Assembly (NCBI GenBank): GCA_018343915.1
Contig: JABRWF010000001.1
Location: forward strand, 4,712,001-4,776,000
Direction: 5' to 3'
Length of the DNA: 64,000 nucleotides
From: Agroathelia rolfsii
Lineage: Eukaryota; Basidiomycota; Agaricomycetes; Amylocorticiales; Amylocorticiaceae
The translations under genes and the position numbers were made by a program. Below, piece by piece: positions 1 to 64,000 of this stretch (the first letter of the stretch is position 1; every line of letters begins with the position of its first letter). Under the pieces are notes generated by a model, which saw only the letters and a program-made list of their open reading frames with translations, did no database searches and was not told the origin of the DNA.

Positions 1-900
1 ACAATGCACTGGTGGTAACAATTATTCCCAATCAGGCTGCTGGCCTGCCTCAATCCCCGTTCAAGAACAGTACGTGATAGTATCCACCTATTACCATGAT
101 AGAATGCAGAATCTCATATTCATAATTTATTAGGTTTATCCTGGATCGTCTTCCGAATTATAATATTTCCTCAAGATCAGCATATGGGCACTCCTTGAAG
201 GATTTAGAGAACATCTTGGCTAACATGATCGCATCATATTACTGGGCGGGTGAGTTTCTTTCTTTCTTTCTTTCTTTTTTTTTTTTTTTTTTTGACTATA
301 GATCACACGATTACCGAATTTACCAGCACTGCAGACGATGCCTCAGAATTTCCCGGAAAGCTCTTCGATGAGTGGAAACACGACGGTCATTCAATCCACA
401 TTAAAATATCGACTAAAAGTGAGAACACACGTCCATTTCCTTGCTCACACTCAAGATACTTATGTATACCGAACTTGACAGCTAAACTCTACGCCTGTAC
501 GCCTCCGCCAATGATTAACTACTTATTTACTCGGATTGACAACTGACTTTGATGTTTTCTTCAGGTTGTGGTCGGTCTCGCAACTTCTATCATGCTCACA
601 GCACTTTCGCTGTTCTTGACAAGAGGGAAATCGATAGGATCCGATGAGCCGATTTCCAGTCTTGGCGTCCTGCAAACGATCTGGTTACTGAACCGATATC
701 CTGACGTGAGCCAGGCCGTGGCGAGTGTAGAAGTCCCCACATTAGACAATTTACGCGCGGCTGGCATGGTGCCGATCCAACTGGATTCCTTTCGTCAACG
801 GCACGTTAACGGCCAGAGGTCATCGACAGATGGATCAGTTAATGAAGACACCATTGAGTTGGGGACAAGTGTACCGCTGTTGAATACAACAGACCAGTAG
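1..900 (+). pseudogene. 3' end of an unrecognised multi-exon gene, probably broken
   Basis: Coding-like blocks lie at about 2-70, 134-249, 302-418 and 565-900, separated by GT-AG introns; the gene runs off the left edge. The last block starts with a hydrophobic stretch (VVVGLATSIMLTALSLFL) and ends in a polar tail with TAG at 898-900, so a membrane protein is likely. The family is not recognised. Two joins fail. In the second block the reading SLSWIVFRIIIFPQDQHMG hits a stop at about 196 and the coding-like frame resumes one base later (LKDLENILANMIASYYW). The last junction also mismatches in phase (418 ends in phase 1, 565 needs phase 0). Either the gene carries frameshifts, the sequence has base errors, or the true splice sites differ. 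Confidence 0.45.
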
Positions 901-2971
901 CTAGTACATTGTATACTACTCATAGGAGAAATGGAATACGAAAGTTCGAGAGCATTAATTGCTGACTCGATTGTCCAAAGGGTGCATACGTATATGTCCC
1001 GGGACAGGTATACACAAACATATAGCCTTGCCAGGGGCACAGGCATGCACATTGTAGAGCAAAACAGGAGCCCCTAGTGGGCAACTCTAAAGACAATGCA
1101 TGCTGTTTTGCATTGCATCGTGTCACTTATGTATTTCAGAACCGGAACAGGAGGCAGGCACATATGCACGTGTAGCATATGCTTCGGATACTCATTGTCA
1201 GTCTACACGATATTTCGTCATTAATTCCGTATTGTAAACTCAAATGGAGATGAAAGAGAAAAGCTAAGAAAGAGAATGCGGACATTGGCAAACCCAATTC
1301 GATTCCGGGGTTATAGATGATTCCCGACCTTTTGCATAGAAAGAATACAATATTTGTATTTGTAGGAGACATGGTTTGATTTGTTGGTAACGGCGATTAC
1401 AATGAGAGGGTACAGCTTTGTTAAATGTTGAGCCATCACATCAAGGGTGTGCACAGCACATACATACCAAACGTATATGTAGTATACACACCACGATCAA
1501 AGTAGGTGGTAGCCTACGTAGCACGGGTACTGAACGCGCCAGGTTTGGAAGCTTCAGCATGTGGGGTCATGTTTTTACGCACACCTGCATCTCCGGGGTA
1601 ATTCCAACAACTGATGCGGTACTCGGATTTGGACCTGGTGCTAGCGGAACCTGTGGGATCAAAGGTAGACACCGATGGAAGTACAGAAGCCAATGATGAA
1701 CATGCACGTCTGTACTTTATGAGGAGAGGTGGCGATGGAGGTAACAGATACGGTTGGGACGGCCAGCAGAGATGAAACCTTTATTTGATGTACGACGTAG
1801 CAGCGCAGACATGAGTTACGTTGTGGCTTGATGCTAGACTTTGTAAGCAGGAGGACTTTACAATCGTCCGGCTAATTTAAGCAAGTGTTTCGAAAGGGCT
1901 GGATAAGGAAACGCTGGTGGTGTTGATGATGCCGTATGCACATGACTTGCCAGCTGGTTCCGAAGATATGGAACCCAGATGAGGCAGCAATGTAGACCCA
2001 AGTTGGGATGGATGAGTATGAATTCACAGGGCGTCAAATCGAGACATGCGCCGAGGATACATGAGATGATCAGATACCAAGGAACAGATAATGTCACGAA
2101 AAAGACTGCAGATCCCAGATATTCAGGATATGGACAGAGACGACTTGATTAGGATACAAGGTGCCGACTCGGAAGGTTGCGAGGGAGTGAGTATATTTGG
2201 CCAGGAAGGATCAAAAGCGTATCCGAGGCCATTTTCGGTGGTGGAAAAGAAAAAAGAGGAATTGGGCATTGAGATAGACAAGGGCAGCAACGTGGACATG
2301 CGTGCGCCCTTGGAGCAGTTCTTATGGTGGACAAAAGCGAGTTGATTTGGATCAGGAGCGCAGTATGGTGGCAAGCCTCGTGTCGGGGGAACGGACACGA
2401 AATTTGCGCTGAATGGAAGCCATTTCCAGGCCGAGGCATTGTCGCCCCTCCCAGGCCTTGTCCGCCCGTAGTCTGCTTCCGGGTGGCGGTGGCGCGAAGC
2501 ACCGGCACCGGGGACCAGGAAAAGGGCGATATTATGTAATAAATGCCTTGTTGTGTGCGCGCGTTGAGAGCCTCTTGGGAGCACCGCCAGTGGGCCATCG
2601 CTGTCTCTCCTCTCCTCTCTTCTCCTCTCTATCCCTCTAGGACTGCTAGGATATTCACCAGGCCTGCTGTACCTCTCCCCTCCCCCCTTAGCAATCTCTC
2701 TCAGCTGCTTGCATACTACCAACGTGGGGGCTGCTCCAACCCGTGACTGAGCAGACACATACAGATACCCATCGCATCCATCGCCCTTCTTTAGTCCCGG
2801 GCCGACTGTACACAGCACCAAAGCAACGAGGCCCTGGGGCTTGCACACTGGTCTTCTTCTTGCTATTAACCCCTCAGCCCGGTCTCGTTCTTGCGTCTCA
2901 GTGACACTATACCCTTGCAAACCATCCCCCATCTTCTGGTTCTCTGATCTGCTCAAACGGTCAACTCTGCC
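901..2971. other. Intergenic; promoter side of the F-box gene
   Basis: No coding exon is supported here. The last 450 bases are rich in C and T, as is common just upstream of fungal start codons, and probably hold the promoter and 5' UTR of the F-box gene. The 277-codon reverse frame across 2123-2956 has low-complexity, unbiased composition and overlaps this promoter. Confidence 0.6.
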
Positions 2972-5302
2972 ATGTCCAACGACATTCAGGACCTGACCGC
3001 CCAGCTCTTGCAGAGGCTCTCGGTCGAAGGCGATAACTACCGGTAAGCAATACCCCCTATGCCTCGGTATATGTCCATCTCTCTAATGTTCCTCTCCCTC
3101 CCTCCCCCCCTTCCCCTTAGAAACGATGTCGCTATGACCGCCGACGAGGTATGTCATTGTCTATGTCCACATGGGTTCAATCTACGCGAGCGGAGAACTG
3201 ACGGCGATGTCCGCTCTATAGTGGGATAAATTGAGTGCTGCATTAGTTGCTATCACAGCTGCCAGCAAAATACGACGTAATAAGCTCGCACCGATATACA
3301 AGCTACCCCCTGAGCTACTGGCGAGGATATTTGAGCATTTACAAAAGTCTCTGATGCAGACTCGCACCACTGCATCAATAGAACTGCACCCTCTGCGTAC
3401 ATTGATCGTGACAAGTCAATACTTCCGTTCCACAGCCCTCGCACACCCTTCATTATGGTCATATATTAAGGGAGGCACCAACGTGCAATACGCCCGTGCA
3501 TCTTTGGAACGCTCGGCAGCCACGCCCCTGACCATCGACATCAGTAGCCCCGCCACTAGCGGTTCAGATATTGTGGGTCTACACAATTCCAGCTTCATTG
3601 AGGAACTGGCGGGACACTCGTCCCGCATACGCTCCCTCCGCCTCGCCCATCCCTTCGAGGAACGCCCCCTGAGCCTCATCCAGGCCTTCCACTTCCCTGC
3701 ACCAGCCCTTGTCTCGCTCGATGTTCAAGTGCCAATCACTATTGACGGCGTTCCCAACCTGCCCGAGGTATTCGGCGGAGAGACTCCCTCCCTTAGGCGG
3801 CTCACCCTGCTCGGCTTCACCGACTGGCCCTCAAATAACTTTCGAGACCTCACGCACGTCAACCTGCGCATGCGACCACCCGTGGTGTCAGACAACGACT
3901 CGGCGAACCAGCCCCGTCTGTCGACTTTGTTGAACCTTTTGCGGAACAGTCCACGGCTCAAAAGGCTCATCCTGCACCGCTGGTGCCCCACGTTCGAGGG
4001 CGATCCCGAGAGCGTGGAGGACCTCAGGCCCGAGCCCGTCGTGCTCGAGCACCTCAAGAGCATCTGCTTTGGCTGGTGGCGCTCCAGCCACTCCGTCCGC
4101 CAGGTCCTCCGGCACCTACAGATTCCGCGCTCGGCGGACGTGTACATGTGGGGCGACCAGATCATGGGCCCGACCGATAACCTCTCCGCGCTACGGCTGC
4201 CCTTACGTACGATCCCCGCCGATGCCCATGCGGATAACAGCATCAAGGAGCTCCGGTTGCTGTGCTGCCCGCCCGGAGAGCAATTCGTGCGCGAGCAGAT
4301 ATACATCCTGACCGAGAACGGCACGAAGCTGCATTATCAAGATCCAGCGTTAACGAACAATACGACGCTGCCGGTGGCGCCGACTGTGCTGGGTGCATTT
4401 TCGACGACGCCAATCACGCCCGCGTTTGGGTCGGTGGAGACGCTCTATCTTGGCGGCTCGTTTGGCACCTCGCTTAATTTGCTGCAGTGGCGGCAGTTCC
4501 TCGAGGCGTTCCCTTCCCTCCGCCATCTCGTAGTATGGAAATCACCTGCAGGTAATTTATGGTCTCTCTTGGTCTTTTAGCCTTTTTGCTGATTTTTTTT
4601 TTTTTTTTTTGTTCAGATATTGTACTTACCATGCTCGCTCTGCTAAGTGACTCAGACGATATAGGAGACGACTACAGCGATGAAGAAGAAGAAGAGAGTG
4701 CTACAACACCCACTACCGGGCAGCCAACCAACACCGACTCCAAAAAGTCACCATCATCAACGGGCGGCGCCGGCGCCGGGACTGGCAACATTGGACCCCG
4801 ACCACCCTCGCTCGTCTGCCCCAACCTGACCTCCCTGCATATCCATGACGACCGCGAGCTGTCCGTGTTCTCGCTCAGTAAGCTAGCTAAGAACCGCTCG
4901 CGGTCGGGGCACAAGCTCAAGCGCATCAGGATCACCTACGAGCCCGCCTCGCCCTCGACCTCGGATGTGGAGGATGCGGCAGACGGTACGGGCGCTACAG
5001 CTGCCGACGCTGCGGCAGCAGCAGCGGACGAGGAGGCCGAGCGCGTGGCGCGCGTCAGGTTTGAGAAGGACCTGCGGCGGCTTGGTCAAGGACAACGGTT
5101 CGTCGACTGTGTCGAGTACGAGCCACAGAGCGAGGCGGACAGCGCGGAGGAGAAGGTGCCAGAGAAGGAGCGCACCAAGCTGCGTATGGCACGGCATTAT
5201 GTGGCGTCGATGCCGCCGCCGGGGTATCCGCCACCGCAGCAGCCGTCGGAGTGGGGCGGTTGTCAATGTGCGATCTGCCTGGCGGCGAGGCAGACAGCGT
5301 GA
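2972..5302 (+). CDS. F-box protein
   Basis: Four exons, 2972-3042, 3121-3148, 3222-4551 and 4617-5302, joined in phase at GT-AG sites, give about 704 residues. Residues 57-100 hold an F-box (IYKLPPELLARIFEHLQ, then a W at the end of the motif), the SKP1-binding part of SCF ubiquitin ligases. The middle is leucine-rich with repeated hydrophobic-charged segments, as in the large and divergent F-box families of Agaricomycetes. The C-terminal exon is acidic (SDSDDIGDDYSDEEEEE), then alanine-rich, and ends with a small cysteine motif (CQCAIC). Start chosen as the only ATG upstream of the first splice site (MSNDIQDL). The substrate is unknown. The third intron contains a T18 run. Family call secure; role beyond SCF adaptor is inference. 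Confidence 0.85.
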
Positions 5303-6254
5303 AGTGAACGCAGAAAGAGAGGCACTAGTATTGTCATATGGAAACGACTGATTAACGTTTTGTATTTTTTTTTCTTGATTCATTGGTTGTGTAACATTAA
5401 ATCGTCGGATAGATGGATGGAGCGAGTTGGTTTTTTTTTTCTTCAACTCTTTCCTCCGTCTTCCCTTATTTACCCCCCTCACGTCTCTATCTCCTACATC
5501 ATCCATGCCCATCCGTTTTTCCTATTATCTTCTCCTCAGGTTCCACCCTGTTAGCATAGTTTTTTTCTCTTGATTACCACCATTACATCATCATAGCATT
5601 TTCCCTCCTCACTCCTCTCTTCCCATTTCCTCTACGCATTCTTGAAAGCTTGGGAAATTTCCATAACACCCTCTAGCTACCAGCTCTCGCAATACATACT
5701 CCTCTTTTTTTCCCCGCTTCTTCCACTATTATTATACCAAAACGGACTGAATCCCCGCCCCTTCCCTTCCCCTCACACGCACAGACACACATACATAAAC
5801 GACAGTTTTTTTTTCTGCTCTCAAAGAGAAAAAAAAAGGCTCAAAAAAGAGAACGATTAAGTTTTCTTCTCTCTTCCCTTGATTTTTCAAGTTTTTATAC
5901 CTTTTTTTTTTGTGTTTACTTTTGCTTTTGCATCTTTTAACCCCCCCCCCCCCTCTTTGTGTCGTGTTTTTGCATATATGTACGATGATTATGACTAGGA
6001 TTTTGACATAACGACGGTGATGATGGCTCTTATACTGACAACGTTACATCATGGACCACACGCAGTTAGCCACTGTCACTCTGTAAGTGCACTCCGGGAT
6101 TATTTTTTTCAAAGAAAAGTCCTATTGTTACGAATCCTTTCAGTCAATGAATGTCAAGTCATTGGCATAGTTTTTCCAGAAAACCTCGGGCGTGATGTAT
6201 GATTATTTCAACTTGACATTATTGGAACCTCTGGCTATATTAATTAATAAATCC
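5303..6254. other. Intergenic; T-rich 3' flank of the F-box gene
   Basis: Repeated T runs and a C13 tract near 5941-5953. No supported coding exon. Likely holds the polyadenylation region of the F-box gene. Confidence 0.6.
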
Positions 6255-7785
6255 ACCATTTAGTCATGCGTAATTTCAGTTCGAGCCACCACACCTTCGG
6301 GACGGTCAACTGCAGGGTTAAGATCATAAGGATAATTCATGGCACCATCCTTCCCAACCCAGTCCTCATCGACAAGCAACACCGGAGATAGTTTTACGTC
6401 CCGCACGTCGCCATGAACATATTCTCGGTAAAGGTCGCAGCTGAGCACATAAAATATGAACTTTGAACGGAAATTTGGGTCTCAGGTATACATTTGCTGC
6501 CTAATGGCTCAGATTTGACCTGCTGCATGCAGTAGTAGAGCATTGCGTTAGCCACAGAAACAAAGAGACCCCTATCATGTCTGGAACCAGTAGAATCAAT
6601 ATTACATGGTATCGGCCTACTGGACAAAACATATTCAAGGACTTCGCACAACGCGGTCCGACGCTCTTGTTCCGACCCAAAAGTTTTCATCATTTGGGAC
6701 TGCGGTGATAATCCTCTTTACCCGGATCGACATGAGCTACGTTATAACGGAGCTCGCATAACGTGTCGTCGTAGAGAGACGGGGGAAGAACGTTTTCAAC
6801 TGGTCGCCCGATCAACATCACACCTTCTGGCTGGTAGTTCCTGGCTTTACGTGACGGCGACTCGAGGCAGTGCTGAGTAACGTTAAAAAATACTGCGTTC
6901 TTCGGGTGTCGAGATCGCCGGTGCTTGGAAGAGCAGAGAGCGTATCATCTGGGTCTTCAACTATGAAAAGTTGAGCCTAGGTTATCAAAAAGAATGCTTC
7001 ATATATATATACGAAGATCAAAAATAAGATGAAGTTCCCCTTTGATCAAGCCCCGAGGGAATATATCAATCAAGCAGTCCGAAGGGTCAGCTTTAACGAA
7101 GGAGTCGAAATCTGAAGCTTCTATAAGAGCAGGGGCTTCTTTACGTTCTTTTGAAGTACGATAAGCTATTTGTGTATGCGGTGATACCTAAAGCAAGATA
7201 AGTAGATTTACGTCAAAGCCCCACGGTCGATATAACTTGTAGATGCGTACAGGCCCTTCCTCATGTTTGTGATGGTTAAGAGATGCTATTATGCTGTTTG
7301 GGGTGGCTTCCACCAATCTTACTCTCTTTGTTTTTTGTATCATAAATGTGAACTTGAAGAGAATCATCTACGGAAGAAAGCTATCAGCATCGATTATTCA
7401 AGATATTCATGAATTGAACTTACATGGAACCACAACGAGATGTAGATTGTTTTCTTCCCCAAAATATTCAAGCATGTTCCATTTTCGTGGCAAATCTATT
7501 AGGCTGGCACCATCTGCATTGGACGTATCATACAATTGACGCTGGGTAGGGAAAAAATCTTCAAGTTTAATGTTTTTCGGGACCTGAGTGAAGGTCAGTC
7601 GCGATCACCAACCTCATCTATATAGCAGACGTGAGCATACCAGATATATCACAGGTTTTCGGCCAATATGGTCTGTGTTTCAAGATCGTCGATTTAATTT
7701 CATCAACAGAAGATGCCAAATCAATTTTGAGGCTGTAAAACTCAAAAGGAATAATAACAAGAACGTTTAATGTAATGAGCTGGCA
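6255..7785 (-). pseudogene. Decayed Crinkler-like gene with kinase-like C-terminus
   Basis: Reading the minus strand from about 7785 gives YSLKIDLASSVDEIKSTILK, then after an intron VPKNIKLEDFF, LPRKWNMLEYFGEENNLHLV. This matches the pattern of a Crinkler (CRN) header: a ubiquitin-like segment, then a hydrophobic LHxVV end. From about 6985 come RRTQYFLTLLS, HVKPGT and (another frame) YQPEGVMLIGRPVENVLPP. At 6430-6260 there is YVHGDVRDVKL followed by LLVDEDWVGKDGAMNYP, resembling the catalytic HGD-loop and DFD region of kinase-like proteins found with such genes in basidiomycetes. Frames change several times and stops interrupt them, and the N and D positions of the catalytic loop appear replaced (VKL, DED). 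I read it as a dead copy; the family call rests on recalled patterns. Confidence 0.5.
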
Positions 7786-9847
7786 GGACTAGTCGTAAGA
7801 GCTCACAAACAAGAGCGAACTTCAACGCCACTTCGACGCCACATCATCACTTGTCCCGGTAGCCTCCCCAGGCAGGCGATAGCAGTCAATCACATGTACT
7901 ACCATCAGAGGACGTGATCTACTAGTATCACCTGTGTATCAGCGACCCTTTGGTATGCGATCCTCTACGTTGGTTCCCTCGGTGTTCTGGCATCGGATGC
8001 TATGTGTATCCAGTCCGCGATCCGTAGTAGCGTTGGCTACATAAGACTAAGGATCGAGGGCTAGTCTGGCCCTGGGTATGCTTGAATTGTCGGTCGGCGA
8101 CCGGCACATTACTGCATTCACTATGCTCAAAAATGCGATTAGCTCATGTTGACACTTTTTTATGCATGTTAGATGCCTTTTATACCTATTAAATCACTAT
8201 ATATGAATACCACCGAGTATTTGCGCTAAGGCCCCCCCCCTGCCCTACATAGGGCCCGAAATTTGCTTCTGCAGTACCCCTTGAACAAGATATTACACTT
8301 CTGATCAATCCCGAAGCAGTCCAAACGTCGTCGCTGCTGTTGACATGTGTTTGAGAGTTTTTGGTAGTCGACAAAGATCTCGGAAAGCCAAAATCTAAAG
8401 TATCCAAGCAAACGTCGACATAACAAATGTTGTAACCACAATCTATCATGCAGTCGAATGTATAAATTTCTCTCGATGATGTAAATATCAAATATCTCGC
8501 ACTTTATCCATTTCCCTGCATACCACCATGTACAAGGACAAACGGAATGATAACCCCGTTCTGGTTTATTAACAAACACTGATTCTGTTTATCTGATTAT
8601 TGCTACAGTTTAGTCATCATACCAACAGGTGTATATCACATCTCGAGCAACGAACACCCTCCGGTGTATCATCAAACATTCCATCAAAACATCATTTTTT
8701 CAAGTTGTTGACATAATCAAGGTATGTTAGAAAGAAGGTAAAAAAAAAATACAGGTGAAGATCATTATCGTTACCTCCACCACCGTCGTCATCATCACTT
8801 AATACAGTAGCATCACACATCTCATCATGATTCTTCATCAACGTTGTGCCCTGTTTTGATTTCCGAGTTTAGAAAGATGTGAGGTACGAGTAAAGTCGCC
8901 GTGCCGCTAAGGAGGAAAGAGGAGGAGGGCGAGAGGTAATGTACCAAAAGGGGATTACGAATATGCGCAAGCGTATACAATTGACGCATATGAAACTTGA
9001 AAGAGTCGTCCCGGATTGTCCGTTCCTGGCCTAGCTTTCTGTCTCGGTTTTCGGCTCTCTCTCCTGCCTTTTCTTTTCTCGGGATACCGCCTTGGACTGA
9101 TACCATCATCGTTAACCTGCGGTAATTTGTTCATCGCAGTCGTAGCGACAGTACCCGAGGTCGAGACTCACATACCAAGTGCATCAGTTATTTTAATGGG
9201 ACTCGGTTACTCGTTATTGGAGGTATGATGATATACGCATGGAGGCGAGTATGAAAATAGGACTGTTAAGCAGATGGTAGTAAGCGATAGCATGAAAGTG
9301 TCCGAAAGGGGCGAAGGAGGGGGGGGGGAGGCACAGAAATCAAGTTTCGAGCTCGCAAGTGCTTTCAATAGTTTAACGCTGACGATAATTCTATTGTCTG
9401 TCCAGAAGTATATGTATGTATGCCCATAGCAGCAGTTATGAAGAGACGGGTGGGCTCTCAGAGAATTCGGACGGAGCCGAATACATGTGATATGCACTAA
9501 TCAGATTACAGATGTGATGGTGGTGGTAGTGGTGGGGGAATTAGTCCTGGTTGATTTATGCCTCCCTGTGACATAGCATCATCAAGGAGACCATGCTATT
9601 TGGCAGATGTAGACAGAGTGGGCTATGAGGAGGATAGAGGAGGCAAACGGGGTACTTTGCCAGCAGAGCTCGATCAGGTGCCCAGAGAAGATGTTTAAAA
9701 ATACCCCACGAGTTCGAAGACCTTTTATGTACAGGCAAGCAACAGGCAGCGAGCCAACGAGTAAGGCTAGCGAGCGCGGTTCAAGTGTCCTTGTGTACCA
9801 TCAAGATCAGAAGCCAATGACCCACTTGGGGCATGGGATGGATCACT
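7786..9847. other. Intergenic, with one diverged repeat fragment
   Basis: No supported gene. Contains a C10 tract near 8230, a piece of a dispersed repeat at about 8490-8565, and a G-rich tract near 9320. It ends at the left target-site copy of the retrotransposon. Confidence 0.5.
8490..8565 (-). repeat. Fragment of dispersed repeat A
   Basis: On the minus strand the block reads GTTTGTCCTTGTACATGG and continues TGGTATGCAGGGAAATGG, lining up with the core of the copies at 23.8 kb and 39.95 kb. Diverged and partial. Confidence 0.45.
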
Positions 9848-9862
9848 AAGCCCTTCACGTGA
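9848..9862. repeat. Left target-site duplication of the retrotransposon
   Basis: AAGCCCTTCACGTGA here is repeated exactly at 15710-15724 after the poly-A tail. The first A may belong to the tail at the right end, so 14 or 15 bp. Confidence 0.9.
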
Positions 9863-9863
9863 G

Positions 9864-11519
9864 ATGCCATCACCTTATACTAGCCAAAAACACCCTCCGC
9901 AAAGCTCAATCTCATCGTCCTTGTCCAGCTCTACTGCCAGCGGCTCTCGCAAGCGCCCAGCGCCGCCCTCAGAGCAATATGGCCGCACCACGCCCCCGCC
10001 GGCGCCTACAATGGGCGACGAGGCAATGGAAACGGACAATCAGATTAGTCAGGCAACAATCTCTTGCACCTTTACACCCCCAGCTACATACGTCCTCAAT
10101 CAACTGGCCACCCTAATTGGCCACTATGATCAACATGACTCCACTCGACTGTCAGTCACTGACTGGAAGGAGATCTGCACTGAAGTAATCTCAACCGTCC
10201 TCAACTCCGTCACCATGGTAGATGCAGATGATGACGACTCGGACGCCCGAGCGGTGAAGGAAGTCAAACACTTTCTCAAATCGGGATGTGATGACCTCCA
10301 ACGCCTAGGAGAGGATGAAACCAGTCTCGACACTGATGGGTATCCGCCAGCACTCTCCACCCCTATCCAACCCATCCCAACACCCTCCTCGCAGCCGTCG
10401 ACCTTTGAGAACAAGATCTTTGAGACCCTCCGCGACATGAGGAGCCACATCCTCAAGCTAGAAAATAAGGTCTTTAGCCAAACCCCTCGCCACCCCCAGC
10501 AACAGTCGATGCCAAACCCTCCTGGGAACCAGAAGCCCTCTCCGAAAAATCCCGCGCCCCCTACTCTTGTGGCCAAACCAACATACGCTCAGGTTACATC
10601 CTCCAGCCCGCCAGCTGTCCATCAGAAACAACCTACTCGACCACCCGAACATATCAGATATGTGGTCCGGTTCCATGGCAAACCACGCCCCCTGGAACAG
10701 AGGAGTCTCCCCATCAACATGACCACTGCAATCAACAATCGTCTCAAAGACATTCCCACCTCCAATGGTCTTAAAGTCCTCGGTGCCAACTGGAACCCAG
10801 CTGGTAACCTGATTCTGACCTTCCCTCCCAACACGTCACACAACCTTATCAGGACCCACTTCCCTACTTTCCGGGATGCTCTTTGCCTCACCGACAATCA
10901 AACTATCTTGCATGACACCAGGTGGTCCAAACTAATCCTCGCAGGTGTCCTAGCGCGCATCCGCCCATCAGATGAAGTCTTTAGCGAAGAAGCCCTCCAC
11001 GAGACTTTCCTGACAAACCCAACCATTCAGAAACTCCGCATCACCCAGTACCCACGATGGCTGCGACTGCCAACATCCATTGAAGGCCTCAAATCCTCCG
11101 TGTCCTTCGCTTTTGAGGATCCAGATGGCTCCGTGGCTAGGTCCCTTCTTAAGCAATCTCCCAATATCTTCATGTTTGGCGCACCGGTCAAAGTGAAGCG
11201 ATGGGTGGACAAACCACGTCTTCGTCAATGCTCAATCTGTTGGAAACTTGACCATACTGCCTCTAGATGCAGACGTGACCCTCGCTGCCGCCTATGCGGT
11301 GATCCACACCCCGAAAGCAATCACCGCCAGAAATGCAGCAAATGCAAAGCTGAGAACCGCCCAGAGGAGGCCACCTGTAACCACCCCAACTGCTGCGTCA
11401 ACTGCCGCGAACCCCACGAGGCTGACTCGGCCAACTGCACAGAACGCCGCAAGTTTGCTATTCCAACCTCAACACCTGCCCAACCTCTCACCACAGCCAA
11501 CGACGACATGACCTCATGA
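9864..11519 (+). CDS. LINE ORF1 protein, zinc-knuckle RNA-binding (Gag-like)
   Basis: 551 residues. The N-terminal third is rich in serine, proline and glutamine. A central region (about 270-450) probably forms an RNA-binding fold. At residues about 455-530 there is a cysteine cluster: a clear CCHC knuckle (CSICWKLDHTASRC), then CRLCGDPHPESNHRQKC and further C/H pairs ending in CVNCREPHEADSANC. Such knuckles bind the element RNA to build the ribonucleoprotein for retrotransposition. The stop codon overlaps the start of ORF2 as ATGA. Start chosen at the first ATG, one base inside the element; an upstream start would lie outside it. Confidence 0.9.
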   Translation: MPSPYTSQKHPPQSSISSSLSSSTASGSRKRPAPPSEQYGRTTPPPAPTMGDEAMETDNQISQATISCTFTPPATYVLNQLATLIGHYDQHDSTRLSVTDWKEICTEVISTVLNSVTMVDADDDDSDARAVKEVKHFLKSGCDDLQRLGEDETSLDTDGYPPALSTPIQPIPTPSSQPSTFENKIFETLRDMRSHILKLENKVFSQTPRHPQQQSMPNPPGNQKPSPKNPAPPTLVAKPTYAQVTSSSPPAVHQKQPTRPPEHIRYVVRFHGKPRPLEQRSLPINMTTAINNRLKDIPTSNGLKVLGANWNPAGNLILTFPPNTSHNLIRTHFPTFRDALCLTDNQTILHDTRWSKLILAGVLARIRPSDEVFSEEALHETFLTNPTIQKLRITQYPRWLRLPTSIEGLKSSVSFAFEDPDGSVARSLLKQSPNIFMFGAPVKVKRWVDKPRLRQCSICWKLDHTASRCRRDPRCRLCGDPHPESNHRQKCSKCKAENRPEEATCNHPNCCVNCREPHEADSANCTERRKFAIPTSTPAQPLTTANDDMTS

Positions 11520-14500
11520 GCCAACTTCGCCCACTACGCATCCTCCAACTCAATGTAGCACGCTCAAACGAGCGCATGCACGGTCTACTAAACTCACTTT
11601 CAGATTTCGACATCCTCCTCCTTCAAGAACCATGGTATGGCCGTATTGGCACCTCACAATCATCAGACAACCCACAGGGCACCCCAATCTTTGGTACCGT
11701 GGCAAATATTGCATGGGAAGCTTTTACTCCCGACCCGCCTCCTGATGGCCGACCAAGGGTCACCACATTTGTACGCAAATTCATCCCTCACCTTACATCC
11801 CAACCCCGCCCAGACATTATTGGCTCGTCGGATATAATAGCAGTCCATTTCACTTATGGCTCACTCTCCTTCCTACTAATCAACATCTACAATGCTGGCC
11901 CAGGTCAAGATGCACCCTCTGCCCGCACTCTCATAGACACCAATCTAGACATGCTCCTCCCCACAGCAATCGCGGGAGACTTCAACCTCCACCACCCTGC
12001 ATGGGCGCTTACGTCACAGCCACCTGCTCGGGCCCCCTCAACAACAGCATCCGAGATAGCTGAGTGGAAAGACCTATACTCTCTCACTATTGCAAACAAC
12101 CTTGACAAGCCAACACGTCGTGGCCGCTCCGGGCAGCAAGATTCGATTATCGACCTCACTTTCTACAATCCAGCAGCCGTTGAAGATGATATCTTCCAGG
12201 AATGGGAGTGCCGAGAAGACTTGGCCCTCTGGTCTGACCACAACGCCATTACGTGGTCAGTTCGGGCCAACGACAACTCCATCTCCGAAACCCCCTATCC
12301 CGAATCACCCTATCGCATTGATCCAGCTAGAAAAGCTGCCTGGTGCGAAGCTTTCTCTACTATAATCAACAACCTGCCACACCCCCTGCTCCTCTCATCA
12401 CCCGAGGAGATAGAAGAGGGGGCATATATTATTCTAGACGCCATTCAGAAAGCCTCCTCCACCACAATGCCCCAGCAATCTATCCGCACGCACACCCGTG
12501 CACCTTGGTGGAATGAGGACTGCGATACCAGTCTATACCAGCTCCGCCAGGCTCCCAGAAATCAACATAAATGCTACGCATCCCGCTTTCGAGCGGCAGT
12601 CCGACATGCAAAACGCGACTTTGCCATGAAGGTGCTAAGCGAGACACCCGACACCCGGATCTGGGACCTATGTAAATGGGCCTCAGGCCGCCGAGCGAGG
12701 CGTACGCCCCCAATTCGCACAACAGATAGGATTGCCATTGAACCAGAAGACCAGTGCCAAGCATTTGCTTCGGCTTTCTTCCCGCAAACCACCCCGCCTG
12801 TCTCCCCATCCCAGCCGACTGACCCCCCCTGCCTCCCGCCTCGCCCTTTCCCTGACATCACTCAAGACGAGGTAAAAGATGCCCTTAAGGACGCGTCCAA
12901 CACCTCTGCTCCAGGCAAATCAGGCATATCGTACAGGGTCATCAAATGGGCCTTTGATGAACAGCCCCTACTCCTTACAAAGTTCTTCAATGCATGCATC
13001 CATAACCAACTTCACCCCCAGGCTTTTAAAACAGCGATAGTGGCTGTTGTGCCTAAGCCCCGCAAAACTGATCGCTCTAACCCCAGATCATATAGACCTA
13101 TTGCACTTCTTGAGTGCCTAAGCAAAACCCTTGAAAAGATCATAGCCCGTCGAATTATGTATGAGGTAGGAAGGTATAACCTAGTCCCATCCAACCAGTT
13201 CGGAGGTCGCGACAAGTCTTCCGTTGTTGATGCATGCCTCACCCTAACCCATGATATCCAAGCAGCCTGGCATAACGGCCTTGTAGCATCAGCCCTGGCC
13301 ATAGACGTCAAAGGTTACTTTGACAACGTCAATCATGAACGCCTAGCTCATACACTAGAACTTATGGGCTTTTCACCTCTCATTGTTGGATGGGTTCGCT
13401 CTTTCCTATCTTGCCGCCATGTCTCTATACGGGTAGATGGCTTCACATCCCAGCCTATCCCACTAGCTGGCGTAGGCATCCCTCAGGGCTCTCCAATATC
13501 CCCCATCCTATCCACTATCTATACAACACCAATTCTCACTTGCCTTGACTGTCTCCCTAATACTAGCCTTAGGGCTTACGTAGACGATGAACTTGCCCTA
13601 GCAACTTCTAGCTCTATTGAAAGAAATGTAATGCTGCTTTCAGAAGCATACCACATCATTCGTACCCGCCTTCAGGCCCTTGGCCTAGACATTGATGTGG
13701 GTAAGGTCGAACTTATTCACTTTACACGCTCTCGCACATCAATCTTTGATCTTCCCCCAGTTAACATTGGCCTTGCTGATACCCCTCCCCAACTTATTCA
13801 ACCAATGGCAGTAATGCGCTGGCTTGGAGTCTTCTTTGATCGAAAACTCTCCTTTCGACCTCACGTTGAAATAATGGCTAAAAAGGCAAGGTCTACTATT
13901 GCAGGACTACGTATCCTTGCCAATACCTTACGTGGCCTTAGTGTAGCCAATGCACGCCTACTCTACAAAACCACTATTATCCCAATCCTCACCTTTGCAT
14001 CACCAGTGTGGTATACTGGGACCCGCCAAAAGGCTCTACTAAAGATTCTTGAACAGGCCCAAAATGAAGGCCTTCGATGGATCCTTGGGGCTTTTCGCAC
14101 CTCCCCCTCAGCCGAAATGCACCACATTGGTGCTATCCTCCCGATCCCGCACCTGCTAAAGCAACTCTCAACAAAGGCAGCTATACGACTTCGATCCCTC
14201 CCTTCTAACTCTCAAGTTCTTATCCGCACCCCCCCTACATGGGAAGAGGCTCAACCAAATGTTCCCGTCCCACTTCACATAACCCCTACGTCATCTAAAC
14301 CACCTACCGTTATACACAGACTAGCTAGCCTTTCCCACCCTAATGCAGAACGCACCTTCCCATACCACTCCCCTCCATGGCTTCAACACTACTCCCGGGG
14401 AAACCGCCTCTTAACTCAGACCCCTAACCGCAACCTTTCAACATCTGCCCGGAGGAAATATATTGAAGATTTAAAGAACAGAGTCCAGCAATATATGATA

Positions 14501-15424
14501 GATGAATCAACACTACTCATCTTTACGGACGGTTCTAGACTACCCTACCATGGCCATAAGCGAGCAGGAGCAGCCTACGCCGCCTTTCACAAGGGTCTTG
14601 AGATAAGCTCTGGGACCTCATGCATGGGCAAACGTGCAGGCATCTATGATGCAGAAATGCTTGCCCTAGCTGGTGGCGCAAGAGCCGCAGCAGCCTATGC
14701 AAACAAATATCCACTCCTCTCACGCATCCTCTTCCTCGCTGATAATCAATCGGCAATTTCAACAATTACAGACACCTCAGCCCACCCAGCCCAAATCTAT
14801 TCCATCCTTTTCTGCGAAAAAGTAGACGAGATCCTCAATAAACTACCCCAATGCAAAATTACAATTCAATGGATCCCAGGGCACCAGGGAATCCAAGGCA
14901 ATGACCGTGTTGATACGCTTGCAAAAGAAGCTGCAAGAGGAGGTGCCAACCCCATATTCCATTCATCTATATCATGGGCATGCGAGAAAGCCAAAGCCAC
15001 CGCACTTAAAGATTGGCGCTCGGAATGGGCTACCCTTCCACACAATAACTTAGCTGCCATAGCTCTTCGCACACCACCTTCCACTAAACTTACCCCTTTC
15101 CACCGCAACTTTAATGGCCGTCGGGATGTACACACCCGAATAATCCAAACTATCCTAGGCCATGGCTTTCGAGGTGACTACTATGCCCGCTTTATTCCCT
15201 CTGAGTCAGTCTTATGCCCATGCGACAACTCTACTTTCCAAACACGTGACCACATTATTGCTGACTGCCCCCTTTACGACAGTCAACGACACTACATTGT
15301 CAAGGCCTCTAGTAGCCTCTCCTCCCCAATTATCCTTAGTACACACAAAGGCCTTACAGCACTAGCGAAGTTTGTATCGGGCTCAAATGCCTTTACAAAA
15401 CTTGCTAGATCAACCTTACAATAA
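11516..15424 (+). CDS. LINE ORF2: endonuclease / reverse transcriptase / RNase H
   Basis: 1302 residues. Residues 1-240 form an APE-type endonuclease: LQLNVARSN (N13), LLLQEPWYG (E38), AGDFNLHHPAW near 153 and WSDHNAITW near 238. The reverse transcriptase spans about 450-760, with YRPIALLECLSKTLEKI, the palm aspartate in AIDVKGYFDNV, GIPQGSPISPIL and the catalytic YVDD near 687-690. RNase H follows at about 1000-1130 (IFTDGSR, DAEMLAL, FLADNQSAI, WIPGHQGIQGNDRVD), with all four expected acidic or histidine sites visible. A C-terminal Cys/His motif (CPCDNSTFQTRDHIIADC) lies near 1234. It nicks target DNA and copies the element RNA in place. All catalytic motifs are intact. It begins in an ATGA overlap with ORF1. 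Confidence 0.95.
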   Translation: MSQLRPLRILQLNVARSNERMHGLLNSLSDFDILLLQEPWYGRIGTSQSSDNPQGTPIFGTVANIAWEAFTPDPPPDGRPRVTTFVRKFIPHLTSQPRPDIIGSSDIIAVHFTYGSLSFLLINIYNAGPGQDAPSARTLIDTNLDMLLPTAIAGDFNLHHPAWALTSQPPARAPSTTASEIAEWKDLYSLTIANNLDKPTRRGRSGQQDSIIDLTFYNPAAVEDDIFQEWECREDLALWSDHNAITWSVRANDNSISETPYPESPYRIDPARKAAWCEAFSTIINNLPHPLLLSSPEEIEEGAYIILDAIQKASSTTMPQQSIRTHTRAPWWNEDCDTSLYQLRQAPRNQHKCYASRFRAAVRHAKRDFAMKVLSETPDTRIWDLCKWASGRRARRTPPIRTTDRIAIEPEDQCQAFASAFFPQTTPPVSPSQPTDPPCLPPRPFPDITQDEVKDALKDASNTSAPGKSGISYRVIKWAFDEQPLLLTKFFNACIHNQLHPQAFKTAIVAVVPKPRKTDRSNPRSYRPIALLECLSKTLEKIIARRIMYEVGRYNLVPSNQFGGRDKSSVVDACLTLTHDIQAAWHNGLVASALAIDVKGYFDNVNHERLAHTLELMGFSPLIVGWVRSFLSCRHVSIRVDGFTSQPIPLAGVGIPQGSPISPILSTIYTTPILTCLDCLPNTSLRAYVDDELALATSSSIERNVMLLSEAYHIIRTRLQALGLDIDVGKVELIHFTRSRTSIFDLPPVNIGLADTPPQLIQPMAVMRWLGVFFDRKLSFRPHVEIMAKKARSTIAGLRILANTLRGLSVANARLLYKTTIIPILTFASPVWYTGTRQKALLKILEQAQNEGLRWILGAFRTSPSAEMHHIGAILPIPHLLKQLSTKAAIRLRSLPSNSQVLIRTPPTWEEAQPNVPVPLHITPTSSKPPTVIHRLASLSHPNAERTFPYHSPPWLQHYSRGNRLLTQTPNRNLSTSARRKYIEDLKNRVQQYMIDESTLLIFTDGSRLPYHGHKRAGAAYAAFHKGLEISSGTSCMGKRAGIYDAEMLALAGGARAAAAYANKYPLLSRILFLADNQSAISTITDTSAHPAQIYSILFCEKVDEILNKLPQCKITIQWIPGHQGIQGNDRVDTLAKEAARGGANPIFHSSISWACEKAKATALKDWRSEWATLPHNNLAAIALRTPPSTKLTPFHRNFNGRRDVHTRIIQTILGHGFRGDYYARFIPSESVLCPCDNSTFQTRDHIIADCPLYDSQRHYIVKASSSLSSPIILSTHKGLTALAKFVSGSNAFTKLARSTLQ

Positions 15425-15676
15425 AAATGCCCTCAACTTTCCTACCAAAGGAACTTCGTCTGTTAACACCCCTCAATCTTTAACTATATATTTACCCCTC
15501 CCCTCCCTACCTTGTCAACTACCTCAACACAATTATCTGGTCTGTTAACCTTTCCAGTATCTCCATTATAATAACCTCTATGCCACTACACTCCATACTT
15601 CCCTATACAGCGTAACTTACACTACAGCCTTTACGACACCGTAGTTTGTTTTTAGTACATGATGCGGTATATAAAC

Positions 15677-15678
<2 letters not shown>

Positions 15679-15711
<33 letters not shown>
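15679..15711 (+). other. Poly-A tail of the retrotransposon
   Basis: About 32-33 uninterrupted A residues, directly followed by the right target duplication. This marks the 3' end of target-primed reverse transcription. Confidence 0.9.
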
Positions 15712-15712
<1 letters not shown>

Positions 15713-15724
15713 CCCTTCACGTGA
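15710..15724. repeat. Right target-site duplication of the retrotransposon
   Basis: Exact repeat of 9848-9862. It contains the palindrome TCACGTGA and lies 119 bp upstream of the SAP30-like start codon, so the insertion split that gene's upstream region. Confidence 0.9.
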
Positions 15725-15842
15725 TCTGCCCGAGGCAGCCGGAATGCGCGATGATTGGCTGTGCTATTTTTTCTGATTCGCCGCTGCTGTTGCGGGGTTC
15801 GACAATTTTCTGACAGGCGAAAACGACGACTCCGGATCCGAA

Positions 15843-16689
15843 ATGAGCTCAGCAGCGAATAACAACAACAACAACAACCGCAGGAAGAACGACGACTCTG
15901 GCTACTACACTTATACGTCATATCACCATCCTCCTCACAACACCAACAATATGTCGACCGTATCAGCAGCAAACAAACGGCGCCGTGTAGATGCGAAGAA
16001 GGATATGCCTACATATAGCACTGGCGGCGGTAATGGTGTCGGTCTGGGTGGTGTTCAGGGGCAGGAGGAATATGTATCTGCTGTGGTAAGTGCTAGTGGT
16101 CATGACATGTACATACATAGCCCCTTCCCTCTTTCCATCTTTGATGGGTACACACACACACGACACACGGTTTCACAACATTTGGTGTATGGTCTTGCTA
16201 CCCATAACACTACATGAGGTTATCGGACATATACCTATTGATACACTGTGTGATGCGAGCATGAAGAATGATGTGTTGATAGACCAAGCCATCTGATTCT
16301 ATCTTTTGTTGCATGTGTCTGTCTAGGACATGAGCAAGATGCCATTCGACGTGCTGTACAGATATCTCGAGCAACATGATCTGGTGCCAGCGGTAGGAAC
16401 AATCCTTCCATCACCGATGACGGCGCACGACCCGCCGCCGCCGTCGACGCTGTTCACGCGGCGTGCTGGACCATCCCCGGGCCAGGCGTCATCCACGCGG
16501 AGGAGCACACGGGGCGAGGCAAATGAGGAGGTAGAGACGCGGGTGCCTGTCATGGCAGATGTCGAGGAGACACGGAGGGTGATGGCGGCCGTAGTAGCGA
16601 GCCATTTCGAGGCGGCGCACGCGACAAACGAGGGTGAGGTGCTGGCAAGCTTTATGAGCGCAGTGCAGGCGCGTCAGACAAGCCCATGA
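15843..16689 (+). CDS. SAP30-like Sin3-binding protein
   Basis: Two exons (15843-16085, 16327-16689) give 201 residues. The N-terminus is an asparagine run followed by a basic nuclear-type stretch (ANKRRRVDAKK). Exon 2 reads MSKMPFDVLYRYLEQHDLVP, then PSPMTAHDPPPPSTLF, and later VPVMADVEETRRVMAAVVAS and GEVLASFMSAVQ. This order (short helix, dipping DLVP, proline linker, two C-terminal helices) matches basidiomycete proteins with the SAP30 Sin3-binding domain, which bridges histone deacetylase complexes. The family is assigned from remembered patterns, not a search. The retrotransposon ends 119 bp upstream, so the original promoter may be displaced. The 241-nt intron is long for this window. 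Confidence 0.6.
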
Positions 16690-17258
16690 GGAGGTATTAG
16701 CGAATGGGCAGCAGCCGTTGCGCCGTCGCTGGCCAATCGCGTTGTCGTTGCCAGCAATTGTGAATGGATCAGTATTCTTGTGGAGTGATGGATCACATCT
16801 TTTCTTTCTTTTCTTCCTTTCCTTTTTCTCTTTTTGCGACTGAATGGGTTGTGTGTCCCGGATATGGAACTGATCTCCATAACAACAATAACTCGGCGAT
16901 GATGATGATGTCCCTCGCTCGCCTACACAACATCGTTCATCGTCCCAATATAAAGTCTGCTATGTTCGCTGCCCCTCCCATTCCTTCGTTCTTTCACACC
17001 CTCCACTTTCCCTTCATCTCTTTCCTTTTCTCTTTCCAGCAGCGCTAGTCGTTGTCTGTAAGTCCACTCATTGTCTCTCGCCATGGTCTATCCTCATGAT
17101 CCTGACTGCTTCATCCCATCTAGGTTTTCAACCCCTTTCAAATTCCCACTTCTGTGAAGCGTCCCTTGCAACCCACGGTTTCATATTCTTTGCTTTGAAA
17201 GCTTTCTTCAAATCCTTCTTTCCATCCAAACATTTTCTTCTTTCACACACATTTCAAT
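16690..17258 (+). promoter_or_regulatory. Promoter and 5' UTR of the secreted protein gene
   Basis: A TATA-like AATATAAAG lies near 16949-16957, followed by CT-rich sequence to about 17040. GTAAGT at 17058 and CATCTAG ending at 17123 would excise a 66-nt intron from the 5' UTR. The stretch also holds a TTTCTTTTC tract around 16800. Inferred from sequence patterns only. Confidence 0.45.
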
Positions 17259-18399
17259 ATGAAGGTCTCGTTCGCTACTCTCCTCGTCCTTGCTCCCTTC
17301 CTCGCCTCGACTGCCTCTGCTCTCGCTCTCCCTGAAGCCCGTGAATTTGGCCGTGGTGGATTTGGCGGTTTCAACGGCGGCAACAAGGGTGGCCAAGGCA
17401 ACCAGGCCGCCGATAACAAGGGCGGCAAAGGTAATACTGGCGCAGCTGCGTCTTCCTCTGCAGCTGCTGCCACTGCCACTGCTGCTGCTGCGTCCGGTTC
17501 AAATGCAGATGCTCAGACCTCTTTGAGTAAGTTGCTTATCTTTACGAGGTATACCACATGTCACACGATCTGATCATTTTGTATCATAGCTCTCGACTCC
17601 TCCGTCATCTGCTCCAACTTTGCGCAGAACGGCCAGGCTGTCCAAGAGGCCGGTCAGGTCGCCTCACTCACCTCGACTAACAATTTCATCAACTTGTGAG
17701 TATCATTGATCGCCATGCTTCTTTGTAGCTTTCTATTGACATCACCTCTTTAGCTGTGCCGGCAAGACCCTGACCAACGGTCAGCAAGTCACGACAGGCA
17801 GCTGTAACCCTGCGCCGATGGGCGACATCCCCTCGACATCAAACCAGCCCAGCGCAAAGTTCAGCTTCCCGACTAACCTGGCCAACATTGAACCCAACAC
17901 GCCATTCAACATCACCATGAACATCGCCAACCTCGAGACGGGCAACTTCGTCAACGCAGAGTCCAACTACTTTGCTGCCCCTCAGCAGCTCAGCAGCTCG
18001 GGCCAGATCATCGGCCACTCGCACTTCGTCGTCGAGTCGCTCACGAGTCTGACGCAGACGACGCCGACGGACCCAACCAAGTTTGCGTTCTTCAAGGGCG
18101 TCAACGAGGCCGCTGTCAACGGTGCGCTGACCGCGGCTGTCACCGCTGGTCTGCCCGCGGGCACGTACAAGGTCTCCTCGATCAACACGGCGGCGAACCA
18201 CCAGCCTGCGCTCGGTCCCGTCGCTCAACACGGTAGCTTCGATGATGTTGTCTACTTCACCGTTGGCGGTGCCGGTGCCGGTGCCGCTGCTGGTGCATCA
18301 AATAGCACTGGGGCTGCTGCCGCTGCCGCTGGCAAGGGCGCTGATAAGGGGAACAAGGGCGGCAAGAAGAACGGCCGTCGTTTCTTGCGCGATTACTAA
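17259..18399 (+). CDS. Secreted protein of a family conserved in Agaricomycetes
   Basis: Exons 17259-17526, 17590-17695 and 17754-18399 give 339 residues. Residues 1-20 are a clear signal peptide (MKVSFATLLVLAPFLASTASA). A Gly/Asn/Lys-rich segment and an Ala-rich linker follow to about 88. The conserved core has NNFINFCAGKTLTNGQ, TTGSCNPAPMG, TPFNITMNIANLETGNFVNA, GQIIGHSHFVVE, DPTKFAFFKGVN and AANHQPALGPVAQHGSFDD. It then ends in Gly/Ala and Lys/Gly/Asn tracts. Two cysteines in the core could pair. I recall such proteins as abundant extracellular proteins of mushroom-forming fungi, with no firm function. Likely secreted and possibly wall-associated; strongly expressed to judge by the TATA box, leader intron and codon use. 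Confidence 0.8.
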
Positions 18400-19485
18400 A
18401 TGAAACATAGCAATCTATGTTATCCCTTTTTGCTTGTTTTATTTATTCCCCTTTATCCCGTGTTTATCATTATCATCGCTCGCTCATCCCTACGACCTTT
18501 CATTTTTCATTGATATATATCAGATGTGTGTGTTTGTTTTTACCCGGATGGGAATCTCGTTGAAGTTTCCTAGCTTTCTTTAATCTCTCATTGCATTGAA
18601 TTTTTATTCCGTGTGTTCTTTTTCCGATTCATCATTTCTTACTTTCACTTCCACTTTCCATTCATTTGTTTTCCTTCCCGCCCGTTTCATCAAATACTGC
18701 CGTTGCTACTTACTACTACTGCTGTGTACTGGGGAGATAACTTGGTGAATGTATAGTTGGGAATCAAAGGGGTTGAATTACAAAGAGAGTGTGTATGTGT
18801 GCGTGAACGAAAAGAAGTCGTGGGGAGTGTTTACAGGGTGCGCTGTGCATTACTAGTATATAAAATACCATGACTTGATCTATATGTAAGTGAAACTGTG
18901 GTCTTGAGACAACTATAGAGGGCACGGTCCCTTTGGAAGCACTATAGTAGCCGAGGTCAACACCTGAGCTATGACAAAATGCTATGAAAGCGATAGGAAG
19001 GACCTGGATTAATGACTAGGAATAATGGAAAGTAAAGAGCACTTGTGCTGTAGTGGATTTGTAGCATCATTCACGATGAAAACACTTGTCTCGGATCATG
19101 TTACCCAAGGACTGACCTTCAAGTTTGATAAAGTATATGATTTAGGATGTGCATATAGTATTGAGTGTCCAAGTCTCCGGTGAGTCTAGGCAATATTTGA
19201 CCCCTTAATATTTAATAGGCACGTTACCGTACGCAAATGCCTACTGGCAAGGTAGATACAGTTCCCCCAATGTGGTAATAGGGGCAACTTCATGCCATAC
19301 TAACATGTACAACCACTCACTCCTATTGGCAATAATTGATCTCCTAATCTCCCCCCCAACTAGTTTTTATGCTTTAGGAGGCACGATGACTATTTAATGC
19401 AAGGGCTCCCACTTGAAAAAACTACATCTCAACCGTCCACCGCTCGCAATAAGCTTCTTCCCTCAGCGTTCAGCCTCTTGTACAA

Positions 19486-20440
19486 TCATGTCGGACTCTT
19501 TTGCCAGTGCCGGAGCAAACAAGCCTATGATAGTTTATATCTATATGGCTACTGAATTTTGCTCTTGCTTGTGGCTCATGGTGAACGTCCTATTGTCATA
19601 CTTCTTTGGGGCTTCCTTGATGATGTATCATGATAACAAGCTATCTACAATGCGCTGACACTTCTCTCTTTATCATTCTTTGGAAACACGTACATCTCAT
19701 GGGAGCTCGTATGACCCTCGCTGATCAACAATTTTGTACGAAAACCACTGGTGATTAGAAATGAAGTTAGCGGGTTTGTCGAAGAAACTGGCTTGCTGTG
19801 TTGGGCTCGTATAGCCTTGAACACTCTTGCAAATGTTTGTTCTGAATCTTATACAGAAGATGTACACGCCAAATTAGGATATCAGCGTTGTTGTTAGCAT
19901 GGAGGAATGGTACATTTTTTTTCTATGTGCTGAGTGCAAATATCAGAGCTCAATTCTAACGCCTTGGCACTTTTCTTTGCCTCCTGAATCAAGGTACAGA
20001 CTTGGATGCTACAAATACAACATTGGCTACCTATGCAGAAAACTCCACCGAAAACATCATCAGTTTGGCGACAATTATACCATGGCTGACTGGGTTGTTG
20101 TACGCTCCGCACTTTTGCTATCATGCTGCGCCATTTTAGTCTTAATAGTCCTTTCAAGGACAGAGCGCATCCGTTTCATCATTACCGACGCAAACACGCG
20201 GGACGTTCCTGTAGTCGATAGTGATGATTACCGAGCTATTGTTACCAATGAGGAGTCTAAAGACTTAGAGGCCAATGTGATGTCTACCACCAGCAGCTCT
20301 GATGAGCCCACTAGCACTGCAGCATCCGATAAGTCAGGACGGATATTTTACCAAAGCAATTTGAGTATTTCATTGGGAGCCCATATTCTTCTACCAATAC
20401 ATTGGATGCAAATCTGCAACTGGAGATGTTGGGACTAATT
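19486..20440 (+). pseudogene. Possible remnant of a membrane-protein gene
   Basis: A short frame from 19486 (MSDSFASAGANKP) holds two hydrophobic stretches. About 500 bp on, one frame holds a transmembrane-like segment (SALLLSCCAILVLIVL) followed by an acidic, serine-rich tail ending near 20345. Between them frames are broken and no exon chain can be built. Could be a decayed gene, or chance open frames in AT-rich DNA. Confidence 0.2.
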
Positions 20441-23400
20441 TTGGAGCAGGAAGGCTTCCGCTCTACTATCTTCGGGATGATGCCAACAGAGCAGTATAGT
20501 ATGTGGTTAAATTGCACACAGTAGACTTACAATGTTCATATAATACATTTTGGAAATAGTGCAGCAAATAGACCAACAAATGGTATGAGCAAAATGAAAA
20601 TAATATTTCTCATGTCTTATAAAATTAACGGAAAGCTATTATTGTATGAGCCTCGGAACAACAGCTGTTTGCTGCATAGCTCCTTTGTGGATGTGACTAT
20701 TATCTGCACCGATCTTTTAATATTGGTAATCCTTGATCATTATTATATATTACGGCACTCTAAATATCAATACATGAGAATGAGCCGTAATGAGACTGTG
20801 ATAAGAAAAGTTAGAAGCGTCACCAAATACAGCGTGAATTGTCACGGTGTTTATAACAAACATGCGAGGTGTTTGTGGCGCTTATGAGAGATACAGCGAT
20901 AAAGTCAAAGGCAAGCTACCATAGTGTAAGATAGTCTCTCTCAGGGCATCCTAATTATTAAGCGCTTATGCATATACTAAAAAGCATAAGTTGGCTTGCG
21001 ATGCTGACTCGCCAATATCAACTTCAAATGAAATCTTTTAAAAAAAGTAAGGACGGCAGGGACTTTCAAAGAGCGGGCTTCAATGGCCACAAGACTCTTA
21101 GAGGTTTCTTCATGATCAAGTTCCAGCGTCCTAAGCTCATTTGCAGTCAAAGAGAATTATAGATATCACATTATCAAGCAAAGTGATGCTTGGTACTCGA
21201 TTTCAAACGTCAAATTGTGACAAATAGCGTAACAAAACATAACTAGATACTAGTAATTTGGATGTGGCGATCCGGATTCAAACTCACACTACGAGCAAGA
21301 TTGTGTTCAATGTACTAGTACGCTGGATCAAGTAGAGTCAAAGAGCAGGTGCGACTCCACCTATATTCTGGGTTGATGCAACAATACCTTTCCCAATGCA
21401 CCCACATCGACTATCGAAACTAAAATAGTATAAGGAGAATAGCACTAGCTAGCAACCAGCAAAGCCATAGGTAGAAATTTGTTAGCAAAAAGATGCATGT
21501 CGCATGTTGTGGAGAGAGGAAGCAGGCTGTCCTGATCATGATTCATACTAAATACTAAGTACTTGAATTGAGCAAATCTAATACATTGCCACAGTCAAGG
21601 AAGCGTCAGTAAATGCAGGATTCCGCAAAGCGGATGATTAAATGTTAGTGCGAGTTTGGCTACAGTTGATTTCATTCTCTACTACATCTCTATCAATGCT
21701 GTTTACTAGTACAAGTATCTAGTTAGCGTTGTAAAAAAACTAATACGCCCCTCTCATGTGGAACCGCAATTAAAGACGATGTTGAAAATAAACTCGCTGA
21801 GTCGGGACTACGAATATGACTCCGGCATGAGGGCATCAAATCTTGAAGGAATGCCTCATGAGATATAACTTGGTGTCCAATAGTAGGGTCTGGCTCAGTA
21901 ATAGTTGCTCCAGGCATGAGCCTAGCCTGTCTACTGTCCCGAAACTGAGGTTATTTTGTTCTTTAGAGAACCTGGCCTCAGCAATCTTGAAAGTGATGCT
22001 AAGCACCCTCAGGCATTGGCAATGGTTCATAAAAAAATAAGGCCATAAGACACTGCAACTATGCAACCATTCAGCTCTTTGAATCCTATAATATTATTGT
22101 TTTTCTCGACCGGAGATGTCGGCTCGCCATCAACGTTTGTGTTCCTCAAAATGAAAATAAAAGAATAAAAAGAGTGATGCAGAAATCCGCAACGAGATAT
22201 GTTTCTGAAAAGGGATATACCAAATAACCTACTCTATAACGCCAATTCAATCATCCACTTGTTTGACGCATAAATAGCTTGCATTGAAATCATCGAGGTG
22301 GCCAAAAGAGCATCTGGGGCGATATAAGCCTACTCAATCGAATTGAATCTTATTTCATCGGCTCCGGTATTACCATCATGTGTTCTAGCTTGCGATGGCT
22401 AAACGAACTCCCATGATGTATATGTATTGCACAAAGTAGACAGAAATATTATGGACGTCAGATAAGAGGAATCCTCATAACCAAGTACGTTGGCAAGTAA
22501 GTTGAAGATATAAAACCCCAGGAACAGGAAATCGATCGCCAATTAACAGCTGAGGAGGTCAACCCCTCCATGCGATACAATTCCTGATGACTCCGACCCG
22601 GAAGAGTTCCGCTTGCGACTGGAATTGATAGACTTAGTTACAACAAAAACAAGAGCGAGAAATACTGTGCTGAAGTGGGATGTAGCGCTGATCTTGGGTC
22701 TTGGATCAAGAGGATGAAGTCCAAGAAATGATAGATTCCTCCCTTAAAAGGAAGGGACGGCTCAGTAGATGAAGGATGATATCATTACCAGTGTTTAGGA
22801 CTGAAACACCCTTATAAGCTTGAATAGGGGGTGATGCGCCTAGCTATCGTGAGCATCTAGATGGCAAAACAACTTTTTTTTTTTTGGAGAACTTCAAACC
22901 TCCTGGCTGGTTCTGAGTCCAGCTTTTGACCGTGATGTAATAGAGAGCTAGAAGATTTAAAATCAAGTTACACTGCAGATCTTACACATAAGGCTGGCTA
23001 AAGTGAATGAGAAAGAGCGGAGCCAGTCTTTTTCTTATATATCGACCATAACAACGATGCCTTACCAGCCCTAAGCAAAGGCCCAGCAAAGTGGCCAGTA
23101 AGGATACAGGTAGTCCAAAGCTAATTATAATGGCAGTGAAGTAATGCCATGAATGAAACATCACTACAAGCATTTATAAGCACGCCCCGGGGAGAAGGTG
23201 TTAAAATACGACGAGCGACGACGATGAGCAGCGGTCGACACAAAGAATAGTATTCCGCTTGTCTACTTGTACATCGTTGTACGTAATCAAACGGATAGTA
23301 AACAAAAATGTAAACTACCGTAAATATAAAGGCAGAATCATGTGACCCAGCACATGGATCACATATTCTAACAGAAGGCTTCTAAACGCTCAGTAGATGG

Positions 23401-23754
23401 CGATGCTGGTCTTTGAAATAAGGCTTGTTTCTCATTCCGTATCTTGAGCGGGTCGGAAACAAAATACGGAAGATGTCTAGCTTAGAGTCGAAAGGCAGAA
23501 CGAAAGCATCGATCAAAAGAATCAAATGAAATAAAAACACTAGAAAAGGTGTCATAAGTAGAGTGGTAGCTTCTACATGTGTACCCGTCCGTCACATTTG
23601 TATTCGGATGCGCAATAGCCAGAAACAAGTATTGTGGTGCATCATAAGGGTGATACAACAAACTTTGACAACGGACAGGGAGGAGTCTCGGAGGTAATGC
23701 TAATAGGCAATCCCCCAGTAGGCAGCCTTCAAACTTCCAAATCAAATAGCAACG

Positions 23755-23955
23755 TGTTAAAATGTTGAAAGGGGGTCAATCGCAGCCAACAGTACACAAC
23801 ACGAGTAAAATTTCTGTTTGTCGTAGTACGTGGTGGTACGCAGTGAAACGGATAGAGATACGAAAATCTACAACTGCCGGATAAAATACAATCTAATCAT
23901 GTGATAAAATTATCCCCTGCGCCGAGCGCACGGATTGCAACTTTAACACAACGTT
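23755..23955 (+). repeat. Dispersed repeat A, copy 1
   Basis: About 200 bp, roughly 80-85 percent identical by eye to 39890-40092 in the same orientation. Shared cores include GGTCAATCGCAG, TTTGTCGTAGTACGTGGTGG and GATAAAATTATC, ending CGCACGGATTG. No terminal repeats or coding capacity seen. Confidence 0.8.
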
Positions 23956-24486
23956 CAAAAAAGCACAAGAAACGCGGCCTGAGCGAAACACTAGAACGGA
24001 TAGTTCCCGTTCAAGATACTGACTCTGCCAGTGGTACTCTGTGACATAAGCCAACTTATGTAACAGTTATACTTCCGAAGTGATGCTAAATTACGAAGGA
24101 AGACAACAACGGCGGCAAACAGCTTGTCTTTGTCCAGTTCGTGTTGTTGGCGCTTGCATCTCCACTCCTTGCTCATTCATACGCACGCCTACACCGTGTA
24201 CAGGCAACTGATATCCCCCCCCCCCCAACTGCATACCACTGCTCGTCATTCTCTCTAACGGGCAGCTCATCTGTCGGTCGTCGCTCTTTCCTATTTTTTT
24301 TCTCTTACTAGTTACACTACCTTTCTTTCGAGAAGCCCTTTGCACTGGCCGAGGCATCGACTTTGAAATCCCAGTACCTCGTTTATCATCTTGACATATC
24401 TCTACACCACCCTGGATCGTGGTTACCACACCTAGAGACTTGAAGCACTTCATAAATACTCTTCCTTCAGTTACACAGCCAACACC

Positions 24487-26801
24487 ATGGCAGCCACACG
24501 GCGCTCCCTTGTCCTCGAGGACACTCACCATCCACTCAATCTCGGAGATCTATCCCTGAGCAACAAAAATACTACCACCTCTGACCCCTCTTCCACCTCC
24601 CCCACCTTCAACGTCGAGCAGCAACAGCATCCAATGCACCCATCATCCCCATCCCGCCGTATCTCTCTCTCCGCATCGAAACGGTTGAGCGTAAACACCG
24701 ATCTGGCCAATGCCGCAGGCACTCCGGATGATTTAAGCGATCTCCACAATATCATCGCCGCTGCTCCTGCTGCCGTCCCTATGGAGAAGAGGAAAAGCGG
24801 CGGCGCCAGCGGGAGCAGGAAGAACCGCGAGTCCGGGTTACCCAGTCCACCGCTGACGGGCGAGAGCATGGAGCATCTGCCGGCCGAGGACAAGGAGGAG
24901 GGCGGTGCTTATGTTTATGATAGCAATGATGGTCTTGCTGATGCTAATGCTGATTATACTGGCACCGGCGTTGGTCTTGCGATCACGTCTGGGTATGGCG
25001 ATAGCACGACGAGCCTGAAGCCCTTTGCGGCTGACCAGGCATCGAGCACCGTGTTTGACCACCCACTGGCGGACCTGGACGACAAGCGGACTGGGACGAT
25101 TGCAACTAGCGCTGGGGGTGACGACGACAGGACGCATGTGGGCGGTATTGACGATGGCGGCGCTGGTATGGATGTCACGGACATGGAGGCTCACAGGCCG
25201 ACAACGGCTGCCACCAGCATGTCGGACGACGGGGAGATCTATCCGTTGGGTCACCCGCGGTTCAGTATCATCAGGACGATGAAGCGACAGCAGCAGTCGT
25301 CATCAGCAGCCGCGGCGGGATCATCTGCGAACGCCTCACCATATCCGTGGGAACGGTACGAGCATGATGATGACATTATACCTCGTGACCACGAAGTGGG
25401 CTATCACACGACGATCCGTACGCAGGAGAGTGAGCACGGGAAGCGTAAATTGTACGTGAGCAAATTGAGTTATTATTATCTATCAGTCATCCATATTCAT
25501 AATCATTTTCTTTTTTTTCGTGACCACGACCCGCGGTTGTGTACTTTTTGCGTACCTTGCATGTGCTTTTCTTTGTCATGCTCTTCCCCTTTTTACTGCC
25601 TGCTATTCTTCATGTACCGTGACCATGACTAATCATTTATATCTGACTAAACTTTTTTTTTTTTTTTTTTGCCACATGCATATATATACGCTCGCAATCC
25701 GTGCTGTTTCTCATCGACGATGATAATGGCCCAACATACACAGACGCCCCGCGATCCCGCATTCGTCCTATTATTTCGGTCCACCGCCTGCCAATAGCGC
25801 GTACGGTACCGCGCCACAGGGACGGCTAGGCGTTCACCATCCTCGGGAGATTCTCCGCATTGAACGTGATTACACAGGTGGCGAACTTCCACAGTTCTCA
25901 CCCACGTATCTACTCGAACTCGAAGGGCGGGTGGGTGTCGTCTATAATATTGCTATTATTTCATAGTGCTAACACCTTGGATTTGTTTTCTAATAGGTGA
26001 CGCCGACACAGTTCCTGGAGAGTGTAAATACAATCAACGAGATCCTCATCTCGGCATACAGCGTCAGATGGGCGATGGTAGATAACCTCGTGGCCGTCTT
26101 ATCACTGCAGCTCTCGAGGCTGGTTCTGGATACGCATTATGATAAGGTACGTGTTTGCATTTACTATTTCCGGCAAATCAAAAGAGATTTGTCATCTCTC
26201 GGACCCCTTCGCGCTCCTTCCCTTCCTCTCGCTCCTCGGGAATTACCCTTTCAATTTGAAATATTGGTTATAAGCTTCAGCACGGTAATCAAGAATGTAT
26301 TGCTGCTACCGTGATGTTTGCTTCATTCTTGCATTTATATATATAGGAGGCGGAGACGTTGTTGCTGTTTGTTATCATCCGCAACATGACTAATCACGCA
26401 CTCTCTTTGTTAATTAACACCCATACACCTTTTGCTCATATAATGATCTCTCTATACTCAGGAAATGCGGAGGCTTCGCGAGGCGTTTGATGAACTCAAC
26501 AACCGAGTCTTTAATCCCGCTGGCGTAAACTTGCTCTGGCCGCGCAACGTAGCATTCTTATTCGTACGTGTTCATCCACGCCTGCTGATACTTTGAGTGA
26601 TTTAACTTTCCTTGTTATCTAATGTAGCTCGAGGTGGAATATTATGTGAGTGTAACATGTCTTCTATATCATTACTCCCTCGGCCTCTTATTCCGTGCCA
26701 CTACCGGAGTACTCGGGCTACAGAGGGTGTCCTTCTGGACTAAATCAACTGATTATGATTCCTCTTCTCTCTCCTTTCCTTTTTTGGTGATGTAACAGTG
26801 A
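24487..26801 (+). CDS. ERF4: Ras palmitoylation complex subunit, ERF4/GOLGA7 family
   Basis: Exons 24487-25451, 25744-25930, 25997-26146, 26462-26563, 26628-26645 and a last exon at 26799-26801 give 474 residues. The first 320 residues are low-complexity, with Ser/Pro, Ala and Asp stretches. The conserved domain follows: HPREILRIERDY, LLELEGRVTPTQFLESVNTI, then LSLQLSRLVLDTHYDK, EMRRLREAFDELNNRVFN, GVNLLWPRNVAFLFLEVEYY. This is the ERF4 domain, the partner of the DHHC acyltransferase Erf2 that palmitoylates Ras at internal membranes. The 292-nt first intron is unusually long. The last splice leaves only TGA in the final exon; if that intron were retained the protein would gain a short unrelated tail. 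Confidence 0.85.
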
Positions 26802-27929
26802 TATGGCCACCTGTGTCCGCCGATGCATTTCTCCGTATTGTCGTTGTTCTGTGTTGTTGCTGTCTTGTTGTATTGCTGCGTTATCTAACTTGGAGGGTTA
26901 TTGGTTCCTTTTGTCGATATCTTCTGCCGATCGGGCGGGGAGCGGGAGCGTAAGCGTTCTTCTTTCTGTGGAGGGGCCAGGCTTGCTCGCTCATCTACGT
27001 AGGCAGGCCTAGCCGTAGCTCCACAATGCGTGTCGCGGTCTCATTTTCTGCTTTATTCTGTTTTGCCGTTGTCACGTTCAGAAGGGAGGCAAGGGAAGCA
27101 AGGGAGGAAGGAAGAGCTTTGGAGGGGACAAGGCACGTGCTCGATTGTGTAATTCACCGGCGAACCCACCACCGCGGATGGGATACAATCAGCCAAGGCT
27201 AGCCGGCCTATGGGCGCGAAGCGCCTAATTGTGCTGGAAGGGAAAGAGCTGAGAGGGGCCACGCATACCACGGCAAGCGGCATCGGACCGCCATCGGCGC
27301 ATGAGCGTTGATCGATTTGAGCCAACGCCCTTCCGTTGCTCCTTTCAGACTTTTGTTGTCCCTTGTCGTTTTCCCCTTGTCTGTGCAGTCCCCTGCCCTT
27401 CCCCCCAGCTATTCTTTTTTTTATAGTTATATTTTCCTGTGGAATTTTTTTTTTATCATTCTCTATATTTTCTTGCACTTTTTTCTATTTCTTGTGACAT
27501 ATTTTATTTCGAATTACGAAATACAATCTCTTTTAGTTACTCTATGCGTGAGTAAGGATGCACGTGCAACGGACCCGGGGCGCGAGTGACTTGGACTGGT
27601 GCTTACTCATTCACTTGCTAGGTAGCATAGCCACAGTGTCTACGCCTTGTTTCACTCAGCTTTCTCTCCTCTTCGTCCGCCCATCATCTCTCTCTCCAAC
27701 GCTCAGCAGCAGCGCTAAATCAAGGATCCGCCTCTGGTCCTCTCCAGTTCACTGCTCGTCCAGCTCCAGTCGCACGCATCCTTGACCCGTCCCGATTGGT
27801 GACGCCATCATCCAGTCACCTGGGTCGATCTCAGGCTCTTCTGTGTTTCCCTCTCCCTGTCGTTGCGACGACCTAAACCCCACCTTCCCCTGACTGTTCT
27901 CTCTCTCTCTCCCCCTTTCCTTCACAACA
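26802..27929. other. Intergenic; upstream region of the bZIP gene
   Basis: No coding exon supported. From about 27600 the sequence turns CT-rich (for example CTCTCTCTCTCTCC near 27899), as expected of a fungal promoter and 5' UTR. T-rich runs occur at 27420-27500. Confidence 0.6.
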
Positions 27930-30344
27930 ATGCAGTCTGGTTTTTCCAACACAAACACAGTCCCTCTCTGGGACTTTTCTCACCCACAAACTTTCTCGCA
28001 ACTCCCGGATGATGATTTCCTAGCTTTGCTGCAAAAGCAGTTCCCGACCACGGCCACAGGCGGCTATGACGATTCTGCCGCCTCCCTCGGCGGTGGCGCC
28101 GGAAACTCCTTTGGGACCGTTTCTGGTATAAACCCTTTCCAGCCCGACGCCGTCTCCAGCGGTGGACTGGGCGCCTACGCCGGCATTGACCCCCAGTCGA
28201 TCTCGACGACGCATTTTCCCATGACCGATTTTGCTGATCCACCCTCGGAGGACAGCAGCCCCAGCCCGCCGGGGACAAGTGTGCAGGAGTCGTCTGCCCC
28301 TCGCTCGAGGCGCGATTCGACGATTGAGATCGATAATGGGTCCGTGGGCGATGAAGGCATGTCCTTGTCGTCAAACAAGCGCAAGGTTGACGACGACGAC
28401 GACGATTTTGATGAAGGCCCGAGTATGAAGCATACTGGTGTGTATTCGCCGTCCTCCCCCCTCCCTCCCTCTCCCTTGCATACACGTTCCTTGGGGTTGC
28501 CACTTCTACAATACAATCCCTATGTCCACTTGACGCCGGTGGTTCATAACGGGCTGTCATTTCGGCGTTATGTGGGTTCGAAGCTTATGCCTCGTTGACA
28601 GCATCATCGGCCAATAATAAGAAAGTCTCATCGTCCTCGTCAGCAAGAAGAAAGTCGACTGGTCAAGTGAGTAGACTTGCGCCCTCTATCCATTTAGAGC
28701 CATGACGGCTGATATGAGAGTTTATCCCTATATAGAAGGACGAAGGCAGGCTACTGAAACGCAAGGAACAGAACCGGGCAGCACAGCGAGCATTCCGGGA
28801 GAGAAAAGAAAAACATGTTAGAGATGTGGGTATCATATATTCTACCTTCATATGAACTTTTGTTGTTGACGCCGCATCCTTTTTTTTTTCCCTGCAGCTG
28901 GAAGAAAAAGTTGCCCAGCTCGAGGCCAAAAACGAGACCACCCAAGCTGAGAACGAGAACCTGCGTGATCTCCTGAACCGTCTACGCCAGGAGAACATGG
29001 AGCTCAAACGCAGCCAAAACACCCAGACATCACAGCACCCACACACCAAGTTCGAGTTCCGTATGCCACGTACGAGCTCCTCGCCCATGGCTTCCTCATC
29101 TTCCTCCGGCAGCACTGGCGGCAGCAGCTCCGGCTCTTCGCCCTCGGCCACGTCCGCCACGGACTCACCCGATGTGGCGTCGGCATCGAAACCGGACTGG
29201 TCAGGCCTGCAGACGTTCGACCCGAATGCGCTCAGTTTACTGGACGAGACGCCACAGACGACGGCGACGGATCTGCAGCTCGATTTCCCATTCAGCGACA
29301 GCGGCTTTGATAGCTCGCCCTCAGGATCTTCCTCGATGGACACAAGCGGTGGCAACAACCACGGGATGCCTGCGTTGGGCAAGACACCGTTCATGACGAT
29401 CGCGAGCAACCCGAACTTTACGTCGTTTGCGGACTTTGACAGCACCTCTTTTGGCAACATGGGCGGTGATATCAGCCTCAGCAGCGAGTTTGGTGGTGCG
29501 TTCGAGTGGCCACCGGCTCCCCCGATGCAGGATGGCGGTATGGGCTCCTCACCGTACGACGATCCATTCGGGCACGATTTCTTCGGGAGCCCTATGAACA
29601 GCGGTCCGATGGACTTTGCGGCGCTGATGAAGAGCACGCCGTCAGCGATTGGCAGTAGCCATGGTGGCGGAAACAGTAACGCGAGCAGCCCGGTGTCGCA
29701 TCGACAGAACAGCTCGGATAACAATAATGGCAGTGGCACCGTCACCGGCCTCGGATCCTGTTCAAACGGCGCTGGCGAGTGCCCCACGACCAAGGCCGAG
29801 CTGAAGAAGTGCATCGAGGCCGAGGGACAGTCGCCATTTGCGCCGACCAGCCCGCCTGTTGTGAACAACACAGGTAGTGGTAGTACTACTGCGTCATCGG
29901 CATCGTCGCCGTCGATGGAATCAATAGTGGCTACGCCGCTGTCATGCACCATGCTGCCGATGCCGATGGTGTCCCCTGCCGAAGGCGGTGCGCAGAGTCT
30001 GTTAAAGAAGGGCGCCGCAGGGATTTTGTGCCATGGTTCGTCGATCCCGAAGACGGAGAAGAGCGAGAAGAATGTGGAAGTGTTGTCTGCCTGGCGGACG
30101 ATCACAAGCGACCCTGGGTTCAAGGTGTGTTGTTTTCGGTTCTATAACTTTTTTTTTTGATTAATTAACACAAAAATAGGACGCGGATATCAACGAACTT
30201 TGTGTGGAGTTTTCGCAAAAGGCGAGGTGTGATGGTGAAAAGGTAGTGTTGGAGCCTTCGGGTGTGCAGCATATCCTCCAGACGCTCAATTCGCATAAGC
30301 AGCGGAGGGCGTTGGGCCTGACGAACAGCAGCAGCTTCAAGTAG
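27930..30344 (+). CDS. AP-1-like bZIP transcription factor (Yap1/Pap1 family)
   Basis: Exons 27930-28437, 28602-28666, 28736-28825, 28898-30124 and 30180-30344 give 684 residues. Residues 196-217 are the Yap/Pap-type basic region (KEQNRAAQRAFRERKEKH), followed by a leucine zipper to about 260. The middle is Ser/Gly/Asp-rich activation-type sequence. The C-terminus resembles the redox-sensing cysteine domain and embedded export signal: VLSAWRTITSDPGF, then DADINELCVEFSQKARC, with C638 and C647 nine residues apart as in Yap1. The cysteine normally found just before the SAW segment is absent; the nearest upstream one is about 16 residues earlier. Three more cysteines lie near 509-525. Such factors enter the nucleus on oxidative stress and induce antioxidant genes. 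Family call firm; exact redox switch uncertain. Confidence 0.88.
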
Positions 30345-31544
30345 TGTTCTTTCTTCGGTTGCGATGGCGGTGGTTATGGATGTGACGATCAGGAATGCTA
30401 TTAGTTGAGCCAGAACCCCATATAGTCACTTGCTCGCTTTAGCACTCGCTGATAATGCTTCTCCATCCATATACTTCCTCCCTTCCGTGCATACACACGT
30501 ACTCACGCTTATACGCGCTCCCTTTGCATCATTCATCATTGTTTATCTATCCCCACATCCTTGTCTTTTGTTCATCTCGGAACGTTTTTTTTGTCTTCGT
30601 ATTGTTGTTAAAGGCAGAAAAAGTTTTGTTGTATATCATTTCATTTTCTTCGCCGTCGTCTGTCCTATGGGCTTTTCTGGTTCGGGGCTATTTTCTTTTT
30701 CTCCTTACATTACACGTCGTTTTTTTTTTTCTTAGCCCTTATCCCCACGTTGTTTATATACTGCTTACATGTGTACTACACCCTTCTTTCTTGTCTTATG
30801 ATAATGATGATGATAACCCTCCCCTGCTCCCCTCATGTGTTTCCATATTGATTGGCATGCATTTTCATCTTTTTTTATTCTCTCTCCTTCCGTCTCTATA
30901 TATTTCTATACCTTTTTCTCTTGCTCGTTTGTGACTAATTAAAGAACGAAAATGAAATCCCTTTTTTTTTTCTCCCTACAAATTCAAACGGTATTGGATG
31001 TGGTCTTGTTACGTATGGCCGTGAGTGTGCGAGTACGTAGTACGGTGTGCTGCAGTCAGTGAATTGCATGTTGTAATATAAATGCAGGGACAAAGGAGTA
31101 GAGAGAAAGAAAAAAAAAAAAAGAAAAGTAGCCTGGGTCTGTTGCTCGATGGTTTTCTCGGGTATGTGCTGGAACGGGATGGAATGGGCGGGAACAATGG
31201 AAAGAGATGCGGTAGGATCGAGAGACGACGCGTAATTGATGCATAGCTTATACACAATTCAAGTCAGATTGACAAACAAGTTATATAAGTTGTGACATTA
31301 TATTTACCCCAAAGCTTATCTTATTAGTACACTTGCTGGACCCATCTCTTCTTACATATACCTTTTACTTCATTTATTCTGCCGCTCTGCCCCTGCTCTT
31401 GGCCTCGTGGGGAAATTGTAACGACGCCGACAACGACTTGAACTTTGCTGCTTCACCACATCATCCATCGTCCACTGCAGCCTCTCTCTTGCTTGATAAC
31501 ACCTTCTTATCCTAGAGCACTGCTATAGAACGAATAACATCAGC
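30345..31544. other. Intergenic between the bZIP gene and GET3
   Basis: T-rich 3' flank to about 30950, a purine-rich tract near 31110, then GET3 upstream sequence. No supported coding exon. Confidence 0.6.
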
Positions 31545-33620
31545 ATGGCCGACGATTTCGAGACCCCGCCTCCGACACTCCAAAACATCCTTGATCAGAA
31601 ATCGCTCAAGTGGATCTTCTGCGGTGAATATACATTGGCCTCTTCCTCACTCTTCATTATCATCATCACCATCATCATTCTCCTTTTTTCACTTTTGCTC
31701 TTCACCTTAGGGTTCTTCCGCTCCTTGATGCTTTTACCCTCTTGATTTTCGTGTTTTGTATACTAATGGCGTTCACTTTTTCCCTCTCTCTTTCTCTGGG
31801 ACATGTTATATCACACAGGTGGAAAGGGTGGTGTAGGTATGCAGGTTGTCCTTTTGTGATATGTTACCCTGCGACGTTCGACATATCTCACGATAATCTC
31901 ATTTTGTGCTCTTGGTCTGGTTGGAACGGTGTTGCTACGCCAACTCTCCCTCTATCGTCATTTACTTTGCGCATGAACAGGAAAGACGACGACTTCTTGT
32001 TCGCTCGCGATCCAGCTTGCAAAGTGTCGCGAATCGGTGTTGTTGATCGTGCGTAGTATGCTCTTTTTTTGACGTCGAATTTGATAGACTAAATGGGCAA
32101 ACCTATTGCATGTCTTTTTTTTTTTACGCACTCTTATCTATATATGTGCAACGAATAATCGTACGCGCCCCAAAACGCATAAACACAACTCGTCGACGCG
32201 CGTAAAAAAAAAAAAAAAAAAACAGTCAACCGATCCGGCCCACAACCTGTCAGACGCGTTTGGTCAAAAGTTCTCCAAGGATGCGACTAAGGTGAACGGG
32301 TTCGATAACCTGTACGCGATGGAGATCGACCCGACGAGTTCGATCCAAGAGATGGTTGAGCAGTGTAGGTGTTTTCTTTGCCCCTGTCACTACATATCGT
32401 GAATGGTGCTTCTTGCATACCTCATGTTCTAACGCGATTTTCCTTTTTCTCTTGTAATCAGCCGATTCAAACGGCATGATGGGCTCGATGATGCAAGACC
32501 TGGCGTTTGCCATCCCTGGTGTGGATGAGGCTATGAGCTTTGCAGAGATTATGAAGTGCGTATTAAAATAGGCCTTGATCTTCAACTTCCTTTTTTCTTC
32601 CCCATTTTTAAGAATCATACTGAACATATAGCTTTACCCTTCTGCTCCCAACTCTCGTGTGATATAGACACGTCAAATCGATGCAATACTCTGTCATCGT
32701 GTTTGACACCGCACCTACGGGACACACGCTACGATTTTTGTCCTTCCCGACCGTGCTCGAGAAGGCGCTTGGCAAGCTCAGTACGCTCAGTGGGAGGTTT
32801 GGACCGATGATCAATCAGGTAAGTATTAGATTAAGACTGTTTTAACCTTTTTTTCGTGGCCAATTCTCCCCGCCCACCCCTCTTTTTAGCAAAACGCAGA
32901 GGGGTAAAGGGAGAGAGATACAAAAAAAGGAAAATGCATGTACTGATCAATCTATCCCAGATGTCAAGTCTTATGGGTGGCTCACCTGACTCACAAGAAG
33001 ACATGTTCGCCAAGCTCGAGTCAATGCGGGCCGTGATCACGGAGGTGAACACACAGTTCAAGGATCCTGTTCGTATATTCCTTCTCTATTTTTCCTTAAT
33101 GCTGCATACTGATTTTGAGGTTCTACATTGTTTTGTTTTTTTCCTTAATAATAATAATAGGAAAAGACGACGTTCGTTTGTGTCTGCATTTCTGAATTCC
33201 TCTCGCTCTATGAGACGGAGCGGCTGATTCAGGAACTGACGTCTTACGAGATCGATACCCACAACATTGTCGTTAACCAGCTCCTCTTCCCACCCAAGGG
33301 TGAGCATCTTTTCTTTACATTGCTCTTATCATATGATCGTATCTATCTAACCCCCTTTCCTATATTACTTCCTTCTTTCCCTGTCTCTCTCCCATTTCAT
33401 TCCATTCTCTCTTGTATGGCAAACAGACTCCACGTGTGAACATTGTGACGTGCGTCAGAAAATGCAGCAAAAGTATCTTAACGAAGCACACGAGCTCTAC
33501 GATGAATTCTTCCACATTATACGCCTGCCACTCCTGACGGAGGAAGTCCGTGGTCCCGCCAAGCTCAAAGAGTTCTCCAAGATGCTCGTGGAGCCATATG
33601 TTCCGCCCAGCGAGCGATGA
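31545..33620 (+). CDS. GET3: GET3 / ArsA-type ATPase for tail-anchored proteins
   Basis: Nine exons: 31545-31623, 31819-31836, 31981-32048, 32226-32364, 32462-32555, 32668-32818, 32961-33068, 33161-33299, 33427-33620. They join in phase to 329 residues, the normal fungal Get3 length. The deviant P-loop CGGKGGVGKTTT (residues 26-37), switch [14 protein letters not shown], switch [19 protein letters not shown], the methionine-rich [12 protein letters not shown] of the substrate groove, and the zinc CxxC (CEHCDVRQ) are all present. As a zinc-linked homodimer it receives tail-anchored proteins from the Sgt2/Get4-Get5 side and delivers them to Get1/Get2 at the ER. The second exon is only 18 nt and carries the P-loop core. 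Very secure. Confidence 0.96.
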
Positions 33621-33774
33621 TGGTGCATCTGTAGTAGTGGAGATGTACAGGTGAGATGAAGGCGGATTTGATGAGGTGAGACGATGAGACAATGTGATAG
33701 ATATCGTTAATGAGTGAGGTTGTGGGAGGGTGGATTGTGTATTAATTAACGACTTTGGATATATATAATGGTAA

Positions 33775-34460
33775 CCATCTTCTGTCTCTTTCTTCAGAGT
33801 TTCGTTTTCAATTTAGAATTGAAAATCTTTGGCCGTAGGCCTCAGGTATCATGGTCTCATGAGTTAACACCGCGTTTCTTATACGTTAACGGGAAATAAA
33901 TTCATGTGTTTTTTATTATTATCTTTTACTTGTCTCGTCTTCGAATATTTGGTTTATGGATTTACACACATCAACAACATGCGTTTAATCAACAAGCATA
34001 TTCAGAAAAATGGCAATGCTTGTACTTCATCCCGCTTCAGAGTCCGGTCATTCAACTCAATCTGTAGGCCAAGGTTGTAGGTTTATGACGGTCTGTATAT
34101 TCCCCTCACGAGCAATATTCATCATAATTCACACCAACCCAATCATGGTTATATCATATAGATGGAAGCTTCGAGTTTAAAAGTATTGTTTCTCAAAGAG
34201 AGCAAATTCGGCACCACTCACACTGACACGAGCCAGAGATGGTAAGCTTTTTGTCTATCGTCCCTCTGAGCTCCATTCTCGGGTTCTGGTCTACATAGGA
34301 GGCAAAATTTCCTGCTTTTAGACATGCGGAATATAAGTGCAAGTGTGGTAGGCAACGTGCCCTTTCGTTAATAGGTTGAGCGATGGCTGTGTAGCTTGAA
34401 TGGGGACAAAGCATGGTTAATGGCTTAGAAAGAAAGGTTTATGATGAGAGTATAAATCGG
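33775..34460. repeat. Segmental duplication, decayed copy
   Basis: Matches 38510-39215 in the same orientation over nearly 700 bp with small gaps. Shared stretches include AATGCTTGTACTTCATCC, TTTCAGAGT-like blocks and CCAGAGATGGTAAGCT. It contains a dead copy of the small peptide gene. Confidence 0.8.
34193..34445 (-). pseudogene. Dead copy of the small secreted peptide gene
   Basis: Homologous to the peptide gene at 38973-39203 (minus). The start codon position reads ATA instead of ATG, and a stop follows within six codons (ATA AAC CTT TCT TTC TAA). The second-exon homologue is still readable on the minus strand (NPRMELRGTIDKKLTISGS against SPKMEFRESADEELTISGS) but continues past the stop of the intact copy into a cysteine-rich tail. 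An alternative start within this copy is possible but would lack the signal peptide. Confidence 0.6.
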
Positions 34461-37107
34461 TAACTCTGCAGCTAATGCATGAAACCCCTCCAAACTGCGA
34501 TAGCATATTCATTGCTCTTATGTGACAATGCCAAGTAATTTATGATTTTTGGCGCATGAGATGAGCAGGAAGGTATTCGGAAACGATCAACAATGTCAAT
34601 GTTTCTGATCGCCATCACTTCAAGTTAACATGAGAACAGGCAACAATGGTATCGGTGTTTGATATTGTCAGTCATTGATATGCAACAGTCAATAATGTTC
34701 AGTTATGATTGTACAGTACATATACAGCAGTATTTGCTTTATTTGAAGGGATTTAAATGATTAGAGTTTTCCTTGAATCATTCGGCGGAATGTCCAAATT
34801 CTGTCATTGGAGCATGAGTGTTGCTGGGAATAAATGATAATAAATCATGTAAAGAGCTGACGATAGTTACTATTAGCTGTCACTTGATCATCTAGTGTAG
34901 ATTTTTTAATTATAGCCTGAGCAATCTTTGGTGAGTGTACAGCCTTGCACATAGCTGTCGTTATTTCATCGTTGGATGAGGAAGACTGCCTACCGGGTCA
35001 CCTTTAGTGCTTGAAGACGGTCGTGCCTGAGCAAGAATGCCAGTGCATATAAGTTGCAGAAAGATAAAAATGAAACTGGTATACGGGATGGGTAATATCA
35101 TAGTAAAGTTAGTGATAAGCAGTAATAACTTGGTAGTGTTTGAATGGGAAGGAATGCTACTGAGCCCTGGAGTTCAAGCCAGAGAACAACTAAGTTTTTA
35201 TGTGCTATAGCCCGCTATCAAAATTAAAAATATGAAGCGCGTCTTATCTTCCAAAAATAATCTAATCAAATAGAATCATATCCGTCGTATTGAGATGCCA
35301 CGAACACGAACTGGATGCATCAATCAACAATCCGTCAGTGTCAAGGAAAGTTCAAGTTTGTCCGCATGTGATTGTTTCAATTAATGCTCTACTGGAGGAT
35401 GCAAGATTAAATGTGCAGTAGATGTCTCTGTACACACACACCCTGACATGATTATCTACTAGTCCAGGACTCGAGGCTTCATCGGCTCAGTGAATCTAGT
35501 GCTCTACACGAATACACATACCAAAGACTGGGTTTATGTGAATCGAATAGCTATCGGCAGTGCGTAGAAGGTGATGTAGTAGCGTATGATATTGCACATG
35601 AATACTAAGATACATCATTCTTAGCAATACCAGCTCAAAAAAATCCGATATGATGCCGAAAATATCAAGAAGTTTGTCAATCTTGCTTAGTAGCATATAC
35701 GCGAATACCGGCCAATATCTATGGAAGGCTGGGATGGATAAACAAACATTCAGTCCTCTTGAATGGCTGCTCAAGCAATTAAAAGCATCTCTATCTATAG
35801 CACTTCGTATGTTTATCATGATGAATCAATCGCAATTCCATTGAATTTCCGTCAGTGTTGCTCGTCAACCTGGATACATGCGCTCATATAAAGGTGGACT
35901 GTGAGTTCAACAGTAGTACTCAAGCTCACTTCAACTTCAAACACGATGCCTCATCTTTAAGTCGCCATTTCCTTTGCTGCTAATAGTGACAGTATGACAG
36001 GCTTAAGAACCTTGTCCTTAACTGATCTAGTATTTGTACACAACAAGCCTAGGACGGGTCTACCAGTAAAAGAAGACAGTCAGGGGTACTAAATCCTGAC
36101 AGATGTGTACCTTTTGCACTTGCACATTTCCTATGAGCTATCAATTTCATAGCATCAATTTTTTCCTGGAAGTAAGGTCATGGGGACCTGTTGTTCTAGG
36201 TACACGCTATTCCTATACGTGTATGCTCAGATATATTATTGAAATTGTTGTTCCTGTGAAAGCTAATGCATCGAACGCTAACAGACGCAAGCAATTCCAC
36301 ATTCTTTGGTGTGCGCCGGTGGGCGGTCGAGAATAAGACGGCGGTTAAGCAAAAGCGCCTTTAGCTTGCAGCCAGGAATACCACTTAAATAGAAAAGAGG
36401 TGGGTAGCGGCCGAGTGAGTTGGGTACAGTGCCCCTCCGCTGCTTGTTCTTTGTTTCGGAGTCTTCTCAGTGCAAGCAGTAGTTTTAGGCTACGTACGGT
36501 AAGGTGGTTTATGTCTGTTGTATAGAGCTAATGCTAATGATCTTTAGGGTTAGTGTTTTGTGCAGGAATTTTTGAGAGGCGGTAGGTAAATGAATTTCAA
36601 GTGCAACAATAGTGGTAAGCGGAGAGGGCAGGTTACGCCCTGCTGTGTCTGCCCTGAGCGCGTGTTTCAAAGACACCGCTTAATGCTGATGTTGTGCCTC
36701 GATAGAGAGCATCCGACTATCTTGAGAGATAAGACCGCTCTCAACTGCAAGGTTTTCGTGTCACATTTACGAAGAGTTAATAATATCCCTATTCTACCAA
36801 CATCCGCATGACAAGAAACATATGATATAGGATCATATCGATATTCTTGAATCAGGCTGTCAATGTCAATATTGTATTGTAATTGACTTCAACTGAGCGC
36901 AAACTGATATTGATCAGTAATTACCACAACATCGACCTTCTATTTTTGACGCTTCAGATTACAATTGCTTAGCATCTAGTGGTAATCATTTTCCACTTAA
37001 AAGCACTTGGTCATCGATAATGCCTGACATATCTGTATCTCCCTTGCTTTACTGAGCCTGGCTATCACAAAAATACCATTCATATAATTTCTGATTTTAC
37101 TGACACA

Positions 37108-38346
37108 ATGTTGGAAAATGCACCTCCAACTGCGCCTGGTGAAATTTCGGTCTATCTAGCCTTAATGTTCTCGGCAGTACTCTATGGTCAGGTACCTGTC
37201 CTTATAATATATAGTATAGAGATTTTAATATCAGCTTGTTGCAGGTGTATATCTGCTACTATTCCTAATTTCTGCTTACTGCCTTCAAGTTAATACATAT
37301 GTTACTCTCTGGCAACGGCGATTTTATCATGCTTTTGGATTTCTCGTTCTCCTCCTCAACACTTACTTCTTTATCTCACGGGCTGCTGCAAGTCTGTTGA
37401 TGTGGATTATTGATCGCAATTATCCGGGGGGACCACTGCAATACTTCTTTCTCTGCTCATCTTTTGGATGGTTTGTTACCGGCAACCTCACACAGGCCGT
37501 CGCAAACTTGCTTACCGACCTGCTCCTTGTGAGTCTAAACAGAGACTAAGTAAATATAATACTAAGTATACGTATGGTTTTAAGATTTATCGATGCTACG
37601 TCATTTATGGGAGTCAACTATGGGTTGTGGTATTCCCTTGTTCATGTTCTGTTGTGTTTATAGGTAAGCATTTAACTTTGTGATGCTAAAATTTCCGTGC
37701 CTATCGTTTGCTGATACAAAGTAGTACTTTATATCGTGCTTGAAGTAAATCAAGTAAATGGAGGGTATTTATCTGCAACAGCAGGAACAACTATGGTCGT
37801 TGCCTGCAATAGTATGACAATCGCTGTCAACATCATTGTCACTGGCATGATATCTATAAGACTCTACATGGTTCATAAACAAGTCAAGAAGGTTCTCGAC
37901 AAAAGTCTAGCAAGAACATACACAGGAATTGCGGCCATTCTCATCGAGTCCGCTCTTCCTTTCTGCATTCTCGGCATTCTCGCTTGCATCACTGAGTACG
38001 TGGGCTCACTCACCGACGAGGTATTTGAGCTAGTGTGGTACTGGTCATGTGTTGGTATTTTTAAAATCTTTTAGCTGAGCAGTGCTTTATTAAAATAATT
38101 TACTTCTAGGCTATTGCACCTCAAGTAATCATCCTGCGCATTGCTCTAGGGCATGCATGGAACAGAAACACACTTTCAGAGCTTATGACGAAAACCAGTC
38201 TTGAGTTTGGTACTCCAAATTTGGATTCGGGCTCACCGTATGTAAGAGAGGCTGAAGAACAATTGCAGCGTTTTACAGTTCCTCAGATGCAAACGCGAGG
38301 TACTTCGACACATATTTCATTTTCGTTTGCTTCAAGTTCTTCATAA
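37108..38346 (+). CDS. Seven-span membrane protein, receptor-like, Agaricomycete-type
   Basis: Exons 37108-37186, 37245-37528, 37585-37663, 37725-38050 and 38110-38346 give 334 residues. Seven hydrophobic segments can be counted: around SVYLALMFSAVLYGVYLLLF, FYHAFGFLVLLLNTYFFI, the stretch before IYRCYVIYG, QLWVVVFPCSCSVVFI, SMTIAVNIIVTGMISI, YTGIAAILIESALPFCILGI, and the last running into APQVIILRIALGHAW. YRCYVI, the ILIES motif and the LRIALG end are hallmarks of a large, little-studied basidiomycete family of receptor-like topology. Function unknown. The fourth donor (TGT|GTTGGT) is weak but matches in position and phase the intron of the paralogue at 48.3-50.0 kb. Lies in an AT-rich block, convergent with a small secreted peptide gene 627 bp away. 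Confidence 0.75.
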
Positions 38347-38509
38347 GAGATTATTTCTATTCTAATAGTATTGTATCTTTAATAATGCAATATGTATTTG
38401 ATTATCAAGCAATACAGGTTTTGCGTGGAAATTCAACATTGAAACTTGATTCTTAGGTCTGCTCAGAGTCGCTAGCTACAGTATAAGATAGGTATTTTGC
38501 AACCACATA

Positions 38510-39215
38510 ACTATCTTTTATTCCTTTCTTCAGGGTTTCGTTCCCAATTTCGAGTTAAGGACCTCGAGCCTCAGGCCTTCATGAGTCAGTACTGCATTCC
38601 TTAGTTGCTAACGCAAGGTTACGCAAGATACATTCACATATCCTTCATCTTTCACTCTGACTTGCTTATCTCGTTCTCCAATATTTTAATTTGTGGCCTT
38701 ACACATATCAACAACATATATTCGATCAACAAATGTAACTAGGAGAAAGACAATGCTTGTACTTCATCCTATTTCGGAGCCCAGTCATTCAATTCAGGTT
38801 GTAGATCAAGACTATAGTTTTATGACAATTAGCATGTTCCCTCGACGAACAATGACCACTACAACTCACACTACCCTAATCATGGTTGTATACCGCAGAA
38901 GAAGGTTTCGAGTTTGAAAGTGAGTATTTTTTTCAAAAAGGCCGGGATTTGACATTATAAATATTATTAGTACTAACATGGATAGCTCCCAGAGATGGTA
39001 AGCTCTTCATCTGCCGATTCCCTGAACTCCATTTTCGGGCTCTGATTTACATAGAAATCAAAATTTCCTTCCGTTAAATATGTAGAATGTCACCGCAAGC
39101 GCAGCAGACTACCCACCCTTGCCTCAACAGGTTGAGCAATGGCTATGCCTATAACTTGAACGAGGACAAACATAATAGCAGTGGCTTGGAAAAAAAGCTT
39201 CATGATGAGGAGTTT
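38510..39215. repeat. Segmental duplication, copy carrying the intact peptide gene
   Basis: Partner of 33775-34460, same orientation. It begins about 160 bp after the stop of the seven-span protein and ends at the start codon region of the peptide gene. Confidence 0.8.
38973..39203 (-). CDS. Small secreted peptide precursor
   Basis: Two exons on the minus strand, 39203-39117 and 39041-38973, separated by a 75-nt intron (GTGGGT...CAG) in phase 0, give 51 residues. Residues 1-23 form a signal peptide (MKLFFQATAIMFVLVQVIGI, then AIA), followed by QPVEAR and, after the intron, SPKMEFRESADEELTISGS and YPC. A TATA-like TATAAATT lies about 80 bp upstream on the minus strand. The layout (signal peptide exon, phase-0 intron a few residues after cleavage, short second exon) is the same as in the three peptide genes at 55-59 kb, though the mature sequence is different. 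Start chosen at the ATG; upstream codons in the same frame lack an ATG. Function unknown. Confidence 0.55.
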
Positions 39216-42200
39216 TACAAAGGTGGTTTGTGAGGGTGTCCAATTTCTTTGGATGAGGTGTAGACTTGAGCCAACGCATGAATTTATACTGCCACTCACT
39301 TCATATTATTTCTAAAAAGAAATTCTCTGCCCTCAGTCAATGTGAGCAATAGCATACTCCAGCGCCAAGAATTTCAATGCCAATGTCAGGATGTATGCAT
39401 CAAACAGCGGATATCAGCGCACTTATGTTCACATGAGATAGCATATCAGTCCTAAAGAAAGTACAATATGTATGCATCATGTTTATGTCGTACTGAGATA
39501 TCATCAACCAGGTACCCGAGATATGAATTGGGATTATATACTTCTGACAGGCTGAGTCATAGAGCTCGGGAATGTCGACATATCTTTTATCTGCCCGTGA
39601 TACATCATGCATGATGGTCTAACATTATCTGACTTGCGTTAGTACCCAATCCGTGCGATGAATCATGTGATTCAGTTCACCTCTGTACTTCCACCCTAAT
39701 ACAATAAAGATATCCTTGCATTGTGGTTTGTTTTCAGTAAAAGATACGGTAGATGATTTCTCTTCGAGAAAAAAAGATGAACCGTGTGGGAACTCATGTC
39801 AGGATGACCAAACACTAGGATTTGATTAACGACTTTTCGTACTTGGAAAATTATCGGAAATGACGAGTGATGTAACAAGTCAGCCATTCGTATTAAAATA
39901 TTGAAAGAGGGTCAATCGCAGGCAACAGTATACAACAGGAGTAAAATCTCCGTTTGTCGTAGTACGTGGTGGTACGCCGTCAAACGGATAGAAATACAAA
40001 ATTTACATCTGCCAGATAAAATACAGTCTATTTACGTGATAAAATTATCCGCTGCATCGAACGCACGGATTGAAACTCCAACAATTCGCAAGGAATTTTA
40101 AACTAGCAAAAAAGCATACCTTGCTGCATAAGATCTAGAATTTCCAGAGATGCACTTAATACTTTGAAAATGGCCCCATCTTGCACCCAGAAATCTCGAA
40201 TGAACATTTCAAACGTATTTCGACTCGGAAGCTGTTTTATCCTTTATATATAAAAGGCTTCAGCGTTTTTAATAATGTCGTGTTTGGTAATAAATATAAT
40301 TGTGGCCGACTCGGATTCAGGTTAATTTTCTCAATTTCCGACTGTTTGTCCATACATTGGAGTGTAATTGATAAGTAGACGTGTATCTTCGTATATCAAC
40401 TACTGATAAGTTTCAATGGCTTGAAGAAATGAACAAGATAAAAATGCATTCAATCAAGTTTTGCAATCATCACTAACATGAATGCTAGTATAGCGATTGC
40501 CAATCAGTTTAATTCGGTTTGCTGGATTGGGTAGCCTACAAGTTGATCAGTCTCCATACTGAGCTTAATCCTGCCTGGGAGTCCGACAATATATTGCACT
40601 CAAAGCCCATACATTTTAATTTACAAGGTTGAGATGGGAGTTGATTAAGATTAACATTATAGTCATGATGTCCCCCCCCCCCGGGCCTATGTCATAAGAC
40701 CCGTTGCAACTCATAGGAAAGGCATTCCATCATTCAACTGTGCAAGCCCCTGTCACCGATACATAAAGCCATAATTTAAGATTGAATGAGCGTTATTCTC
40801 TTAGACAACACTGCAATACTAACAATAGACGAAAGTAGGGGTGAACTATTCATCTATCGATGATGGGAACCCCTTTGGGCGAGATAGTAGTATGGAAGTA
40901 TATTCGATTAATGCTAATATTTATACTTCCAGTTGTTCAATGCTGTTTCTAGAGGGAAAACTCTGTCCTTGGCCAACATGGACAATATAAGGCCCCAAGG
41001 CACAGACTTTTGAATGCAAATGTTACAATTAATGCATCAAATAGTGATTATCAGCGCAATCATGTTCACATTGAATGGCGCTTCAAACCGGAAGATGGCT
41101 CAATATATGCACATCATTTCACGTTTTACCCCCATATTAGCGGTTTCCGAGACATGATGTACCCTTACGGGTTGAGTTGTCATCCTCGGGAGCTCCGGGG
41201 TTTCCTTAATCTAACCTGTGTGTGCACTGTATCTATACACCTTTTTGTCTCTGGGTCACACAGAATGTGACCGCTTTGTTCTGAAGTAAGAATTTTGCTT
41301 GACATGCTCTCGAAGAGTACATTAGCTTTATTATATTACTAGAACATGGTCACTGTCTCCGTTTCTTGATAAGAGCACAAGTAAATTCTAGTTCAATTCT
41401 CTTAGTATAATTGATGCCAGATATAAACTGTAGGTAATACCTTTGAGCTTAAGCATTTCAACGGCCAAAGAGTGTTAGTTGGTTATTGTTTATAACCGTA
41501 CATACCCGCCAAGCCACTGAAACCAAGTCAGTTGAATCTCTTGTATTCTGAATTTGGATATTATTTTGGTCAAAGGAAAAGACCGGATGTCAGGTTGATC
41601 ATGCATCATGGATTGAGCTCCTGAGCGGGTAAAACATACTTGAGCAGGAATAGGGCTTGACAATACAAACGACGGTGCTCAAATGACCATATTGAATAAA
41701 GTCATTGTCAAGTATGTGGACTTCATATCCAGTGATCAACACAACTCTCAAGGACTCGGTACAAGAGTCAATGAAAGGTGATAGCAGGGAACGAAAAACT
41801 TCGTACTTGAATAGTATGAATACTTCACGAGCGAGCTTGTTATTAGTAGCTTTATACTCGCAGGCTCCCGACGATCTTTCAATTTGGCTAATACACGTAT
41901 TTCTAGATCATAAACAAGGAGCTTCTCTATACCACTCTGAAAATGTACGGCAATACTATGCTAACCTCACCAATAATATTGAGTGAAGCCTTCTAGGCGG
42001 TATGGTCGTCTTAGCCAAATGTTGGTTTCATCCAAGTTTCATCATGATCTACGATATGCCTATTGTTCACAGACAAATCTGGGGACAGTTGAAAACGTTG
42101 TAAATTTGTGCTCGGATCACCGACCGTGATGCCGAAATTGTTCTAACACGAATCTCCTAGTACCTGACCATATGCTTTCAAATTATGTACAATGGCATTG

Positions 42201-43514
42201 TATTTACATTTTATATCTGCCCTTATCATGTCAAATATCATGATGCAGTTCTGTATTCAACCTACTAGTAGTAGTAGGTGGCTCTGGGTTGTACATCTGT
42301 TTGAAGATCCTCTATTAATTGGCGCTTCTCAAGTGCTCACTCAAAGTACGTCGATAAGTCATTTATTTTATTTGATCATTTTTGAGAAATATATTTATTT
42401 CGTTTGAAGACTCTTACATGTTTAACAGCATGATTTCCGGCATTCAATACTAGCCACAGTCCAAGGGGCATACTAAGCAATTTAATTAACATCAATCTCA
42501 GGCTTCAATTTGAGTCACCGACGTCAAGGATCATTGCAAGAAGTTGATGAACAATTTTTTTCTTTTATTGCTACAAGCTTGATTTCGCCGTATTCAAATG
42601 AGGCCAAAGAGTTCTTCGGGTTGCTTGAATCCGATCAGACGGTCACCATAGCAAATGGGAAAGATAACGGGCTAACATTGAGCTATCAGTCGAACTGTCA
42701 ACTTGCAAAGGAACGCCGATATTAAGCGGTATCTTTGGAACACGCACCGAGGATAGATGAGTGCTAGAGCACTAGAGAGTAACCTTCAGCTCCTTTTGCC
42801 ACCACATCGGTCCACTCAGCTTTTCAAGTTGCTCTTCACCCACTGGCACCCCCGCTGCTCCTATAGCTTTCTCCTCTCCATTTCCCATTTTTTGTCTTAT
42901 GCAATTAATCGTTACCAATACCCATTCGTGTTAATAAAACCCATTCTCAATTGTGCATTCACGAACAATCAATAAAACCCTCCGGTTACTGTATCCTGGC
43001 TGCTAAGCAAGAAGAGAATGACCAATGATAGAAGGCGATCCCGACCCATCTCACCGCTTACCTCCTTTCCCCTCAGACTCTTATGTCCAATCGCAACTGG
43101 AAAACGCGCGCCTCGCGTTTTCGCACAACATTTCATCTCGGCCGCCCAACGTGATCCAAATGCAGACCAACACCATGGATTTATCGATCATTCTGAAATT
43201 TGAGTCATATTTTACATTGAATCAAGCTAAGCAAAAAAACATGGTGTGTATGGGCGTGTGTATGTATGCGTGTGTTATAGGAAGACTGGAGTGTGTGAGT
43301 GAATGCTGTATACGTAGCACTTAAAAGCTGTGGGAGTAACATGCATATATTTTGAAAAAATGAGAATAATACAGAATGCGCTGAAATAGATAATAAGAAC
43401 GAAGAAGAAGAAGGAAAGAAGGAGGAGGAAGAGGAGGAGGAAACATGAAACATGTCTTGACTGTCAGTGGTTTCGCCATCACAGTCGTCCGAGTAGTTCT
43501 TTGTTGCAATTCAA
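39204..43514. other. AT-rich region without supported genes
   Basis: Holds dispersed repeat A copy 2 and a C12 tract at 40672. The open frames at 41705-41986 and 42500-42725 look coding-like in composition, but neither has a recognisable domain or a splice chain. 43025-43514 is the 3' flank of the RAP1-like gene, with a GA-rich tract near 43400-43440. Confidence 0.45.
39890..40092 (+). repeat. Dispersed repeat A, copy 2
   Basis: Direct-orientation match to 23755-23955 over about 200 bp, with shared blocks GGTCAATCGCAGGCAACAGT, GTTTGTCGTAGTACGTGGTG and GATAAAATTATCC. Confidence 0.8.
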
Positions 43515-46500
43515 TTAGTCCAAAGTATGCTCAATACCCTCCGCGATATTTTCGCCCCGATTAAGTCTCTCGATAAGGTGGTCGATCTTGACTCTGTGCA
43601 AGCGATAATGTTCCTGCCAGCCTTTCCACGGGTGGTGTGGGTACTACATGTAATAAGTCAGCAAGTGAAAATATCAAAAGCTCTCAACCGCAAGCACAAA
43701 GGAGGAAGACGGAATGGCAGAAAAAGAGAGAACACGTAGATATAGTAAAACTCAATACTTACCAGCCTTGCAAACGCCTGAAAGACACTGTCAATCGTAC
43801 CGTCACGTGGCGTACGGAAGTATCGTGCTAGCAATACATCATCTCGGCGGCTGTACCGCATCTTCTTTTCTGGCGGGGGTGGTAATGGCTCATCGCCATC
43901 GCCACGCTCGAATTCGTGTTTGTGCCGGCGCCAATACTTCATCCATGATGCGCGCGAGTGGTGTGGCGCCTGAAAGGTTTTGTGTCATGGTGATGTACAG
44001 TGACGAAGGAAAAGAGTAAGTTTATCAAATGTAAAGATAAATTTTGTTATTTCTCGCCTTTGTAGCCACATCCTTCCAAAATGCGACCATATCCGTCTGC
44101 CCTTGTGCTCTGAAAAGAAGAAAGAAGCAAAATGAGCCTAGATGCGCCACTTACGGGGAAAAAGAGAAGAGATCCTTTCGCAGCCAAGAAAAAGAAGCGT
44201 GGAGGTTACGAGAATACATACCTCCGATAGGCCATAAAATTTAACAGAAACCTCGTATCCTCATCCGTAAACGCGACGCCTTTACCAGTCGTGCTCCTGA
44301 ACAACGACCGGGGCGGACTTGGCGTGCGCTCAGGGGGATGTGATGGTCTCTGGAGAAGTTGTTGCTGCATGACATGTGCAGAAGAAGATGATAATGTAGG
44401 ATCATGATGATGCTGGTAGATCCCTTGATCTTCGTCATCAACGTCGTGGTGGTCGGGCGAGGTGGAACGCTCGATGGCCATGGCGTGTCCGCCGACGCGG
44501 ATGCCATGTTTATTGCAATATCGTCGCCAGGAGTAGAAGCTGAACGGAAGTGGTGCAAAAGGAACATTTCAAACTGGTTCTGTAAAGAAAATAAAGAATC
44601 ATTACTGACGAGTGGTGAGGTGCCTAGTGAATAACATAATGGGTGGAAATCAAAAGCATAGGAAAAGCGTTGATCGTTCACATCAGGAACCCCGGCAGCA
44701 TCAATCACAAGTGAATCCAAAATACCTTGATAGCCACCTTTTCACAGATCTCTCGTAAACTGGAGGCGGGTAGGCAAGAAAAAGAGAGAATCAAACATCA
44801 CTTCAGCTATCGAAAGGTAGAAAAAAAATACTGCACACCTTAACACAAGTCCCTGATCCTGACAATATTGTATATAGTCATACAAGAACTGCTTATCCTC
44901 GGGGGTATATACGTTGCCTCCGTACGCACTCTTTTCAATCCGCCGTGGCGGGCTCGGCGAGCGCACACGTGCCTCCGTTCGGTTTGCGACCAAGTTCGAG
45001 GCTGTCGTCGTAGGCTGTGATCGATGAATCATCATCACATTTTGTTTTTCATTCAAAGGAAAAGTGGTAAGGTAAATATGTGTAGAAATGATAATCATTA
45101 GCATCGCAGAAGAAAAAAGAAAAAGAAACATGCACATACCGAGTACCTCGCCATGGCATGGTGAGCACGACCCGAACCATGCCCATGCATCGTGGCCGGT
45201 TGTGACACACCATCGACGATCTCGTCCTCCATCTCTTCGTCCTCATCTTCCTCATCCCTCTCCCCACCACCAAAAATAAATCCACCACGATCGCCACCGC
45301 CAACGCCGACACCAGTATCCTCGTCATCCTCATTATCATCCTCGGCCATATCATCATCATGCAGGCCAATAGGGTTAGGATCCATCTCGGGCTCTGCTCC
45401 TAACATACCGGCGGTATTCAGATGGTGTTGGTGTGGATGTGAATGGTATGGATCAGGCTGATGATGGTGATTCACTAGTTCATGAACGGCATGATGATGC
45501 GGTGTCGGCGGTGCGGGTGGTGCAGGTGCTACGTGTTCTTGCCCATAGTGGTGCGCATACGGCTAAGTTGATTACAGTTTTGTTGTTTCAGTATAAAACG
45601 ATGGCAAAGTCAGTATACACAAAAGAGATATATAGAGCTTCCCCATCTTTCCTTTTTTTTTCAAAAAAAAAAAAGAAAAAGAAAAAAGAAGGCAAGAGAA
45701 AGTACTATACTCACTGCACCATAGTATCCACCTGGTGCCGGGGGCAACATCCACGGTGCGTGCGCAGCAGTAGCCGCAGGATGGAATCCATACCCAGCAG
45801 CAGCAGCAGCAGTGGGAGAAGGCATATGATGATCCATCACCACGCCAGGATGATGCGCATATGTCGTAGCGGTGTCCCATCGCGGCTGTTGTTGCTGCTG
45901 CTGCTGTGGAATCATGTGATGCTGAGGTTGCTCCTGTGCCGGTGCCGGTGCTGGGGCAGGCGGTGGTGGTGGCGGCTGATGCTGAGTGGGTGTGGCGGGG
46001 CTAACATGAGGATGGTGCCATGGAGGCGGAGGTGGCATCAAGTTCTGGTGGTGCGCATGCGAATGATGCTGGTGTTCTTGGTGGTGATGAGGCAGTGGTG
46101 GAGGGGGTGGAGCTGTGTAGATGTGGTACGGGTAAGCATGCTGGGAGATGTAGGAGACGTGCGAAGGCGGGGGTGCGGTTGTGTCCATGGGTGTCGCTGC
46201 CGTTGGTTGAGGAACCATCGGCTGTTGATGATGTTGTGGAATGTGATGCTGGGGGTGTTCATCTACCATGCCGTGACTAGCAGATGGCACCACAGCAGCG
46301 GCAGCAGCAGCCTCAAGAGCTTGTTGGTGTTGTTGCTCCTGCTGCTGCTGCTGCGTCACAGCAGACGTGCCTACACCTCCTTCCCGGGGCAATGTAATGC
46401 TCCGATCTTCATTCCTGTCATAGCAATAAAGGAGATGGCAATCAAATGAGTAAGATGCAATATCGTCAGGTCTAGAGAAGAGTACGAAAATGTGTTCACA

Positions 46501-47704
46501 TCTCTGTACCGGTCACTTTACACCCCGCAAAATTCGTCTGGAACGTTTGCAGACGACCATGCTTGATGCATTCGTGTACCCATCGTGAGTCGAGGATGAC
46601 CTTGCCTTTTTTGTTTGCAAACTGTCTGGAAAAAGAAAACAATATAACATAAGCACCCAACAGCGACCATGACGAGAAGAGTGATCATCGAGAAAGGAAC
46701 AGAGAACGTATCATATGCATATGCTAGCTCAGAAAGAGAGGAGAGTATAGGTACACCACATACCGATATAAATTCTGCCCGGACTCCTTCAAAGGATTGA
46801 CTAATCATGTTTATACATTTTTTTGTTGAAACAAAAAAAAAAAAGTTGATTCATTTGCACACAGCGCACCAAAATGGATGGCCAATATGCATAAATTACA
46901 AATCACGTATTATAGCTCTGTTAATATGCACTTGAACCTCGCAACCAAGGGGGAAAAAATTGCTACACAGCAAAGGAAAACTCGGGGCTCACCAAGGATA
47001 TAAGGAACAGAGCTGTATTGGCGTGAGACAATACCACCATGTTGCTACGTTCAATAGAAGAAGAAAATCACAGTTATTATTTTATCTTTTTTTCGATCCG
47101 CCAAAATTATGAGAATAGTAGTAAAGGGCACACAGAAGGAGAGAAAATTTAAAAAGAATCCTTTTCCATTGATAATGCTATTGCTGATACAGACGGAATA
47201 GGTCGCTAATCATAGATTGAAGGAGCAAAGCAAACGGCGTAGTGTTGCATAGAAGAAAAAGCAGAAACACAAACTTACACCGATGAGTGTGAGCACCCCC
47301 TCCCTATCCTCGACATCCTTCTCGACATAAATGCTGAGTGGTGTGCCGAGCATAGGATCAGTAAAGAGGTCAATCATATCATTGTCATTGTCGTCATCGT
47401 CGTTGTCATCATCTTGTCCATTACTAGGAACATTGTTATTATTACCCTGAGATGTATTGGTGGTGCCTTGAGCATTAATATTGTTATTGGCAGCCTGAGA
47501 CTGAATGGTAGCATCGAAAACTGAGGTTTCACCATGGCCAACCTGAACGACAGCATTGACATGATGATGATGATGCTGGCGAACAGCCGCGGCACGGCGA
47601 GAAGAAGAGCCAGATACGGCAGTAGTAGTAGTAGTAGCATGACGACTGGGACCAGGACGTCCTGCACCACTGGCACTAGCGGTCAAGGAGCGCGCTGGGG
47701 GCAT
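43515..47704 (-). CDS. RAP1: RAP1-like telomere protein: BRCT plus three Myb-like modules
   Basis: Thirteen exons on the minus strand: 47704-47279, 47044-46993, 46800-46764, 46625-46500, 46414-45715, 45562-45140, 45014-44839, 44759-44726, 44623-44610, 44539-44222, 44109-44058, 43969-43763, 43643-43515; 897 residues. A BRCT domain lies at about 125-205 (LSIYVEKDVEDREGVLTLI, QHGGIVSRQYSSVPYIL, KKGKVILDSRWVHECIKHG). A Gln/His/Pro-rich and then acidic linker runs to 590. Three Myb-like modules follow: VYTPEDKQFLYDYIQYC to APHHSFYSWRRYC; AFTDEDTRFLLNFMAYRR to APHHSRASWMKYWRR; YSRRDDVLLARYF to YPHHPWKGWQEHYR. BRCT then Myb is the RAP1 order (telomere protection and silencing). The start could instead be the ATG at 47809. 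One intron is GC-AG and one exon is 14 nt. No clear C-terminal RCT domain was seen. Confidence 0.75.
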
Positions 47705-48330
47705 CGCTGCGCCCGGGGTCTCGCTAAGATGGGCACTAAGACAGCGTATATGGGGGGGGGGGGGACGAGGCCCCCGAAAGCGCGCGGTTTTCGTGTCCCA
47801 CCCACCCATCGGCGGAGTTTCAACTTCACGTGTCAAATGTATTTATTATGCAATTTATTGTCATTCATTATCACGTGATCTGTCACATTTTGACGTGGCT
47901 TCCCGTGGACGGGACCGAAGCCTACAATGAATAGAAGCACGAATATAAGCACGCAATAATGATCTTATGAAAAAAACTTGGATTGATAGTGTACAGTTGG
48001 ATAATACGTACGCCTCGGAAAATTGTGTGTATGTGTATGTATATGCGAGTGAGTAAAATGAGCGAATGGGTTATAATCGGTAAGAGCGAAGAAAGAAAGA
48101 AAAAACGAAAGAGTCCATAAAAACACCTGCGTAGTTTTTTGTGGGTTACACGCTGGCACCTCCTTGTCCTCCCCTCCTCCTATCTAAATCGTGATAAAAA
48201 ACCAAAGGATGAGCTTAGGAGAAATAAGCCAAAAATTAACCCCGTTAAAAGAGCTCTCTTCACCTCCAGCAACAAATTAACAAACCTCAGAAGAAGACAA
48301 AGGATAAGACGATAAAAAAAGAAGAAAAAA
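47705..48330. other. Upstream region of the RAP1-like gene
   Basis: Contains a G12 tract at 47752-47763 (possibly coding if the 47809 start is used) and two E-box palindromes CACGTG (47828 and 47872). The latter sits in TCACGTGATCTG, also found upstream of the SAP30-like gene. 47900-48330 is the 3' flank of the next minus-strand gene. Confidence 0.5.
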
Positions 48331-50008
48331 TCACCACCCTTTCGTAACAGGCAACGGCGCCCTCTTCCTCTGACCCATCCCGACCCCTACCAAATCCGGA
48401 TCATCCTCATCCTCATACAACAAGTCCATGTCCACCTCGCCCGGATTCGTGCGTTGCAGCTCGCCGGCGATGGACACATTGTTCATAAACTCGAACGTGA
48501 TGTGTGTATCGCAAAATGTCGTGTTGTTGATCTCTTTGCTCGTCTCCGCTGCACCTGTTTGGTGAAATCGTGTGCCAGGACGACGAAGATGGTTGAGGGG
48601 AGGGGCGGCGGCTTTAGCTTTGTCGGAGAGTGAGGATGGTTCACCGGAGTTTTCTTCGTCGGAGTCGTGATGTTGGTGGTGGCTGCAGCCAACTTCGAGA
48701 TTGGAAGGGCCTGGGGGGGAGGTGATGTGATGATGGTGATGTGGCGAGGAAGGATAGCACATGAGTCGTGATAGCGTTTGGTTTGTCCATGCGTCACCCA
48801 TAGCGATTCGGAGAACGATGAGCTGGGATGAAACGACCTAGATATGTAAAGAAAGAAAGTTTAGAGAAAAATAAGACGCTAAAGACGAAGGAATATACAT
48901 ACACACGCTGATGTCCACAAAATAATGATCGCAAACTTGATACTCGCGTTCGCCAGGTCAAGCGCACATGACGCAACGCCAAAGACACAAAACAATGCAG
49001 CAGATTCAATCAAAATAGCAGGGATGCCCGTGTATGGCCCTGCTACTATGTGCCATTGTTCTCGTGAGACGACGGCGGTGGAAGAGGAACCAGGAGCGGG
49101 AGAAGTGGGAGGATCTTCTTGCTGCTGCTGCAGCTGTTGTTCTTGTTGTTGCTGGTGTATTCGACAGCAGTGGGCACAGTACAGCCGCCGACGGGTGATG
49201 ATGAGTCGAATGGAGATCATGGCCGTTAGAATGACATTCGTAGCGATGGTGGTTGCGTACATGGCAATATTGAGCGAGGTACGGGTGGGGCTATCTTTGG
49301 ATACGACAAGACTGAAAATGAAGAAGACTGATGGTGGAGTTGCATTGAGTGCCTGATTCTCCGAGATAAAGGATTGAAATGGCTTACAAGGGAAACATCC
49401 AGCACACATGAAAGGGATTACAATGGACCATAGTTGACCTTGGAAGATAACATAGCATCGATACATCTGTATACAAACATACACAAACGTGTATCACAGT
49501 TGTAAGTAGCAAGCCATGATGTTGTCATATATATCCAGGAACGGAGGGAGCAATCAAAGCACTGCTACTTACAAGATGAGCATCCACAAGCAAATTAGCC
49601 AGAATTTGCGCAGCGCTGCCAGCAATGTAATACGCAAAGGAGCTAGCGGTGTCCTGAAAGTAGTCCCATGCGGCAACATCGCCGTGCGTGCTGTTGTCAT
49701 GGCCGATCCACATCATCTGTCCGGCAAACGCGCGAGAGGCGAGGTAGTATGTGTTGAGGATGAAGAGGAAGACGCTGTAGTGGATGTAGAACCAGCGCTG
49801 GGAGCGGGTAACATGAAGGCTGGAGCGGAGGGTGTAGATGGAAAAGAAGAAGAGGAAAATGTAGATGCCTGTTTAGCGTAGGGCGGTTATGTGAGCCATG
49901 AATGAAGCAGGGCAGGTGGAGAGAGCGCTTGCCGTATATGATCGAAGAGAGGACGATGCCGACGAATAACGAGGCTTCATGGACGGATGAAGCTGCTACA
50001 TCTGCCAT
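48331..50008 (-). CDS. Seven-span membrane protein, paralogue of the 37.1-kb gene
   Basis: Exons on the minus strand: 50008-49933, 49868-49573, 49466-49388, 49327-48903, 48837-48331; 460 residues. The order of motifs matches the 37.1-kb protein: VGIVLSSIIYG, FYIHYSVFLFILNTYYLASR, YRCYVIFQGQLW, TNVILTAMISIRL, YTGIPAILIESAALFCVFGV, VVSSQLIVLRIAMGDAW. All four introns fall at the same places and phases, and exon 3 is 79 nt in both. Differences: a long Gln-rich loop between segments 5 and 6, and a 150-residue cytoplasmic-type tail with His-, Ser- and Asp-rich parts ending in basic residues. The first intron uses a GC donor (TACG|GCAAGC). Start chosen at MADVAASS because it gives the same N-terminal length as the paralogue. 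Function unknown; possible receptor. Confidence 0.75.
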
Positions 50009-50758
50009 GTAGAGCAGGGAGTCGGGGGAGTAGTCGTCGTCGTCGTCGTGCTGGAGGAGGAGGAAAGCGTATGATGGAGATGATGGGAGGGGGGCCACAG
50101 CTCGCACGCTGCCGATAAGGCCCGGGGAGTCAGTTAGCCAGGGGGAAGCAAGCGAGACGGGCGAGGGCGAGCGAGGTGATGTACTGTAATAAGTCTACTG
50201 TAATAAGATGCCAGCCAACTCAACCCCTGATGGCCGCACCCCCTTGCCGACAAAATAATTCGCAAAAAAAAGGCACAGCACACACGCCCGGCTGATGCTA
50301 ATTTGGCCTCCTCTGTGCCTGACTCTCCCCGGCCCACTCTGCCCATGCAAGTATATACCCTGTTGCTGTCTAACTTGCTCATACAGATGATATACTGGTG
50401 CACCCAGGCATCAAAGGGCCTGCTGAGTCTGCTTGGTACTGTCGCGGCTGATACAGATAAATGATGATGATGATAGGACATGGCCATGGTATCTGCGCGC
50501 CTTTACGGCCTCCTTCCCCGTTTGGCATAGTCCGGAATAGTCATCATCAGATGCCATCAATTCACCGCCGAAACAATGTTGCTCCCTATCAACGCATCAT
50601 GTGACCTCGATCATTTCATTCCACGCAAGCATAATAACATGATATCATGGCTATACATGTACGTACACGTCCCTACACGTAGTGCACGTACTGCGACTAA
50701 TAGTACTTATACTCGGACCACTGTTGTTTGACTATCATACATACTCTAATATATTCAG
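50009..50758. promoter_or_regulatory. Shared upstream region of two divergent genes
   Basis: 750 bp between the minus-strand seven-span gene and the plus-strand YvcK-like gene. Contains the self-complementary word ACGTACGT-like cluster at 50655-50695 (TGTACGTACACG, CACGTAGTGCACGTAC). No coding exon seen. Confidence 0.4.
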
Positions 50759-53595
50759 ATGGCCTCTCTTCATGTGCCCTCGCTAGTTTGTCCTGATAGT
50801 CCCGGATCATCCGTCTTTGATCTCCCTGTGCACAACACAACTTCGAGCTCTGCTGCTGCTACTGCAGATAGCAGTACAACATCACTTCAGAGGCCCATAC
50901 ACACTACCTCACTGTCGTCATCTTCATATTCAACTGCCAACACACCCCCGCCTATCAACTCCGATCTACAGGTATCATCCACCGCGTCTTTCACCAACGG
51001 CGACAGCGGTACGACCAATAACTCCCACGACGACACGCCGTCGTTCCTCGTCATCTCAGGCGGCACAGGCGGCAACGCCATCTGTGCTGCTTTTGGCAAC
51101 CATGCATGCTACGTCCTCCCTGTTTCCGATGACGGAGGCTCGTCCAGTGAAATCATCCGTGTCCTCGGTGGGCCCTCGGTCGGTATGTGTCATTTCCCGT
51201 TCTATTTCTATTTCAGCCAAAATGACTCCGCCGGTTTATTTCATTTTTTCTGTAATGTCCCCTTTTTTGATGGCTCACTCTATACGTGCCCCTCTCTTTC
51301 TTAAACCTCTTTTCCTGCTTCTGATGGATATTATTCCACTTGATATACCCACAAAATAACAAATCAACATTGCTTTGCATTGTATCACTATTACTCTCAA
51401 ACAATATATGTATACAGGTGACATTCGCTCTCGCCTAATTCGTCTCATTCCCACGGGCACCGGCGCAGGCGCACCAGCATTAGATGCCATCCGCACCCTG
51501 CTCGCCCACCGCCTGCCGTCAAACTGTGCTGAAAAAGAAGCACGAGAACAATGGCTTAGTATTGTAGAGGGACGGAATCAGCTCTGGACGGGTATCCCAA
51601 ACGATAGGAAGGAAACCATTCGAGGTGAGAATGGACAGTTTAATAATTTCAGTATTTGAAAGGTTGATTAGCCAATATTTTCCCCCTCTTTTCTTGATAC
51701 TTCAAATGCTCCATTTACATGAATATAGGCTTCCTGGTTCACTTTGAGAGCGAATTGCTCAAACGTGCACAAAAGAATTTCTCATTTGTAAATAGCAGGT
51801 GCGTCTTTTACTCACTCATTTATTTATAAGATAATCTATATTACCTTACAACGGAAATGTGTTTCTGACGATCCTAGGTTTTTTTATGTGAATATCGTAT
51901 AGTATTGGAAACTGCTTTATCGCTGCCGCGCAGGACTTTTTTAGATCACTGCCCTCGGCGATATTCTTATTCTCATCTATTACCAACAGTCAGGTAAGTG
52001 CAACGCAGAGCCAAAAAATGAGTTTATACCTGACGATTTTATTTGGTTCTGTTCATTTGTTTTACTTCACCCGAACTATCAGGCCACCATCCTCCCTGTT
52101 ATTGTCACAAACCACACGGTAACCATAGCGGCGGAGCTGGTGAGTACGATATGATATACAACTGGCTTTCTCCTTTCTCTGCACACGAAGTGTATGTGAT
52201 TAAGTAGGAAGCAAGGGGTCTATCGTTGCTTACATTCAAAAAGCAGTCTAATTAAATACACTGCCTTTTTTTTATATCTATTATAATACAGGAAAACGGC
52301 CAGCGCCTCGTCGGCCAATGCGAAATTTCCCACCCCATGCCCGTGGCCGACCCATTCTATGACGAAAGTATCCTCGATCGTCATGCAGAACAATGGCGCC
52401 AGAACCAACAAGGCTCAGTTCCTACAGCAGTAGCGGAAGACGGCATGGACGATGCCCAGCAACGGCCGCTCAATAGCACCGCCAACGCACGGTTCGTACA
52501 AGAGTCCAAGGCGGACAAGCCCCCGGCGCCGCTACCTGCAAGGATATCGCGTAGGTTACTGCTCTGTTGTCTTCCTTCGGTTTACATGCCTCATGGGAAC
52601 ATTCGCTCATACGCGCAAACGTCCTGCATTTCTGTTATGAACAGGATTGTATTACATGAATGCATACGGTCATGAAGTCCATCCGTCCCCAAACCCCGAA
52701 TTCATCGCAAACCTATCTGCGAGAGACGTGCTCATTTATTCATGTGGGTCTTTGTGGACGAGGTGAGATACTATATTGCAATTTGGATTATTGTTACTTT
52801 TCTGTTATCTATATCAAAAATTTCCAACTTCAGTAGCTAACATCTTTTGTTTTGTGTTGGTAATGTCTAGCATTATGCCTTGTCTAGCACTCAAAGGCGT
52901 CGCAGAGGCTATCGCGCGCTCGCCGAGCTTATATGCCAAGGTTCTCCTTCGTACGTTTTTATTATTATCTTTTCCTACTCATATTATAAAGACACCTTGG
53001 ATTTTATTTATTTACTTCACTATCGTGGCTTTCTAATAATGTTTGATTCTACTTTTAAACCCCTTAGTTAACATCGAAAATGACCGTGAAACGGGCGGGT
53101 ACACCGCGAAAGACTATATCACCACCATTGCGCGCACTCTCAATTCTCCGCCGCCATTGTCTTCAAATGCTGGTGCTAGACGGTCGTATTACCACTACCA
53201 AGGACTTGGCGGTGGGGTGAGCACAACGTATCCCGTCTCAGCGTTCGTCACGCATATGGTCTATCTTTCCTCAGGGAGCGTATTAGTAGATGAGAAGGCT
53301 GTGATGGTGCGTGTCATTTTTCTTTCTTTCTGTTCCTTCTTCGTTTATTTATTGCTTAATTCTGTAACTTTCTTTCTGCGCTGCCTCCTTTACATTTTCT
53401 GGTTGTTTTATCTCGTGTTTTTGCGGACTTGAACAAATCGCCGATATGTTGGAATACTCACCACTCTCCACTTCACCACAGGCGATGGGCGTACGCTGTA
53501 TCCGAATCGAAAGCGAATCCAAGAGATTCGATGCTGCTCATGTTACTGAAGCACTCAAGCGAATCGTTGGCGATCGTACTGCCCATACCAGATGA
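50759..53595 (+). CDS. YvcK/CofD-like (UPF0052) protein
   Basis: Ten exons: 50759-51182, 51418-51624, 51729-51798, 51903-51993, 52083-52139, 52292-52550, 52645-52762, 52871-52950, 53068-53306, 53482-53595; 552 residues. After a 95-residue Ser/Thr-rich lead come the family signatures: FLVISGGTGGNAICAAF (nucleotide-sugar or phosphate loop), VLPVSDDGGSSSEI, VGDIRSRLIRLIP, SIGNCFIAAAQDFF, ATILPVIVTNHTVTIAAEL, VLIYSCGSLWTSIMPCLALK. Bacterial YvcK binds UDP-GlcNAc and affects carbon use and cell shape, and CofD is a phospholactate transferase; the fungal relative (yeast YNL011C type) has no settled role. Shares an upstream region with the divergent membrane-protein gene. Confidence 0.85.
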
Positions 53596-53754
53596 AGGGA
53601 GGAGTGAGCAAATAACGGGTAGGCGTGCCGATCGGGTAAAATGGGAAATTTGACTTTTGCGAATCGGCCTCGACGTCACATCTCAATCCGAGATTCAATA
53701 TTTGACGGTCAGTGTTTTGATGGATGAACATGATTTCATGATCGACTATGTATA

Positions 53755-54444
53755 TACAGTTGGTGTCAAAAGTCTCACTTTTTGTATTTTCCATCCCATT
53801 TCCACACCATTTTACTTCAAATAAAAATTTATGTAGAATATCATGAGTGATCTCCATACGTCTGTAACATTTAATTCTGAAAATATCATGTGATTGGCTA
53901 TTAATGCACAAATCAGTCGTTTCAAGTGTAAAATGACAAAAACTAATTCTGCGAATCGAATATATTTGGGGATTCTGGTATTTTTGCTAGAAACTAAACA
54001 TAAGATACATTGAAATGCAAAAGAAGTTTGTGTGAATCGACTGGCTGAATGATGCGCTAAAAATTCTACAAGTTGACTGTTCCAGCAATATGGAGCTTCC
54101 ATGGCTTCCCTTCAAAACGGCCAACTTGTAGAATTTTTAGCACATCATCCACCTAGTCAACTCATGCTTTTTTTTCATTTCGATATCCAGTTTCCAGGGA
54201 AAATGCCAGAATCCCAAAATATATTAGATGCGCAGAATTAGTTTTTGTCATTTTATAATTGAAAGTTGAAACGACTGATTTGTGCATTAATGGCCAATCA
54301 CATGATATTTTCAGAATTAGATGTTACAGGCTTATGGAAATCAATCATGGTATTCTACATAAGTTTTTATTTGAAGTAAAACGGTGTGGAAATGAGTGAG
54401 AAATGGAAAATACAAAAAGTGACAGACTTTTGACACCAACTGTA
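53755..54444. mobile_element. 690-bp fold-back MITE, Tc1/mariner-like
   Basis: Left arm 53755-54075 and right arm 54122-54444 are inverted repeats, about 90 percent identical by eye over some 320 bp, around a 46-bp spacer. The tips are TACAGTTGGTGTCAAAAGTC and its complement, flanked by TA on both sides (53753-53754 and 54445-54446). The TA duplication and CAGTTGGTGTC-type end point to mobilisation by a Tc1/mariner-family transposase. No coding capacity. It lies 160 bp after the YvcK-like stop codon. Confidence 0.85.
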
Positions 54445-55067
54445 TAACATCTCAGTGCTAACGTTACCAAAAATTCTAATTGACATATACGGACAATTTG
54501 CCGCTCGGTTTTACGGGGCAGCAATACTAATCATGGTCTACCTGCTGCTGGATAAGATCGCTGCTTTATCGAATGCACGGAGGTGTGCAAGTTCCGACTG
54601 CATCACAGTATCATCAATCATGGACGCCGCCAGCCTGCTCTCGGACCCAAATCACCGTACCTGAGAACGCCGACTTTACTCAGTGACATGATTGGATTGT
54701 TATATTTGGCTCACGATGCACCCATACAACTGTCTACGCTCAAGAGCATCGGGGCCGAAATCTACCATTGACGTCTCTTCAGGTTGCTGTGTCGATAATC
54801 TGAATCTTTGAATCCAAGTACCAAGGTCTCCAGCTCAGTTCTTCGGATCTTTCACTGGCAGATGCGTAGAGTTGATATCATGAATGCATCGGCACTATAT
54901 CCCATGATTCCAAAACGAATCTGACATACAGTGAATGAAATATGGTCCCTATCTACAGCCTAGTCATATAAAGGGTGCTGAGGGCGAAGTCTCTAATGCT
55001 TAAGGACGGCTCGAGTCTTATCCCATCAAGCCTCTCTCTCCAAGTTAGTAATCACTTCTCCAAAAAA
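54445..55067. other. Intergenic before peptide gene 1
   Basis: Weak similarity to the end of dispersed repeat A near 54553-54585 (GATAAGATCGCTGCTTTATC, then GAATGCACGGA). No gene supported. Confidence 0.35.
54965..54984 (+). promoter_or_regulatory. TATA region of peptide gene 1
   Basis: CATATAAAGGGTGCTGAGGG, about 100 bp before the ATG. The word TATAAAGGG.GCTG recurs upstream of peptide gene 3. Confidence 0.5.
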
Positions 55068-55426
55068 ATGAGGTCTCTCTTCGTTTTTGTTCCTACAATT
55101 TTGTTAATGTTCATGGCTAATGGTGCACCTATGCTCGAGGTAAAGGTATGTGTTTTCATCGTCCACTCAATAGAATTATTGTTGCTACTTGCAAAAGAAA
55201 TTTAATTGGATGTCTCAACCGATCTATCCGTTAGGACACAACCGAAAAAAGACAGTTCAAAGATTACGCGAAAGACGCCCTAATTCCTCGTATCAAGGAT
55301 ATCGGCGAAGCATTTGCGGTTAACTACCTCTCCACTCGGGCTGAAAACGTTGACGAGGCTTTCTGGGTCGATTATCAGCTCTCCACAAACGTCGACGAAT
55401 CATTCGTGGACAAAAGCTCGTACTAG
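55068..55426 (+). CDS. Secreted peptide precursor, family member 1
   Basis: Exons 55068-55145 and 55235-55426 (phase-0 intron) give 89 residues. A signal peptide occupies residues 1-20 (MRSLFVFVPTILLMFMANGA), followed by PMLEVK at the exon end. Exon 2 starts DTTEKRQFKDYAKDALIP. The KR pair followed by Q-[IF]-x-D/N-Y is shared with member 2, and could be cut by the Golgi protease Kex2. The remainder has two loosely similar segments (YLSTRAENVDEAF and YQLSTNVDESFVD) that look like a worn repeat. No cysteines. No known domain. The shared exon layout and signal-peptide exon with members 2 and 3 make it a real gene despite its size. Confidence 0.65.
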
Positions 55427-56641
55427 TAGTACACTAGCCACAGTTTTAAAGGAGCTATATAAGAGGCCAACTTGAATATGTAATAACTTGAACCTGTCAG
55501 TCAGGAGTCAGGATATCTTTTTTTTATCGAATAACACTTAACACACTTTAATCTGGGAAGGATTTTATAAGGCTGTACACCCAAAGCCTATCTTGTAGTA
55601 TGCAACCTCAGAAACCTAGCTTTTTCTAAATGAAGATGAAGCTGAAAAAGGAAAAAGAGAACGAGGAGTGGCCCAGTACTAAGGAATTAATTAAATCCCA
55701 TGAGAAATCAGAATAACGGAAGCAGATAGAAGTTGCGGAAACACGACGAATATGGACAAAACTTAAAGCTTGAAGTTTGAACTTGACGAGCTTGAGGTTT
55801 TGAGTCAGTGGTAATTGCTGCAGTCAGACAAGTGTCTAGGGTAGACTCCCTACCGGCACATGCCTCCTTACTCAATCAAGGTGAAGATGAAGATGCGATA
55901 CCAGGACCGATCCCTTCAAGGGGATTATTTCGGTAGCTTCAGTCCTTCATCTTTAGTCTCTAATTCCAGACTACTGTTAGAATCTGCCACGTTGACACTC
56001 AAACCGTTATGGATTGATAATTCTCTACTTCCAAGTATCATAGTCGTTTATCATGACTTGCGCAGTGGAGACAGGATTAATCTTTCTCAGTCCATTACGA
56101 CCCAATCAATTGTTGTACATGTAATGTGCGCTCTCACCTCGATACACCATCTTATGCAACGGAACCCAAATGCGGAGTTAAATGATTATTGACAACTTGC
56201 TTTTCGACATTCTAAGGCTATGATCCGTTCTTCCGGCTTAAATGGCAGTTCTTCTCCGGATCTTTGAACTGCAGGGTATTGTGACTTGCATACTCTATTG
56301 AATTGCTTGAGATATGGCTCTGAGACGTCAATGAGTTCCGGCTATCATGTATTATGCATCATGTGTCACGTACCATAGCTCGAAATGAGAAATAATGGAA
56401 GCGCTTTCTTGATATACAATATATAAAGAATATGATGATCGCAGAAATATTGCGTGATTCAGGTGTCAGTTGACCGCTTTCTCTGTGAATCCGAAGTTCA
56501 ACTCAAGCCCGAGTTCTCCTGACTTTTTATTTTTTATTTTTTGCTATGCATAATACGATTACATATAAAACCGCTGAAGATACATGGTATATAGGCATTG
56601 GTAGCCCCCAGCTTCACTCTCGTTAGACGTCTTTAACTACG
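55427..56641. other. Intergenic between peptide genes 1 and 2
   Basis: AT-rich. A 110-codon frame at 55860-56192 has no recognisable domain and no supporting splice or promoter context. 56574-56580 is the TATA box of gene 2. Confidence 0.45.
56570..56586 (+). promoter_or_regulatory. TATA region of peptide gene 2
   Basis: TACATATAAAACCGCTG, some 65-70 bp before the ATG; the trailing GCTG is shared with the other two peptide genes. Confidence 0.45.
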
Positions 56642-56956
56642 ATGAAGTCCTTGTTTATAGCTATTCCCGCCATTCTTGCCATGTCTATGGCTCTTGGTGC
56701 ACCTGTCCTCGAAGAAAAGGTTTGCATTCCAAGTCGTCCAGTTATAAGTACTAATCTAAGTGGTTTGTAACATGATCACCAGGGTATAAACAAAGAGAGA
56801 CAGATAGAAAATTATTATGCACCTGTCTACAAGGATTTCGTCGAAGAAAGACAGATAGAGGATTATTACTCGCCAGTCTACAAAGACTTCGTTGAAAAGA
56901 GGCAGATAGAGAACTACTATGCACCGGTCTACAAAGATTCTATCAATTTAGACTAA
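56642..56956 (+). CDS. Secreted peptide precursor with three tandem 17-residue repeats, member 2
   Basis: Exons 56642-56719 and 56783-56956 (phase-0 intron) give 83 residues. A signal peptide occupies residues 1-20 (MKSLFIAIPAILAMSMALGA), followed by PVLEEK at the exon boundary. Exon 2 is almost entirely three copies of a 17-residue unit: RQIENYYAPVYKDFVEE, RQIEDYYSPVYKDFVEK, and RQIENYYAPVYKD ending SINLD. Junctions read NKER, EER and EKR, so only the last is a full Kex2 dibasic site. The Tyr-rich core (YYAPVY) between basic sites resembles the layout of Kex2-processed repeat proteins, which include fungal RiPP precursors of the dikaritin type, alpha-factor-like pheromones and repellents. 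None of the modifying enzymes of dikaritins is in this window. Function is inferred from architecture only. Confidence 0.75.
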
Positions 56957-57539
56957 AGCAATACCTTTAATTAAACTGGTACTGACTGTTCAACGCCAAG
57001 GTAAGGCAAAACATGCGTATGCGCTAATTCAGACATTTACATTTACGTGACAGATTTGTTTGTCTCAGAAGGAAGAAAGGAAGACGAAAAATTACATAAT
57101 ATGGGAGAATTAAATATCAATCGAATATATGATCTCAGATTTTGTAGTATTTGTAGTATACGTATAGGTGAGATTCTGGATATTGGAAGGGCTTGAGGAA
57201 CCGCGCACAGATGCACATTAGCTTGGGTGCTTGAAGAGTCTGAGAGTGAAATTTGGATTACTGGGAGTTATAAATGGATCTAAGCAGTCTTACTGCTCTT
57301 TCATAACAAATTCAACGTAGGACTCAGGTGAATGCACCCATATATCTATCAGGATGTTGAATGTCTGATTAGGTTGAAAACCAAGTTATAGACTACATAC
57401 TATATTTAAATCCTTTCAACAGGGTCTAGATCCCTTGCAGCGCATGCAAGAGATGGAGTACTGGAAAATCCAGTGCTCTTTATAGGGGAGGGGACTGAAA
57501 AACCCTTTTATTAACCTCAAGGAGTTCCATGAGTATACT

Positions 57540-57775
57540 GTTAAAATCCATCCGACTCGTGGCGCACAGCCTAATTCGCTGGAATCATTCGATTGGCTAC
57601 GTGTAGGGATACAAACGCATAGGGTACATCGAGTAAAATCTACATGCACATATACTAAAGCAACAATAAACTTTCACGAAAAGAAAAAGAACGGAGTACG
57701 GTAGCAAGACATAAACGGAACGACGACGCTTGTGAAGGCGGCTCAAATAATCGGATTCAAATACCGATATATACA
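57540..57775 (-). repeat. Dispersed repeat B, inverted copy 1
   Basis: The reverse complement matches 60040-60262 over about 220 bp, at roughly 80 percent identity by eye. It shares CGTACTCCGTTCTTTTTC, CATGTAGATTTTACTCGATG and CCCTACACGTAGCCA. Confidence 0.8.
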
Positions 57776-58242
57776 CCCGCAGTGCCAATCCACATTCTGC
57801 TGGAATTGGAATGAATCTTTGACATCTCTATCGGTAATATCTGGCCATTATATTTTCTTGGCAGTTAGTGGCCCCTATCAACAAGGTATGCCATCGCCAT
57901 CAGAACGTTCAATGTAGAGAGTCAGCAATCTCTCCAGGTTACTTGACGCTCCTTCAATTCTTTTGCCAACGGTTCCTTTGAATGTTCAAATCTCCCGATA
58001 TTTGAGCCATGGAACCCGGTATCATGACATGCCTGGAATTTTACTGTTGATTTTTGTGATGCATCATACCCCATCATAAAAAACAAGAAATGATAGGACA
58101 TTGCATTGAAATGCAATATATATAGCCATCTCAAAAACATCATACGGCTGAAAGGTAAATTGATCATTCTCTTTCTGCTATTGAGCTCCAAACTGAGTAC
58201 AAGTCTAAACACATACAATGATCTCTCTATACTTTGTGAAAA

Positions 58243-58258
58243 TATATAAAGGGCGCTG
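58243..58258 (+). promoter_or_regulatory. TATA region of peptide gene 3
   Basis: TATATAAAGGGCGCTG, about 90 bp before the ATG, nearly the same word as in gene 1. Confidence 0.5.
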
Positions 58259-58337
58259 TATCTATGCTATCTAAACATTGGCATTTTGGGGCTTTCTCTC
58301 TTCCGTCTTGTTAGAAGCCTTTTTTTCTTCATGAAAA

Positions 58338-58699
58338 ATGAAGTCTTTAATTGCGATTCCCGCCATTCTTATCATGACCATGGCCGTCGCCGCACCTGTT
58401 GTCAAAGAGCAGGTTTGTATTCTATCACTTGCCAAAGTCATGGCAGTAGCGAGGATACTATATTGCTGCAAGGTATTGATTCAAACCGGTCTCACTCTTA
58501 GGGTGTACTCGGAGGAGAACAGATAGAAGATCATCATACTAGTACATTAAAGAGCTACCTAATTACGGACGCGCAGGCGGCTGTACCTAAGAGAGCACGA
58601 GATGTGGACCTAGTATTCTCTACCAACTACACATTTACTGAAGTAACCAAACGGAATACCGGCGCACTACCACTTGACATTACTAGTCAGATTAGTTGA
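58338..58699 (+). CDS. Secreted peptide precursor, family member 3
   Basis: Exons 58338-58412 and 58502-58699 (phase-0 intron) give 90 residues. The signal peptide MKSLIAIPAILIMTMAVAA is nearly the same as in member 2, followed by PVVKEQ at the exon end. Exon 2 starts GVLGGEQIEDHHTSTLKSY: the QIED motif of member 2 is kept but the preceding basic pair is replaced by GE. A KR pair occurs later (AAVPKRARDVD), with another in VTKRNTG, so processing would release different products. An ATG seven bases earlier (58331) is in another frame and would not give a signal peptide. No cysteines, no known domain. Confidence 0.65.
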
Positions 58700-60765
58700 T
58701 GCTGTCTGATGTCATCCTGTGATGTGTTGGAGATTAGGGTTAGTCAATTCTTGTATTGATCTTATGTATACTGCAGTTTTGAAAACTTATATATGAGCAG
58801 GAGATACATATACCTTCCAAGGAAATTTCCTAAAAAAATGACACGAGACTGGGTAGAAGAAATTGAGAATCGATCAATATTTGCGATATACTAGTGTTCA
58901 ATGTCTACTAGTAGTCTCCAAATATCCAAACACAAAATATAGACCGATTCTCAGATGGCAAAAAAGGGGAACACAAGGACTAAATAAACAACTAAGCCCA
59001 TAAAGGTGCCAGTCGCCGTCCGAATGAATAACCCCTAAAGGTGACTCCAAAGGGAATATATGCATTCATCAACATTTCATGGCATAGATTCATGGCATAT
59101 ACTCCAATCTAATCACCTGTTTGATTACCGAGGTCTTGTGGCTCCTTACACACTAAATTATAGGCACAAACAGGCCTAGTGCAGCTGCAAGGACTTTTGC
59201 ATATATACTATACACTCAAGAGCGAAGCATTAGGAATCCGGAGCTTGTGATTAAAAAAAAAAAAACGAGTTAATTGCCAGTGCATGATAACTAACCCTGA
59301 ACTTTTGTGACTTATCCCAAATTCAACATAGATTTGTTATCAGCAGCGTCTCAGCCTATTATCAACGAAACGCCTGAAACATATCCGATAGTAGTATGAC
59401 AGATACTAACCATGTGTTGGAGGGAAATTAATAGTTGACTGTATACCAAAAATAAATCAGACAATATGACTGCCGTCACCAACAAGATGTCCCTGATTAG
59501 ATTTATCCAACATGTAAGAACAGTTGGATATCCACGAGTTTTTGAGAAATCGGCACTTTGAACACGGGCGCCTATGTATATGGGCATATTCAAACCATTT
59601 GATTCTAGTTGACTAAAACTGCAAGCCATTGTAGTGCCGATATTTTGCGGCTAAATTTTTAATTATAATATTCCGGTGTTTAAATCTCAAAGAAGTACGG
59701 ACCAAAGTAGAAAAAGTAAGAAGGATTATTGTCATCGAGTATAGGTAACCGGCCTTGATGCTCTTCTGTCATGTTGTAATCAGTTTGTATGAAGCACCCC
59801 CAAAGATTGACAGAATATTGCAATGTATATACCTGTCCTCACTTTATGAGAAAATGCTTCTGTAAGAGCAAGTGGTGGATTATACGACCATAGAGAAAAT
59901 TTTCTATTAGAGTGGTTATTTTCAGGGAATTAATGCGCACAAGCTCAGAGCTACTAATATCCATAGTGCAAAAACGTTAACTAATAGGAAGTCAGCGCAA
60001 GAATAAATAGATGGCAATTCAGTATTTAGTGCTTGTTGATATTTGGATCCGGGTATTTGAGCCGCCTTGGCAAGCGTCGTCTGAGTCATTCCGTTGATGT
60101 TTTGGTACCGTACTCCGTTCTTTTTCTTTTCGTGAAAGTTTAGTATACATGTATATGCATGTAGATTTTACTCGATGTACCCTATGCGTTTGTACCCCTA
60201 CACGTAGCCAGTTCAGCGATTTAATCGAGTTAGGTTGCGTGCTGCGATGGATTATAACAGTGCCAAATGCAGGTTCACAACTCTCGGAGCTAAGGTCGAC
60301 GTGTCTGCACCGAATGGGTCACGGGGACGGAAATTACTAGTACAGATGAGGGTGATCCTAAGTGCTTTGGTGGCAAGCCTTGCTCATTAGCTTGAGAGCA
60401 CACTCCTCCCACAACTGTTTGCTTAAATCCTTCAAGTTGTACTCTAGGACAATTCCAGAACAATATTTTACTACAAAGAGCAGCAACTGCACTGAAAGCT
60501 CGGGCATTTTCTACGAATAGCTCCACAGGAGCATTGGCCAATGATCTGATACATAATAATCATGATGTTGACCCATATTGTGGTTCCTCAAATAATATTT
60601 TTGGGGAGTTGCGGTAGATCACTGACAGAGAGCGGAGGAAGGCTTTTACAATATATTATCATCTTCTCAGGAAGCACAGCCACAGACCACTGATGGCGGA
60701 CTGAAATTCGAGACTGGCTCCGAGTCTGCCAGCTTGCGTACTGGTGATCTCTGCTCGTAAACACC
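58700..60765. other. AT-rich intergenic region
   Basis: Contains inverted repeat copy 2 of repeat B. The minus-strand frames at 59351-59629 and 60290-60541 show no domain. The last 150 bp are probably SRP68 upstream sequence. Confidence 0.5.
60040..60262 (+). repeat. Dispersed repeat B, copy 2
   Basis: Plus-strand partner of 57540-57775, so the two copies form a large imperfect inverted pair around peptide gene 3, about 2.3 kb apart. Confidence 0.8.
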
Positions 60766-63060
60766 ATGAGTACAACCAACAAGCCAACGATCCAGTTCCG
60801 TGGTTCGTGGCATACTGATAGCTTAGTGATACCATCGGCAGACTTTTGATTAAATAACAGCACTTCTTCTGGCCAGCGAGCAGCGTAATGCTTATGGTCT
60901 TCGATACAACGACTATGCACGTTACCGGTAATTACTGACTTGCATAACCTCTCTGATTGCTTTCGAAACTTTTTACATCTATCAGGAAGCACTGTGCCAA
61001 TCGTACCCATCGTGTCCGCTCATCGCTCAAGATAACGCACGGCAAGGGTCGCGATTTCAAGAAGCTACCTGCGATCACCACCGAAAACATCAAGGAGGGA
61101 CAGTACGTATCTACATCATGCTGTACCGCAGGTCTGGAATCTAAATTCATCCCTCATTTCTAACAGCCTTCAACTTTTGTTGTACGAATCTGAGCGTGCA
61201 TGGGCCTTTGCTCAGGACCTTCTCACTCAGTCGCTACTTCCTGCGAACTCATCTCGTGCCAGCACATTGCGTCACAGCGCCAGTGGTCGCTTCCGTCGCG
61301 CTGTCTCCTGGTCAACTCAACTTCTCACGCATGCGCTGACTCTTTACTCCGAAGGACGCTTCTCCGCATCGCATCTACTTGAGGTACATATCTACGTCCT
61401 CATTCTCACGGGTCGATTCCTCCTGCGCATCCGCGAGGAACCCGAGCCGGCACTTGAACATCTCGCCGTCGCGCGACAATTGCTCCTCGATACACTCGCG
61501 CGAACGGCGCAGACAAGTCGTGATCAGGCGCTGGCGGTCCAATTCGCGGACGAGATTGCACCTGAGGTGCGTCTGTGCGCACATGAGCTTGGACGCACGC
61601 GCGCGTACGATGTTGATTCAATCTCGGCGGAGCTTGGTGCTAATTATCGTGGAGAGCTTGTTGTTGGATGTGAGGTATTGCTGAAGCGTGTGGATGAGGA
61701 GGCTCAGGCGGAGGGCGGGGATAGGGACGCTCGTCGGCTGGCGCCGTTGTTGTGGGAGGGCGAGCTCGTGCCTGTGCGCTATCCGGAGTTGGTTGATGCG
61801 CTGCTAAGGGTACAAGACGCAGAGAAGAAGCTTACATCCTCATCTTCGTCCGAGGGTGCCAAGCAAGGCTCTAAGAAGAGTGTCGCAGCTTATGATGCGA
61901 TCCTGCTTGCGTTGAGTGACGCCGAGAAAGTCGCACACAAATTAGTCGAGGCTCAACAGGTAATCCTATGTATCCATACCTCATACTATACTTATTTAAC
62001 ATTCTTCATCTAGGTCAATAGCGCCAATACGCCCTCCGCCCCCGCCGGCACACGAGATATCATCTTTGTGCACGCATACATCACCTATCAGCTCCTGGCC
62101 AGACGTTCTCAGCGTGATCTTCAACTCACTACGGCATTACTAAGCTCGACATCATCGTCACCGGGCCTACTCAAGTCCTCCGCCAAGGTCCCTTCAGTGG
62201 ACTCAAGGCTTTTCCCTGCCGTCGTCAAGCTTCTGGACACTGTACTTCAAAGCCTGGAGCAAATGCGCGTCCTGAGCCTTGTTGACGAGAGCTCGGAGGA
62301 TATTGCGTCTGCCATCGACGCCCGCATCTCATTTACCAAGGCACGCAGGTAAATATAGATTCCGGTCAAAACTATCTTCGTTGATAATTGATCCCCCTCT
62401 CTTTCCTTTGTTGCATATAGATGTCTATATCTCTCTCGCTGCTACACCCCCGTTAAGAAATACGCCGAGGCGCTCACACTGCTCCAACGTGGCTCACTAC
62501 ATATCCGTGCCACTCGCACCCTCCTTTCCGACGACGAAAAACCCAGCGCGGAAGACCCGCTTGCATTCTATCCTCTCACTGACTCGCATCTCATCACACT
62601 CGAGTCCGATATAGGGGCAGACTCAGCAGCGTGCAAGCAGGCTTGGTTCACACACAACGGCGGTACGGTCGTGATCGACGATCAGCAGCAGCAAGCCACG
62701 GCGGAAAATCGCAAGGCGAAGAAGAAGCCACTATTCTTCGACATCGCGCTCAACTATGCCACGCTTGATATGGATCGACTGGCAGGGCGCGCGGGCAAGG
62801 AACCGCGTGAGATGACACCAGCGGCGCCGGTGGCGATAACCACGAAAGCGACGTCGTTGTTGCAAGAAAAGGGAGCGGCTCAACCACAGCAGCCTCAGAC
62901 GAGTAGTGGTGGTGGCGGGGCGCAGCAGAGGCAGACGGCGGTGGTGCGCGATGACATCTCGCGCTCGCAAACCCCGGAACCCAATGCGACTCAGCAACAG
63001 CAGCAACAGTCTGGTAGTAGGCTGGGTAGTTTACTCGGTGGATGGTGGGGAAGGTCGTAA
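60766..63060 (+). CDS. SRP68: Signal recognition particle subunit SRP68
   Basis: Six exons: 60766-60802, 60861-60927, 60986-61102, 61167-61959, 62014-62348, 62421-63060; 662 residues. The N-terminal RNA-binding region is diagnostic: LASEQRNAYGLRYNDYARYR, KHCANRTHRVRSSLKITHGK, GRDFKKLPAI, then LLLYESERAWAFAQDL and a TPR-like helical body. The C-terminus (FFDIALNYATLDMDRL, later SRLGSLLGGWWGRS) is the SRP72-binding end and a typical fungal tail with Gln runs. With SRP72 it binds 7S RNA and supports ribosome-nascent-chain targeting to the ER. The start was found by following short exons upstream: MSTTNKPTIQFR joins in phase to ALLLASEQRNAYG. Together with GET3 this window holds parts of both ER-targeting routes, probably by chance. 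Confidence 0.93.
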
Positions 63061-64000
63061 GATTTGGACCTTGTCTTTCAATGCAAAACGATACCTAGTC
63101 AAATTTTGGTGGAAGAAAACAAAAATAGTTGTAATAAACACGTCTAGTGGTGATAATCGTGCTTAGCTGAATTCTTCATGACTCTATAAAAGATTCTGAG
63201 TTGGCTTATTCTCGCCTGGTGCTTGAGTTATTATTATTGGCACATACTAGTCCCAAAAGGCAAAGCGTTGTACTAGCCTAAGTAGAAGTATACTAGTATA
63301 AATAATAGTGAATGAGATGCGGAAGCATATGGTTTGGGAGAGTGAAGTATTTGTTAATCGTGAGCGCGCTTGAACCGGAACTTTCAAATGATCTCAGGCT
63401 GTCAGTTTGACATTTCGATGCCGCCAACTAATCCCATTTCTATCGCTCTCTGCCTATGTTGCTTCGTTACCAGTTGTTCTGCCTTGATCGAGTGACAGTA
63501 TGCCTGACATACCATGGCTTCTGTCCATTATTATGATTGTGCGGCGGGGCTACCACTCCCAAGGTCACCAACTAAGTACACAAGCATGTCTTCCGACTTC
63601 AACCTCAAAAGTAAATTTTCTGGCAAGTTACCAATACACGGCCACGGTATCGCCAACATTGGGTGCAGTTCTATAGCCTGATTCGCACACTGTTATTGTG
63701 CCACCCCTCATCTAGGCGCCTTTCTCTGTCACCGCTTACACTTGACATGCACTACTTCTTTGTTGCCTTGGCCAGCCCCTGTCTCATTCCCCTCCTGAAG
63801 TTCCAACCATAACTACTCGTATCCTTAATATTCTCCTATGGCCCTCAGGAACTATACTTCGCTCAGGCATCTATCCGTAGCTTTTTATCAAACTTTGTTT
63901 ATTGCTACGTTGATCCTTACTACGCCCACGTCATCTTCTAACATCTTCAAGTTGTTTCTGGACTCCCAACTTCTTTCTTCAGTGCGATTTAAGCTTCTGT
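63061..64000. other. 3' flank of SRP68 and unassigned sequence to the right edge
   Basis: 63061-63350 is AT-rich with several ACTAGT words and probably includes the polyadenylation site. From about 63420 the sequence becomes C-richer and may be the upstream region or first exon of a gene beyond the edge. No frame is supportable. Confidence 0.4.

Follow-up and report, generated by a model that had tools for sequence, protein, structure and literature searches.

The gene cluster

The window, meaning the whole 64,000-nucleotide stretch of DNA that was analysed, corresponds to C1:4712001-4776000 in a genome of 37.7 Mb and eight contigs (C1 to C8), whose assembly may be incomplete. It contains three small genes, g1 (55068-55426), g2 (56642-56956) and g3 (58338-58699, stop codons included in each case). 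All three lie where the first-pass annotation had placed them, at 55068, 56642 and 58338, and its description of the cluster holds overall. The features are listed below in window coordinates.

54967 to 54980, plus strand: TATA box with GCTG word, gene 1; GCTG lost in the C2 copy
55068 to 55145, plus strand: g1 exon 1, predicted signal peptide and APMLEVK; repeated at C2:4497732
55146 to 55234, plus strand: g1 intron, phase 0, GTATGT...TTAG; public protein P0001 spans the splice junction in the C2 copy
55235 to 55426, plus strand: g1 exon 2 with stop; KR|Q site, then R|AENVDEAFWVDYQLSTNVDESF; dN/dS 0.42 against the C2 copy
56564 to 56576, plus strand: TATA box with GCTG word, gene 2
56642 to 56719, plus strand: g2 exon 1, predicted signal peptide and APVLEEK; repeated at C2:4500556
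56720 to 56782, plus strand: g2 intron, phase 0, GTTTGC...CCAG
56783 to 56956, plus strand: g2 exon 2 with stop; 9 of 11 differences from the C2 copy synonymous
56801 to 56851, plus strand: g2 repeat 1, QIENYYAPVYKDFVEER
56852 to 56902, plus strand: g2 repeat 2, QIEDYYSPVYKDFVEKR
56903 to 56953, plus strand: g2 repeat 3, QIENYYAPVYKDSINLD
58243 to 58258, plus strand: TATA box with GCTG word, gene 3; GCTG lost in the C2 copy
58338 to 58412, plus strand: g3 exon 1, predicted signal peptide and APVVKEQ; repeated at C2:4503307
58413 to 58501, plus strand: g3 intron, phase 0, GTTTGT...TTAG
58502 to 58699, plus strand: g3 exon 2 with stop; KR|ARDVDLVFSTNYTFTEVTKR|NTGALPLDITSQIS; ARDVDLVFSTNYTFTEVTK identical in the C2 copy, which then terminates early

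The first exons are 26, 26 and 25 codons long, as described earlier, and each is followed by a phase-0 GT...AG intron, of 89, 63 and 89 nt respectively. Splicing is required, since an unspliced reading meets an in-frame stop in the introns of g1 and g2 and enters exon 2 of g3 out of frame. As a hydropathy measure for the predicted signal peptide, the best 11-residue stretch has a mean Kyte-Doolittle value of 2.05-2.69 in the five members tested of the 11 described below.

The second exons (63, 57 and 65 codons) are short and free of cysteine, as had been noted. This is not a family trait, since two members outside the cluster, C8 and C2b, have two cysteines in exon 2. The TATA box with a nearby GCTG word is found in all three cluster genes and in 8 of the 11 members; it is the GCTG word that g1', g3' and C2b lack. 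The signal peptides had been called nearly identical; the signal exons of the three genes are only 44-72% identical. When the 64-kb window was scanned with these exons in six frames under BLOSUM62, no further place reached a score of 32.

The second exon of g2 consists largely of a three-fold tandem repeat, a feature absent from the first-pass annotation.

Second copies and the wider family

The three genes recur in the same order on C2 (g1', g2' and g3' at C2:4497732, 4500556 and 4503307), within a 17-kb syntenic block that covers window positions 46.8-64 kb and whose main pieces match at about 74-89%. In g1' the KR of exon 2 is lost and R|AENV is retained. In g3' a small insertion after the intact ARDVDLVFSTNYTFTEVTK shifts the frame, so that the chain ends early and the last KR and the C-terminus are lost.

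Further members are found elsewhere. Those at C8:2528555 and C2:969693, minus strand (C2b), encode MKFF...AP, an intron and a chain with SVDTGYGIKYTIIDVDER; the regions around them show synteny across 10 kb, in three pieces matching at 82-87%. C6a (3162.5 kb on C6) encodes ...KR|VPEIDALYSPKDYTIIDVAERNMNNAYAFESYTTTIITSR and has a second copy at C7:3207.2 kb. In its neighbour C6b (3160.6 kb) the splice donor is no longer present at the usual place, and the 10 kb searched on C7 held no counterpart besides the C6a copy. The genes found number 11, spread over three chromosomal sites and the second copies of these. In 10 of them the layout is retained, with 25-30 codons in the first exon and an intron in phase 0. 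The first-pass annotation had looked to intact paralogues with this layout as a check, and seven more genes in the genome have it, one of them (g3') shortened at the C-terminus.

A DNA pattern for the signal exon, allowing up to 3 mismatches, matched six places already known and two new ones on C6, eight in all, and a reversed control matched none. As the pattern did not pick up g1, g1' or the copy on C7, more members may exist.

Paired copies are also seen for other genes. A bZIP-like gene at 28.9-30.2 kb of the window matches C2 at 92%, where its single other copy lies. For an RNA polymerase subunit domain, copies of similar structure are present on C1 and C2, besides a C3 match without a listed partner. 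The kexin P domain described below occurs once on each of C6 and C7, and UstYa places on C4 and C5, judged from their coordinates, appear collinear in reverse. We infer that the pairs represent the two haplotypes of a single dikaryon or hybrid, an ancient duplication being a conceivable origin as well.

Selection between copies

Comparison of the copies gives exon-2 dN/dS values of 0.42 (g1), 0.04 (g2), 0.39 (g3), 0.14 (C8) and 0.20 (C6a). The corresponding non-synonymous shares of all differences are 28/43, 2/11, 13/22 (over the 50 codons that align), 2/6 and 7/15. Amino-acid changes thus fall below the neutral expectation in all five pairs, strongly in g2 and modestly elsewhere: the binomial P values for too few such changes, uncorrected and ignoring mutation bias, are 0.027 (g1), 7e-6 (g2), 0.049 (g3), 0.031 (C8) and 0.008 (C6a). 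In exon 1, dN/dS is 0.34 (g1), 0.18 (g2), 0.10 (C8) and 0.81 in g3, where there is little constraint between copies. The description of the family as rapidly evolving therefore suits g1 and g3 alone; g2 is strongly constrained, and C8 and C6a are intermediate.

Within g2, the first 12 codons of repeats 1 and 3 show no amino-acid change and five synonymous ones, on about 6.3 sites, and repeat 2 differs from either by six synonymous and two amino-acid changes. The repeats encode near-identical peptides, QIE[ND]YY[AS]PVYKD, with most silent sites different. By this codon comparison, the peptide itself is conserved in each repeat.

Transcript evidence

Splicing is seen in public data for g1'. The public protein P0001 (77 aa, four contigs) matches g1' from residue 14 to the end at 76 of 77 residues and spans its exon junction. 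Its source tag, 'lgn', is taken to mean the Logan assemblies. Because P0001 crosses the junction and the genomic intron holds an in-frame stop, its source must be either a spliced transcript or a sequence copied from such a transcript. Searched with g2, the same public collection gave no match of this kind.

Shared core and predicted cleavage sites

The mature parts had been described as strongly diverged; weak similarity between them can nonetheless be detected. In ten pairs among five paralogues, with 2000 shuffles each, no shuffle reached the score of g3-C8 or C8-C6a, and 10 to 16 did so for g1-g3, g2-g3, g2-C6a and g3-C6a. The counts for the remaining pairs are 74 (g1-g2), 155 (g1-C8), 234 (g2-C8) and 1493 (g1-C6a). 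Six of the ten pairs are thus above 99% of shuffles, and in five of these the best stretch covers an aromatic core; in g2-g3 it is QIED instead. The core, drawn by eye after the sequences had been seen, is approximately [IV][DEN]xx[YF]x3-4[YH]; an acidic stretch and then Glu-Arg or Lys-Arg frequently come after it. In g2, C6a and C6b the core takes the form Y[AS]Px(1-2)Y.

The period of the g2 repeats matches its Arg sites. One of the three sites preceding the repeats is dibasic and the others are Glu-Arg. The C8 member and C6a keep Glu-Arg at the ends of the core in both copies. Glutamate at P2 is unfavourable for Kex2, which makes Glu-Arg a poor Kex2 site. Peptides starting with Gln after KR, as proposed earlier, are predicted in g1 and in one of the three g2 repeats; the other two g2 repeats follow Glu-Arg, and in g3 KR is followed by A or N.

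Comparison with known peptide families

A Pfam scan of 9 of the 11 members gave nothing above cut-off. Below it, DUF3951 matched two members and Cauli_VI one (E 0.18). One PDB chain match (E 0.79) was taken as chance. Against the protein database, g2 alone gave 21 candidates, none at E of 1 or less; five members gave 2982, none at E of 10 or less; and nine members gave 978, with P0001 as the single match. Beyond this near-identical sequence the protein database yielded no homologue, and no orthologue in another species, fungal genome collections lying outside the search; as the fungal share of the database is unclear, the lack of homologues says little. Literature searches on four core words of the peptides returned nothing relevant by title or abstract start, and those on signal-peptide families of this kind returned nothing.

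The closest resemblance is to the Kex2-processed repeat proteins, or KEPs (Le Marquer 2019, PMC6339444; Umemura 2020, PMC7329392; Vogt 2022, PMC9769878). Like these, the family has a predicted signal peptide and a short chain, and g2 holds three tandem Arg-bounded cores with an N-terminal Gln. No UstYa gene lies nearby; one is found near 22% of KEP genes (PMC7329392).

By the survey rules, however, the family does not belong to the KEPs. The two large surveys demand at least three repeats between dibasic sites (PMC6339444, PMC7329392). Tandem repeats numbering at least three and of at least eight residues are found in g2 only (three of 17 residues), the paralogues of the g1, g3, C8 and C6a type holding one or two diverged cores and being united by signal exon and intron position. 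In g2 itself, a single border is KR and the others are ER, where the surveys ask for KR, RR, KK or RK. The motifs EDYXI, DADAATXYV[A/V]D, YVW[G/A][G/S], SPPHKT, QKLKVD and XSDW, as given in PMC6339444, are absent from the family by eye.

Other systems share single features. Rep1 repellents of Ustilago maydis, described in PMC6339444 as Kex2-processed secreted peptides, are alike by description only. Ascomycete alpha-type pheromone precursors are also secreted, with Kex2-type sites and repeats, but the family, as read from its sequences, has no regular STE13 XA/XP spacer before each repeat; VP or AP follows KR only in C6a and its C7 copy, once in each. Basidiomycete mating pheromones are lipidated CaaX peptides, and no family member has a CaaX end. 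A mating-type B locus was considered and rejected: STE3 (PF02076) has no above-cut-off match in the genome and one weak match on C4, though intron-split genes may escape such a search.

Probable secreted peptide precursors

The earlier interpretation, a rapidly evolving family of secreted signals, repellents or peptide precursors, is supported in part. The precursor component agrees with the signal exon, the shortage of amino-acid changes in all five pairs, the spliced public sequence of one member and the Arg-bounded repeats of g2. These rest on direct observation of the architecture, the 11-gene family, the reduced amino-acid change and, in one member, removal of the intron. Probably, the family encodes secreted precursors that are cut by kexin after Arg into short linear peptides and work like KEPs.

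In this mechanism, for which cutting, peptides and function are all predicted from sequence, the signal peptide would take the chain into the secretory pathway. A kexin-type protease would then cut after Arg, at Lys-Arg and, less classically, at Glu-Arg. The genome encodes a kexin-type P domain (PF01483, the P domain being what was matched) once on C6 and once on C7. The products would be short linear peptides with spaced aromatic residues, among them (pyro)QIENYYAPVYKDFVE, SVDTGYGIKYTIIDVDE and ARDVDLVFSTNYTFTEVTK. Those of g2 would have about 15-17 residues and an N-terminal Gln that, to judge from Coprinopsis cinerea, could cyclise to pyroglutamate. The role of the peptides is likely to be extracellular, in self-signalling or in interaction with other organisms.

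In C. cinerea, linear KEP peptides were detected, many with N-terminal pyroglutamate, and several products made in Pichia apparently came from cuts after a single Arg. Deleting six kep genes left the fungus visibly unchanged, and none of the synthetic peptides tested acted against bacteria (all PMC9769878).

Several observations count against this mechanism. The sites in g2 are mostly non-dibasic and of a kind that Kex2 cuts poorly; KR is kept neither in g1' nor at the end of g3'; g1, g3, C8 and C6a have no tandem repeats like those of g2; constraint on g3 exon 1 is weak; and P values besides that of g2 are modest. The poor Kex2 sites and the lost KR sites, with the loose evolution of g1 and g3, would also fit the view that the mature chains act whole, as small secreted proteins (effectors or wall proteins), with the Arg sites uncut. 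This view is unlikely; the repeat period of g2 coincides with its Arg sites, and the Glu-Arg sites of C8 and C6a are retained in both copies. It is far less probable still that the members are decaying or neutral small ORFs that merely resemble genes, a reading already disfavoured: the shortened g3' and the lost splice donor of C6b would fit it, but the deficit of amino-acid changes, the spliced public sequence and the common exon layout would not.

Cyclic peptides of the dikaritin type (ustiloxin, phomopsin, asperipin) also begin as short Tyr-containing cores after a signal peptide, and their tyrosines could here be cross-linked by UstYa-family oxidases encoded elsewhere. The cores are Tyr-rich, UstYa exon matches are numerous in the genome (44 listed), and Tyr is found more often in KEPs that have a linked UstYa gene than in others (65.6% vs 38.2%, PMC7329392). 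Repeat 2 of g2 even has EDY, as in the ustiloxin-type core EDYXI (PMC6339444), but without the I. The average distance of linked UstYa genes is 3.09 genes (PMC7329392), whereas none of the 44 listed UstYa (DUF3328) matches is on C1 or C7 or within 600 kb of C2:0.97, C2:4.50, C6:3.16 or C8:2.53 Mb, and hence of any member. A UstYa-linked cluster was therefore rejected, a cyclised product is unsupported and, at quite low probability for the dikaritin type, the lack of a nearby match favours the linear products of the kexin-cut precursors.

Significance

Under rules that ask for at least three repeats and dibasic sites, a family with one repeated, mostly Glu-Arg gene would be missed. A looser screen of the kind used in PMC9769878 might include g2. 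Diverged peptides that searches with mature sequences would bring together only poorly are tied to one another by the signal exon they share. Should Glu-Arg processing prove real, the number of fungal secreted peptides is underestimated.

Neighbouring membrane-protein genes

A gene for a multi-pass membrane protein lies about 6 kb upstream of g1 on the minus strand (window 48882-49493 and around). The exon at 48882-49493 encodes three hydrophobic stretches, and the gene has no Pfam match. Its relatives were counted as 30 loci (42 matches, weak ones up to E 0.36 included, 12 being merged as extra exons of the same genes), of which 13 cluster at C1 4.75-4.92 Mb and C2 4.48-4.73 Mb.

Because the three peptide genes of the window sit within this cluster, its membrane proteins could be read as receptors, specific to each paralogue, for peptides cut at Glu-Arg and Lys-Arg, in a signalling system unrelated to lipidated pheromones. 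This reading is very improbable and, the linkage having been examined after the fact, is only a lead. The peptide genes on C8, C6, C7 and at C2:0.97 Mb have no close membrane-protein relative, the nearest being about 256 kb away (C7). One of the three chromosomal sites is near membrane-protein genes, and about 1.7% of the genome, in this post hoc count, lies within 15 kb of one.

Surroundings of the peptide genes

Gene 3, the third secreted-peptide precursor candidate, is flanked by the arms of an inverted repeat (window 57557-57763 and 60040-60247), each about 200 nt long and 83-93% complementary. Pieces related to these arms can be found nearby on contig C2. The two arms may mark a mobile element of small size.

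Around the peptide genes lies a cluster of genes for multi-pass membrane proteins that are related to one another (C1 4.75-4.92 Mb, C2 4.48-4.73 Mb) and have no match in Pfam. Two loci in the window belong to this cluster; a retrotransposon is also present.

Features in the window
37715-38071, +, multi-pass membrane protein gene
48882-49493, -, multi-pass membrane protein gene
11426-15421, +, non-LTR retrotransposon with a long open frame (endonuclease, reverse transcriptase, RNase H)

At window 44209-45242 (-), two stretches, FTDEDTRFLLNFM and YTPEDKQFLYDYI, are alike in sequence and are perhaps a repeated domain, with no match to the pair in Pfam.

Genome arrangement and UstYa loci

The contigs of the A. 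rolfsii assembly appear to fall into homologous sets, C1/C2/C8, C4/C5 (paired by coordinates only) and C6/C7, which diverge by roughly 10-20% where aligned. Both C1 and C8 are matched by C2. These sets look like two haplotypes plus a rearrangement.

Matches to UstYa, the oxidase family of dikaritin-type cyclic peptides, occur on C2 as two pairs: 1966834-1969023 (-) with 1992456-1994645 (+), and 2092135 (-) with 2188269 (+). Because the matches within each pair are equal in score and opposite in orientation, a recent inverted duplication is suggested. UstYa matches are also densely clustered at C4:381-392 kb and C5:3940-3951 kb, which are candidate cyclic-peptide gene clusters.
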